Virus record (IMG/VR): IMGVR_UViG_3300035182_000599
Location: 1 to 41,818 of that record
Length of the DNA: 41,818 nt
Strand: one strand, 5' to 3'
From: a virus
The translations under genes and the position numbers were made by a program. This document shows positions 1 to 41,818 of this stretch, in pieces. Within the stretch, counting starts at the first letter, position 1, and each line of letters begins with the position of its first letter. The notes below the pieces were generated by a model. The model saw nothing but the letters and a program-made list of their open reading frames with translations. It was not told the DNA's origin and ran no database searches.

Positions 1-111
1 CTAGTTTATCCCTCCCAAGCCCAGCCGCCCCAGCCGCCCCAGCCGCCCCAGCCGCCCCAGCCGCCCCAGCCGCCCCAGCCGCCCCAGCCGCCCCAGCCGC
101 CCCAGCCGCCC
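1..111. repeat. Left copy of the 111-bp terminal direct repeat
   Basis: Bases 1-111 match 41708-41818 at every position except the fifth (T here, G at 41712). Both copies hold a 21-base lead-in followed by ten 9-base units. The coding frame is continuous across the join, so this is a circular or circularly permuted genome opened inside a tandem repeat. A physical terminal repeat is less likely, because linear ends here would cut a gene. The number of 9-base units may be an assembly minimum. Confidence 0.85.
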
Positions 112-534
112 ACGGATGGCCAGGATGACTCAGGACAGGCTGAGGATGGCCAGGATGACTCAGGACAGGCTGAGGATGGCCAGGACGACTCAGGACAGGC
201 TGAGGATGGCCAGGATGACTCAGGACAGGCTGAGGATGGCCAGGATGACTCAGGACAGGCTGAGGATGGCCAGGATGACTCAGGACAGGCTGAGGATGGC
301 CAGGATGCACCGGGTGGTAATGGTTCCGGCGGCCCTGAGCCTATCCGTCAACCCTTGCTGGATAGGCTCCAGACCGTGGCCGATGCCCTAGCACAAGAGG
401 CAAACGGCGCCGCATCACCTGATTATGGCGCGATGGATGATAAGACCGCTGCATTCCTGACCCGTGCGAAGGTTATTCAAATCCTAACAGCTCCAGTCAC
501 GACCTACATCGTGGAGGATTGGCCCAATGTCTAA
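1..534 (+). CDS. CobT-N-like HExxH protein, C-terminal part (continues from 40928-41818)
   Basis: This is the 3' part of a gene that starts at 40928 and runs off the right edge. With one terminal-repeat copy removed the product is about 437 residues. This part encodes ten Gln-Pro-Pro triplets, then six copies of a ten-residue acidic repeat DGQDDSGQAE, a Gly-rich hinge, and a C-terminal helical stretch of about 75 residues ending WPNV. In the cobaltochelatase subunit CobT an acidic linker joins the N-terminal region to the VWA domain; here the frame stops after the linker and the VWA domain is the next gene. The TAA at 532-534 overlaps that gene's ATG at 527, so the two are probably translationally coupled. 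The repeats are nearly identical at DNA level, which points to recent expansion. No function is proven; linker or scaffold is inference. Confidence 0.8.
   Translation, partial: LVYPSQAQPPQPPQPPQPPQPPQPPQPPQPPQPPQPPTDGQDDSGQAEDGQDDSGQAEDGQDDSGQAEDGQDDSGQAEDGQDDSGQAEDGQDDSGQAEDGQDAPGGNGSGGPEPIRQPLLDRLQTVADALAQEANGAASPDYGAMDDKTAAFLTRAKVIQILTAPVTTYIVEDWPNV
22..111 (+). repeat. Tandem repeat, ten 9-bp units encoding Gln-Pro-Pro
   Basis: The unit CAGCCGCCC is repeated ten times without a change, in frame, giving (QPP)10. The same ten units appear at 41729-41818. Exact 9-bp units allow copy number to change without a frameshift, so linker length can vary between isolates or reads. Confidence 0.95.
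115..294 (+). repeat. Tandem repeat, six 30-bp units encoding DGQDDSGQAE
   Basis: Six head-to-tail 30-bp units run from 115 to 294, followed by a partial seventh. Only the third unit differs visibly (GACGAC instead of GATGAC), and that change is silent. Each unit encodes ten mostly acidic or polar residues. Near-identity at DNA level indicates recent duplication or ongoing homogenisation. Confidence 0.95.
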
Positions 535-1291
535 AGCCCTTGCCCTAACTCCCGGCGCCGCCCTGCTCACCCGCCTCTGGCGTATGCGAGGCCAGGACAC
601 GCCCTACCTGTCAGACAGTGGCGAAGAGTTTGACTCTGAAGCCCTGGTATCGTTCCGTGCCAATCGCGACCCGCGCGTTTATCAGGACCCGCGACAATCT
701 CGCAAGGGAGAGCGCGTCAAGCTGCACATCCTGATTGATTGCTCCGGTTCTATGGCAAACTGCGGCCGTGGCGCGGCCGCTCGCGGTCTGGCCATCATGG
801 CCGCTCAATCGGCGGTTCTGGCAGGCATCGAGGTTCATCCTATCGCCTACGGCTCTGTGATCTACCAGCTTCCCGTGGTTCGTTCCCTGGCCCATGTTCA
901 AGGCCTGGAGTCATACCTTAACCATCACGGCTCCAATTTTGGTAGCACAAAGACCGACCGTGCCCTGGCCCTGGCCTATCAGACCGCCTTAGCTGATCCC
1001 AGCGCCGCTCATGTTGTTCTAGTGATTACCGATGGTTCGCCAGATTTGGTTCAAATCTCAAGATCTGGCGGTGGACGCGCGGAACAGTCCGCCGATGGAC
1101 GCTGGACAGTCCGCGCGATGGTTGAAACCCTGGTGGATGCTGGTGTTGAGACTTTCGGTTTTATGGTCAGTGATGATCCCTCGCTGGCTAATAAGGTTAA
1201 GACTTGCTTTGGACCTGACCGCTATGCTGTAGCGGCCGATGATCATAGCGCGGCCCTGGCCCTGGCGGCCGTAGTCGAAAGGTTCATCTAA
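527..1291 (+). CDS. VWA-domain (MIDAS) protein, CobT C-terminal-like
   Basis: The 254-residue product has a von Willebrand A fold signature. The metal-ion-dependent adhesion site is D71-C-S73-G-S75 (DCSGS) after a hydrophobic strand, a Thr-containing segment lies near GSTKTDRAL, and the third motif VLVITDGSPD supplies the last Asp. The approach sequence (RANRDPRVY then KGERVKLHILID) resembles the start of the CobT VWA domain. In CobT and other MoxR partners this domain binds metal or substrate and docks on the AAA+ ring. Its ATG overlaps the preceding stop by 8 nt, with a GGAGGA ribosome site inside the upstream gene, and its own stop overlaps the next start (TAATG). It most likely works with the ATPase at 39505 and the HExxH protein. 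A role in cobalamin synthesis is doubtful because no other pathway gene is present. Confidence 0.85.
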   Translation: MSKALALTPGAALLTRLWRMRGQDTPYLSDSGEEFDSEALVSFRANRDPRVYQDPRQSRKGERVKLHILIDCSGSMANCGRGAAARGLAIMAAQSAVLAGIEVHPIAYGSVIYQLPVVRSLAHVQGLESYLNHHGSNFGSTKTDRALALAYQTALADPSAAHVVLVITDGSPDLVQISRSGGGRAEQSADGRWTVRAMVETLVDAGVETFGFMVSDDPSLANKVKTCFGPDRYAVAADDHSAALALAAVVERFI

Positions 1292-1464
1292 TGCGGCCGC
1301 CCCGGGCAGTTCCCCCCGGCGCCCGTTTGATCGCTGACGCCATGCTCGTAGCCCTTGTGATATTGGCCCTGGCGGCCGTGGTCATGCTTTACCCTGATGC
1401 CCCCACGCCCCCCAGGTTCCCGCCCCAAACGGAGCGTCCCAGCGCCCCCGCCTTGCCTCGCTAG
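1291..1464 (+). CDS. Small single-pass membrane protein, last gene of the AAA/VWA operon
   Basis: A 57-residue frame starts at the ATG that shares its A with the VWA gene stop (TAATG). The N-terminus is basic and Pro-rich (MRPPRAVPPGAR). It is followed by one hydrophobic segment at about residues 18-34 (starting MLVALVILALAAVV) and a Pro-rich tail of about 22 residues. The coupling to the VWA gene and the terminator 22 bases after the stop support a real gene. I recognise no family. It could anchor the AAA/VWA machine at the membrane, which is inference. Confidence 0.6.
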   Translation: MRPPRAVPPGARLIADAMLVALVILALAAVVMLYPDAPTPPRFPPQTERPSAPALPR

Positions 1465-1485
1465 ACCGATCCGCCTGCTTCCCTT

Positions 1486-1510
1486 GGCCCTGCGCTCGCA
1501 GGGCCTTTTT
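1486..1510 (+). terminator. Rho-independent terminator of the AAA/HExxH/VWA operon
   Basis: A perfect 8-bp GC stem (GGCCCTGC / GCAGGGCC) with a 4-nt loop is followed directly by five T. It lies 22 bases after the stop of the small membrane gene. Confidence 0.9.
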
Positions 1511-1830
1511 AATGCCCTCTGGCGGTCACGGCCTGGCCCTCGCCTGGCCCTCGCCTGGCGGCTGGGCGCCGCGCCGTCGCCCGGCAGGCCCCTGGGCCTG
1601 GATTTTGGGCGGTGTCACTGATACAAGAAACTGAAAAGCATCATGACAAATAGGTTTCTGATGCTGACGAGGCCACGGATGAACCAGCACTTGGAAACCA
1701 TAGGACCGCCTCCAGCTAAATAAATACCCGAAAATAAATACCCTTATATATTCTATCTTTCTTCTTTCTGTAGAAAGAAGAAAGATAGAATATGGCCTCA
1801 CTTGGCGAGGTATGAAATACGGGCTGCGGG
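1511..1830. other. Non-coding spacer between convergent units
   Basis: No convincing gene lies in these 320 bases. The first 110 are very GC-rich with an imperfect tandem repeat (CTGGCCCTCGC twice near 1540). From about 1620 the sequence becomes AT-rich and holds two close copies of TAAATACCC (1721 and 1735) and the long hairpin at 1748-1793. The rightward operon ends before it and the leftward lysis unit ends after it. Confidence 0.6.
1748..1793. repeat. Perfect 21-bp inverted repeat (long hairpin)
   Basis: The arm at 1748-1768 is the exact reverse complement of 1773-1793, with loop TGTA at 1769-1772. The left arm is pyrimidine-rich and the right arm is a run of GAAAGAAGAAAG type. It sits between convergent transcription units but lacks a T-run on the rightward side. 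On the leftward transcript it is followed by a T-rich but interrupted stretch, so it may be a weak terminator, an RNase III-type processing site or a cruciform. Confidence 0.9.
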
Positions 1831-2142
1831 TTAGGCGTTGGTGATGACCGCGATCTTCAGGCCCGAGTTATTCGGCACAGCAAACAGGTAGGACCCGCCA
1901 GCCGCCAGCCTGTGGGTGGTGGCAACCGCCGTTGGGTTGACGCCGACCTTGATGGAGCAGATGACATCAGCGTTCACCAGGACAAGCTGGGTGGAGTTCT
2001 GGAAGGCCGCCGACTGAAGCGAACCGGCGCCAATGGCCACGGTCTGTTCGGTAGCCGACCCGGTTTCCAACGGCACCGGCATGGGTGTGTTGGTCGCGTT
2101 CAAGCCCTGATCAGTGAATTCCTTGATATATAGCGTTGCCAT
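1831..2142 (-). CDS. Small hypothetical protein downstream of the holin
   Basis: The product is 103 residues (begins MATLYIKEFTD) with a Ser/Ala/Val-rich beta-strand pattern, no membrane segment and no motif I can name. It looks like the small beta-rich accessory virion proteins found near lysis or coat genes in podophages. A good ribosome site (AGGAGG) precedes the ATG and it is the last gene of the leftward lysis unit. Function is unknown; a minor virion or decoration protein is only a guess. Confidence 0.7.
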   Translation of the reverse strand: MATLYIKEFTDQGLNATNTPMPVPLETGSATEQTVAIGAGSLQSAAFQNSTQLVLVNADVICSIKVGVNPTAVATTHRLAAGGSYLFAVPNNSGLKIAVITNA

Positions 2143-2169
2143 ATTGCCTCCTATTTAGAAAGGATATAC

Positions 2170-2583
2170 CTATTTAGCAGCCACACCTTGGGTCTTCTCG
2201 TAGGTCCTGAGTGCACCCATGCCAAGCAGGCCCATGAGCAGCGGGAGCATCTGACTCAGATCGGCAGGGCTGATCTTGAGTTCATGGTGGAAGGCCGCCG
2301 CGATGAAGTTGCAGATCGGCAGGCCAAGCCAGTTCCAGGCACAGGCCCCGCCGCAGACCCAGCCCACGAAGGGTCGCCAGCCGCTGACGAAGATCGAAGG
2401 GTTCTGCGCCTCCAGCTTATTAATATCCATCTGGCCCTGGTTCATGGCCATCTGGTTCTGCATGGTGGTGAGGATCAAAGCCATGTTGGCCTTTTCTGTC
2501 TCCGTCTTGTCAGGGAAGAACCGGCCGACCAGATCCTTGGCCAGATCCGCAATTGCCCCGATGCCCAGCGCGTCCAATCCCAT
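2170..2583 (-). CDS. Holin, three-transmembrane (GTA_holin_3TM-like)
   Basis: The 137-residue product begins MGLDALGIGAIADL. It has an N-terminal amphipathic region, a charged polar middle, the family-typical NPSIFVSGWRPFVGWV stretch leading into hydrophobic segments, and a final hydrophobic helix (LLMGLLGMGAL). This matches the three-TM holin family named for gene transfer agent release. I chose the ATG at 2583 because GGAGG sits just upstream and the ATG overlaps the preceding gene's TGA; the frame stays open further upstream but that part lies over the neighbouring gene. Holins form inner-membrane lesions that let the endolysin reach the peptidoglycan. Confidence 0.8.
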   Translation of the reverse strand: MGLDALGIGAIADLAKDLVGRFFPDKTETEKANMALILTTMQNQMAMNQGQMDINKLEAQNPSIFVSGWRPFVGWVCGGACAWNWLGLPICNFIAAAFHHELKISPADLSQMLPLLMGLLGMGALRTYEKTQGVAAK

Positions 2584-2945
2584 CACTCGCCTCCGTCTTT
2601 CCAACCATGTTGGGCGGCTGCAATCTGGAGCCGCTTCAGTTCCAGCGAGAGCCGGTTGTCTGTCAGCGTCAGGCGTTCCAGCTCGGAATGAAATGCCTGC
2701 ATCTGTTCCTTGGTGATCTGTGAGCGCTCGTCCATACGCACCAGGACCTTGCCCTGCTCCATCTGCTGGATCGCTAGCCATGCCAGTAACGCCGCGTTGC
2801 CCGTGAGCATCCCGCCGAGCAACCACACAGCCGTTTTGCTGATAGCCACCGGGAAGGTGAGTTGTGAATCGTCATTCATACGGCGCCCCAATTTCTTGAA
2901 GATCGGATTTGTGGGAGGGGTTGAGGTATTTCCTGGCGTAATCAT
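2583..2945 (-). CDS. Membrane-anchored coiled-coil protein, possible inner-membrane spanin or holin partner
   Basis: The product is 120 residues. A polar N-terminus of about 37 residues is followed by a hydrophobic segment (from AVWLLGGMLTGNAALLAWLA) and then a helical, heptad-rich C-terminal half (QMQAFHSELERLTLTDNRLSLELKRL). One membrane anchor plus a periplasmic-type coiled coil is the plan of Rz-like spanins, and the position between endolysin and holin fits. No outer-membrane partner with a lipobox was seen. A later ATG near 2879 is possible but has a poorer ribosome site. The stop overlaps the holin start (TGATG). Confidence 0.6.
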   Translation of the reverse strand: MITPGNTSTPPTNPIFKKLGRRMNDDSQLTFPVAISKTAVWLLGGMLTGNAALLAWLAIQQMEQGKVLVRMDERSQITKEQMQAFHSELERLTLTDNRLSLELKRLQIAAAQHGWKDGGE

Positions 2946-2964
2946 TTTAACCCACCTATTTACG

Positions 2965-3339
2965 CTAGGGAGTCACAGTAATCGTATTTCCTTCATTTAC
3001 CAGAAGGGCCGCAACGCGCTCCCGGTCAAATCTCGGGATCACGATGCAGCCCTTTGATTCTTGGCCATAGTTCTTCGAACTGGGGCCATGACAGTAGAAG
3101 GCATCCCGCCCGAAGGTCTCGCCCTGAATCTGGATCAGCCGTGCGGTGAGGGGGCCAAGCCTGGGATGCCTACCCCAAGCCTCGACCCGGTAAATACCCT
3201 GCGGCAGAGGGCCAGTCTCATGAACCATCTGCATGGCCGGGTTGTTCTTCCCATCCCCGCATCCAGCCCAGCCCTTGGCTACGAACTGGCCGGTGTCGTC
3301 GGTGACCAGACCTGATGCTTGTGAGTAATTTAGGTTCAT
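2965..3339 (-). CDS. Endolysin, L,D-transpeptidase/Tlde1-like (DUF2778)
   Basis: The 124-residue product has GPLPQGIYRVEAW, then FYCHGPSS with H84, then SKGCIVIPRFDR with C98. The H...S-x-G-C arrangement is the catalytic signature of YkuD-like L,D-transpeptidases and of the DUF2778/Tlde1 family, which cut or exchange peptidoglycan stem peptides through the Cys. It is the first gene of the leftward cassette, followed by the coiled-coil membrane gene and the holin, so I call it the endolysin. It has no signal peptide or separate wall-binding domain, so export probably depends on the holin. The ATG has GGAGG seven bases upstream. Confidence 0.8.
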   Translation of the reverse strand: MNLNYSQASGLVTDDTGQFVAKGWAGCGDGKNNPAMQMVHETGPLPQGIYRVEAWGRHPRLGPLTARLIQIQGETFGRDAFYCHGPSSKNYGQESKGCIVIPRFDRERVAALLVNEGNTITVTP

Positions 3340-3444
3340 GGGCGCCTCCAGCCCTAAATATACCCCTATTAACGCAACACGCCCCCCGTTTCTGAGAGGC
3401 GTGTCCTGGCAGAGCCAGTGGTTTCCTGGAGCGAACCTGTCTCA

Positions 3445-3472
3445 AGCATCGTTAAAAATTTACCCTTGTCAA
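3445..3472 (-). promoter_or_regulatory. Possible leftward promoter for the lysis genes
   Basis: On the minus strand a perfect TTGACA (plus-strand 3467-3472) is followed after 16 bases by GATGCT (3445-3450), a weak -10. The intervening AT-rich stretch may help. It shares bases with the rightward promoter at 3466, so the two would be face to back and mutually exclusive. Confidence 0.3.
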
Positions 3473-3494
3473 GCCTGGAACCGGGCCGTAACCT
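3466..3494 (+). promoter_or_regulatory. Putative promoter of the rightward replication operon
   Basis: TTGTCA at 3466-3471 is spaced 17 bases from TAACCT at 3489-3494. An A-rich upstream stretch (GTTAAAAATTTACCC, from 3451) resembles an UP element. A very similar lead-in with CCCCTTG occurs at 7208-7223. The first gene starts 23 bases after the -10. Confidence 0.5.
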
Positions 3495-3516
3495 TCAGGT
3501 CCCTGGAGACAGACCT

Positions 3517-3690
3517 ATGACTGAGAAGAAGCGTTGTACGAACTGCGGCAAGAACCGCCCGGTGGATGACTACTATGCCCACCCCCGCACGAAGGATCGG
3601 CTGCAATCCCAATGCCGCCCGTGCATGAAGACTAGCGCCAACAAGCGTAACAAGGCCAACCGGAAGGCCAGGAAGGCTGGGGACGCATGA
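3517..3690 (+). CDS. Small zinc-ribbon protein, first gene of the replication operon
   Basis: From the ATG at 3517 (CTGGAG upstream) the product is 57 residues. It has a C-x2-C pair (CTNCGK) and a second C-x2-C (CRPCMK) about 25 residues later, then a highly basic tail (NKRNKANRKARKAGDA). This is the four-Cys ribbon seen at the start of phage HNH/endonuclease VII-like small proteins, but the nuclease residues are absent. The frame is open upstream to 3418, but that would run through the promoter. Its stop overlaps the primase start. DNA or RNA binding is likely; the exact role is unknown. Confidence 0.65.
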   Translation: MTEKKRCTNCGKNRPVDDYYAHPRTKDRLQSQCRPCMKTSANKRNKANRKARKAGDA

Positions 3691-6251
3691 TGCGGTTCGC
3701 CACCATCCCGCGCTCCAACCGTCCCGAAGCCATCACCGCCCACTCCGTCCAGGACTGGCGTGAGTTTGTTGATTTCCTGACGGACCCGACCAATAACACT
3801 TTCTGTTCCAAGCCTGTCGAAAATACGGCTGACGCCAGGAAAGAGCAGGCGCCCGGCTTCATCGGCGCCTATCTGGACCCTGACGCTGGCGGCGCCTGCC
3901 GGGAAGCTGTGAAGGCCGTGGGCTTTCTTCATGTGGACATCGACTTCTACGAGGAAGTGGCCGAGTTCATCCCCAGTCCTGATAAATCCAAGCCTGGACG
4001 CATCGCCAAGTCCAAGCGGCGGGTTGAAACGGCCATCACCAAGATCGAACAGGTGCGTGATGTCTTCCAGAAGGCCGGAGTTCTGGCGGCCATCTACGAG
4101 ACTCTGAGCAGCGCCCCCGAAGCCATCCGCGCGCGCGCCCTGGTGCCCCTAGACCGTGAGGTAGCCCCGGAAGACGCCCCCAAGGCGTTCTCTGAACTGA
4201 TGGCCTTCCTGGAGCCTCTTGCGGCTGCCATTGACATCGGCGTGGGCCTGCGTGTGGGCGGTCATGTGTATATGCCGATGGGCGCGCCGGTCCTGGAGAC
4301 CGTCGGCTGCGACCCCTTCGCCCCGGAACTGCTGGGCGAGGTCATGCCTCCAAGGGAACCTATCGGCATGGCAGAGGCCAGGAAACTCCTGAAGAAAGAC
4401 CGGAAACACCTGGGCGTGGCCTCCGACTTTGAGAACGGCGACCTGGAAGACTGGTATCAGCGGTTCATGATTGACTTCAAGACGCTGGACCTGAAGGCGG
4501 CGCTGGAGGAAGTTGGCTGCAAGGTTGGCCGGGCCAGAAATATGGGCAACGGGACAGTGAAATACCCCTGCACTTGCCCCCTGGCCGAAGAACACACCCA
4601 GGGCAAGACCCACCGGGATGAAGCTGTCTTGTTCATCAACGGCGAAGGCGTCTGGCCATCGTTCCAATGCCAGCACTCCCACAAGGTCACTCTGAAAGAG
4701 CTTGTCCTGGGCACGGTGGATGGCACCGACCCCGTGCTGACCCAGGAGATTCTGAGCCGCCACGCCGCCGCCTGGACGCCAACGATGGCCCCAGCCGCCG
4801 TGGAACGGGCGCAGAAGATCAGGGCCATCCAGCAAGAGTCAACCAACGGGCTAGGCCCTTGGTTCCCGCACACCATGATCAGGCGCGAAGACACGCTGCC
4901 CGATTCGATGATCAAGACCAATCCCAAGACTGGTGCCGTGAGCATCAACTTCCCTGCCACCGCCGCGAACCTGTGGTATATCGTCCAGCACGATGAGCGC
5001 TTCAAGAATCTGCACTTCTGCGAAATGCGCGGCATCACCTTCCTGGATGACAAGCCCTTCACCGATGAAATGATCGGCCGCATCCTGATCCAGCTTTCGG
5101 CCGACTACCAGTTCAGCACCAAGCCTGATGATACGAAACTCTACCGGACCATCTGCACAGCCTCCCTCTTGAACAAGAGGTATTTACCAACTGAGTATTT
5201 AGAATCCCTGCCCATCCCGCAGAGGAACGATGCTGAGTTTGATAGGATCGTTGTCGAACACCTGGGCGTTGACCCGCTCTGTGTTCAGGACGCCGCGCTC
5301 TACCTCAAGCACTTCGCCGTGGGCACCGTGGCCAGAGCGTTGGCCCCCCGTGCTGAGTTTGACGACACCGCCAAGATGGATGACATGATGATCTGGCAGG
5401 GCGGCCAGGGTTCCGGCAAGTCAACTTTCGTGCGCTCTATGGTCCCGCAGGCGTGGATGAGCGTGGAACTGAACCCGCCCAGCAACGGGCGCTACGACAC
5501 CGTGGCTTATGTGGCCATGATCCAGCGCGGTTGGATCAACGAGATGGGCGAGGTTGACCGGGCGTTCAAGCACTTCAATGAACTGAAGGCTTTTCTCTCC
5601 ACCCGCGCCGATGTGGTCCAACTTAAATACCTGAACGGCTCTGTCGCGTTCCCCCGCCGCTGCTCGTTCATCGGCACCAGCAACGGTGATGCCCTCCTTG
5701 AAGACCCAACTGGCAACCGCCGTATGTTCATCATCCGGTGTGCTGTGACGCCTGGCTTTGTCATCAAGCCCCTGACTCCGTTGCAGAGGGACGCCATGTG
5801 GAGCGCCGCTGTCGCTGCTTGGAAGGCCGGTGATAACTGGTGGCTGACCAAGGATGAGGAACGCCGCAAGGATCTGACGGACGCAACCAGCAACCACAAG
5901 CTGGGCCAGGATTCGCTGGTTCACTGGATTGCGAAACAGCTTCTCAAGCAGGCCCCTGATTGGACATCGCCTTTCGCCTATATGGACCTGATGGAGCAGA
6001 TCAAGGGCCGCTTCGCTGGCGATCCCGAAGTCTCGCCCAACAATACCAATGTGGGCAAGGCCCTCAAGTTTCTGGCTGTCGATGATCTTCGGACTGTGAA
6101 GCGCATCGGCACCCGCGTTGAGTCTGGCCCTCGCATGAAGCGCGTGACCTTCAAGACTTGGGAGATTGCGCGCGGTCTTGGCATCGTGGGTATGAGCGAA
6201 GGCCCGGCCACCGCCGCTGACTTCGAAGCCATCCTGGAGAAGAAGTCATGA
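3687..6251 (+). CDS. PrimPol-VirE-type primase-helicase
   Basis: The product is 854 residues. The N-terminal third looks like an archaeo-eukaryotic primase/PrimPol: LHVDIDF carries the D-x-D metal pair (D84, D86), followed by a basic stretch and SSAPEAIRARALVPL. A central segment (VKYPCTCPLAEEH, then SFQCQHSHK) resembles a zinc-binding primase finger. The C-terminal part is a VirE/D5-like P-loop helicase, with Walker A GGQGSGKS at 572-579, NEMGEVDRAF as a plausible Walker B region and IGTSNGDALLEDPTGNRR as the sensor/finger region. The protein should prime and unwind DNA at the phage fork. It overlaps the zinc-ribbon stop upstream and the PP-loop gene downstream (ATGA), forming one operon. 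A start at the second Met (3690) cannot be excluded. Confidence 0.85.
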   Translation: MMRFATIPRSNRPEAITAHSVQDWREFVDFLTDPTNNTFCSKPVENTADARKEQAPGFIGAYLDPDAGGACREAVKAVGFLHVDIDFYEEVAEFIPSPDKSKPGRIAKSKRRVETAITKIEQVRDVFQKAGVLAAIYETLSSAPEAIRARALVPLDREVAPEDAPKAFSELMAFLEPLAAAIDIGVGLRVGGHVYMPMGAPVLETVGCDPFAPELLGEVMPPREPIGMAEARKLLKKDRKHLGVASDFENGDLEDWYQRFMIDFKTLDLKAALEEVGCKVGRARNMGNGTVKYPCTCPLAEEHTQGKTHRDEAVLFINGEGVWPSFQCQHSHKVTLKELVLGTVDGTDPVLTQEILSRHAAAWTPTMAPAAVERAQKIRAIQQESTNGLGPWFPHTMIRREDTLPDSMIKTNPKTGAVSINFPATAANLWYIVQHDERFKNLHFCEMRGITFLDDKPFTDEMIGRILIQLSADYQFSTKPDDTKLYRTICTASLLNKRYLPTEYLESLPIPQRNDAEFDRIVVEHLGVDPLCVQDAALYLKHFAVGTVARALAPRAEFDDTAKMDDMMIWQGGQGSGKSTFVRSMVPQAWMSVELNPPSNGRYDTVAYVAMIQRGWINEMGEVDRAFKHFNELKAFLSTRADVVQLKYLNGSVAFPRRCSFIGTSNGDALLEDPTGNRRMFIIRCAVTPGFVIKPLTPLQRDAMWSAAVAAWKAGDNWWLTKDEERRKDLTDATSNHKLGQDSLVHWIAKQLLKQAPDWTSPFAYMDLMEQIKGRFAGDPEVSPNNTNVGKALKFLAVDDLRTVKRIGTRVESGPRMKRVTFKTWEIARGLGIVGMSEGPATAADFEAILEKKS

Positions 6252-7207
6252 CGCCCAAAGAAGAACTGAAGATGCGACAAGCCTACCCGTTGAAGGCCAA
6301 GGTCGAACTCACCAAACTCAGGATCAAACAATTTTATGAGTCGCAGAATGGTCAAGTCTATGTCGCTTTCAGCGGCGGCAAAGACTCCCAGGTGTTGTTG
6401 AGGATGGTCCGTGAACTCTATCCAGATGTTCCTGCCGTGTTCAGTAATACAGGCTTGGAATATCCAGAGATCGTAGCCCACGCCAAGTCATTCCCGAATG
6501 TGACTGTGGTTCGACCGAAGATGAGTTACCAACAGGTGATTGATAAATACGGGTATGCGGTCATCAGCAAGAAGGTGAGCCGCATGATCTACTACTTCAT
6601 CAGACCCACGGAGAACAACATCAACACGCGGAACCTTCGCATGACCGGGATCACCGAGGATGGCCGGCCCATGCCTCACATGAAGATCCCTGAGAAGTGG
6701 AAATATGTGCTGGCCGCGCCGTTCAAGGTCAGCGACCAATGCTGTGACGCCCTGAAGAAAGAGCCGATGGACAGCTACGCCAAGGTCAGCGGCCGCGTTC
6801 CCTTCATGGCAACGATGGCTGAAGAATCAAGCACCCGCGCCCTGTCTTACGAGAGGCTGGGCTGTAATGTGGTCGGCACTAAGAAGGATCGCTCTACCCC
6901 AATGGCGTTCTGGACGAACCAAGATGTCCTGCGCTACATCGTGGAGAACGACCTGAAGACCGCCAGCGTGTATGGGGACATCGTGGAGAACCCTGTCACC
7001 AAGTTGCTGGCCACGACTGGAGAGTCCAGGACCGGGTGCATCTGGTGTCTGTTCGGAGTTCAGTTTGATTCGAAGAATGGCAAGCTGAATCGCATCCAGC
7101 GCCTCGCCGTGACGCACCCCCAACTTCACAAACATTGCACCACCGTCCTGGGCTTGGATAAGGTTCTGGAGTTCATGGGAATCCCGTGGAAGATCCCTGA
7201 AAAATAA
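6248..7207 (+). CDS. PAPS reductase-like PP-loop protein
   Basis: The 319-residue product has the adenine-nucleotide alpha-hydrolase P-loop AFSGGKDSQ (S42-S47), then FSNTGLEYPE, as in the PAPS reductase/DndC superfamily. A conserved-looking Cys set follows: DQCCDALKK, then TGCIWCLFG, which could hold a metal or Fe-S cluster. Phages often carry such proteins, whose roles include sulfur transfer, DNA phosphorothioation-like chemistry or sulfate metabolism. No dnd-type partners are present here, so I do not assign a reaction. It overlaps the helicase by 4 nt (ATGA). An AT-rich promoter-like gap follows it. Confidence 0.8.
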   Translation: MTPKEELKMRQAYPLKAKVELTKLRIKQFYESQNGQVYVAFSGGKDSQVLLRMVRELYPDVPAVFSNTGLEYPEIVAHAKSFPNVTVVRPKMSYQQVIDKYGYAVISKKVSRMIYYFIRPTENNINTRNLRMTGITEDGRPMPHMKIPEKWKYVLAAPFKVSDQCCDALKKEPMDSYAKVSGRVPFMATMAEESSTRALSYERLGCNVVGTKKDRSTPMAFWTNQDVLRYIVENDLKTASVYGDIVENPVTKLLATTGESRTGCIWCLFGVQFDSKNGKLNRIQRLAVTHPQLHKHCTTVLGLDKVLEFMGIPWKIPEK

Positions 7208-7220
7208 TTAAAAATTCCCC

Positions 7221-7254
7221 TTGACGCACCCCGAAGCAGGGCCGACACTACCCT
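7221..7254 (+). promoter_or_regulatory. Putative promoter upstream of the coiled-coil/ssDNA-binding genes
   Basis: TTGACG at 7221-7226 follows an A-rich run (ATTAAAAATTCCCC). A GACACT 16 bases later (7243-7248) or TACCCT at 7249-7254 (22 bases, long) could be the -10. The lead-in is nearly the same as that before the promoter at 3466. Transcription would start about 40 bases before the gene at 7296. Confidence 0.4.
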
Positions 7255-7295
7255 CACGCCACAATCACGGGGCGTCTTATTACGAGGCAGACAAT

Positions 7296-7847
7296 ATGAG
7301 TAATGTCCTGTTGGACCTGACCACCACGGCCAATGAGGTTCTGGACCTTGACGCCAAGATCGAAGCGCGTGAGGCAGAACTGAAGGCCCTCAACAAGAAG
7401 CGTGACCACCTGACGCTGAATGTTCTGCCCGACCTGATGTTCGGCGCGCAGCTTTCTGAACTCAAGCTGGTCAACGGCAAGACCATCATGATCAAGGATG
7501 ATCTTCGCGCTTCGATTCGCACCCTGGCCACCATCCAGAAGATCAAGGACGCCACAGAGCGCACCGCCGCCTTTGCCAAGCGTGACGCCGCCATCCAGTG
7601 GCTCCGCGACAACGGTCTGGACGGTCTGCTCAAGACCGATGTCGAAGTCCATCTTGGCAAGGGCCAGGAGGCCGTGGCCCAGGAAGCGATCCGCGCCCTG
7701 GAAGGCATCGGCGTTGAGCCGGTGATGACCCAGGAGGTTCACGCCGGAACTCTCAGCGCCGCCCTCCGCGAGATTGCCAGCCAGGGCATCGATATTGACT
7801 TCGACCTTCTCAACGCCACCTTGATTCGCAAAGCGGTTATCAGCTAG
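7296..7847 (+). CDS. Hypothetical coiled-coil protein
   Basis: I start at ATG 7296 (183 residues), with GAGG eight bases upstream. The frame stays open upstream to 7221, but there it would use the promoter's TTG. Residues about 10-50 form a charged heptad-type helix (KIEAREAELKALNKKRDHL). The rest is a mixed domain with LVNGKTIMIKDDLRASI and an alternating strand pattern. I recognise no catalytic motif. Position between the primase-helicase/PP-loop genes and the ssDNA-binding candidate suggests a replication accessory role, which is inference from context only. Confidence 0.75.
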   Translation: MSNVLLDLTTTANEVLDLDAKIEAREAELKALNKKRDHLTLNVLPDLMFGAQLSELKLVNGKTIMIKDDLRASIRTLATIQKIKDATERTAAFAKRDAAIQWLRDNGLDGLLKTDVEVHLGKGQEAVAQEAIRALEGIGVEPVMTQEVHAGTLSAALREIASQGIDIDFDLLNATLIRKAVIS

Positions 7848-7892
7848 TCCACCCACCACGCGGTCTGTGACCGCCATATTAAGGATTATTCC

Positions 7893-8765
7893 ATGCGCGC
7901 AACTGACACCCCCAAGAAGCCGGGCCGCCCCCGCAAGGTCGAACCCGAAGCCGTAGAACCCGGCACCGAAACTCCGCTTCTCGCTCACCCCGAAGTGGAA
8001 ACCGGAGTTGCCACCCGCCGCGCCACCATCCCTGTCGCCGTGCCCACCGGCGCCGTGGAGAAGTGGGCCAGCTACAACGAAGCCGACAACAACGACTTCG
8101 ACCAGCAGGATATGGCGATCCCCCGCGTCAAACTGGTTCAGTCCACCAGCCCTTGCACCATCAAGACGAACCCCGGCTACATCAAGGGCGTTCACAACGG
8201 GGACTTCCTGTTCACCCTGGACAACACGGCCGCTGATGCGGAAACCGGGTTCCTGTTCATCCCCTGCACCTACCGCCGGGAGTATGTCGAGTGGACCCCC
8301 CAGCGCAAGCCTGCGGTCTTCCACGGCACCGATGACGCCGTGATGCGCCTCTGCACTCCCAACGAGAAGGGCGCGCAGCTTCTCCAGAATGGCAACGAAG
8401 TGGTGATGTCCGGCGCTTGGTATGGCATGGCCAGCCAGGACGAAGGCAAGACCTGGGGGCCGGTGGTCATCGGCCTGAACAAGAGCCAGTTCAAGGTATC
8501 GAAGAAGCTGGCCAGCAGCATCCAGATGTTCCGCGAGACTGACGCCTCCGGCCGCCTCCGTGCGTTCCCCATGTTCTGGCGCGCGTTCCGTGTGACCAGC
8601 GAACAGACCTCTGGTGAACTCGGCGCCTGGAACCTCTGGAACTTCGCCTCCGAAGCCAAGGCCATCGACCTTGGTGGTGACAAGTTGCTGGACGAGTGCG
8701 CGGCGTTCCGCGAATCCGTCATGGGCGGCACGGTCAACGCCCGGCACGAAGACGAAGTGGAGTAG
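7893..8765 (+). CDS. Putative single-stranded DNA-binding protein with N-terminal AT-hook-like motif
   Basis: The product is 290 residues. It begins with KKPGRPRKVE, an AT-hook-type core, and a flexible Glu/Pro linker. A domain with many aromatic and strand residues follows (IPRVKLVQSTSP, NGDFLFTLDN, FIPCTYRREYVEW, GPVVIGLNKSQFKVSKKL), and the C-terminus is acidic (RHEDEVE). A beta-rich core plus an acidic tail is the plan of phage and bacterial SSBs. The gene lies among replication genes, ends in a strong terminator and has AAGGA eight bases before its ATG. The family assignment rests on architecture, not on a clear signature. Confidence 0.55.
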   Translation: MRATDTPKKPGRPRKVEPEAVEPGTETPLLAHPEVETGVATRRATIPVAVPTGAVEKWASYNEADNNDFDQQDMAIPRVKLVQSTSPCTIKTNPGYIKGVHNGDFLFTLDNTAADAETGFLFIPCTYRREYVEWTPQRKPAVFHGTDDAVMRLCTPNEKGAQLLQNGNEVVMSGAWYGMASQDEGKTWGPVVIGLNKSQFKVSKKLASSIQMFRETDASGRLRAFPMFWRAFRVTSEQTSGELGAWNLWNFASEAKAIDLGGDKLLDECAAFRESVMGGTVNARHEDEVE

Positions 8766-8770
8766 CTGAC

Positions 8771-8811
8771 TAAATACCCCAGCCAGTATTTACTGGCTGG
8801 GGTATTTATTT
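8771..8811 (+). terminator. Rho-independent terminator, perfect 18-bp stem
   Basis: Bases 8771-8788 are the exact reverse complement of 8791-8808, with TT at the centre, and T-rich sequence follows. Both outer arm ends carry the genome-wide heptamer (TAAATACC / GGTATTTA). It lies five bases after the stop of the SSB-like gene. Because it is symmetric it could also act on the other strand. Confidence 0.85.
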
Positions 8812-8826
8812 CTGGAGAACCTGACA

Positions 8827-8952
8827 ATGAAATGGCCAACCGATTCCGAAGCCATGAAACGCAAGCGGCAAACAGCCGCCGACTTCGCCTGGGGCTTTGC
8901 TTCCGGCCTGCTGGTCTGCGTAGTTCTCTCCCTGATCGTGAGGAACTGCTGA
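8827..8952 (+). CDS. Tiny single-pass membrane protein
   Basis: A 41-residue frame begins MKWPTDSEAMKRKRQ and has one hydrophobic segment (FASGLLVCVVLSLIV) followed by RNC. GGAG lies about ten bases before the ATG. It sits alone between the terminator and the exonuclease gene. The basic N-terminus and hydrophobic C-terminus predict an inner-membrane protein with its N-terminus in the cytoplasm. Similar tiny phage membrane proteins alter host functions; no specific role can be read here. Confidence 0.5.
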   Translation: MKWPTDSEAMKRKRQTAADFAWGFASGLLVCVVLSLIVRNC

Positions 8953-9014
8953 TGACGCCCTGCATCCTTTGGGACAAGTGCATCCACTAATCCAGACGCT
9001 AAACGGAGAAAGCC

Positions 9015-9524
9015 GTGAATTATTATGATTGTGAGACAACTGGCCTCCTGCTCCCGCAAGCCGCACCGCTGAACAGCCAGCCCTACATCGTTGAACTCTG
9101 CTTGATTACCAACGATGGCGCCATCTACCACACGCTGGTAAAGCCGCCTATTTCAATCCCCGCAGAGGTCACCCGCATCCATGGTATCGATGACGCCAAG
9201 GTCATCAGCGCCCCGACCTTCGCTGAAATTGCCGATGATGTTCTGACTCTCATGAAGGGCCAGCGGGTTCACGCCTACAACGCCAGTTTCGATGCCAATG
9301 TCCTGCGTTACGAACTCATGCGGCTTGGTCGCGTGATGCCCTCCATACACTGGATTGACCCGATGATGGCGGCACAGATGGAAACCGGAAAGCGCTGGAA
9401 GCAGGCTGACCTCTACGCCGCCTTGACTGGCCAGAAGATGGTCAACGCTCACAACGCCCTGGCTGATACCCAGGCCCTCAAAGTGATCTGCGAAGCGCTG
9501 GAAGCCAAGCGTCTGCGGATCTAA
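9015..9524 (+). CDS. DnaQ-like 3'-5' exonuclease (DEDDh)
   Basis: The product is 169 residues from a GTG start with GGAG seven bases upstream. The three exonuclease motifs are clear: Exo I YDCETTGL (D5, E7), Exo II NASFDANVL (D93), and Exo III HNALADTQAL (H146, D151). This is the DEDDh type used by the Pol III epsilon subunit. Because the phage also carries a Pol III alpha-like polymerase whose PHP domain looks inactive, this protein is the likely proofreading subunit acting in trans. It lacks the tail that links epsilon to alpha in E. coli, so any contact must be different. Confidence 0.9.
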   Translation: MNYYDCETTGLLLPQAAPLNSQPYIVELCLITNDGAIYHTLVKPPISIPAEVTRIHGIDDAKVISAPTFAEIADDVLTLMKGQRVHAYNASFDANVLRYELMRLGRVMPSIHWIDPMMAAQMETGKRWKQADLYAALTGQKMVNAHNALADTQALKVICEALEAKRLRI

Positions 9525-9538
9525 AGGAACGGACGCTT

Positions 9539-10231
9539 ATGTCCAGGAGATCCACCGCCATGCCCTGCCTGCAACCAACAGTCTGCACCGGACCAGAGAA
9601 GGATGGACCTACCTGCGAGGTCTGCTACCTGGTGGAGGTGGTCGCCCATCTGAAAGCCACGATCAAACGTGACATGGGCGGCGACTACCTAAGCCTCCAG
9701 GCGCTCTATGTCGCCAAACTGGGCGAGATCCGAGGGCACGAGCAGGACCGAGCGAAGATCCAAGCTGCCCTTGGGAACGGTGCCAACGAGGATCTGCGGC
9801 AGCTAGGAACATCGTGGGTGGATGCGGCGATCCGCGCCATCCAGCACTACGAAAACCATCTTCAATGCCGATGTCCACTCGCGGGAACCTTCCCGCCACC
9901 GTCCCGAAGGAACACCCCCATGATCAACAAGTGCCTGATGAATTTCGGTCAAGCCATCGAAGCCCTCAAGAACGGGCAGCGAGTCGCCCGTGAAGGCTGG
10001 AACGGGAAGGGCATGTGGATCGCCCTCATGCCGGCTCTTTCCCTGCCTCCCCGTAGCAGCCAGGAACCCGGCGCGAAGGTCAACGACCGCACCGCCAAGT
10101 TCATCGGAGAGGACACGCCGCTGAACTGCCAGCCCTACCTCGTTATGTGGACCGCCCAGCAGCTTTGGCAGCCGGGTTGGCTGGCGAGTCAGGCTGACAT
10201 CCTCTCGGAAGATTGGATCATCGCGGAATAA
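9539..10231 (+). CDS. tad2: Tad2-like (DUF2829) anti-Thoeris domain with an N-terminal extension
   Basis: The full frame is 230 residues. The last 100 or so are a clear DUF2829/Tad2 domain: it opens MNFGQAIEALKNGQRVAREG with WNGKGMWI, and ends QPYLVMWTAQ...WLASQADILSEDW. Tad2 proteins bind and sequester the cyclic ADP-ribose-type signal of Thoeris defence. The first 127 residues are separate in character: Cys-rich ends (CLQPTVC, CEVCYLV, CRC) around a helical middle, possibly a metal-binding domain. The join holds a good internal ribosome site (AAGGAA then ATG at 9920), so stand-alone Tad2 of 104 residues may be made as well as, or instead of, the fusion. The symbol refers to the domain only. 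Confidence 0.8.
   Translation: MSRRSTAMPCLQPTVCTGPEKDGPTCEVCYLVEVVAHLKATIKRDMGGDYLSLQALYVAKLGEIRGHEQDRAKIQAALGNGANEDLRQLGTSWVDAAIRAIQHYENHLQCRCPLAGTFPPPSRRNTPMINKCLMNFGQAIEALKNGQRVAREGWNGKGMWIALMPALSLPPRSSQEPGAKVNDRTAKFIGEDTPLNCQPYLVMWTAQQLWQPGWLASQADILSEDWIIAE
9907..9922 (+). promoter_or_regulatory. Internal ribosome site and ATG for a stand-alone Tad2 domain
   Basis: AAGGAA at 9907-9912 is followed after seven bases by ATG at 9920, in frame with the 9539 reading frame and just before the conserved MNFGQAIE start of the DUF2829 domain. A small GC hairpin (GCGGGAA / TTCCCGC) lies about 20 bases upstream. This suggests two products from one frame, or that 9920 is the only true start of Tad2. 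Confidence 0.5.
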
Positions 10232-10242
10232 CCCCCCCCACA

Positions 10243-10272
10243 GGGAGGGGTTTCACCGCCCCTCCCGCTTTT
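10243..10272 (+). terminator. Rho-independent terminator after the Tad2 gene
   Basis: GGGAGGGG and CCCCTCCC form a perfect 8-bp GC stem around an 8-nt loop, followed by GCTTTT. The T-run is short, so read-through is likely. Confidence 0.65.
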
Positions 10273-10289
10273 GTCCATCTGGAGGAACC

Positions 10290-10526
10290 ATGAAACGATG
10301 CACCTTTGTTGAATCTGACGGATTTCACCACTGCGGGAGCTACGCCTTCAACCTCCAGCGCGATGGGGTTGACCAAGGAACCCTGTGCGATGTGCATTAC
10401 TGGCAAGCCCGTGTCGCGAAACTCGAAGATCTGGTCGTGCGCGAGGTAGATCCAATGGAAGTCTCCGCTGAGGATGAAGCCGAATACTGGCGCATACATA
10501 AGCGCCTCAACCCTGAAAACTACTGA
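10290..10526 (+). CDS. Small hypothetical protein with Cys/His pairs
   Basis: The product is 78 residues with an excellent ribosome site (GGAGGAACC before ATG). The N-terminal half has C4, then HHC near residue 14-16, and later CDVH, a plausible C/H metal site; the C-terminal half is charged and helical (ARVAKLEDLVVREVDPMEVSAEDEA). I recognise no family. It is the first gene after the terminator that follows Tad2. Confidence 0.65.
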   Translation: MKRCTFVESDGFHHCGSYAFNLQRDGVDQGTLCDVHYWQARVAKLEDLVVREVDPMEVSAEDEAEYWRIHKRLNPENY

Positions 10527-10554
10527 TGTCCATTCTCAACCCCTAAGGAACCCC

Positions 10555-10866
10555 ATGACCGACCTGTTCAGACCCCCGGTACCCATCAAACTGCGCGAGG
10601 AAGAAGCGCCTAGCGATCAGCTTGTGGCTCTGGTCAAACACCTGAGCATGATGCTCAACACTGACCGCCCCGCCCTTCACGCCTACCTGTGCGCCAAGGA
10701 TTCGGAGATTGTCGGGATGCTAGCGTGGCTCTCTGAGTGCGCCAAGCTGCCTGAGGCCCAGTCCATCTTGCTGGTCATGAAGAACAGCGCGCGTGAGCAT
10801 GGCCGCCGGAATGACGCCAATCTGAAGATCGCCAACATCGTCACCGAGTCACTGAGAAAGAGTTGA
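10555..10866 (+). CDS. Hypothetical helical protein
   Basis: I use the ATG at 10555 (103 residues), because AAGGAA lies five bases upstream; the frame is open further back but overlaps the preceding gene. The product is mostly helical with no membrane segment (DQLVALVKHLSMML, EIVGMLAWLSECAK). No motif is recognised. The stop lies three bases before the next gene's preferred ATG. Confidence 0.65.
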   Translation: MTDLFRPPVPIKLREEEAPSDQLVALVKHLSMMLNTDRPALHAYLCAKDSEIVGMLAWLSECAKLPEAQSILLVMKNSAREHGRRNDANLKIANIVTESLRKS

Positions 10867-10868
10867 TC

Positions 10869-11312
10869 ATGAGCGAAACCGTTTGCCCCTTCTGCCACCG
10901 CCCCGATGGCGCTGGCCACACGATTGTCTGTATTTCCAAACAAGCTTTGGAGGTCCTGGCGCCCAACATCGAAGCTGGAGCAAAGTATCTGACGCGCCAG
11001 CAGGATGACATCGCCAACGCCTGGGAACAGCGCTTGGCCCAGGTGAAAGCCAACTCTATTCTCCAGGAGGCCGAGTCCCTGGTGAACGGTGACCGGCACG
11101 AAGCCTACGGCGCGGCCGCCGAGAACTTCTCCCACTGGCGGGATATGTGCCGGGCCACCGGACGCCCCGGCCTGGCTGGGATCAGCGCCGAGGATCTAGC
11201 CGTAGCCATGATCTGTCTCAAGGTCTGCCGCAACACCGTGAAATACAAGCGCGACAGCACGGTGGACGGAGCCGCCTATTTCGAACTGTGGGATCAGGTC
11301 CAGGGGCTGTGA
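10869..11312 (+). CDS. DUF6378-type phage protein with N-terminal zinc knuckle
   Basis: From the ATG at 10869 the product is 147 residues (a TTG two codons upstream is possible). The N-terminus has C-x2-C-x-R and GAGHTIVC, a likely zinc knuckle. The C-terminal 85 residues carry the typical pattern of DUF6378: ILQEAESLVNGDRHEAYG, AAENFSHWRDM, LAVAMICLKVCRNTV, KRDSTVDGAAYFEL. The family is common in tailed phages and, from its helical pattern, has been thought to resemble all-alpha NTP pyrophosphohydrolases; I cannot confirm that. Its TGA shares bases with the polymerase start (TGATG), so the two are coupled. Confidence 0.7.
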   Translation: MSETVCPFCHRPDGAGHTIVCISKQALEVLAPNIEAGAKYLTRQQDDIANAWEQRLAQVKANSILQEAESLVNGDRHEAYGAAAENFSHWRDMCRATGRPGLAGISAEDLAVAMICLKVCRNTVKYKRDSTVDGAAYFELWDQVQGL

Positions 11313-13765
11313 TGCTTTACCTCCGCACCAGGACGCAATACTCCAGCGAACAGGGCAAGCCCAAGGGCACCGGCACCGTCCAGGATCTTGTGGACTTCGC
11401 CGTGAAGAACAAGATGGAAGCCATCGCCCTCACGGACACCAACTGCTTCGGCCACCGGGAGTTCCAAGAGGCTTGCCTGAAGGCTGACATCGAACCAATC
11501 TTCGGGATGGAGTTCCAGTGGCCGCACGGTATCGGCACTCTGCCCCGCGTGGCGCTGGCCAAGAACCAGGACGGTTTGCGCGAACTGTATTCCATGAAGG
11601 CCGGGGATCAGGTCAGCGATGACATCATGCTCCTGTCACCGGCGCTGGATGGCCCGGCCTATATTTTCGAAGAACAGGAAACCCTGCACGGACTCCGCTG
11701 GCCCAATGACGCCTATGCCATCTACCCCCGGCACCTGTGCGAATACAACGCCTTCCCCTCCCGCGATCTGCGCCACTTCTCTCCGGTCAGGATCCCCAAG
11801 GCCCAGCCGCCCCAGGTTCCAGGCATGGACATTCACAAGGTCTGCTTGTCCCAACTTGCCATTCGCTACCCCGGCCAGGGGCCTGAGTATCAGACCCGGC
11901 TGGACCGGCTGGCTCTGGAGATGAGAGTCATCAGATCCAAGGGCTTCGAAGGGTATTTCCGAATTGTCTCTGAGGTCTGCGACTGGGCAGCGAAGGTTGG
12001 TATTTCTCAAGGCCCTGGCCGGGGGTCTTCCTCCGGTTCCCTCGTTGCCTTCCTGCTGGGCATCACCGAGGTTGACCCCATCAAGCACGGTCTTCTCTTT
12101 GAACGGTTCCTGGACCCCAGCCGCACCGATATGCCTGACATCGACCTGGACTTTGAGGATAAACGCCGTGACGAAATCTTCACTCACTTGGAAGACCTTT
12201 ATGGCCCAGCTAGTGTGGCGCGAGTTGGAACGGTTCTCACCCGCGCAGGCAAAGCGGCTTTGCAGGATGGGCTTAGGGCGCTTGGCTTGCCTCAGAGCCT
12301 TGGCGATGGTGTTAGGGACCGGGTTCAGATGCGACTTGCCGGTGAGGAAGGGGCGCCGGACACGCTCCAGAAGGCCCTAGAAGGCTCCCAAGTAATCAGC
12401 CCCATCATCGCCAGTCTCCTGCCCCTGGAAGGAACCGTGAAGGCCCTGGGGCAACACGCTGCTGGCGTCCTGATCGCCCCCGGAGAACCCCTGTCGAAAT
12501 ACTGCCGGGTGGAGAACGGTGTGGCCCAGCTTGATATGCGGGACGCTGAAGCCCTGGGTCTGCTCAAACTGGATTGCCTGGGCCTTCGGACCCTGACCGT
12601 GCTGCGCGACTTCCCCTGGCCCGGCAAGTTGGAAATGGAACCGGAGCCGGAAGATTTTGAAGACGCCCAGGCCAACCGCTGGCAGGGGGTATTTCAATTT
12701 GAGGGCGGTTCCCTGCGGTCCATCGCCCATCAGGTCCCGCCCGTTGAGTTCAACGATCTGGCCATCATCAGCGCCATCGCCCGACCTGGCCCGCTGGCCG
12801 CTGGCGTGGCCGATGCCTACAAGCGGCTCAAGCTGTATGGCGAGAAACCCCAGGCCCCCGCCTTGATTGCCCCCTATCTGACTGAGACTCACGGGCTGAT
12901 GATCTATCAGGAACAGGTCATGGCGTTCTTCAAGGGGCTGGGCCTGCCCGATACCACCGTGACCAAACTCAGGAAGGCCATCGCCAAGAGCAAGGGCGCC
13001 GCTGGGCTGGAGGTTTTCAAAGCCGAATACTTGAAGCAGGGTCAACAGTCTCACGCCGAGAAAGCCCTGCTGGAAGCCTGGGACTTCATCCTTGGGTGCG
13101 GTGCCTACCTGTTCAACAAGTCTCATGCCGTGGCCTATGCGTGGTTGTCCTGGGCCTGCCTCCGTGCCAAGCGGGTCAACCCCCTGGAGTTCTACGCCGC
13201 CTGTCTGAACCACACCACCGGCACGGACCAGGGTATTGAACTGATTCGGGAAGCCAGGAGTCGTGGGTTCGTGGTCAAACTGTTCGACCCTGAACTCTCC
13301 GACACTGGTTGGACCGTCCAACGCGGTGAACTGATCGGCGGCTGGTGTGACAAGCCCGGCATCGGCCCCAGCCGGGCAGAAACTTACATGAAGCAGATCG
13401 AAGATGGAACCCCCAGTGAGGGATGCAAGAAGGCGATGGCCCTGCCTTCGGTTTACGACACGATGGACAAGGTGGACGCGGTGCGGAAAGCGTTCAACCT
13501 GCCGCCCATCACGCGGGTCATCGAACAGCAGGGCGTCCGGTTCGTTGGCGTCCTGGACTACATCAAGGAATTTGCTGGGGCGAAGGGCGCCAGGTGGGTC
13601 CTGCGAATCGGTGACGAAACCGGGAGCCTGGAAATCTTCTGCTCCGGCAAGACGGTTGAGCAATACAGGTCCGTGCTTGAGAGTATGGTAGTCGGGCAAG
13701 CCTACTGTCTGGAGGCCAGCCTATTTCAGTCCAACGGTAAATATTATTTCAGGAGCGTCCTGTGA
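11312..13765 (+). CDS. DNA polymerase III alpha-like replicative polymerase
   Basis: I start at ATG 11312, which shares bases with the preceding TGA. The product is 817 residues, clearly shorter than the bacterial subunit of about 1,160. The C-family palm is intact: GPGRGSSSGSLVAFLLGITEVDP (starting at 234, broken here by the phage residues listed), PDIDLDF with D276 and D278, and LGLLKLDCLGL with D421. The fingers region NKSHAVAYAWLSW is present, and an OB-fold-like C-terminus ends the protein. The N-terminal PHP domain keeps its shape (ALTDTN, PIFGMEF) but the usual metal ligands H-x-H and TDH are missing, so PHP nuclease activity is probably lost. The DnaQ-like gene at 9015 would then provide proofreading. 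Confidence 0.9.
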   Translation: MLYLRTRTQYSSEQGKPKGTGTVQDLVDFAVKNKMEAIALTDTNCFGHREFQEACLKADIEPIFGMEFQWPHGIGTLPRVALAKNQDGLRELYSMKAGDQVSDDIMLLSPALDGPAYIFEEQETLHGLRWPNDAYAIYPRHLCEYNAFPSRDLRHFSPVRIPKAQPPQVPGMDIHKVCLSQLAIRYPGQGPEYQTRLDRLALEMRVIRSKGFEGYFRIVSEVCDWAAKVGISQGPGRGSSSGSLVAFLLGITEVDPIKHGLLFERFLDPSRTDMPDIDLDFEDKRRDEIFTHLEDLYGPASVARVGTVLTRAGKAALQDGLRALGLPQSLGDGVRDRVQMRLAGEEGAPDTLQKALEGSQVISPIIASLLPLEGTVKALGQHAAGVLIAPGEPLSKYCRVENGVAQLDMRDAEALGLLKLDCLGLRTLTVLRDFPWPGKLEMEPEPEDFEDAQANRWQGVFQFEGGSLRSIAHQVPPVEFNDLAIISAIARPGPLAAGVADAYKRLKLYGEKPQAPALIAPYLTETHGLMIYQEQVMAFFKGLGLPDTTVTKLRKAIAKSKGAAGLEVFKAEYLKQGQQSHAEKALLEAWDFILGCGAYLFNKSHAVAYAWLSWACLRAKRVNPLEFYAACLNHTTGTDQGIELIREARSRGFVVKLFDPELSDTGWTVQRGELIGGWCDKPGIGPSRAETYMKQIEDGTPSEGCKKAMALPSVYDTMDKVDAVRKAFNLPPITRVIEQQGVRFVGVLDYIKEFAGAKGARWVLRIGDETGSLEIFCSGKTVEQYRSVLESMVVGQAYCLEASLFQSNGKYYFRSVL

Positions 13766-13980
13766 ACCGCATCAAGGCTTTCATCCACGACCTCGCCCAC
13801 CAGTTCAAGATGAACCGTGGCGAGGTGATCTTCTGGTGGGCGGCTGTCCCCGGCTTCCGGCCTCGCGCCATGACTGGCTTCCGGTGCAAGGGCTGTGGCA
13901 AAGTCCAGAGCGCCCGTGAATACACCGGCCCCATCCCCAAGAAGCATCTGGACCGCATGAAGAAGGCGGCGCAGCGATGA
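13762..13980 (+). CDS. Small basic protein with a C-x2-C knuckle
   Basis: The product is 72 residues from a GTG that overlaps the polymerase TGA. It is basic, with aromatic residues in the middle (EVIFWWAAVPGFRPR), one C-x2-C (FRCKGCGK) and a Lys/Arg tail. The stop overlaps the helicase start (ATGA). Tight packing between polymerase and helicase suggests a replication accessory factor. A single C-x2-C could pair in a dimer; no family is recognised. Confidence 0.65.
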   Translation: MNRIKAFIHDLAHQFKMNRGEVIFWWAAVPGFRPRAMTGFRCKGCGKVQSAREYTGPIPKKHLDRMKKAAQR

Positions 13981-15404
13981 AGCTGTTCGACCATCAGAAG
14001 CAAGCCGTGAAGAAGATGATCGGCAAAGAAGGCTTTGCCCTGTTTCATGAACAGGGCTTGGGCAAGACGGTCACCACCCTCTTTGAAGCCAAGAAGCTGT
14101 GGAACGCCGGCCAGCTTGACGCGCTGGTGGTCATCGCCCCCAATGGCGTCCACGCGAATTGGGTCAGGAACGAAGTCCCCAATGTCTTCGACAAGACCGA
14201 AGTCACTGGCCTGATCTACTACGCCGAGCGCCCTTTCAAACTCCCCGCGCCTGACCCAACTAAGATGCAAGTCTTCTGCTTCAATGTCGATGGCTTCACC
14301 AGCCCTAAGGCCAGGACCCTGCTCACCGCGATCCTGGATACCAGGCGGGTCATGCTGGTGGTTGACGAAAGCCAGCGCATCAAGAACGGCTCTGCACTCA
14401 GGACGCGCTTCCTGACCGTCCAGGGACGCAAGGCGGCCTTCCGGCGCATCCTGTCGGGCACCCCCATCACCAAGGGCATCGAAGACCTCTACTCGCAGTT
14501 CGTGTTCCTGGGCGCTGGGCTGACGCGCTTCAAGTCTTTCTTCGGGTTCCGCTCCACCTTCTGCAAGATGGGTGGTTTCGAAGGCCGGAAGATCATCGGT
14601 TACCAGAACCAGGACTGGCTCCAGGAACTCCTGGCCCCGCACATGGACCGGCGGTTGAAAGAGGAATGTCTGGACCTCCCGCCCAAAATCTACATCAACG
14701 AACTGGTCCCCATGACATCTGAACAGAAGGCGCTCTATCATGCCGTGCGGAAGGAAAGCATTGAGGAACTGACGAAGCTGATGGGCGTGGAGGGCGGCCT
14801 AACGGCGGCGGCTGAAGCGGCTGTGGTCAGGCTCATCCGCCTGCGCCAGATCAGCGGCGGTCATGATCCCTACACCATGAAGCCGATGGCCGGGGGCAAC
14901 CCCAAGCTGGACCGGATGCTGGAACTGATCGAGGAATTGGGTGACGAGAAGGTTGTCATCTTCTGTTCTTTTGTCAGCGAGATTGAGGCGTGTGCCAAGG
15001 CGCTGGGCGATACCTCCCTCACCTACTACGGAGCGACAGACGCCAGGACCAGGGCCGACATTGTGAAGCAGTTCATGGAAGACCCCTCAAAGAAATACCT
15101 AATTTCAAATGCTCAGACCGGCGGCCTGGGAATTACCCTGACGGTTGCCCGGCGAATGTTCTTCTTCTCCAACAGTTTTTCTCTTGAACACAGGTTGCAA
15201 GCAGAAGACAGATTGCACAGGATAGGTCAGACTCAGACTTGTTTTTATTGCGATCTTGAGTGCGGTCCTGTGGATCGGAAAGTCGTTTCTTCTCTCAGGC
15301 AAAAGCATGAAGTGAGCGCAGAGTTCCTTAAAGATCCATTGGGCAGTTTCATGGCGTTTACTGATATGTCGGAGGAAGCGTGGCCAGACCTCACCGTTAC
15401 ATGA
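13977..15404 (+). CDS. SNF2-family helicase/translocase
   Basis: The product is 475 residues with all core superfamily 2 motifs: Q-like LFDHQKQAV, Walker A EQGLGKT ending at T31, Walker B LVVDESQ (130-133), SGTPI as motif III, and QAEDRLHRIGQ as motif VI. This is the compact SNF2 form typical of phages. It should move on double-stranded DNA, perhaps remodelling forks or recombination intermediates. It overlaps the small basic gene upstream (ATGA) and the HNH gene downstream by 25 bases. The last 300 bases are noticeably more AT-rich than the rest of the gene, right up to the HNH gene. Confidence 0.9.
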   Translation: MKLFDHQKQAVKKMIGKEGFALFHEQGLGKTVTTLFEAKKLWNAGQLDALVVIAPNGVHANWVRNEVPNVFDKTEVTGLIYYAERPFKLPAPDPTKMQVFCFNVDGFTSPKARTLLTAILDTRRVMLVVDESQRIKNGSALRTRFLTVQGRKAAFRRILSGTPITKGIEDLYSQFVFLGAGLTRFKSFFGFRSTFCKMGGFEGRKIIGYQNQDWLQELLAPHMDRRLKEECLDLPPKIYINELVPMTSEQKALYHAVRKESIEELTKLMGVEGGLTAAAEAAVVRLIRLRQISGGHDPYTMKPMAGGNPKLDRMLELIEELGDEKVVIFCSFVSEIEACAKALGDTSLTYYGATDARTRADIVKQFMEDPSKKYLISNAQTGGLGITLTVARRMFFFSNSFSLEHRLQAEDRLHRIGQTQTCFYCDLECGPVDRKVVSSLRQKHEVSAEFLKDPLGSFMAFTDMSEEAWPDLTVT

Positions 15405-15811
15405 GCGCCGAAGATAGGATCTTGCTCCAAATTGCTTTCTGCCCCATTACGGGGTGTTGGCTTTGGAGCGGAAGTAGGAACAGCCACGGGTATGGCGAAC
15501 TCATGGTCGATGGCAAGAAGTTCACTGCCCACCGCCATCTTTACGAAAAGGCCAAAGGCCCGATCCCCGCCGACCTTGAACTGGACCATCTTTGTTGCGT
15601 CCGTGCTTGCTGCAACCCGGCTCATTTAGAAGCCGTTGACCACAGAGAAAACATCATTCGCGGGAAGACCGTTGCTTCCGCTAACGCTTCTAAAGTTTGC
15701 TGTCCCAAATGTGGCAGCAAATATTCAACCAACAAAAACGGAAGCCGAAAGTGCATTCCGTGTAGGCGCGTAGGTCAGCGCATCAGGAGGTCCGTTGAGG
15801 CCGGAGCATAG
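15380..15811 (+). CDS. HNH homing-type endonuclease
   Basis: The product is 143 residues from a GTG with GGAGGA just upstream. It has CPITGCWLWSGSRNSHGYG, an HRHLYEKAKGPIP stretch, and the HNH core LELDHLCCVRACCNPAHLEAV (D69, H70, N79, H82). A C-terminal Cys ribbon follows (CCPKCG, then CIPC). This is the small phage HNH type that behaves as a mobile gene. Base composition is more AT-rich than its neighbours, and it overlaps both the helicase end and the VRR-NUC start, consistent with insertion at a gene junction. Confidence 0.85.
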   Translation: MARPHRYMSAEDRILLQIAFCPITGCWLWSGSRNSHGYGELMVDGKKFTAHRHLYEKAKGPIPADLELDHLCCVRACCNPAHLEAVDHRENIIRGKTVASANASKVCCPKCGSKYSTNKNGSRKCIPCRRVGQRIRRSVEAGA

Positions 15812-16166
15812 ATTTTCCAAAGACCTGACCAAAGCCCTGGAAGCCTATGGCTGCCTGGTGTTGTCCATCGAAACGGGACCGACCAACCGGGGAGTCCCCG
15901 ACCTGTTCATCGCCAAGCAGGGCCGCTCCCTCTGGATCGAACTGAAGGTGGTCAGCCCGAAGCAAGAGAAGGAACCCAGGACCGCCATCCAGATCAAGCG
16001 CCAGAGCGAGATGATCGCCCACGGGGTCAGAGTCCTGAACGCCCACGATGTCAGGGACGCCAAGGATTTCAACATCGAATACCGCCTCTTGGGGTCCACC
16101 CCCCACAGCAACTTCCTCTCCACCTACGGGCTGGCCGATGCCATCCTGAGCGTCCTAGCGGAGTAG
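15795..16166 (+). CDS. VRR-NUC nuclease (PD-(D/E)XK)
   Basis: The product is 123 residues from a TTG preceded by AGGAGG at ideal distance; no nearer ATG fits. The catalytic pattern is clear: E4, GVPDLFI (D36), WIELK (E49, K51) and Q66. VRR-NUC proteins cut branched DNA such as Holliday junctions or flaps, and in phages they often sit next to SNF2 helicases, as here. The start overlaps the HNH stop, which suggests the HNH gene was inserted so as to keep this gene readable. Confidence 0.85.
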   Translation: MRPEHRFSKDLTKALEAYGCLVLSIETGPTNRGVPDLFIAKQGRSLWIELKVVSPKQEKEPRTAIQIKRQSEMIAHGVRVLNAHDVRDAKDFNIEYRLLGSTPHSNFLSTYGLADAILSVLAE

Positions 16167-16168
16167 CC

Positions 16169-16678
16169 ATGACCAGTCCCTTCACCATCCCCCGCGTCAC
16201 CGTGCTGGCCTGGGAGTCGGCCGGTATCACAGACCGCCCCCACTACGAAGCCCTGGCGGCGATGGCCCATGATCTGAGCATCGCCATTGGCGAACAGCTT
16301 GGCATCGTAGGGCCTGACACCTGGATGGAACTGCCCGATGAAGTCAGGGCGCCCCTGACCGTCTTCGCTCAGCGGATCATTGAGGAACGGCTTTCGATGT
16401 CGGAGTTCCACGACCTCTGGTGCGAGAACCTTCTGGCCCAGGGCTACAACTTCGGCCAGGAAGACGATGACGAAGCCAAGACCTCCAGCCTGCTGGTGTC
16501 CTACCAGAACCTGCCGACCCCCACCCGCATCATGGATGCCTGCTTTGAAGCCGGGGTTCTGTTCATGTTCAGGGAGCGCTACCCCGTTCTATTCGACCTG
16601 ATGCCTGCCCAAAACTACCCTTGGGTTGAATACCAGCAGGGCAAGGGTATTATTTCGTTGGCGCCCAAGGGTAATTAG
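16169..16678 (+). CDS. RyR-like domain protein
   Basis: The product is 169 residues. The middle reads FHDLWCENLLAQGYNFGQ, then DDDEAKTSSLLVSYQNLP and TRIMDAC. This resembles the ryanodine-receptor repeat (RyR) domain: an H-x-x-W helix, G-W/Y-x-Y/F-G, a charged turn with Lys, and L-V-x-Y-x-x-L-P. RyR domains in bacteria and phages are suspected to bind small nucleotide-like ligands. The N-terminal 60 residues are unassigned. It follows the VRR-NUC gene by two bases and ends the main replication unit. Confidence 0.55.
   Translation: MTSPFTIPRVTVLAWESAGITDRPHYEALAAMAHDLSIAIGEQLGIVGPDTWMELPDEVRAPLTVFAQRIIEERLSMSEFHDLWCENLLAQGYNFGQEDDDEAKTSSLLVSYQNLPTPTRIMDACFEAGVLFMFRERYPVLFDLMPAQNYPWVEYQQGKGIISLAPKGN
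16626..16653 (+). promoter_or_regulatory. Putative promoter for the small-protein cluster
   Basis: TTGAAT (16626-16631) and TATTAT (16648-16653) are 16 bases apart, the best -10 match seen in the window. It lies inside the 3' end of the RyR-like gene, about 70 bases before the next ATG, which has a perfect AGGAGG. Confidence 0.5.
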
Positions 16679-16722
16679 GCGCACCATTAAATAGGCTAGC
16701 CCCAACTTCCTAGGAGGAATCT

Positions 16723-17118
16723 ATGGCCGCAACTCCCACTACCCCCGCAACCCTCGCCACCTTCCTGAACGCGCGCGGCTTCGTCTGCACTGCCCAGGAT
16801 GTCGCCCCGACTGTGGGCGGCGTGGTCGGCTCCTTCGTCATCGGCAAGGACCCAGGCAACCGTCAGTTCGCCGTGGCCTGGGGCACCGTGGCCCTGCCCA
16901 TCGTGAAGGCCGGGGTTGACGCCCTCGCCAACGGTGGGATGAACACCGTCTGTGCCAAGTTCACGGCCACCGACATCACCATGATGAAGGGCGACACCAA
17001 TTGCGTGTATCCCCTCGTCACCACCACGCCCGGCGCCGTGGTTTCCACCGATGATGCTGGCCTCTTGGCCGACCTCATGCTCCTGCTTGATATCGTCACC
17101 CCGCCGATGGTCGGCTAG
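16723..17118 (+). CDS. Hypothetical protein, first of four in a strongly initiated cluster
   Basis: The product is 131 residues, Ala/Val/Thr-rich, with three Cys and no membrane segment (begins MAATPTTPATLATFLNARGF). The ribosome site AGGAGGAAT is one of the strongest in the window and a good promoter lies just upstream, so it is likely made in quantity. The composition is like small virion or decoration proteins, although it lies on the strand opposite to the virion module. No family is recognised. Confidence 0.7.
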   Translation: MAATPTTPATLATFLNARGFVCTAQDVAPTVGGVVGSFVIGKDPGNRQFAVAWGTVALPIVKAGVDALANGGMNTVCAKFTATDITMMKGDTNCVYPLVTTTPGAVVSTDDAGLLADLMLLLDIVTPPMVG

Positions 17119-17120
17119 TA

Positions 17121-17291
17121 ATGGCCAGCAAGACCGGCAAGGACGCCTTCCTTCAGCCGCCCCCCAAGGTGACTGAGGAAGGCGAACTTTTGCCCCCTGA
17201 ACGCACCACCAGGGATTGGACCCGAAGGCTGTTTGTCGATGGCGTAGAGGTTGACCCTGCCACCATGCAACCCTTTCCCCCGGAGGAATAA
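17121..17291 (+). CDS. Small hypothetical protein
   Basis: A 56-residue frame starts two bases after the previous stop. It is polar and Pro/Glu-rich (LQPPPKVTEEGELLPPERTT) with one aromatic patch (RDWTRRLFVDGVEVD). The 3' end carries the GGAGG used by the next gene. Close spacing inside a well-initiated cluster supports it; function unknown. Confidence 0.6.
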   Translation: MASKTGKDAFLQPPPKVTEEGELLPPERTTRDWTRRLFVDGVEVDPATMQPFPPEE

Positions 17292-17294
17292 CCT

Positions 17295-17687
17295 ATGGCC
17301 GCCGCCCCTGCTTCTGCCGCCGCCGCACTCGCCCTGCTCACCAACCAGACCGGCAAGATCGTGGCCCAGGGCTTTGACCTTGGCCAGCTTGTTGGCGCGA
17401 CCAATGACGCGAGTTGCTTGTTCATCTCCCGCCAACACACCGGGACCAACGCCTACGCCATCTTCATCAGCGCCGCAAACTCTGTCGCCTCGGCTGGCGT
17501 CCTGACCATCGCCAGGGCCTTCCGAAGCATGGGCGTTGATGTGGCCCGGTATGTCATCAGCACCACGGACCTACAGGCGATGTCGGGGCCTGACGCCACG
17601 GCCACCTTCGCGTCCTATGCCATCGCGCCGACTGATGTCGAATGGATTGACGCGATCAACGCCATCACCGAACAGCATCTCAACTAG
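17295..17687 (+). CDS. Hypothetical Ala-rich protein
   Basis: The product is 130 residues. It starts MAAAPASAAAALALL, continues as a mixed alpha/beta domain (FISRQHTGTNAYAIFISAAN) and ends acidic. GGAGG lies eight bases before the ATG. Size and N-terminal style are similar to the 131-residue protein at 16723, but I see no clear sequence match between them. No family is recognised. Confidence 0.65.
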   Translation: MAAAPASAAAALALLTNQTGKIVAQGFDLGQLVGATNDASCLFISRQHTGTNAYAIFISAANSVASAGVLTIARAFRSMGVDVARYVISTTDLQAMSGPDATATFASYAIAPTDVEWIDAINAITEQHLN

Positions 17688-17696
17688 GGAGCAGCC

Positions 17697-17822
17697 ATGA
17701 AGAAGCTGGACAAGGAAGACCAGAAGGAACTCAAGAAGATGGGACCGAAGGGCTTCATCAAGAACGAGAAGGCTGACATCAAGACCGCCAAGCCCTACGG
17801 GAAGGGCGGCAAGAAGAAGTAG
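17697..17822 (+). CDS. Tiny lysine-rich protein
   Basis: A 41-residue frame begins MKKLDKEDQKELKKMGPKG and ends KGGKKK, about one third Lys, with no Cys or membrane segment. GGGAG lies just upstream. It is the last gene before the convergent terminator. Such a basic peptide could bind nucleic acid or be packaged with DNA; this is a guess. Confidence 0.55.
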   Translation: MKKLDKEDQKELKKMGPKGFIKNEKADIKTAKPYGKGGKKK

Positions 17823-17842
17823 CATCGCCGGGATGATGCTGC

Positions 17843-17870
17843 GGGGCCACTTGAGGGTGGCCCCTTTCTT
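17843..17870 (+). terminator. Rho-independent terminator at the convergence of early and late units
   Basis: GGGGCCAC and GTGGCCCC form a perfect 8-bp stem around TTGAGG, followed by TTTCTT. It lies 20 bases after the rightward cluster and touches the stop codon of the leftward gene at 17869. There is no T-run on the other strand, so it mainly stops rightward transcription. Confidence 0.8.
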
Positions 17871-18717
17871 ATCTGGTGGTCAGCGTAGCGCTCTGCTTGC
17901 CGCTGGAGCGCAGGGAGGCAGGGTCAGGCGTCAGGCCGATGCGGTAGATGGTGGAGTCCTGGGCGGCGATGGGCAGCGGGAATAATCCGCTTGGGACACC
18001 AAACGAACTGAGTGCTGAGTGCTGTTGCGTGGTGATCCTGAGAACCATCGTTGCCATTTCTTCCGGCGTGACATCGGCAAGGTTCAATTGAACCACCTGA
18101 CGCGGGAAGGTAACGGCGGATAGGTCATAATTCGTTTGACCGTCTGGAGCCGTGAAAATATGGGAGTCTTTTACGACCTCAAGATGCGTTACCGGATCAG
18201 TGATGACGGCCTTTAGGGAAATACCCCCACCCTGCTTGCCGCCCATGCCGTAAGGCGTGGTATTGACGGTCGATCCTGTGGTCTGCGCTCCTGCTGCTGA
18301 GTTCGGGGCTTCATCCCTGAAGCCCCCGAGAGCGGGCATGAAAGCCGGAAGAATATCAACCTCCATGATGAAGGAAGTCTTGCGCCAGAAAATGCCATCC
18401 ACGCCAACCCAGTTTTTGAAGTCTGTGCGGCGCAATAAATACCACGACTGATGGTTGAACCCGTGCCCTGACAGGGCGTAGTAGCACGGCATCAGGTCCC
18501 TGATCCCGGCAGAAGCCCCGACATCATCAGGCTTCACGAACAGGTTGGCGTTGCCTGTGGAGCCGTTGTAGTCGTTCAGATCAAGTAGATTCCCATAACC
18601 CCCGGCAGTATTGTTCGGAGCATCGGGGGCGTAGGGCGGGACGCCGGGGTAAGGGTAAACCAGAATCGGCTGACAATCCGCCGTGCCAGGAAAGAAGAAG
18701 ACCCGATCATCAGCCAT
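17869..18717 (-). CDS. Hypothetical virion protein, last gene of the late module
   Basis: The product is 282 residues, rich in Gly, Pro, Asn and aromatic residues, with no membrane segment (begins MADDRVFFFPGTADCQPILV). Contents such as NHQSWYLLRRTDFKNW and SSFGVPSGLFPLPIA suggest a beta-rich structural fold. It is coupled to the gene upstream (TAATG). Its place at the end of the virion module, next to the 222-residue protein, suggests an accessory tail or ejection component. No family is recognised. Confidence 0.65.
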   Translation of the reverse strand: MADDRVFFFPGTADCQPILVYPYPGVPPYAPDAPNNTAGGYGNLLDLNDYNGSTGNANLFVKPDDVGASAGIRDLMPCYYALSGHGFNHQSWYLLRRTDFKNWVGVDGIFWRKTSFIMEVDILPAFMPALGGFRDEAPNSAAGAQTTGSTVNTTPYGMGGKQGGGISLKAVITDPVTHLEVVKDSHIFTAPDGQTNYDLSAVTFPRQVVQLNLADVTPEEMATMVLRITTQQHSALSSFGVPSGLFPLPIAAQDSTIYRIGLTPDPASLRSSGKQSATLTTR

Positions 18718-19385
18718 TACTGGTTCCTCGCGGCTTCCGTCATCGCCAGGACAAGCGTCAGGTTATGGGGCAGCACCGCGCCTGTGCTACCGCTGACCAC
18801 CAGCGCGCGGAGCAGCGTCCCCTGGGTGAAGGTGACCACGGCAGGCGTGGGGCTGATGGCCACCAGGACTTCAGTCGCATCGCTGTTCAGGAAGTTCCAG
18901 ACATACCCAGCGACATCGACCCAGGCGCCAGCGCCGTTGATCTTCTGCTGGAGTTTCACCTGACCTGTGGAGTTGGTAGGCAGACCGCCCAGGTTGATGT
19001 AGCCGCACCCCGAAGGGACGGTGGACCGGGCGCCATCGCACCGATAAACAGGCTGAGGGTAATTCAGATCCACGGCGAACTCGTAATACCAATACGCCGT
19101 GCGGCCGACCACCAGATTGGAAGGCGCACCGGGGACGAAGGTCAGGACCTTGTTGGGGTCCACGCCAGTCTGAGTGCCGCCGATCTGCGCGATGATCTGG
19201 TCTTCGCGCCCAGCGACATTGGAAATCAGCGCGGTGTTCGCGGCGATGGCCGTGTCGTTGGCGTTGGCCGAATCCGACAGGGCGTTCACCCGGTCCACGA
19301 TGATGGCGTAGTTGGAGTTCATCTGCGGGGCGAGGGTCTTGGTCCCAGCCACGATCTGAGTGATGGCAATGTGAGCGTAAGACAT
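18717..19385 (-). CDS. Hypothetical virion/tail-associated protein
   Basis: The product is 222 residues. The N-terminal 65 residues are helical with a repeated Asn/Ala/Asp pattern (VNALSDSANANDTAIAANTA), like the trimeric coiled coil of phage fibre proteins. The rest is beta-rich and has paired Cys (YRCDG...SGCGY). The ribosome site AGGGGGT lies in a copy of the genome-wide heptamer just before the ATG. A short fibre or tail accessory is plausible. Confidence 0.6.
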   Translation of the reverse strand: MSYAHIAITQIVAGTKTLAPQMNSNYAIIVDRVNALSDSANANDTAIAANTALISNVAGREDQIIAQIGGTQTGVDPNKVLTFVPGAPSNLVVGRTAYWYYEFAVDLNYPQPVYRCDGARSTVPSGCGYINLGGLPTNSTGQVKLQQKINGAGAWVDVAGYVWNFLNSDATEVLVAISPTPAVVTFTQGTLLRALVVSGSTGAVLPHNLTLVLAMTEAARNQ

Positions 19386-19394
19386 AAATACCCC

Positions 19395-22300
19395 CTACTG
19401 GTTCCGAAGAAGCAACTTCATATTTTCGATCTTCTGGATCTGGCCCAACACTTTAAGGTTACGCTGTCCCTCAAACTTCTTCGACTCTGCGCCCAACTTC
19501 TTTTGGGCCTCGGCGTAGAGGGCCAGAGCAATCTCAGGGCTTCGCTCTGCATACCACTCGCCAGCCTTGACCGCCCACTCAGGGGTGGCGATCTTGGCCA
19601 AGGCCCTGGCGTGTTCCAGTTCCGTCTGGCCAGAGCGCTTGGCGGCGTTTTCAATCTGGCGCTTGGTGAGAAGCTGTTCCTTCACGGCCTGCTCAATGGC
19701 GTCCGTGTAGGGCTTGGACCCAGGCTCCAGATCCCGAAGCTGGCTGATCAGCCGGAAGTTCGCCTTGCTTGCCTCGTAGTCCGGCGTCCCGGCGGCCATC
19801 TTGTCGGGGTGGGCCATCATCATCTGGAAGGCCGGATTGGGCGCGTTCTTCCCCATGAGGAAGGAAGCGACAACATCTTTGGCGTTGCCCTGGCCCTGGA
19901 GCGCGTTCCGAGCGATGTCCCCGGTGGGCAGGACGCTGGACAGGACGGTATCGCCAAGTTCGGCAAGGCTGGCGGCAGGGGCGCGGCGGCCGGACTGGGC
20001 ATCGACCCCGAAAATACCCTTGCCGATCAGATGCTTGAACAGCGGGTTGGGTGTAGCGATGGCGGCGGCGGTCTGCATGGGGGTGGCCCGGCCCTCCAGC
20101 GCCTTCTCTGCCGTGTCATACCAGTGGAAGGGACCGCCCATTCGCATCTGGTATTCCTTGCCCTGCTTCTTCTGGTCTTCAGTCAGGAAGGCGTCAGAGA
20201 GCGACTGACCAACGACCCCGCCCACGGCGCTTCCCACGGCCGCGATATTGGCCAGCTTGCCCAGGCCCTTCAGATCGCCTTGGGGCAGACCCGTGGCAGC
20301 GCCCTTGAGTTCGTGGGCTAGCAGCGTGGCGCTGTTCGTGCGGAAGGTGTGGAACAGGGGCGAGACAAGCGTCCTGGCCAGGGAAGCCCCGGCCCCGGCG
20401 AAGCCCTTGCCAGTCTCGCCCTTGCCAGTGACCAAGTTCCGATAGATTTCGTTCAGACCCTTCTTGACGACCTGATCCCCGCGCCGGGGGCTGGCGCTGG
20501 GGCTGAGTTCGAACAGGTTGGTGTCCGTGTGGTAGCCGATATAGTTCTCATTGGCGTATTTCGCGGCGGCCTCGGGCGTCATGCCGCTGGCAATCTTTTG
20601 GTAAAATAGGGTATTTCTAATGGCATCGTCCACCTGCCAGACGGTCTTCTGATTCAGAGCCTTGAACGCCCTCTTGATCGAGCCGCCTTCAGCCTCACCC
20701 ATCGTCCCGGCCTCATGGCCCAGGGCTTTTTCAAGGGCGGCGGTAGCCGCTTCGTGGGCGGTCATGTTGTCGTTCTGCCCGAACTGGCGGCCCTCCGACA
20801 TCTGCTTGACGCCTGCCATCTTGGCCCGGTTCACATACTCAGAGTTCGGGTTCTGGCCTTCCCGGTAGGCGTGGGCCAGAGCATTGGTCGCTTGCTGGGG
20901 CGTCAGGCCCTCGCCGGACAAGGCGCCCAAGCCGTGGGCGAACTGGTTGGGAAAGTGAGCGAAGACATTGGTCAGCAACCCGCGCTCAGTCCAGCGCCGG
21001 GCGGCAGCGTTGATGCCGGTCAGGAAGCTGGATTCCTTGGCGGTGGGCTGACCGAAATACTCAATGAGAACCTGAGCCGCGTCAGAACGCACGGAAGTCT
21101 TCTTGCCGCCAGGGGCAAGGCGGTTCTTCGCCTGGGGGGTGATGGGGAGTTCGGAGACATCGCGCCACTCGGAACCGGGCTTGGCCTCGCCCTGCTGAAA
21201 CAGCTTGGGGTTGGCCTTCAGATCGTCCAGGACCTTCCGACCACGGATGGCATCGCGAGCTGACTCCCGTGCCTTGGCGGCCCCGGCAACAGCGTTGCGG
21301 CTGAAGTGGATGGCCACGCTAGGGTCAATCTCGACTTCGGTTCGGGAAGGCCCAGGCTCTCCGGTATCAGGGTCAATCTCGCCGGGGGTTTCGACTTCCA
21401 CCTGGGAGGTCGCGTGAGTGATTTCGTCCTTGGTGGATTCACGGCGGCCGGTGATGTCCGACTCCGTGATGGTCCCGCTGCGGCCAACGATCTTGTGACT
21501 TCCGTCACTCTCCGGGTCGCGGTAGATCACCACCGGGCCGGTGGGTCCGTCCACGGTTTCATACCGGCGTTCCTTGGAATACTCGTTCTTCTGCTTGGGC
21601 CGCTTGCCGGTGCCGGGGATACCCTGCTCCGCAGGCTGGGTGGAAGCGCCGCCGAAGAACTCCCTGACCTTCTCCCCGAAGGTGGGCGTTCCCCCCTTCG
21701 TCTTCAGGGCGATGCGCGAGGCGTGGGTGATGTCCCCCTCACCGTCAGGGGTGGAGGCGGCATACTCAGCGGCGAGAGCCTGTTGCTGCTCCTGGGCCAC
21801 CTGGAGCGCGCGCTGGGCATCAGGGTGGGTCGGCTCAGAGGCGGCAAGCTGGCGTAGTTCGTCCATGCCGGGGGCGTTCCGGTTCTTCAGGGCCAACGTG
21901 ACCTCAGCGGGAACCGGCAGGGGTTCCTTGCCATCGGCCTGCCGCTGGCGGTTCTCAATCTCAAGGCGCTGGATCGCGTGTTCGGCTTCCATCGCCCGGC
22001 GCTCCGTGACCGTCACGATGTTCCTGGCTTCGATGATCCGGTCAGCCTCGGCGTGATGCTCCGGCGCGATGTCTGCGGTTTCCCGCACGGGGCCGTTGAC
22101 CAGCGCCTCGCGGTCACCCTGGCGCTGCTGCTTGGTCTGCGCCATTTCCCCTTCGTGTTCGCTCAGGGTGGCCTTGGGCACGGGGGCGCGGGGCGCCACT
22201 TCCACGGGGGCCAAGCCGTAGGCGTCCGGCAGGCCCTCAAGCGGGTTGGGCTGGGGACGCTGGGCGGGGCCTTGGACTTCGGGGTGGAGGGGGCCAGCCG

Positions 22301-23819
22301 GGGGGCTGGTCGGACCCTGGGGGATATTTACTTCGGGAGGCAATTCAGGAATGGGGGCGGCTGGCGCTTGAAGGGTTCCGGCGGGGGCGGCAGGTTCGGC
22401 ATCTTGAACTCCAAGCTGACCCCGCAGATTGGCGGGGAGTCGGGGGAATACTGTATCAAGAGTTCCCGGTGTCAAGGCTGGGCGCATGGCAGGGCCATAG
22501 ACCACGGCGGGGGCAGGAAGGGGCGCGGTGTCAGGGGCCGGTAGGTTGAGGCCACCGGGAGCCATCGGCCTTTCTAGGGGCGTCAGACCCATCGGAACGG
22601 GGGTGGAGGATTCGCCGGGGCCAGGGGTGCCAGCGGCAAGCCGGTTCACAAGGGGCTGGTTCAGGTGCTGAGCGCCAAGGCCAAGCTGGGTGGCGTAGTC
22701 ATGGAGGAAGTCGGTGAAGCCTGGAGCGTCCGGCGTATCGCCGTGGGGCGTGGTCAGGTAGCGCTGAAGTTGGTGGCCGCCATAGACATTCGTCACAGAG
22801 GTCGGAACCATGCCGGTCAGGTTGGCCGCCACGGGGTTCACGCCAAGGTTCTGGAGAGCGCGGGACACGGGGACGCCAGGGAAGCCAGCCATCATGACCT
22901 TGCCCATGCCGTAGTTCAGGACGCCAGCCTTGACCTGCTGGCCAAGGGTATTTTCGTAGGCCGGGGTCCTAAGGTTGTTGTTAGCAACACCCGAGACCGC
23001 CATCTCAATGGGGATCGTCTGAGGGGCTAAGGCCACCTGTGCCGCCTGTGCCGCCAGGGGGGCCACCAGCTTGGTGGCGGGGGTGGCGGGTAGGGTGCTG
23101 GCATCCATGCGCTTCTGGAAGCCCTGGACCGCCTCGTTGCGCTTCCCGCGCTCAGTCTCAGCCATCGCCCACATCTGCTTGGCGAAGGCGGCGCGGTCCT
23201 TGAACCGCTGAAGCTGGGCCGGGGTGGGTTCCTTGTCCCCCACTTCCTTGAGCAACGCCTTCATATCGCCTTCGGCCCACTCAGCGTTGCTCTTGGCATC
23301 GTTGGGGCGAAGACCCTGATAGATGTTCTGGACCTTCCCGACCACAGACTTCCCGGCCTCAATCGCCAGTTCAGGATAGAAGGGGGCCAGGACGCCCATC
23401 TTGTCCCACTGAGCCTGGACCGCGGTGCGGTGTTCCTTGTACTTCTCCACGGCGAAAGCCTTCACCTTGCCGGGGATAGCCTTCAACTTCTCCATCAGGG
23501 TGGGGCCAGGCGGCTGGGGATCCGGGGCCACCTGTTCTGCCGGGTAGTCGAGGGTCACGCCCTGGGATTCCAACAGAACGGCGTCATAGCTGGCGCGCAT
23601 TTCGGCTGGGGTCGGGGCGCGGTTCGCTTCCTTGAAGGCTTTGAACTCGTCAGCGGCGGCCTTGGTCGCATCGGGGAGATTGTATTGGGCAGCCACAGAC
23701 TGGACCGGGGGAGGCGCGACAGGAGTCTTGGCAGAGGCCAGGAAGCTGGCGAACTCGTCAGTCGGATGGGCGGGTTTCTTCCCGGTGAAACTGGCGAATT
23801 CGTCAACGGGTTGAGGCAT
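19395..23819 (-). CDS. Large internal virion/DNA-ejection protein
   Basis: The product is 1,474 residues, by far the largest here. It starts with three copies of a short motif (VDEFASF, TDEFASF, ADEFKAF) within the first 60 residues. Long helical and Pro-rich stretches follow, then weakly hydrophobic Gly/Ala segments near residues 260-330 and 1,270 (ANIAAVGSAVGGVVGQSL). A helical end is rich in Lys and Gln. Size, position after the injection-type genes and helical content match the internal core proteins that podophages eject to help DNA enter the cell (T7 gp16-like in role). No transglycosylase motif is obvious. The name is a role prediction. Confidence 0.7.
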   Translation of the reverse strand: MPQPVDEFASFTGKKPAHPTDEFASFLASAKTPVAPPPVQSVAAQYNLPDATKAAADEFKAFKEANRAPTPAEMRASYDAVLLESQGVTLDYPAEQVAPDPQPPGPTLMEKLKAIPGKVKAFAVEKYKEHRTAVQAQWDKMGVLAPFYPELAIEAGKSVVGKVQNIYQGLRPNDAKSNAEWAEGDMKALLKEVGDKEPTPAQLQRFKDRAAFAKQMWAMAETERGKRNEAVQGFQKRMDASTLPATPATKLVAPLAAQAAQVALAPQTIPIEMAVSGVANNNLRTPAYENTLGQQVKAGVLNYGMGKVMMAGFPGVPVSRALQNLGVNPVAANLTGMVPTSVTNVYGGHQLQRYLTTPHGDTPDAPGFTDFLHDYATQLGLGAQHLNQPLVNRLAAGTPGPGESSTPVPMGLTPLERPMAPGGLNLPAPDTAPLPAPAVVYGPAMRPALTPGTLDTVFPRLPANLRGQLGVQDAEPAAPAGTLQAPAAPIPELPPEVNIPQGPTSPPAGPLHPEVQGPAQRPQPNPLEGLPDAYGLAPVEVAPRAPVPKATLSEHEGEMAQTKQQRQGDREALVNGPVRETADIAPEHHAEADRIIEARNIVTVTERRAMEAEHAIQRLEIENRQRQADGKEPLPVPAEVTLALKNRNAPGMDELRQLAASEPTHPDAQRALQVAQEQQQALAAEYAASTPDGEGDITHASRIALKTKGGTPTFGEKVREFFGGASTQPAEQGIPGTGKRPKQKNEYSKERRYETVDGPTGPVVIYRDPESDGSHKIVGRSGTITESDITGRRESTKDEITHATSQVEVETPGEIDPDTGEPGPSRTEVEIDPSVAIHFSRNAVAGAAKARESARDAIRGRKVLDDLKANPKLFQQGEAKPGSEWRDVSELPITPQAKNRLAPGGKKTSVRSDAAQVLIEYFGQPTAKESSFLTGINAAARRWTERGLLTNVFAHFPNQFAHGLGALSGEGLTPQQATNALAHAYREGQNPNSEYVNRAKMAGVKQMSEGRQFGQNDNMTAHEAATAALEKALGHEAGTMGEAEGGSIKRAFKALNQKTVWQVDDAIRNTLFYQKIASGMTPEAAAKYANENYIGYHTDTNLFELSPSASPRRGDQVVKKGLNEIYRNLVTGKGETGKGFAGAGASLARTLVSPLFHTFRTNSATLLAHELKGAATGLPQGDLKGLGKLANIAAVGSAVGGVVGQSLSDAFLTEDQKKQGKEYQMRMGGPFHWYDTAEKALEGRATPMQTAAAIATPNPLFKHLIGKGIFGVDAQSGRRAPAASLAELGDTVLSSVLPTGDIARNALQGQGNAKDVVASFLMGKNAPNPAFQMMMAHPDKMAAGTPDYEASKANFRLISQLRDLEPGSKPYTDAIEQAVKEQLLTKRQIENAAKRSGQTELEHARALAKIATPEWAVKAGEWYAERSPEIALALYAEAQKKLGAESKKFEGQRNLKVLGQIQKIENMKLLLRNQ

Positions 23820-23830
23820 CCGATCCCCGG

Positions 23831-24895
23831 TTAGTAGGTGTCCAGTGTGCCATCAGACTTGAACCAGCCGCCAGTTTTCCCCTGCTCAATCTTACTAAGA
23901 GCATCAGGGTGACCTGCCAATTCAGCCGCGTTGAACCATTTCGCTCCATTGGGCCTGGTGGGGCGCTGGCCCTGCCCAGCGGGTGCAGCAGGGGCAGCAG
24001 GGGCAGCAGGGGCAGCAGGGGCAGCAGGGTTATTTCCAGGGGCCGGGGCCGGGGCCGAAGGGTTCACAGTGTCCAGAAGTCGGATGGCGGCGGCAGAGTG
24101 GGCCTTGCCTTCCTGCTCGTAGGCTTCCGCGCTTTCCAGCAGCTTCTGAATCTCCATATTTTCCTTGGCTTTGGTTTCAGCGTTGGCCGTGAAGTTGTTG
24201 GTCAGGTCCTTCTGCTTCTGTTCGGCCAGGGTCCTAGCGGTCTTCGCGTTGCCATAGGCGGTGGTCGCGCTGCGGTGATACCCCTGAGCCAGCCCAAAAT
24301 CGTTCTGCTTCTGAGCCGTGAGCGCCAAGCGGTGGCCAGCGAGTTCGCGCACACGGGCATCCACGCGGTCATGGTTGGCTTTGGTTTCCAATCGGGATGC
24401 CTCACCAGCCTTCATGCGTTCACCGAACTGGCGGGTCTGTTCATCCAGCTTTTCATGGGCCAGCTTTCTGGCTTCTTCGTCCTTCTGACGCTTGAACTCC
24501 ATCGCCGCAGCCTGCTCAGCGTCTGTCTGCGCACGGACCTGACCGCCGATGTTGAAGGGGTTCATGGGTTCAGCGCCGGGGATCTGGAGCGGGGCGGTGC
24601 CATCCTGGTTCATGACGCCGCCATAACCAACACCGCCACGCCGAAACAGGTAGTTGTTCAGGGCGGCGATCTGGCCGGGGGCGACACTGGGGCCGAACTT
24701 CAACGAGGCTTCATCAGCCTGATCCGCGTCATCCCGCTTGGCCGTGAGCGTCTTGCCAATCATCTGCATGGCACCAGTGAAGGGGCTGGGCCGGTCCATG
24801 TAGGTAGAGGGCAGAAGGTCGTCAATGCTGGTCGGGGTTCGCCCAGCCGGGATGCTGGGGAACCGCATCGGGTAGATCGTGGGCATATCGGCCAT
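23831..24895 (-). CDS. Helical virion/ejection protein with Ala-Pro repeat
   Basis: The product is 354 residues. A Pro-rich start and a Gly-rich patch are followed by a long charged helix (about residues 125-270, for example KRQKDEEARKLAHEKLDEQT). A Pro/Ala linker that includes a repeated PAA unit follows, then a 45-residue end with NGAKWFNAAELAGHPDA. Coiled coil plus linker is typical of internal core or ejection proteins that sit between the large and small members of this set. GGAGGG precedes the ATG. Confidence 0.65.
   Translation of the reverse strand: MADMPTIYPMRFPSIPAGRTPTSIDDLLPSTYMDRPSPFTGAMQMIGKTLTAKRDDADQADEASLKFGPSVAPGQIAALNNYLFRRGGVGYGGVMNQDGTAPLQIPGAEPMNPFNIGGQVRAQTDAEQAAAMEFKRQKDEEARKLAHEKLDEQTRQFGERMKAGEASRLETKANHDRVDARVRELAGHRLALTAQKQNDFGLAQGYHRSATTAYGNAKTARTLAEQKQKDLTNNFTANAETKAKENMEIQKLLESAEAYEQEGKAHSAAAIRLLDTVNPSAPAPAPGNNPAAPAAPAAPAAPAAPAGQGQRPTRPNGAKWFNAAELAGHPDALSKIEQGKTGGWFKSDGTLDTY
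23991..24026. repeat. Tandem repeat, four 9-bp units encoding Ala-Ala-Pro
   Basis: GGGGCAGCA is repeated four times without change, with partial units on both sides. On the coding (minus) strand it gives a Pro-Ala-Ala repeat in the linker of the 354-residue virion protein. The 9-bp unit is in frame, so copy number can vary. Confidence 0.9.
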
Positions 24896-24904
24896 GACGC
24901 CCTC

Positions 24905-26113
24905 CTATTTCTTGTTGGGGTTATAGGCCCAGGCCATCGAAGGCGTGGCCCCAGGCTGATTGGGGTTCCACCCGCCTGAGTAGGTCTGGCCAAAATTGAA
25001 GCCGCCGTTGATCTGCGGAGCCGAACCCCAATTAAAGCCACTGGTTCCAGAAGGCTGAGCAACGCGATTCCATAGGTTGGGACTGGTGCCAGAGAGAGTG
25101 CCGGAAGCGCCAGAACCAAACTTCTTCCACCAGTCGGCGGTGCCCATGCCATCCGTTCCGGCGTTGGTCACCCCGCCGCCGACAGCGCCAAGGGCGTCCC
25201 GCCAACCGGCGGCATCCATCCCCTTGTTCGCCGCGTTGATGGCCGCACCCTGGCGGTTCCACTGGTCAACGCTGGTGTTGTAGGCAGAGCCGAAGTTCAT
25301 GCCCATCATCATCTGGTTGAGGGCAATCTGTTCCTGAGAAAGCTGTTTTCCCTCAATGGCGCCAGCGCCCCCTTGGGCCAGGTTGAACAGTTGGTATTTC
25401 TTGGCTTCGTCCCCGGCCTGAAGCTGGCGCAGATAGTCGTTAGCTGTGATTTCGTTCTGGCCAGAGGCTACGCCGTAGTCCAACGCCCGAGTGCCAGCGC
25501 CATACTGAGCGTTGGAACTGGAGCCGAGGCCACGACTGGCCAGGGCGCTGTTCTCGTCCAAGGACCGCGCGTTCATCTGCTGGTTCAGGGTGTTCTTCAG
25601 GTAGTCCTGAACCGTCCCGGCCTGCTTCTGAAACTCAAGCTGGCGGTTCGGATCAGTCTCCCCGATCTTCCCCAACGGGTTGTGCCAGTCGCCTACCGTG
25701 CGGGAGACTTCGTTGATCTGGTTCAGCCGCGCCTGGAGTTCGGCCTTCATGGAGGCTGGAGTCTTGGGATCGTTGATCTGGTCTTTGATTCGGTTGGCTT
25801 CGGCCAGGGCGCTGGCCTGGACGGAGCCGGTGCCGCCAGTCAGCGAGTCCATCATCTGCTGGTATTTATAGAGCGCACCCTGATCGGCAAACCCCATGCG
25901 CGGGTCCAGGCTGGTGTAGCCGTTGGTCGCGGGATTGTAATACATCCCGCTGCCGTTCATGCCGAAGTAGTTGGTGGGCGTGGGCCGGGGGGTATTTTGA
26001 GCGCCGCCGCCAAACAAACCGCCAAGCAAACCGCCAATGGCGGTTCCCCAACCAGGCATGATGGAGGTCCCAGCCGCCGCCCCGGAAGCTGCTCCACTTG
26101 TATTGAACGGCAT
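24905..26113 (-). CDS. DNA-injection/ejection-type virion protein
   Basis: The product is 402 residues. The N-terminus is Gly/Ala-rich and hydrophobic (GWGTAIGGLLGGLFGGGAQ), a glycine-zipper-like segment as seen in P22 gp7/gp20-type ejection proteins. A Gln/Asn-rich helical core follows (ELQARLNQINEVS, NTLNQQMNARSLDENSALASRG), and the C-terminus is Gly/Asn/Trp-rich. GGGAGG precedes the ATG. It sits between the 185-residue protein and the other ejection proteins. Confidence 0.7.
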   Translation of the reverse strand: MPFNTSGAASGAAAGTSIMPGWGTAIGGLLGGLFGGGAQNTPRPTPTNYFGMNGSGMYYNPATNGYTSLDPRMGFADQGALYKYQQMMDSLTGGTGSVQASALAEANRIKDQINDPKTPASMKAELQARLNQINEVSRTVGDWHNPLGKIGETDPNRQLEFQKQAGTVQDYLKNTLNQQMNARSLDENSALASRGLGSSSNAQYGAGTRALDYGVASGQNEITANDYLRQLQAGDEAKKYQLFNLAQGGAGAIEGKQLSQEQIALNQMMMGMNFGSAYNTSVDQWNRQGAAINAANKGMDAAGWRDALGAVGGGVTNAGTDGMGTADWWKKFGSGASGTLSGTSPNLWNRVAQPSGTSGFNWGSAPQINGGFNFGQTYSGGWNPNQPGATPSMAWAYNPNKK

Positions 26114-26114
26114 A

Positions 26115-26672
26115 TTAACCTCCCGCGGGGGTATTTACCTGTGCTTCAGTTTGAGGCAATTCTTCCTGGTGTGCAGGATCTTTTAATACCAGTTCTAAAG
26201 CAGCAGCGTTGAGCCATCTGGTCCCGTTATGGAAGACGTCGCGCATCCCTTTGATGGGGCTGGTTTCGACCATGCCGGTGAGGGACTTGAGGAACCGAAG
26301 CCCCCTGACGCAATTCATGGGGACCACGGCGTGGACCCGGTGAACGCCGTTCTCGCGGAGATCTGCCATCAGGCGCTTGCCAACGAAATGGGCCGCCCGG
26401 CAGACGCCCGGTGTGTCCATTTCCTGATCGGAGGCGAAGGAAGGGAAGGCATACATCTGCGCGGTCATCGGCTCAGGGCCGAAGATGATGCAGGCTTTGA
26501 ACTGGCTGATGTCAGTCTTGGCATCCACGAAGTCCAGCCACACCGCCTTCTCAGCCAGATCGAAAAATACCCCAGGGTTCTGGCGCATGAAGCCCGTGAC
26601 AATATCCAGGCGTTCATGGATGGCCAGGACTTCCTGAACTGTCGGCTTGATCGGTTCCACATGGAGTTTCAT
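26115..26672 (-). CDS. Internal virion protein-like, possible GNAT fold
   Basis: The product is 185 residues. It begins MKLHVEPIKPTVQEVLAIHE and has the strand-helix order of GNAT-like phage internal virion proteins of the T7 gp13 type. AAHFVGKRLMADLRENGVHRVHAVVP sits where the acetyl-CoA loop would be, but no clear Q/R-x-x-G-x-G/A is present, so catalysis is doubtful. It overlaps the nozzle gene stop by 4 nt (ATGA). Role by position: connects the tail genes to the ejection genes. Confidence 0.5.
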   Translation of the reverse strand: MKLHVEPIKPTVQEVLAIHERLDIVTGFMRQNPGVFFDLAEKAVWLDFVDAKTDISQFKACIIFGPEPMTAQMYAFPSFASDQEMDTPGVCRAAHFVGKRLMADLRENGVHRVHAVVPMNCVRGLRFLKSLTGMVETSPIKGMRDVFHNGTRWLNAAALELVLKDPAHQEELPQTEAQVNTPAGG

Positions 26673-28504
26673 AGGAGGCCCTTGGATCTGAGGTCAGGGC
26701 GATAGGCCAGAATCTCAGCCTCGCCGCTGCCGTTCATTTGGAAAGTGAACTGGACAGCCCGGCCGATGCCGTAGATGTCAGTCCTGACCCGCCTGAAAGC
26801 GGAATCCTGCCACACGCCTTCCGGTTCGCCTGGAACAGAGTGAACGCCCCACCACTTCACATTGGGAGCATTGTCGGTGGCCGCTTGGCCCCACTCACCA
26901 GTCCGGTCTTCGTAAACGATGTCCTGTGAGTCAACCAGATCGCCATAGTCCCAGCTTGCGGTGATAGACATACGGACGCCCGAAGCGCGAAGCCAGATTT
27001 CCATGAAGGGGCAAGTCATGTTCCGCTCGGGTTCGCCCTTGTCAAACCAAGCGGTGGAGTAGAAGGCGTTGATTTCTGCGCCGTTGTCATCGCCACCTTG
27101 GTTCAGAATCATGAGCTTGCCGCCCGTGGTGCCAGCGATCAACTGGTTGCCGCTGGTGCGCGTGACGCAGTTGATCGTCCAGCCACTCCAGGTTCCTGGC
27201 CACGACTGAACATCGTATTGATAAACGAAACCCTGCGTGGGCAAATCGCCTTCAGGGAGCCACCACAACACACGGCGGTTCACGATGTCGTGGTAAGCCA
27301 CGCACTTTCCCCAGCCGTCCAGGGATGCGACTTGGTGCATGAGGGGTGCGATCTGGAACCCGATGATGTTCTGGATCAACTGAGTTCCGTTAATGAACCG
27401 CTTCAGATTCGAAGGACCGTAGGGGGATAGGAAAACGATGTCATCACCGATAGTCATGATGGAGTCGGGGGAAGTGCAACCCATCGGCAGAACATGGCTC
27501 AGCGCCAGATCACTCGGGCCGGTGCCGTTGTAAACCAGAGTCCGGTTCTGCATCATCACGGCGACATAGCCGTAAGACCCGGTGGTCGCCACGATGCTGT
27601 CCCCATCGCCAGGGCGCACATCAATGAACCCAGCGTTGTTCGCGGCCACATAATCCCAAGGCTCTGAGATTGCAGAGTAGAAAACAGTCTCTAGGTTCCA
27701 CGCCCACATACGCTCAGCGCCAAGCTGGTTCAGTAGGATGAAGCCGTGCGGGGGTTTGGAAACCCAAGAGGAAGGTGTCTGATCAACACCGGTCTGCGAG
27801 TAGGCGAAGATTCCGCTCCCGGCCGTGGTGTAGGTGATGGGAGAACCGCCAAGCGTTGCGGAAAGCTGGAAGTCATCGGTGGCGCGGTTGACCACATAGT
27901 AAGTGGTGCCGACCACGAAGGGCGCCGGGAGCGTTCCGGTGGTGACCAGTTTCACCTGATCACCATTCAGCAGACCGTGGGCGGTCTTCTTCCACTTCAC
28001 GGCTGGGGGAGTGTCGATGGTGACGCCCACGGGGATGGTAGGCGTTGAACTGTTGGCGATGGAATAGGCAGAATAGGTGACCGCGTTGCCGGTCAGGCCG
28101 ATCACCAAAGGCTGGTTCACGCCGTTGGCGATGAACACATGATCGTGAGACTGATCGCCGCGCCAGCGGAAGCCGGGGGTGATTACAAGCGCCGCCGAAA
28201 TATCCGTCACCGCGTTGCCGATGATCCTGAAAATCTTACCGCCGCAGACAACAATCAGGGCTTCACCGCTGTCGGTCTTCAGGTCAAAGACGCCATCCAC
28301 CGTAGCGTCAGGCAGAGCAGGCGTCACATCGACAGGAACCCAGCCCTTCCGCATCTTCACCGACCCGATGGTGCTGATGTCGCAATTCACCATCACCAGG
28401 GCACCGTTGGGGTCCTGGTTGATTTCAGAACTCGCGGGGTTCATGCCCCGAAAGTTCTTCATCTTGGCTGGGCCGTTCACGCGGCCCACATATTCCCGCG
28501 TCAT
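26669..28504 (-). CDS. Tail nozzle/hub protein (P22 gp10 / T7 gp12-like role)
   Basis: The product is 611 residues and nearly all beta-strand, as expected for a propeller-like tail hub. Typical pieces are MTREYVGRVNGPAKMKNFRG at the start, VKMRKGWVPV, and repeated blades such as IVVCGGKIFRIIG and VAVMMQNRTLVYNG. The gene sits between the adaptor gene and the internal-protein genes, exactly where podophages place the nozzle. It overlaps both neighbours by 4 nt (ATGA). Confidence 0.75.
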   Translation of the reverse strand: MTREYVGRVNGPAKMKNFRGMNPASSEINQDPNGALVMVNCDISTIGSVKMRKGWVPVDVTPALPDATVDGVFDLKTDSGEALIVVCGGKIFRIIGNAVTDISAALVITPGFRWRGDQSHDHVFIANGVNQPLVIGLTGNAVTYSAYSIANSSTPTIPVGVTIDTPPAVKWKKTAHGLLNGDQVKLVTTGTLPAPFVVGTTYYVVNRATDDFQLSATLGGSPITYTTAGSGIFAYSQTGVDQTPSSWVSKPPHGFILLNQLGAERMWAWNLETVFYSAISEPWDYVAANNAGFIDVRPGDGDSIVATTGSYGYVAVMMQNRTLVYNGTGPSDLALSHVLPMGCTSPDSIMTIGDDIVFLSPYGPSNLKRFINGTQLIQNIIGFQIAPLMHQVASLDGWGKCVAYHDIVNRRVLWWLPEGDLPTQGFVYQYDVQSWPGTWSGWTINCVTRTSGNQLIAGTTGGKLMILNQGGDDNGAEINAFYSTAWFDKGEPERNMTCPFMEIWLRASGVRMSITASWDYGDLVDSQDIVYEDRTGEWGQAATDNAPNVKWWGVHSVPGEPEGVWQDSAFRRVRTDIYGIGRAVQFTFQMNGSGEAEILAYRPDLRSKGLL

Positions 28505-29262
28505 CGCCAGCCCCCAAGCGGGTTCATTTTGTCGAGGCCCAGGCTCTCACCCGAGCGCCCGTTGCCAAGGCGATAACCGGACCTGATCCGATGGCCATTG
28601 GGAGCCGGGTCGTTGCGCGTGAGCAACAGCGCAAGCTGACCTTCATACATGCCTTTGGCTTCCTGCATATCGGTGACGCCGTATTCGTTGGACGCCATCC
28701 ACCGATACTTCAGGAAATTCACCACGCACAGCTTGAAGGCGTAGGGCAGGAAAGGGCTGTCTTCCTCGTTGACCACAGGTTCAGCGGAGCAGAGGTATTG
28801 CAGTTCCAGAGTCGGGAAGACCGCCACGAAGGAGGCGTTAGGCTTCGGGTAGAACTGGAAGCTGATGAAGTCGCGCATCGTGAAAACGATGGGCTGGCCG
28901 CTGGGGTCACCGGGCGTTCCATACGGGGTCTGCGCCAGCGAATCGTAATCGTCAGCGGAGACATACGGGATGAATAGGTTGGAGGCGGTGATGCCCTTGC
29001 TGTAGAGGTTACCGAAGTCAGGTGGGATGGAGTAGAACTCCTGTTCAGCTACAAGATCAATCGGGACCACGCGCAGACGGAAGCGCCAGTTGGCCCGGCT
29101 GTAGATGTCGTTCACGCAATCATCCACGCTGTTGCCCAGCATGGTGATCAGCGGCTTCTGGTTGGCCAGCGTGGTGACCGGCGGCTGCTTCAGAGAAGCC
29201 AGAGCCTCGTTGACTAACGCGAGTTTGGAAGGGATCAGGGCTGGCTGTGCGAGAAGCGGCAT
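28501..29262 (-). CDS. Head-to-tail adaptor (T7 gp11 / P22 gp4-like role)
   Basis: The product is 253 residues. The start (LVNEALASLKQPPVTTL) and the helical pattern with VDDCVNDIYSRANWRFRLR, then YSIPPDFGNLYSKGI, match podophage adaptor proteins that dock under the portal. The C-terminal half has FLKYRWMASNEYG and a helical end. The stop overlaps the nozzle start (ATGA). The next gene upstream is the tailspike. Confidence 0.75.
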   Translation of the reverse strand: MPLLAQPALIPSKLALVNEALASLKQPPVTTLANQKPLITMLGNSVDDCVNDIYSRANWRFRLRVVPIDLVAEQEFYSIPPDFGNLYSKGITASNLFIPYVSADDYDSLAQTPYGTPGDPSGQPIVFTMRDFISFQFYPKPNASFVAVFPTLELQYLCSAEPVVNEEDSPFLPYAFKLCVVNFLKYRWMASNEYGVTDMQEAKGMYEGQLALLLTRNDPAPNGHRIRSGYRLGNGRSGESLGLDKMNPLGGWR

Positions 29263-29280
29263 GGCGGCTCCCTCATTTTC

Positions 29281-31752
29281 TCAGTAGGGATACCAACTGG
29301 TGGTGGCGTGGTGGTAGATGAATCGGACAGGCGTATTCGCAACGAGGGCGGCGGGTGCGCCTACGATGGTCGCTCCACCAGTTCCAGCGGTCCAAGTGGC
29401 TGCGACAACGGCCGACCCTGCCACGAAGGTGATGACCATGCCATCCAAGGCGGCAGAAGTGGCCGGGAGAGTGGTGTTGAGCGATACCGCCGAGGTCGTG
29501 ATGTATTGGTAGCGGGTATTCACAGGATAGGTGAATGTGGTCGTGGCGCCGTTGGCCGTGAACGCCTTGCCTGTGTATCGGGCATGGCCCTGGGTGTTGA
29601 CAGCCCTCTTGTTGGCGCCACCAAGATCAATCGACCCAGCAACTCCTTGATTCACTGTGACCGGGGAATCTGCCGCAACCACATCGTTAAGAACCCAGGC
29701 CGTAGCTCCACCGGACCCGAGGTGGCCCATCAGCCAAGAGGACGTGCCTGTGTCGTTCCGAGCGCGAAAGCTGCCACCGTTGCCACTCGATACTCCGGTG
29801 GGGCCGACCTCGATAAGGTTGCCAAGCGCCTTGATCGTCAGCGAAGAAATGAACGCTTGATCGGTTTTAAGAACTCCTGAAAGGTCATAGAGGTTCGTTA
29901 TTGAAGCCTTCCCAAAATAGAACCCGGATGCCGTGGTCATCGGAGCTACCACAATCGGGGTGGTCGTTGCATCTGCCCCCACTGCGGCTACCGAGTGTCC
30001 GTTGATGTTGTTCAGGATCGCAGAACACCGGGTGCCTGTCCCGAAGAAGTAGATGCCATAGGTCATCTGCCCAGCCGTGGCGTTGATCTGGCAGCTCTTG
30101 ACCGTGATGTCGGTTCCATCCATGGACGTAAAACCGAAGGTATTCGGCCCCGTGGGGTTCAACTGGGCACCGTCCACAACGATCTTGGTGCAGCCTGTCT
30201 GAACCTGGACGCACGCTCCGCCGGTCCCCTTCACGCTGGTACCAGATGCGATGACCAACTCGTCGCACCCATCCACCAGGATGCCCTGAGTGGATGCACC
30301 ATTGATCTTGGCCCGAACCGTGGTCCCGATGATGCGCCCGGTGGAGGTCTTGCGGAAGTTGAGTGCCGGACCCGTGCCTCCGCCTGTCATGACCAGACCG
30401 TCGATGGAGGTATCCAGGAGGTTCCCCGCGCCCAGCGCCCCGATCTGAACGCCACCAGTCACAGAACTGGACCAACCATTCACGGTCATGCCGCTGATGA
30501 AGTTTCCCGTTGAGTCCGAGGACAGGGCTGTGATAGCTGCACCGTCAGAACAGCCATCAGCGGTGCAGCCGATGATGCCGGAGTAATTGGAATTCTCAAG
30601 CACGAAGCCCGTGTCCAGGCAGTTCTTCGCCTGACATCCGTAGATCAAGGTCTGCGTTCCAGAGGTATAAAACCCATCAGCCGAGTAACCAGGATCGCCA
30701 CCATCAATGGCAACGCAGTTCAGGATCTTGTTTCGAAGGCCGTTGCCGCCAAAGGCGAAGCAGACCGCAGGAACGGGCGAACCGCCGCCCTTGCCGTAGG
30801 CGTTCTTGAACTCGCACTCAGACGCGAAGGCATCGTTGCAAGAATCAAAAACAGGACCACACGCTCTGGCAACAGCGGCCTGGAGCGCGAAAGAGCGCCC
30901 TGACTTGTTGACATCGAAAGTGAGTTTGGAAATACCCACCTTTTCTTGGGCGGTCGCATAGAGCATGAACTCGAAAGTCGTTCCGTCCTTGGCCTTGATG
31001 ACAGACACGCCTGGGCCGTCGCCAAGCAGTTGGATGTCGTCAGAGGACATCACCAAGCCGGAGCCGATGGTATAGACGCCCTTTGGGATTCGCAAGCAAC
31101 CGCCACCAGCAGAAGCCATCGCGTCAAGTGCGGCCTGCAAAGCAGGCTGAATATCAAGCACCCCGGCTCCAGACCTGACATCAGCAATTTCAGCCGTGGT
31201 CATGAAGTCGAAGACGCTGACGCGATCAAACAGCCGGTCAGATACGAAGCGGGTCACGGCTCCAGTCATCGGAGCAAGGTAGCCAATACCGGAAGAACCA
31301 GAAGTGGCCAGGTCTTTGAGGAACTTTCCAACCGTGTTGGCCGCATACGCCAACGCGGTGTTTAGCCCGATCATCCCGGCGCCGTAACTGGCGTTGGCTG
31401 TGCTTGCAAGCTGGGGACTCAGGTCAGGACCGGCACGCCCCTCGCTTCCCTGTGGCCCAGGAGGGCCTTCCAGAGTGCCTAGGAAGAAGCCTTCATTGGT
31501 GGTCGAAATATACCCAGGCCGGGAAATCTGCTCGGAGTAATAATCAGCCGTGTCAACCCAATAGGAATAGGTCCCGGCGGCATCAGCCTGCATGGGATTC
31601 GCCAACGGCACAAGCCCCGCCGGGTCCGAGTAGAGGACCGCAAGCGGGGCTGAGTCATCGTAGGTGAGGCCGGCGACCACCTTCACGCTGGCTTTCGAAA
31701 CCACCACGCCGTTGAAGTCTCTGACGGTTTCGTTGCGCTGGAAAAGGGTCAT
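29281..31752 (-). CDS. Tailspike, right-handed beta-helix (pectate-lyase-like)
   Basis: The product is 823 residues. The first 105 residues carry a particle-binding type domain (YSDPAGLVPLANPMQADAAG, YWVDTADYYSEQIS). A short collagen-like stretch GPPGPQGSEGRAGP follows, then VSVFDFMTTAEIADV and the pectate-lyase-like opening QAALDAMASAGGGCLRIPKG. Many Gly/Asn-rich rungs follow. The C-terminus (TWTAGTGGATIVGAPA) is a trimer/end domain type. It should bind, and perhaps cut, a host surface glycan; no active-site residues can be named. The ATG has AGGAG upstream. Confidence 0.85.
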   Translation of the reverse strand: MTLFQRNETVRDFNGVVVSKASVKVVAGLTYDDSAPLAVLYSDPAGLVPLANPMQADAAGTYSYWVDTADYYSEQISRPGYISTTNEGFFLGTLEGPPGPQGSEGRAGPDLSPQLASTANASYGAGMIGLNTALAYAANTVGKFLKDLATSGSSGIGYLAPMTGAVTRFVSDRLFDRVSVFDFMTTAEIADVRSGAGVLDIQPALQAALDAMASAGGGCLRIPKGVYTIGSGLVMSSDDIQLLGDGPGVSVIKAKDGTTFEFMLYATAQEKVGISKLTFDVNKSGRSFALQAAVARACGPVFDSCNDAFASECEFKNAYGKGGGSPVPAVCFAFGGNGLRNKILNCVAIDGGDPGYSADGFYTSGTQTLIYGCQAKNCLDTGFVLENSNYSGIIGCTADGCSDGAAITALSSDSTGNFISGMTVNGWSSSVTGGVQIGALGAGNLLDTSIDGLVMTGGGTGPALNFRKTSTGRIIGTTVRAKINGASTQGILVDGCDELVIASGTSVKGTGGACVQVQTGCTKIVVDGAQLNPTGPNTFGFTSMDGTDITVKSCQINATAGQMTYGIYFFGTGTRCSAILNNINGHSVAAVGADATTTPIVVAPMTTASGFYFGKASITNLYDLSGVLKTDQAFISSLTIKALGNLIEVGPTGVSSGNGGSFRARNDTGTSSWLMGHLGSGGATAWVLNDVVAADSPVTVNQGVAGSIDLGGANKRAVNTQGHARYTGKAFTANGATTTFTYPVNTRYQYITTSAVSLNTTLPATSAALDGMVITFVAGSAVVAATWTAGTGGATIVGAPAALVANTPVRFIYHHATTSWYPY

Positions 31753-31764
31753 GAGCCGCTCCTG

Positions 31765-32127
31765 TTATTCTTCGCTGTCACCGTCAGGGACGGGCAGGTC
31801 CCGCTGTTCCAGTTCGAACTTCTGCCACTCAGCCTGGGAGACTTCACCAAGCTGTTCCCAAGTATAGCGGTTGAACCGCTCTCGGATATTTTTGAATCCG
31901 CGCCTCTTGCCGGGGACAGGCTTCACAATCACCCGGTCCACGATGGTCCCTTTGATGATGTCGATGACATATTCGGGGACGATGACTTCGGTTTCGCAGG
32001 CGATCTGCAACTTCTTGTTCACGGAGTCATCGGCAAAGAACCACGCCGCACCGTGCTGTGAATTGCGGTGGATGATGCCCCGGAAATACCTGAGTTTGGC
32101 GGGGGTTTGAACTGCGGTGTCGGCCAT
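31765..32127 (-). CDS. Hypothetical protein between coat and tailspike
   Basis: The product is 120 residues: LRYFRGIIHRNSQHGAAWFF, ETEVIVPEYVIDII, a basic stretch (PGKRRGFKNIRERFNRYTWE) and an acidic tail. It might be a head-completion or decoration protein, by position only. It follows the coat gene terminator, so it may be made less than the coat. GAGG precedes the ATG. Confidence 0.65.
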   Translation of the reverse strand: MADTAVQTPAKLRYFRGIIHRNSQHGAAWFFADDSVNKKLQIACETEVIVPEYVIDIIKGTIVDRVIVKPVPGKRRGFKNIRERFNRYTWEQLGEVSQAEWQKFELEQRDLPVPDGDSEE

Positions 32128-32173
32128 GTTGGACCTCTACTGAGCGGCCTGCCCTGGGTGGGTCAGGCAGTTT

Positions 32174-32208
32174 GAGAAAAGGCCCCTGGCCAATCGTGGC
32201 CAGGGGCC
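32174..32208 (-). terminator. Rho-independent terminator after the coat gene (leftward)
   Basis: A perfect 12-bp GC stem (GGCCCCTGGCCA arms at 32181-32192 and 32197-32208, 4-nt loop) is followed, on the minus strand, by TTTTCTC. It lies 14 bases after the coat stop. Its place suggests that coat and scaffold are expressed above the downstream tail genes. Confidence 0.9.
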
Positions 32209-32221
32209 TTCAGGGTTGAGA

Positions 32222-33298
32222 TTAGGCGGTGACGCCGCACTCCAGGCGCTTCAGCCAAGCATCGTTGAGGATGCCGCCCGTGACCGTGGCCTTCCAGCCC
32301 AGGACGCTGAACTGGTTGAGGGGGTCATACTTGCTGTTGCTGTCGGCGCTGACATAGATCACCTTGCCGGAGTCCTTGCTGAACTTCACGCAGCAGTAGG
32401 AATCCTTGCCGGTGACCACGGCGGCGTAGACATCGATGAAGCCGCCGGTGGCCTTCTCGCCCGTGGCCGCGACAGCCGCGCCAGCGCCAGCCCAAATCTT
32501 GCCGTGGGTGGACTGGATGAACCGGACATTCTTGAGGGTGCCGTATTCGCCGGGCAGGAGGTCAGTCAGGGAACCGTATTTCGCCACGGGGGTGAAACCG
32601 TCAGAGCCGTTGACCACCGTGGGGGTGATGGTGTCCAGGTCGGCGCAGAGGTCAGGGTGGGCCACGGCCACGAAGGATTCGCGCACGGCGCTGGTCCCGA
32701 AGCCATCGCTGGAACCCTTCATGGGCTTGACCGTCTTCGCGTCAGCAGCGAACAAGTCGCGACCGATCACGGCGATGGGCAGCGCCTTGGCCATCTTCCC
32801 AGCGATCAGGTTGCGGCTGGGGGTGCTGGTGTTGTTGGTGGATTCCAGGACGCGGTAGAAGCGGGAGCCGCCGAGGATGGTATCGCGGTAGTAGTAGTCC
32901 ACCACTTCGGCCATGTTCTCGCCGGTGCGCGCCATGAGGTTCTGGTCCACGCTGATTTCGTTCACCCAGCCGGAAATGTCCGAATACTGGTAGTAGGCCC
33001 CAAGCTGGGTCAGCGTGAACACGATGTCGGTGACGGTGGGCGTCACATTGTCGGGCGTCACGCCTTCCACCAGCACACGGCTGGGGGTGGTAGCGGTGTA
33101 GTCGCCAGCGCCGCCGATGGGGGGCAGCTTTTCGAAACGCCGGAAGGTGATGGTCTTGCCGGAGCCGCCGGGCATGGAGATGGTCTGCCCATACTTTTCG
33201 AAGCAGAGCAGGGGCATGGCCGCGGCCAGGCCGGTGCGCCAGATGTAGGTGGCAATTGAAGGAAGTGCGCCAGTCGTGGCGGAAGTGGTGCGAACCAT
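32222..33298 (-). CDS. Major capsid protein, N4-gp56 type
   Basis: The product is 358 residues. The start TYIWRTGLAAAMPLLCFEKYGQ, the GKTITFRRFEKLPP strand, TPSRVLVEGVTPDN, and VTDIVFTLTQLGAYYQYSDIS are characteristic of the N4-gp56 capsid family (HK97 fold). It lies between the scaffold gene and a strong terminator, with its own upstream promoter, fitting high expression. The ATG has AGAGG upstream. Confidence 0.9.
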   Translation of the reverse strand: MVRTTSATTGALPSIATYIWRTGLAAAMPLLCFEKYGQTISMPGGSGKTITFRRFEKLPPIGGAGDYTATTPSRVLVEGVTPDNVTPTVTDIVFTLTQLGAYYQYSDISGWVNEISVDQNLMARTGENMAEVVDYYYRDTILGGSRFYRVLESTNNTSTPSRNLIAGKMAKALPIAVIGRDLFAADAKTVKPMKGSSDGFGTSAVRESFVAVAHPDLCADLDTITPTVVNGSDGFTPVAKYGSLTDLLPGEYGTLKNVRFIQSTHGKIWAGAGAAVAATGEKATGGFIDVYAAVVTGKDSYCCVKFSKDSGKVIYVSADSNSKYDPLNQFSVLGWKATVTGGILNDAWLKRLECGVTA

Positions 33299-33322
33299 GA
33301 TGAGCCTCTTGGGGTTGGACGG

Positions 33323-34207
33323 TTACCAGGAACCGTTCTGCTTGCGGAGAATGGCAGCTTGGCGCTTGGCGAAGTCTTCTTCAGACATATCCATCCAATC
33401 GACAGGCTGCTGCGAAGTATCAGAAACACTCGCAGCCACAGGCTCAGAATGAGTTTCGCCGCCTGCGCGGGAAGCTAGGGCCTGATTGATGGCGGGAGTG
33501 GAGGGGGCGCTGGGCGCCGCGCTCTGGCTTCGGCGGCTCTTGACCGCGTTCCCTGCTTGCACGAAAAGGAAAGGGTTCAGGAATTGCGCCCTTGCCTCTT
33601 TAGGAACCCCAGCAAGGTCGAACTGACGCTCAACTTCAGCGACCACTTCCTGCTGGAAAACCGGGTCTTTCATTTCAGGGACCTGACTGGTGATGAACTG
33701 ACCGGCTGCGTTGCCGGTTTCTCGCTCGGTCTGCGCCTGTTCGAACTTCTCCAGGCGCTCCAATTTGGGCGTGATGCCCAAAATATCCATGACCACCTGG
33801 GCGCCGCGCAAGGTGTCTTCGTCAATCGCCCCGCGATACTGCTCGGGGATGACCGGCAAGGGCCTGACCGCGGGGGCCTGGGGAGTCTGAGGGGGCTGGG
33901 GAACAGCCCGTTCAAGGATCTGAGTCTGACGCTGGGCCTGAGCCTCCATCCTGGCCAGGATTTCAGCGAGGGTGGGCTGCTGCGGGTCGGTGGCCGGGGG
34001 CGGCTGGGCCTGAACAGCGGGGGCAGGGGCGGGGTCAACAGGCGCCGGAGCTGGGTCAATGGGATCAGGCGCAGGGGTCTGAGGAACTGCGGGTTCAGGG
34101 GCGTTATCTTCGGTGCCATAGGCGGCACCCATCAGGTCTGCGTCAGATTCCTCGCCAGAGAATCCAAGGGCTTCGTCCATCGCGCTGGGGGTAAAAAGCT
34201 GGGGCAT
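33323..34207 (-). CDS. Scaffold protein
   Basis: The product is 294 residues. It has an acidic start (GEESDADLMGAAYGTEDN), a long Pro/Ala linker (repeats of DPAPAPVDP type), then a charged helical half (ILARMEAQAQRQTQILERAV; EQAQTERETGNAAGQ; VAEVERQF) and a C-terminus ending KNGSW. Place directly before the coat, acidic/helical nature and lack of a fixed fold are those of podophage scaffolds. A promoter precedes it. Confidence 0.75.
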   Translation of the reverse strand: MPQLFTPSAMDEALGFSGEESDADLMGAAYGTEDNAPEPAVPQTPAPDPIDPAPAPVDPAPAPAVQAQPPPATDPQQPTLAEILARMEAQAQRQTQILERAVPQPPQTPQAPAVRPLPVIPEQYRGAIDEDTLRGAQVVMDILGITPKLERLEKFEQAQTERETGNAAGQFITSQVPEMKDPVFQQEVVAEVERQFDLAGVPKEARAQFLNPFLFVQAGNAVKSRRSQSAAPSAPSTPAINQALASRAGGETHSEPVAASVSDTSQQPVDWMDMSEEDFAKRQAAILRKQNGSW

Positions 34208-34226
34208 AAATGCTCTCCGTAAAAAT

Positions 34227-34254
34227 AGGGTAGGTGGTATTTCATTTTGGGCAA
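34227..34254 (-). promoter_or_regulatory. Putative promoter for scaffold and coat genes (leftward)
   Basis: On the minus strand TTGCCC (plus 34249-34254) and TACCCT (plus 34227-34232) are 16 bases apart in an AT-rich gap. The elements resemble those at 39068 (TTGCCT, TACTCT). The scaffold ATG is 20 bases after the -10. Confidence 0.5.
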
Positions 34255-34263
34255 GGAATTAAA

Positions 34264-34587
34264 TTAAATACCCGCCCGTTCATCTTCTCCATCGCTGTCG
34301 AACTCTGTCGGGACCAGACGCCCACGGGCGTCAACCTTGCCTGGAAATTTCACCGCAACTGCAAGCATATTGCGTAGATTTTCATAGGCGGCGGCTTCTC
34401 CGTCAGCCCAGGCCCGCTTGAACGGCCATAGGTGGCCGACCTCCGGGGTCATTGGCACCGGGGCTTTGGCCTGGGCTTCGGCCGCCTCCAACCATGCCAG
34501 GACCAGACGCCAACCCGGCTGTGCCTGAAGCTCCGCTAGGAGCCGCCGGGCCTCCGGCCCCTGCCATTCCTTGATCTGGATTTCCAT
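34264..34587 (-). CDS. Hypothetical protein overlapping the portal 3' end
   Basis: The product is 107 residues: helical start (GPEARRLLAELQAQPGWRLVL), a middle with WPFKRAWADGEAAAYENLRNML, and an acidic end. AGGAGG five bases before the ATG shows it is translated. The first 185 bases lie inside the portal frame, one of the longest overlaps in this genome. Size and place resemble the small gene between portal and scaffold found in other podophages. Function unknown. Confidence 0.7.
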   Translation of the reverse strand: MEIQIKEWQGPEARRLLAELQAQPGWRLVLAWLEAAEAQAKAPVPMTPEVGHLWPFKRAWADGEAAAYENLRNMLAVAVKFPGKVDARGRLVPTEFDSDGEDERAGI

Positions 34588-36340
34588 TCATACCTCCTGC
34601 TGGCTGGGAAGGGAAGATCGAAGGAATGTATTCCCCGAAGCCCTTCATCCTGAGAATCATCGCGGCGTAGGCTTTCCAGTCCATGCCCTGCTGAAGCGGT
34701 GGGATGGCGCCAAACGCCTGGGTAAGAGAAATCAATTCGCCCATCTTCGCTTGGTTCTGAGCCATGTCCAGCATCCCGGCGATGAATACCTGATACTCGC
34801 CCTGGATGACCGTCTGATCCACCGGCATCATCTGAGGCAGGGCACCTGGGTCCATCGGGTCGGACACACGAACCATTTCTTCCTTGGTCATGAACATCTG
34901 AGCCATGAGCAATTCCTGAGTGATGACTTCCTCCAGGAAGCTGAGTTCGAAGTTCTCAGCGATCAGACCGAACCGGGACTGGCCCAAACTGGCAACGATG
35001 GTCGCCTCCGTGGCACTGGCCTCACCCTGGCTATTGTTGATCAGGGCGCCCACGCCATCACTGAATATACCCTGAAGCATCTTCACTTCGTTGAAGCCCT
35101 GCATGGCCTGATCGGGGATGACGAAAGGCTCCGGCTTGGTGGTCATGTAGGGGAAGGCGGCGCCGGGGAAGGCCACGAACTCGCTGGGGTCAAATAGACC
35201 ATCGGGTTTGTAGAAGACCATCGGATTGATCGCCATGCCATTGGCCATGATGCTCTGGTTCATGCGGGTGTTGATCGCATCCTGGATGCCCAGGTTGCGC
35301 TCCAGAACGCCTCGACCAAGCGGGTCATTGGGGCTGGGGTTCCACTGGTAAATACCCATCGGGATACGGCTGGTGCTAGTGGGCATGACCTCCAGCCGGA
35401 TGATGTCGCGCTGGTTCAGGAGCGTAGCCACGCAGCAGGGGATGGTGACTTCGGTTCCGTCTTTGAACTTCACCGGGACATCACCCATCACCTGGATCAG
35501 TTCGTTCATCTGGTTGGTGCCCGTGCCCATCGGCAACATACTCAGACCAGACGCCTGATTCAGTTCGATTCGGATTGAATCGCTGGTGTCAGGGTCAAGG
35601 CTCGGTTCAGTGTTCTTCGGGATGGTGTAGCGAGAATACCCGAAATCGTCTTCCTTGCTGAGTTCCTTCAGGTAGGCATCGTTGCGCCGGAACTTCATGA
35701 ACCGCGCCGCCTGCTCATAGGGCCGGTCGGTCTGCACCACCATATCGAAGATGTTCACCGGTTGGACCGTTGGCCCCTGGTAGTTCACCACGCGCTTCAT
35801 GGGAGGCAGAGCGGGGAGCGCCTTGGGTTTCTCGCCAGTCAGCATGGCTGCGGCCTGACGCTGGGCATACATCTGTTTCATGGCGATGATGTCTGGCACC
35901 ATCCCGGCTTCCGTGGTCCAGTCCAGGACCCAACCTGAGTTGCCGCAGATGGCCGCCTGCTTTACGATCTGAAGCGCACTCTGCCTGAACTTGTTCCGGC
36001 GGTGGTAATACTTCAGGAGCGAAGTGACAGCCGCCGCGCCGTTCTGCTGTTCGTTGGGGTGCGTGGGCAGCGCCATGAAGAAGTCAGCGTTGGGCATGGT
36101 CAGCCGGACAAGCTGGGCCGATACGGTGTCCACGCCGTTCTCGGAGTCGGGGATGAAGCGGCTGGATAGGTCATCGCCGGACACGCCCGGCTCAGGGTCG
36201 GCGCCGAATTTCGATTTGGCGAACAGGAAACAGTCCCTCCAGATGGAAGTCTCTGTAAGCAAACGCCGCTGCTTTTCGCGCTTCCAACTGTCGAGAATCC
36301 ACGCCGCCGTGTGTTGGAGGTCCAAGCCTGGGATAATCAC
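34403..36340 (-). CDS. Portal protein
   Basis: The product is 645 residues from a GTG that overlaps the terminase stop. The N-terminal half (SRFIPDSENGVDTVSAQLVR, MPNADFFMALP, ICGNSGWVLDW) and the later stretch YQWNPSPNDPLGRGVLERN, MNQSIMANG, TKPEPFVIPDQ are typical of the large podophage portals that join head to tail. The C-terminal 70 residues are Gly/Pro/Ala-rich and flexible, and most of their DNA also codes for the 107-residue protein. It lies directly after the large terminase. Confidence 0.85.
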   Translation of the reverse strand: MIIPGLDLQHTAAWILDSWKREKQRRLLTETSIWRDCFLFAKSKFGADPEPGVSGDDLSSRFIPDSENGVDTVSAQLVRLTMPNADFFMALPTHPNEQQNGAAAVTSLLKYYHRRNKFRQSALQIVKQAAICGNSGWVLDWTTEAGMVPDIIAMKQMYAQRQAAAMLTGEKPKALPALPPMKRVVNYQGPTVQPVNIFDMVVQTDRPYEQAARFMKFRRNDAYLKELSKEDDFGYSRYTIPKNTEPSLDPDTSDSIRIELNQASGLSMLPMGTGTNQMNELIQVMGDVPVKFKDGTEVTIPCCVATLLNQRDIIRLEVMPTSTSRIPMGIYQWNPSPNDPLGRGVLERNLGIQDAINTRMNQSIMANGMAINPMVFYKPDGLFDPSEFVAFPGAAFPYMTTKPEPFVIPDQAMQGFNEVKMLQGIFSDGVGALINNSQGEASATEATIVASLGQSRFGLIAENFELSFLEEVITQELLMAQMFMTKEEMVRVSDPMDPGALPQMMPVDQTVIQGEYQVFIAGMLDMAQNQAKMGELISLTQAFGAIPPLQQGMDWKAYAAMILRMKGFGEYIPSIFPSQPAGGMNGNPDQGMAGAGGPAAPSGASGTAGLASGPGMVGGGRSPGQSPGANDPGGRPPMAVQAGLG

Positions 36341-37851
36341 GATGCACCCCTCTTTCGCATGGCTTCCATCTTCGCACGGTTGGACTTGTAGGCTTCCTGC
36401 TTCTGATGGTTGAGCGCGTCCCCGCCCAGCGCAAGGACATTCTTCGCGGTGCCATACTGGAGCATATCAACCCCGTGATCCGACCCGCGCTCATCCCAAC
36501 GGCTGGGGTCCTGCTCGTCCGTCATCAGGTTTTCCAGTTCCCAAATCAGGTATTTGCAGGAATCGTGGATCTTCAGGCGGCTATTGCCGTTGGTGACCTT
36601 CATCAGTTCGCGGAGGTTTCGGGCCTTGAGGTTGCGCCCCTTCACGGACTTCTGGAAGAACAGGCCCTTCATGTGGAAGATTTCCCCGACATTCGTCCCA
36701 GTGCCATCGTCTGAGAAGCAGGCCGAATCCAGCCAGCGCTCCGAAACATCGTAGGAATTACGAGTCTCAATCCGAATCAGGTCATCAGCAACATCGGTGG
36801 CGTTGCGCCAGGTGCCCTTGCTCCAGTCCTCAGGGTCGCGGGTGGTGTATTCGGAGAATACATGGAACTCCCCGTTGGAAAGTTCAGCCATCCAGCCGAA
36901 ATGACACGGCGAGGCCGTGCCCCAATCCCCCGCATTGAGCAACTGAATGTCAGGCGGTGGGCGGAATGACTTGACAATGTGGATTTTCCGGCTGAATTCG
37001 CTGAAGAACGCGCCCTCCACGATGTAAAAGTCCCCTTCCAGCAGGGCCTTGCGGTCTGCTTCAGGCAAGAGCATCAGATTTCGGACATAATCCGTGTTTC
37101 TGAGCCACGGATTGTCAAGAACGGTGCTGTGCTGGTAGCGCACCGTGCGCGTGACGGTGATCGCCTCCCCATCCGGCGTGGTGGTTTCCACTTTGCGGGT
37201 GGTCACGCCGCCTGAAGGGCCGGTGGTGTCGATGAAGCGCTTCCTAAGCCAGTGGTTGCCAGGACCCTTTGGGTTGGCGGTGGAAAATACACGCAGGGGC
37301 AGGCGCCACAGCTTGCCGTTGATTTCCTTGATGGGTGAGCGGAGGCGAGAAAAGATCCAGTCATAGAAAATCGGCGTGGCATAGCGCTGGATTTCGTCCA
37401 CGAAGATCATCGCCCAGGACCGGCCCGTATACTGGAACCGATCATCGTCCCGCTCACAGAAACCGCACTCCAAACTCGACCCGCCAGGCAGGATGAAGGT
37501 CTTGGAAGACTCATGCCAGGACGCCCCCAGGGGTAGGAGCATTTCCTTGCCCAGCGCGATGATTTCCTTCAACTGCGGGAAGGTTCGCCGCACCGCCAGG
37601 GCGTCATACTTGAACCCTCGGGCTTGGAACTCAAAGGCGCGCACGGCCCAGGCGATGATGACCCCTCGGGTTTTGCCTGAACCGGCCCCGCCACCAAGGA
37701 AAATCTCGTCTTCCTCGTAGGAAACCTGCTCTTTCTGCTTCTCGGAGAGCCTACCAAAGAGCGCTTCAGCCGCGATTACGGGGTCCAGGGCTGGCCGGAT
37801 CAGAACGGCGCTCTCAAATCTGGCCCAATACTCCCGATCAGACTCGCTCAA
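36337..37851 (-). CDS. terL: Terminase large subunit
   Basis: The product is 504 residues from a TTG with GGGAGG just upstream. The ATPase has Walker A GGGAGSGKT (53-61), Walker B MIFVDE (D152, E153), and the coupling motif FSTANPKG. The nuclease domain has AGDWG as first Asp and a late DHGVDML. It packages DNA through the portal. It overlaps the small terminase stop (TTGA) and the portal start. The particular subtype (pac, cos or terminal-repeat) cannot be read with certainty; circular permutation of the assembly favours headful. Confidence 0.9.
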   Translation of the reverse strand: MSESDREYWARFESAVLIRPALDPVIAAEALFGRLSEKQKEQVSYEEDEIFLGGGAGSGKTRGVIIAWAVRAFEFQARGFKYDALAVRRTFPQLKEIIALGKEMLLPLGASWHESSKTFILPGGSSLECGFCERDDDRFQYTGRSWAMIFVDEIQRYATPIFYDWIFSRLRSPIKEINGKLWRLPLRVFSTANPKGPGNHWLRKRFIDTTGPSGGVTTRKVETTTPDGEAITVTRTVRYQHSTVLDNPWLRNTDYVRNLMLLPEADRKALLEGDFYIVEGAFFSEFSRKIHIVKSFRPPPDIQLLNAGDWGTASPCHFGWMAELSNGEFHVFSEYTTRDPEDWSKGTWRNATDVADDLIRIETRNSYDVSERWLDSACFSDDGTGTNVGEIFHMKGLFFQKSVKGRNLKARNLRELMKVTNGNSRLKIHDSCKYLIWELENLMTDEQDPSRWDERGSDHGVDMLQYGTAKNVLALGGDALNHQKQEAYKSNRAKMEAMRKRGAS

Positions 37852-38372
37852 ACGGCCTCCCTTTGCGCTGGGATATGGGCAGGAGACTCGGAAAGGGCAT
37901 CAGCCGTGGCGATGGCCTCGATTGCCTGTTCCTGAGCGCTGAGGGTTGGCAACGTGGTTGCGTCGATCCACCCTGGTCCCTGCTTGACCTCCCCGGCGGC
38001 TACCTTGCGGAACAGTTCGGTGATGATCGACAGGCCGGATGCCAGGGATTGCTTCTCAATCCTGGCTTTTCGGTCCAGAAGCACAGTGTCCCCGGCGAGT
38101 TTGAGAAGCTGGGACCTGTGTTTCACGGCATCCGTGGGCGTCATGGTCCTGAGTGAGTGCTGGACGATCTTTTCCAGGGCCTCTGCTGGGCTGTCTGCTG
38201 GGTCAGCGATGGGGTCTTCGGGAATTTCACGGGAGTCTAGCCACTCGCGGTATGCCTGTGACTTGGCCACATCACGCTGGGCCTTGGGGATCGCAACACC
38301 CGAATCGGTGGTGAAAACCTCCTTGTAGGAAGTTTCGAACTCCGGTGGGTAGGTTGAAATGGGCCGTGCCAA
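37848..38372 (-). CDS. terS: Putative terminase small subunit
   Basis: The product is 174 residues from a TTG with GGAGG six bases upstream. It is helical: KAQRDVAKSQAYREWLDSRE as a possible DNA-binding start, AEALEKIVQHSLRTM and DAVKHRSQLLKLAGDTV as an oligomerisation core. It is the first gene of the leftward late module and ends by overlapping the large terminase. The call rests mainly on position and size. Confidence 0.65.
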   Translation of the reverse strand: MARPISTYPPEFETSYKEVFTTDSGVAIPKAQRDVAKSQAYREWLDSREIPEDPIADPADSPAEALEKIVQHSLRTMTPTDAVKHRSQLLKLAGDTVLLDRKARIEKQSLASGLSIITELFRKVAAGEVKQGPGWIDATTLPTLSAQEQAIEAIATADALSESPAHIPAQREAV

Positions 38373-38760
38373 GGAACCTCCAGGCTTGGAGTGTAAGGCG
38401 AAACTATGGGTGGGGGAAGGTTTTTAACGAAAGGTTTTGAAATTTTGAAAATGGGTAGGCGTAGAAGTCCAGGAGGTAATAATTCATCCCTTCACCCATC
38501 GCCCCCCGGCGAGCGGAAACTACCCCCGGCCGCCTGCCTGATGCCCCCTGGCCATGATCGCAAGCCTATTTACATGGCGCGCGCCATCCATCAAGCCCTA
38601 AATACAGCTTGCCTAATAAATACCAGCATCTAAATACCCTCGCCTAATTAAAAACCTATGCCTATTTACCCCAGCCTCACGCCCTGCGCCTGGCACCCTG
38701 GAGCTGCACCTTGCCATCATACTTCATTACGCCTGGTATACTGCATTACGCCCTGATTAT
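38373..38760. other. Left part of the divergent control region
   Basis: No gene is supported. The stretch holds an AT-rich block (38420-38455), a perfect 14-bp palindrome ATGGCGCGCGCCAT at 38574-38587, and a cluster of six related AT motifs of the type CCTATTTA/TAAATACC between 38565 and 38670. CATTACGCC occurs twice, 19 bases apart (38725 and 38744). A TATACT at 38737 is a possible -10 without a clear -35. The leftward late promoter should lie here but I cannot place it. Confidence 0.5.
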
Positions 38761-38763
38761 AAG

Positions 38764-39037
38764 TGTTTCCGTATGTTTCCGTATGTATCCAGATGACGCG
38801 ATTTTTCGTAAATGTTTGGAAACATTACGGTGTTTCCACTGTTTCCATACTTTTAACATTTCATCTCGGGTATAGAAAAAGAGAGAGAATGTATTTTTAT
38901 AGGAGAGGTTAGGAAAACGATGTTTCCGGGGTTCATACCCTGGAAACAGGGTTATTCTGGAAACAGAATAACCACAAAATCCCACCTTGTTTCCATACCA
39001 TCCACCCATCACGCACCCGTATGTTTCCAGTGTTTCC
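38764..39037. repeat. Iteron-like array: eleven exact TGTTTCC motifs in 274 bp
   Basis: TGTTTCC begins at 38764, 38774, 38831, 38840, 38921, 38988, 39022 and 39031; its complement GGAAACA lies at 38818, 38942 and 38959. A variant (TGTATCC) is at 38784. The first three are 10 bases apart, one helical turn, and two other pairs are 9 apart. Several continue as TGTTTCCATAC or TGTTTCCGTA. One site forms the dyad TGTTTGGAAACA. AT-rich tracts alternate with the motifs. This is the pattern of an initiator (iteron) or operator array. Confidence 0.85.
38938..38973. repeat. Two adjacent hairpins with GAAA loops
   Basis: CCCTG-GAAA-CAGGG (38938-38951) is followed at once by TTATTCTG-GAAA-CAGAATAA (38952-38971), which can be extended with GG/CC at 38950-38951 and 38972-38973. 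In RNA both loops are GNRA tetraloops. Each contains a GGAAACA motif of the array at its apex. Confidence 0.8.
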
Positions 39038-39067
39038 ATACCCTCAAGATATTTTTAACTTTTCCCC

Positions 39068-39095
39068 TTGCCTATTTCCTCGCCGTTGATACTCT
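39068..39095 (+). promoter_or_regulatory. Putative promoter of the AAA/HExxH/VWA operon
   Basis: TTGCCT (39068-39073) and TACTCT (39090-39095) are 16 bases apart, after an A/T-rich lead-in (ATTTTTAACTTTTCCCC). The -10 style (TAC-CT) matches that of the coat promoter. The last TGTTTCC sites end only 31 bases upstream, so the array could control it. Confidence 0.5.
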
Positions 39096-39291
39096 TGGGT
39101 GGGGGAGTTTTTACTATCTGACATTAACCTGACAGAAAACACATTCTTGAGACAGATTCTCACCTTTTAACATCTCGGCACAGTCTTAACTCTTTACCAT
39201 CACCATTTACACTCTGAAAACACGATTTTTCAGAGCCTCCACCCACCAGGGTCATTCATTACCGGCCCTTTTAACTTTTCGGAGTCACCCC
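39096..39291 (+). other. Long leader of the AAA operon with a hairpin
   Basis: About 195 bases separate the putative promoter from the first gene. They contain CTGACA twice (39118, 39129), a CTTTTAACATCTCGG stretch (39164) that resembles 38852-38870, and a hairpin CTCTGAAAA / TTTTCAGAG (39212-39235, 6-nt loop). There is no gene here. The hairpin lacks a T-run, so a leader or binding role is possible; nothing more can be said. Confidence 0.45.
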
Positions 39292-39480
39292 ATGAAAACC
39301 CTCCCATCAACCCCCGGCGCCCTGTTCGCCCGCCCTGCCCCGCGCCCGAACACCAATAATTATAGTGAACCGCTCCCCGTTCATATTGACATTGAATGGC
39401 TCGGTTGCACTATGACGCTCCCCAACGGCGGCATTATCACCCGTGATTCGGTTATCGAACCGAATCACCTCTCTCTCTAA
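39292..39480 (+). CDS. Small hypothetical protein, first gene of the AAA operon
   Basis: The product is 62 residues with CGGAG eight bases before the ATG. The N-terminus is Pro-rich (STPGALFARPAPRPN), and the rest is a short beta-type domain (VHIDIEWLGCTMTLPNGG, IITRDSVIEPNHL). It ends 24 bases before the ATPase gene. No family is recognised. Confidence 0.65.
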   Translation: MKTLPSTPGALFARPAPRPNTNNYSEPLPVHIDIEWLGCTMTLPNGGIITRDSVIEPNHLSL

Positions 39481-39504
39481 CCTTCGGACACTGGAGCCCG
39501 AACC

Positions 39505-40935
39505 ATGCAAACGCTTCTCAATCCTGCATCCTCTGACGCCCTGCTCGTCATCCTGCGTCTGATCTGGCGCGGCCGCTTCAATATGGCGCCCCATCCTGAA
39601 GACCGGAGTATCGACCCGGCCACCTTCCCCGGCCTGGACGATACCCAGCGCCGCGCCCTGATCATCCGCGCCATGAGCGCATGGCCCCACGCCGAATGGT
39701 CTAAGGGTATCGGCTGGGCTATCTCGCAGGCCAATGCCGCAGCATCCGGCGGCACCAAGCGCGGCCCCGGCCGCCCTAAATACAAGGTCCCCGCCCCCAC
39801 GGCGCCCATCACGCCCCTGCCTGCGTCCAGCGCCCCGGTAAATTTACCTTCACCCGTGCGAGGCTACGCTGTGGCGCCTGATCCTACCTTCAACCCATCG
39901 CCTGACACGACCCACCTGGCACCCGCCCCGGCGCCTATCGCCATACCTGCCCAGCCCGTGGTCATTCCTGACCCGCCCCCGGTGGTCATCGTGGAAGATG
40001 CTGCCCCCGTGGTCGCCCCTGCCCCCGCCTATGTGCCCCAGCCCGGCGCCATTGACCTACGCGCGGCCCTGGCCCTGAACGGTTACATGGCGCCCCCTGA
40101 GATGACGCCCCTGCTCATGGTCCTTGAACACGCCTTGAATGCCGGCGCCCCTGTCCCGAACATCCTGCTTTCCGGTGAGTCTGGCACGGGAAAGACCGCC
40201 TTCGCCCTGGCCCTGGCCCGTGTCATGGGTGCCCCCCTCCACGCTGTCCCTCTGGCCCTAGGCACGACTACCACGCAGCTTATTGGTCAGCTAATCCTGG
40301 AAGCCGATGGTGGTTCCGCATGGCGCGATGGTTTCCTGCCCCGTGCCTACCGGCTGGGCGGTGTCCTGCTTCTTGACGAACTGGGTGCCGCCCAGGATGG
40401 CGTCTGTGCGGTGATGCACCCGGCCCTGGAATCCCCCCGGCGCCCTTTCCTGATCGCGCAGACTGGCGAGAGCGTCCAGCCTGCGCCCCTCGTCATCATC
40501 GGAACGGACAATGGTGCAGGAGTAGGCGCCGCATCGCAGAGAAACCGCCATACCACGGGCTTGAGCGCTGCCCTGCGTGAGCGCTTCACGCTCCAGCTAA
40601 CCGTGGAAGGACCCAAGGGTCCCGATATGATCAGCGCCCTGGTTAATCACCACGGCGTCAGCCTGGACCTGGCCCAGCTTGCCGAAAAAATCATGAGCGC
40701 CGGTCACTCCCTGGTTCAGTCCGGCGCTGTGTATTCCACCGCCTTCGGTTTCCGGCTGGCCGTGGCTTTCGCCAAAACCTGCGCGATGCTCACGCCCCGG
40801 CTGGACCTGCACAGCGCCGCCCTGGCGGCCGCTGACCTGACACTGGCCCTGTCCATCACAGAACCGGAGCGCATGATCCTAGGCGAAGCCCTGCGCCGCG
40901 TCCTGCCTGCCCCTAGCGAGGTTCCCAATGCTTAA
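39505..40935 (+). CDS. CobS/MoxR-like AAA+ ATPase
   Basis: The product is 476 residues. The N-terminal 80 residues are unassigned, followed by a short AT-hook-like patch (KRGPGRPKYK, 85-94) and a 90-residue Pro/Ala linker. The AAA+ domain has Walker A GESGTGKT (224-231), Walker B LLLDE (287-291 region), a sensor-like IIGTDN and the Arg finger LRERF. The order from Walker A to sensor (DGFLPRAYRLGGVLLLDELGA, then MHPALESP) is that of CobS/MoxR, which form rings that drive VWA partners. The linker with AT-hook is not part of CobS. Its stop overlaps the HExxH gene start by 8 nt. Confidence 0.9.
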   Translation: MQTLLNPASSDALLVILRLIWRGRFNMAPHPEDRSIDPATFPGLDDTQRRALIIRAMSAWPHAEWSKGIGWAISQANAAASGGTKRGPGRPKYKVPAPTAPITPLPASSAPVNLPSPVRGYAVAPDPTFNPSPDTTHLAPAPAPIAIPAQPVVIPDPPPVVIVEDAAPVVAPAPAYVPQPGAIDLRAALALNGYMAPPEMTPLLMVLEHALNAGAPVPNILLSGESGTGKTAFALALARVMGAPLHAVPLALGTTTTQLIGQLILEADGGSAWRDGFLPRAYRLGGVLLLDELGAAQDGVCAVMHPALESPRRPFLIAQTGESVQPAPLVIIGTDNGAGVGAASQRNRHTTGLSAALRERFTLQLTVEGPKGPDMISALVNHHGVSLDLAQLAEKIMSAGHSLVQSGAVYSTAFGFRLAVAFAKTCAMLTPRLDLHSAALAAADLTLALSITEPERMILGEALRRVLPAPSEVPNA

Positions 40936-41818
40936 TCCTCTGCGGATTTACGAGAACGACACGAATGTCAGCGCCCTGGCGCGCATCGTATCAGACGATG
41001 CTGGCGCGGCCCTGAATGTCATCGCTGGGACCAGTGTCAGCGCCCGGAATCAGACCGGCTCGGCCGCCTGGGTTGATGCTTGTGTGGTTCGTATCAATAT
41101 GCCGTCGCCTGAGGCCCTGGAACAGTTGGGGATTACCCTGAACGGCTTCAGGGGCTTGCTCGATCATGAGGCAGGCCACGCCCGGTTCAGTGAAGCCCCC
41201 AGCCCCAGCCTGATCACCAGCCATACCAAAAAAGTCATGAGCATGACCGAACAGGCCGGGTGCCCCTATTTTCTGCGCTGTGAACTGATCACAAGAACCA
41301 CATATGCCCATGCCCTCAATGTCCTGGAAGATCACCGCATGGAACACGCCCTGGCTAACGCCATGGCTGGCACCCGGACCCACTTGGACGCCTTGAACCG
41401 TGATGCCGCGCGTGTATTCGGTTCAGACCGCGCAGTCTTCGACGCTGGATATGTCAGCGTTAATTCCCTGATCTGGTGGTCCAGCATCTTCGCTAACGCC
41501 CTGCGCCCCCGGCCTGCTATCTCACGGGCTGAAGTCACCCGCCTGTTTAATGAAGCCAATGCCCCCGCCAAGGATGCCGCGCGGATCATGCCATCAGTCC
41601 TGCGCCTAGCTGGTCTGATTAATGGCGCGTTAGGTATCAAACCCACTAAAAAGGTCTATGCCCTGGTCGATGGTTTCCTTGTGGCAGTAACCGAGGAAGC
41701 CCACAAGCTAGGTTATCCCTCCCAAGCCCAGCCGCCCCAGCCGCCCCAGCCGCCCCAGCCGCCCCAGCCGCCCCAGCCGCCCCAGCCGCCCCAGCCGCCC
41801 CAGCCGCCCCAGCCGCCC
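40928..41818 (+). CDS. CobT-N-like HExxH protein, N-terminal part (continues at 1-534)
   Basis: The frame starts at ATG 40928, overlapping the ATPase stop, and leaves the window in frame with base 1. The first 265 residues are a predicted zinc-metallopeptidase-type fold: LDHEAGHARFSE has H80-E-x-x-H84, and NVLEDHRMEH (131-140) supplies a likely third ligand, as in the CobT N-terminus and related VWA-linked metallopeptidases. LIWWSSIFANAL and the following helices complete the domain. From residue 268 it becomes QPP repeats. Whether it cleaves protein or only binds metal or substrate is not known. Confidence 0.8.
   Translation, partial: MLNPLRIYENDTNVSALARIVSDDAGAALNVIAGTSVSARNQTGSAAWVDACVVRINMPSPEALEQLGITLNGFRGLLDHEAGHARFSEAPSPSLITSHTKKVMSMTEQAGCPYFLRCELITRTTYAHALNVLEDHRMEHALANAMAGTRTHLDALNRDAARVFGSDRAVFDAGYVSVNSLIWWSSIFANALRPRPAISRAEVTRLFNEANAPAKDAARIMPSVLRLAGLINGALGIKPTKKVYALVDGFLVAVTEEAHKLGYPSQAQPPQPPQPPQPPQPPQPPQPPQPPQPPQPP
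41708..41818. repeat. Right copy of the 111-bp terminal direct repeat
   Basis: This is the same 21-base lead-in and ten CAGCCGCCC units as at 1-111, with G instead of T at the fifth base (Gly-Tyr instead of Val-Tyr in the product). The lead-in follows coding sequence directly (KKVYALVDGF...EEAHKLGYP), so this copy is the one in natural context. Confidence 0.9.

Follow-up and report, generated by a model that had tools for sequence, protein, structure and literature searches.

Genes resembling cobS and cobT on a viral genome raise the question of what their products do there: do they insert cobalt, or do they work on proteins? The locus considered here lies on a 41,818-base virus contig, the whole of which is referred to as the window, and which carries terminase, portal, major head protein, holin, DnaE-type polymerase and primase/helicase genes. 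Viruses whose hosts belong to eight orders have been reported to carry CobST (PMC8651126). In the literature, a role in vitamin B12 synthesis has been ascribed to the CobST genes of phages (PMC8651126), and a study of archaeal tailed viruses regarded the annotation of cobT as a peptidase as a mistake (PMC8651126; repeated in PMC9503304). The combination of an AAA protein, a vWA domain and a metallopeptidase is itself already known (PMC7824862, PMC8651126): in jumbo phages, a MoxR AAA+ ATPase has been described together with a vWA protein that is fused to an N-terminal metallopeptidase (PMC7824862). The same is true for the separation of cobT into two genes, which has been published for the haloarchaeal virus HHTV-2 (PMC8651126).

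Three coupled genes across the joined contig ends

The two ends of the contig have 111 nt in common, with one mismatch. Therefore, the record either forms a circle or has redundant termini, and the gene for the second of the three proteins discussed here, P2, carries on through the junction to position 534. The right copy of this end overlap (41708..41818, + strand) contains a 9-nt tandem repeat (41727-41818) encoding a Pro-Gln-Pro linker. The three coupled genes, P1, P2 and P3, span the junction in this order, and neighbours are joined by overlaps of 8 nt on the + strand: ATGCTTAA at 40928..40935 holds the start of P2 and the stop of P1, and ATGTCTAA at 527..534 the start of P3 and the stop of P2. 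An initial annotation of this DNA had described three genes linked by matching 8-nt overlaps through the right edge, and both the coordinates and the overlaps were confirmed. Shine-Dalgarno-like sites are present at normal spacing ahead of each gene, namely GGAG for P1, GAGG 6 nt upstream of the P2 ATG (40918..40921, + strand) and GGAGG 9 nt upstream of the P3 ATG (513..517, + strand). The three genes are oriented opposite to the structural genes of the window, with the terminase block as their upstream neighbour on the other strand, and a search of 38300-41818 for sigma-70 promoter-like sites gave none.

P1 (39505..40935, + strand) is a CobS-like AAA+ ATPase of the MoxR class of 476 aa, as judged by matches to Pfam AAA_5 (E 7.8e-18) and, among the PHROGs, to phrog_249 (porphyrin biosynthesis/CobS; E 1e-25). 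It consists of a long Pro/Ala-rich N-terminal region and an AAA core at about residues 205-440, in which the Walker A motif GESGTGKT (40174..40197, + strand), with G, K and T columns that are invariant in the AAA alignment, and the Walker B motif LLLDE (40366..40380, + strand) are both present. Sequence matches of P1 in the PDB include midasin, NorQ, CbbQ and CobS. The AAA modules of midasin outscore even NorQ and CbbQ, so that P1 is assigned to the MoxR class only as a whole.

Several other genes of this phage may be mentioned. The portal gene (34403-36340, - strand) matches only cyanophages in the phage collection, at 22-25% identity, which places the phage outside the groups that are well represented there. 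A DnaE-type DNA polymerase III alpha (11309-13765, + strand) is encoded by this 42-kb phage, and dnaE also lies near the module in several other CobST-bearing phages and phage-plasmids. A predicted protein with a RyR domain (16169-16678, + strand; Pfam PF02026, E 1.9e-6) is unexpected for a phage of this size, and a PAPS-reductase-like protein (phrog_424) is encoded at 6248-7207 on the + strand.

A predicted zinc peptidase and a VWA protein on separate genes

The first part of the P2 gene (40928..41818, + strand) encodes a zincin-like N-domain (residues 1-262) and the start of a Pro-rich linker, and the second part (1..534, + strand; stop at 532-534) encodes the remaining linker and a C-terminal tail of 59 aa. 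As the join falls in a repeat of 9 nt, the reading frame is kept across it; the complete ORF counts 437 codons before its stop, with no stop inside (437 aa). The linker is made up of about 10 copies of the 9-nt repeat, which occupies 20-111 (+ strand) at the left end of the record, and about 6.5 copies of a 30-nt repeat encoding DGQDDSGQAE (114-307, + strand); these copy numbers, and hence the exact length of P2, depend on the metagenome assembly.

P2 alone had no Pfam match, and PF06213, the family of the CobT N-domain, was not matched by the window proteins or elsewhere in the record. PF13203 (DUF2201_N) was set aside as a home for the N-domain, a single weak plasmid match being all that was found. 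The relationship of P2 emerged from an HMM of 14 homologous N-domains built without the window, which recovered P2 at E 4.2e-8; among the controls, which were the window's own ORFs and 400 shuffled sequences, the best unrelated ORF scored E 0.1 and the best shuffle E 3.5 or worse. Within this domain are HEAGH (residues 80-84; 41165..41179, + strand), an HExxH zinc-site motif that is invariant in both N-domain alignments, and EDHRME (residues 134-139; 41327..41344, + strand), an EDxxxE motif presumed to supply the third ligand. In the alignment H80, E81, H84 and D135 are invariant and E134 and E139 nearly so, and an HExxH followed by EDxxxE at similar spacing occurred in only 4 of 100,000 shuffles of the P2 N-domain. 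The HExxH site is intact, as the initial annotation had supposed; the overall identity of P2 to its relatives is only 13-24%. Modelled singly by AlphaFold from a four-row alignment, the N-domain gave a structure too poor to be informative (pLDDT 38.7), and a fold search with it yielded no significant match. A weak match of the N-domain profile to the anti-CRISPR AcrIIA26 (PDB 9zq6 chain B; E 0.02) covers one short LEDxxIE stretch and may be due to chance.

P3 (527..1291, + strand) is a VWA-domain protein of 254 aa with a CobT-type C-terminal domain. Pfam VWA matches were weak, but a VWA HMM built without the window recovered P3 at E 4.2e-15, against the same controls as for P2. The protein starts just ahead of a conserved pre-VWA segment, which it includes, and its MIDAS is represented by DCSGS (DxSxS; residues 71-75; 737..751, + strand), in invariant columns of the VWA alignment, and completed by T141 and D169. 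Alignment of the VWA part of three viral relatives (phage CobT) with P3 by hhalign gave E 3.8e-7 and extends to the C-terminus. In a search with a low-confidence AlphaFold model of P3 alone (four-row alignment; pLDDT 45.0), the NorD VWA domain of the NorQ-NorD complex ranked first with a near-significant E of 3e-3. Furthermore, P2 and P3 both have weak matches to phrog_1576, P2 near the start of this profile and P3 further along it. Judged by these profiles, P2 and P3 both belong to the known phage 'CobST' family (MoxR ATPase plus metallopeptidase-VWA), and the earlier description of the locus as a CobS/CobT-like motor holds, with both the HExxH and the VWA part recovered by profile search.

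Relatives were found in phages of Microcystis, Gordonia, Brevibacterium, Prochlorococcus, Vibrio, Rhizobium, Roseobacter and Escherichia and in one uncultured gut phage. In these, an AAA gene adjoins or lies close to a gene for a protein of 580-850 aa with HExxH, a low-complexity linker and a VWA domain, and with EDxxxE in nearly all. The zincin and VWA parts are in one frame in 41 of the 46 rows of viral loci (38 contigs), and none of the 46 is split; three contigs are counted twice among the rows, and five rows are cut by a contig end, including one whose P1 and P2 are identical to those of the window. Both HExxH and EDxxxE occur in all 46 rows, a count that is partly circular since the search patterns contained parts of these motifs; in the N-domain alignment, HExxH is found in 17 of 17 rows from mobile elements and EDxxxE is near-invariant. 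Examples are the CobS/CobT pairs (phrog_249; phrog_459 'peptidase' or phrog_1576) of Microcystis phage Mae-Yong1326-1, T5S1 (Cobavirinae), Vibrio phage ICP2 and cyanophage P-RSM6. These have in common with the window an adjacent AAA+ gene, an N-terminal HExxH (mostly with EDxxxE), an acidic or low-complexity linker and a C-terminal VWA domain with MIDAS, but they combine zincin and VWA in one gene, whereas the window has two, strongly diverged genes. In Escherichia phage Cyrano, the CobT-like protein (L030 5944-8052) is annotated as dimethylbenzimidazole phosphoribosyltransferase, probably by confusion with the unrelated CobT enzyme.

In the window, the N-domain and the VWA domain are encoded by two ORFs (stop at 532-534, start at 527) rather than in one polypeptide. 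The initial annotation had CobT cut at its linker; the two genes and a cut near the linker are borne out, but the cut is not in mid-linker, as the linker and the 59-aa tail stay with P2 and P3 starts before the pre-VWA segment. The AAA/zincin/VWA module does recur in other phages, but with the two halves fused in all 38 judged contigs. This raises the possibility that an artefact of assembly or sequencing has produced the split and that P2 and P3 are truly one gene. Such an artefact would fit with the proximity of tandem repeats and of the contig junction and with the finding that no second contig was found over the P2/P3 junction. However, this junction (527-534) lies about 220 nt past the repeats, P3 has an ATG and ribosome site of its own, and its overlap with P2 has the same 8-nt form as that of P1 and P2. 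Moreover, the P3 frame has an upstream stop at 485, so that any frameshift would be confined to about 50 nt. Lastly, HHTV-2 shows an independent split. We therefore regard an artefact as quite improbable. Programmed frameshifting was also set aside, as no slippery heptamer was seen by eye at the junction and a ribosome site lies upstream of P3.

Because HHTV-2, the one precedent found for a split, has two genes too, the single polypeptide is the usual but not the obligatory form of the module. On re-reading, gp2 of this virus has HEVQH, LED and an acidic tail, gp3 is the VWA protein and gp10 the AAA protein. As in the window, the zincin and VWA proteins are thus encoded by separate neighbouring genes, but gp2 and gp3 are 219 nt apart whereas P2 and P3 overlap, an acidic linker is present in both gp2 and gp3 whereas it stays with P2 in the window, and the AAA gene is several genes away.

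In phylogenetic trees, P1 and P2-P3 of the window stand on very long branches without a supported group. Searches of the phage collection with P2 and P3 by tblastn identified no relatives, and scans of genome contigs with P2 and with a phage CobS gave no matches. Long branches, a split gene and expanded linker repeats would fit a decaying module that no longer works. Yet Walker A and B, HExxH, EDxxxE and the MIDAS are all intact and all three genes are preceded by ribosome sites, which makes decay very hard to believe. The P1-P3 operon is, as far as these alignments and profiles go, a diverged, split-gene member of a known module that is common in phages and plasmids.

The protease site in mobile elements and in cobaltochelatase

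The plasmid relatives are numerous. A Microbulbifer plasmid protein of the same build has matches in 3,180 plasmid records, of which 2,722 are typed as conjugative, although many of these matches concern the VWA part only and at least 80% of the query is covered in 858 of the records. At three plasmid loci (L019, L020, L021) the CobT-like gene is preceded by an AAA gene and a DUF3150 gene, and all three proteins keep HExxH and EDxR(I/M)E. Such plasmid proteins are annotated merely as VWA domain-containing proteins.

Cobaltochelatase CobS/CobT (9uka, 9ujv) resembles the window set in having a related AAA+ protein, N-domain and VWA domain, but its CobT is fused and works with CobN. In the two CobT proteins that were checked, each adjoining cobS and assigned to the chelatase by annotation, AFALR or SMALR replaces HExxH and ET or EQ replaces ED. 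The CobT N-domain nevertheless appears to be homologous to that of the mobile elements: hhalign aligned the two at E 1.6e-5 (probability 79%), and PF06213 is matched by some plasmid and phage members, in the case of the plasmid protein L020 above the cut-off. The homology rests on these two lines of evidence, because a profile built from mobile-element N-domains, with the chelatase rows left out, failed to find CobT among PDB sequences; a strong PDB match of another profile (A9) to CobT was set aside, as this profile held two CobT rows. Altogether, HExxH...EDxxxE is kept almost without exception in the phage and plasmid relatives and is lost in the two chelatase CobT proteins checked. HExxH is also lost in a Paraburkholderia paralogue and in an Acinetobacter plasmid member, which group in the VWA tree with chelatase CobT and ICP2 at moderate support (90/94), and ICP2 keeps HExxH but lacks the E of ED. 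The Acinetobacter protein (L026 4143-6071) is encoded by a large plasmid that carries dnaE, and a related query matches 115 Acinetobacter plasmid records.

These comparisons bear on the proposal, published for archaeal and other tailed viruses (PMC8651126), that viral CobST act as cobalt chelatase subunits which, together with a host CobN, raise the cobalamin supply. The kinship of P1 to CobS and that of phage VWA domains to CobT (PDB 9uka) are in line with this proposal. However, the peptidase motif of the mobile elements is missing from the two annotated chelatase CobT proteins. In addition, P1 scored 23.7 bits against the CobS equivalog TIGR01650, far below the cut-off of 558.55, the chelatase equivalog scores in general were not reached by the window proteins, and PF06213 is unmatched. 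A search of the record for CobN (PF02514) gave no match, in agreement with the earlier statement that the phage offers no cobalamin context, though the host may supply a CobN; ribonucleotide reductase is not encoded by the phage either. Cobalt insertion is therefore unlikely, and as an account of P1-P3 we find the chelatase proposal distinctly improbable. With the protease motif kept and CobN absent, the remodelling or peptidase reading already favoured in the initial annotation is to be preferred.

Proposed function of the module

VWA proteins are working partners of MoxR-class AAA+ rings. NorQ/NorD and CbbQ/CbbO share with the window set such a ring and a VWA partner, NorQ and CbbQ being among the PDB matches of P1 and the NorD VWA domain being the first structural match of the P3 model. 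In NorQD, which serves iron insertion into nitric oxide reductase, a VWA finger is reported to enter the AAA+ pore, and ATP hydrolysis has been proposed to twist and stretch the linker between the N-domain and the VWA domain; unlike in the window set, no zincin domain is described for NorD (PMC13036017).

Because of the NorQD mechanism, the PDB matches of P1 and the rank of NorD for the P3 model, we read P1 as a ring, P3 as an adaptor and P2 as a zinc peptidase. P1 would assemble into a MoxR-class AAA+ ring on which the VWA domain of P3 may dock, with the MIDAS holding a client protein. P2, a putative zinc metallopeptidase of the CobT N-domain or zincin kind, would take part in this complex as a separate chain, attached perhaps by its acidic Pro-rich linker and its 59-aa tail rather than by a covalent fusion to P3. 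Hydrolysis of ATP would then pull or twist the client so that P2 could cut it. The substrate would not be cobalt, and the likeliest clients would be host or replication-stage proteins early in infection. We infer the complex, the proteolysis, the client and the timing from the sequences, and the early timing from gene position alone: in the named phages, the module adjoins primase, helicase, polymerase, ligase or clamp-loader genes. On balance, we consider it fairly probable that P1-P3, rather than being a cobalt chelatase, form a machine that uses ATP to remodel proteins and includes a zinc peptidase, and that this machine probably works early in infection. Counter-defence, one of the candidate roles in the initial annotation, would be a further option.

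The same biochemistry could serve a late client, with the MoxR-vWA-metallopeptidase set acting as an assembly chaperone that matures structural proteins by proteolytic processing. This has been proposed, without a test, for group 2.2 jumbo phages, whose MoxR/vWA-metallopeptidase pair would have the same three activities as suggested here but differs in the fusion of vWA and peptidase and in the large genomes; a MoxR-vWA precedent without peptidase exists in the Acidianus two-tailed virus (PMC7824862), and in the window the terminase block adjoins the module, though on the other strand. However, in eight annotated phages or phage-plasmids the neighbours relate mainly to replication or metabolism, with no annotated virion gene within the stretch shown, and related proteins occur on thousands of mostly conjugative plasmids, which make no virions. 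A role in virion assembly therefore seems rather doubtful.

Beyond this locus, it is conceivable, though we put it forward only tentatively, that the 'CobST' modules of phages and plasmids generally work as zinc proteases that are driven by ATP and directed at host or replication proteins, that the chelatase is a branch in which the protease site was lost, and that in the present phage the protease and the VWA domain have had their covalent linker cut, the machine working without stretching of the NorQD type. The sequences considered here speak against the view that the peptidase annotation is mistaken, since the protease site is kept on mobile elements and lost in two chelatase proteins. If this is right, claims on B12 synthesis that rest on viral cobS and cobT need another look. 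The natural split at the linker offers a simple way of asking whether a covalent lever from the N-domain to the VWA domain is needed in MoxR/VWA machines, but it is the contrast between the protease sites of mobile elements and chelatases, more than the split itself, that merits attention.
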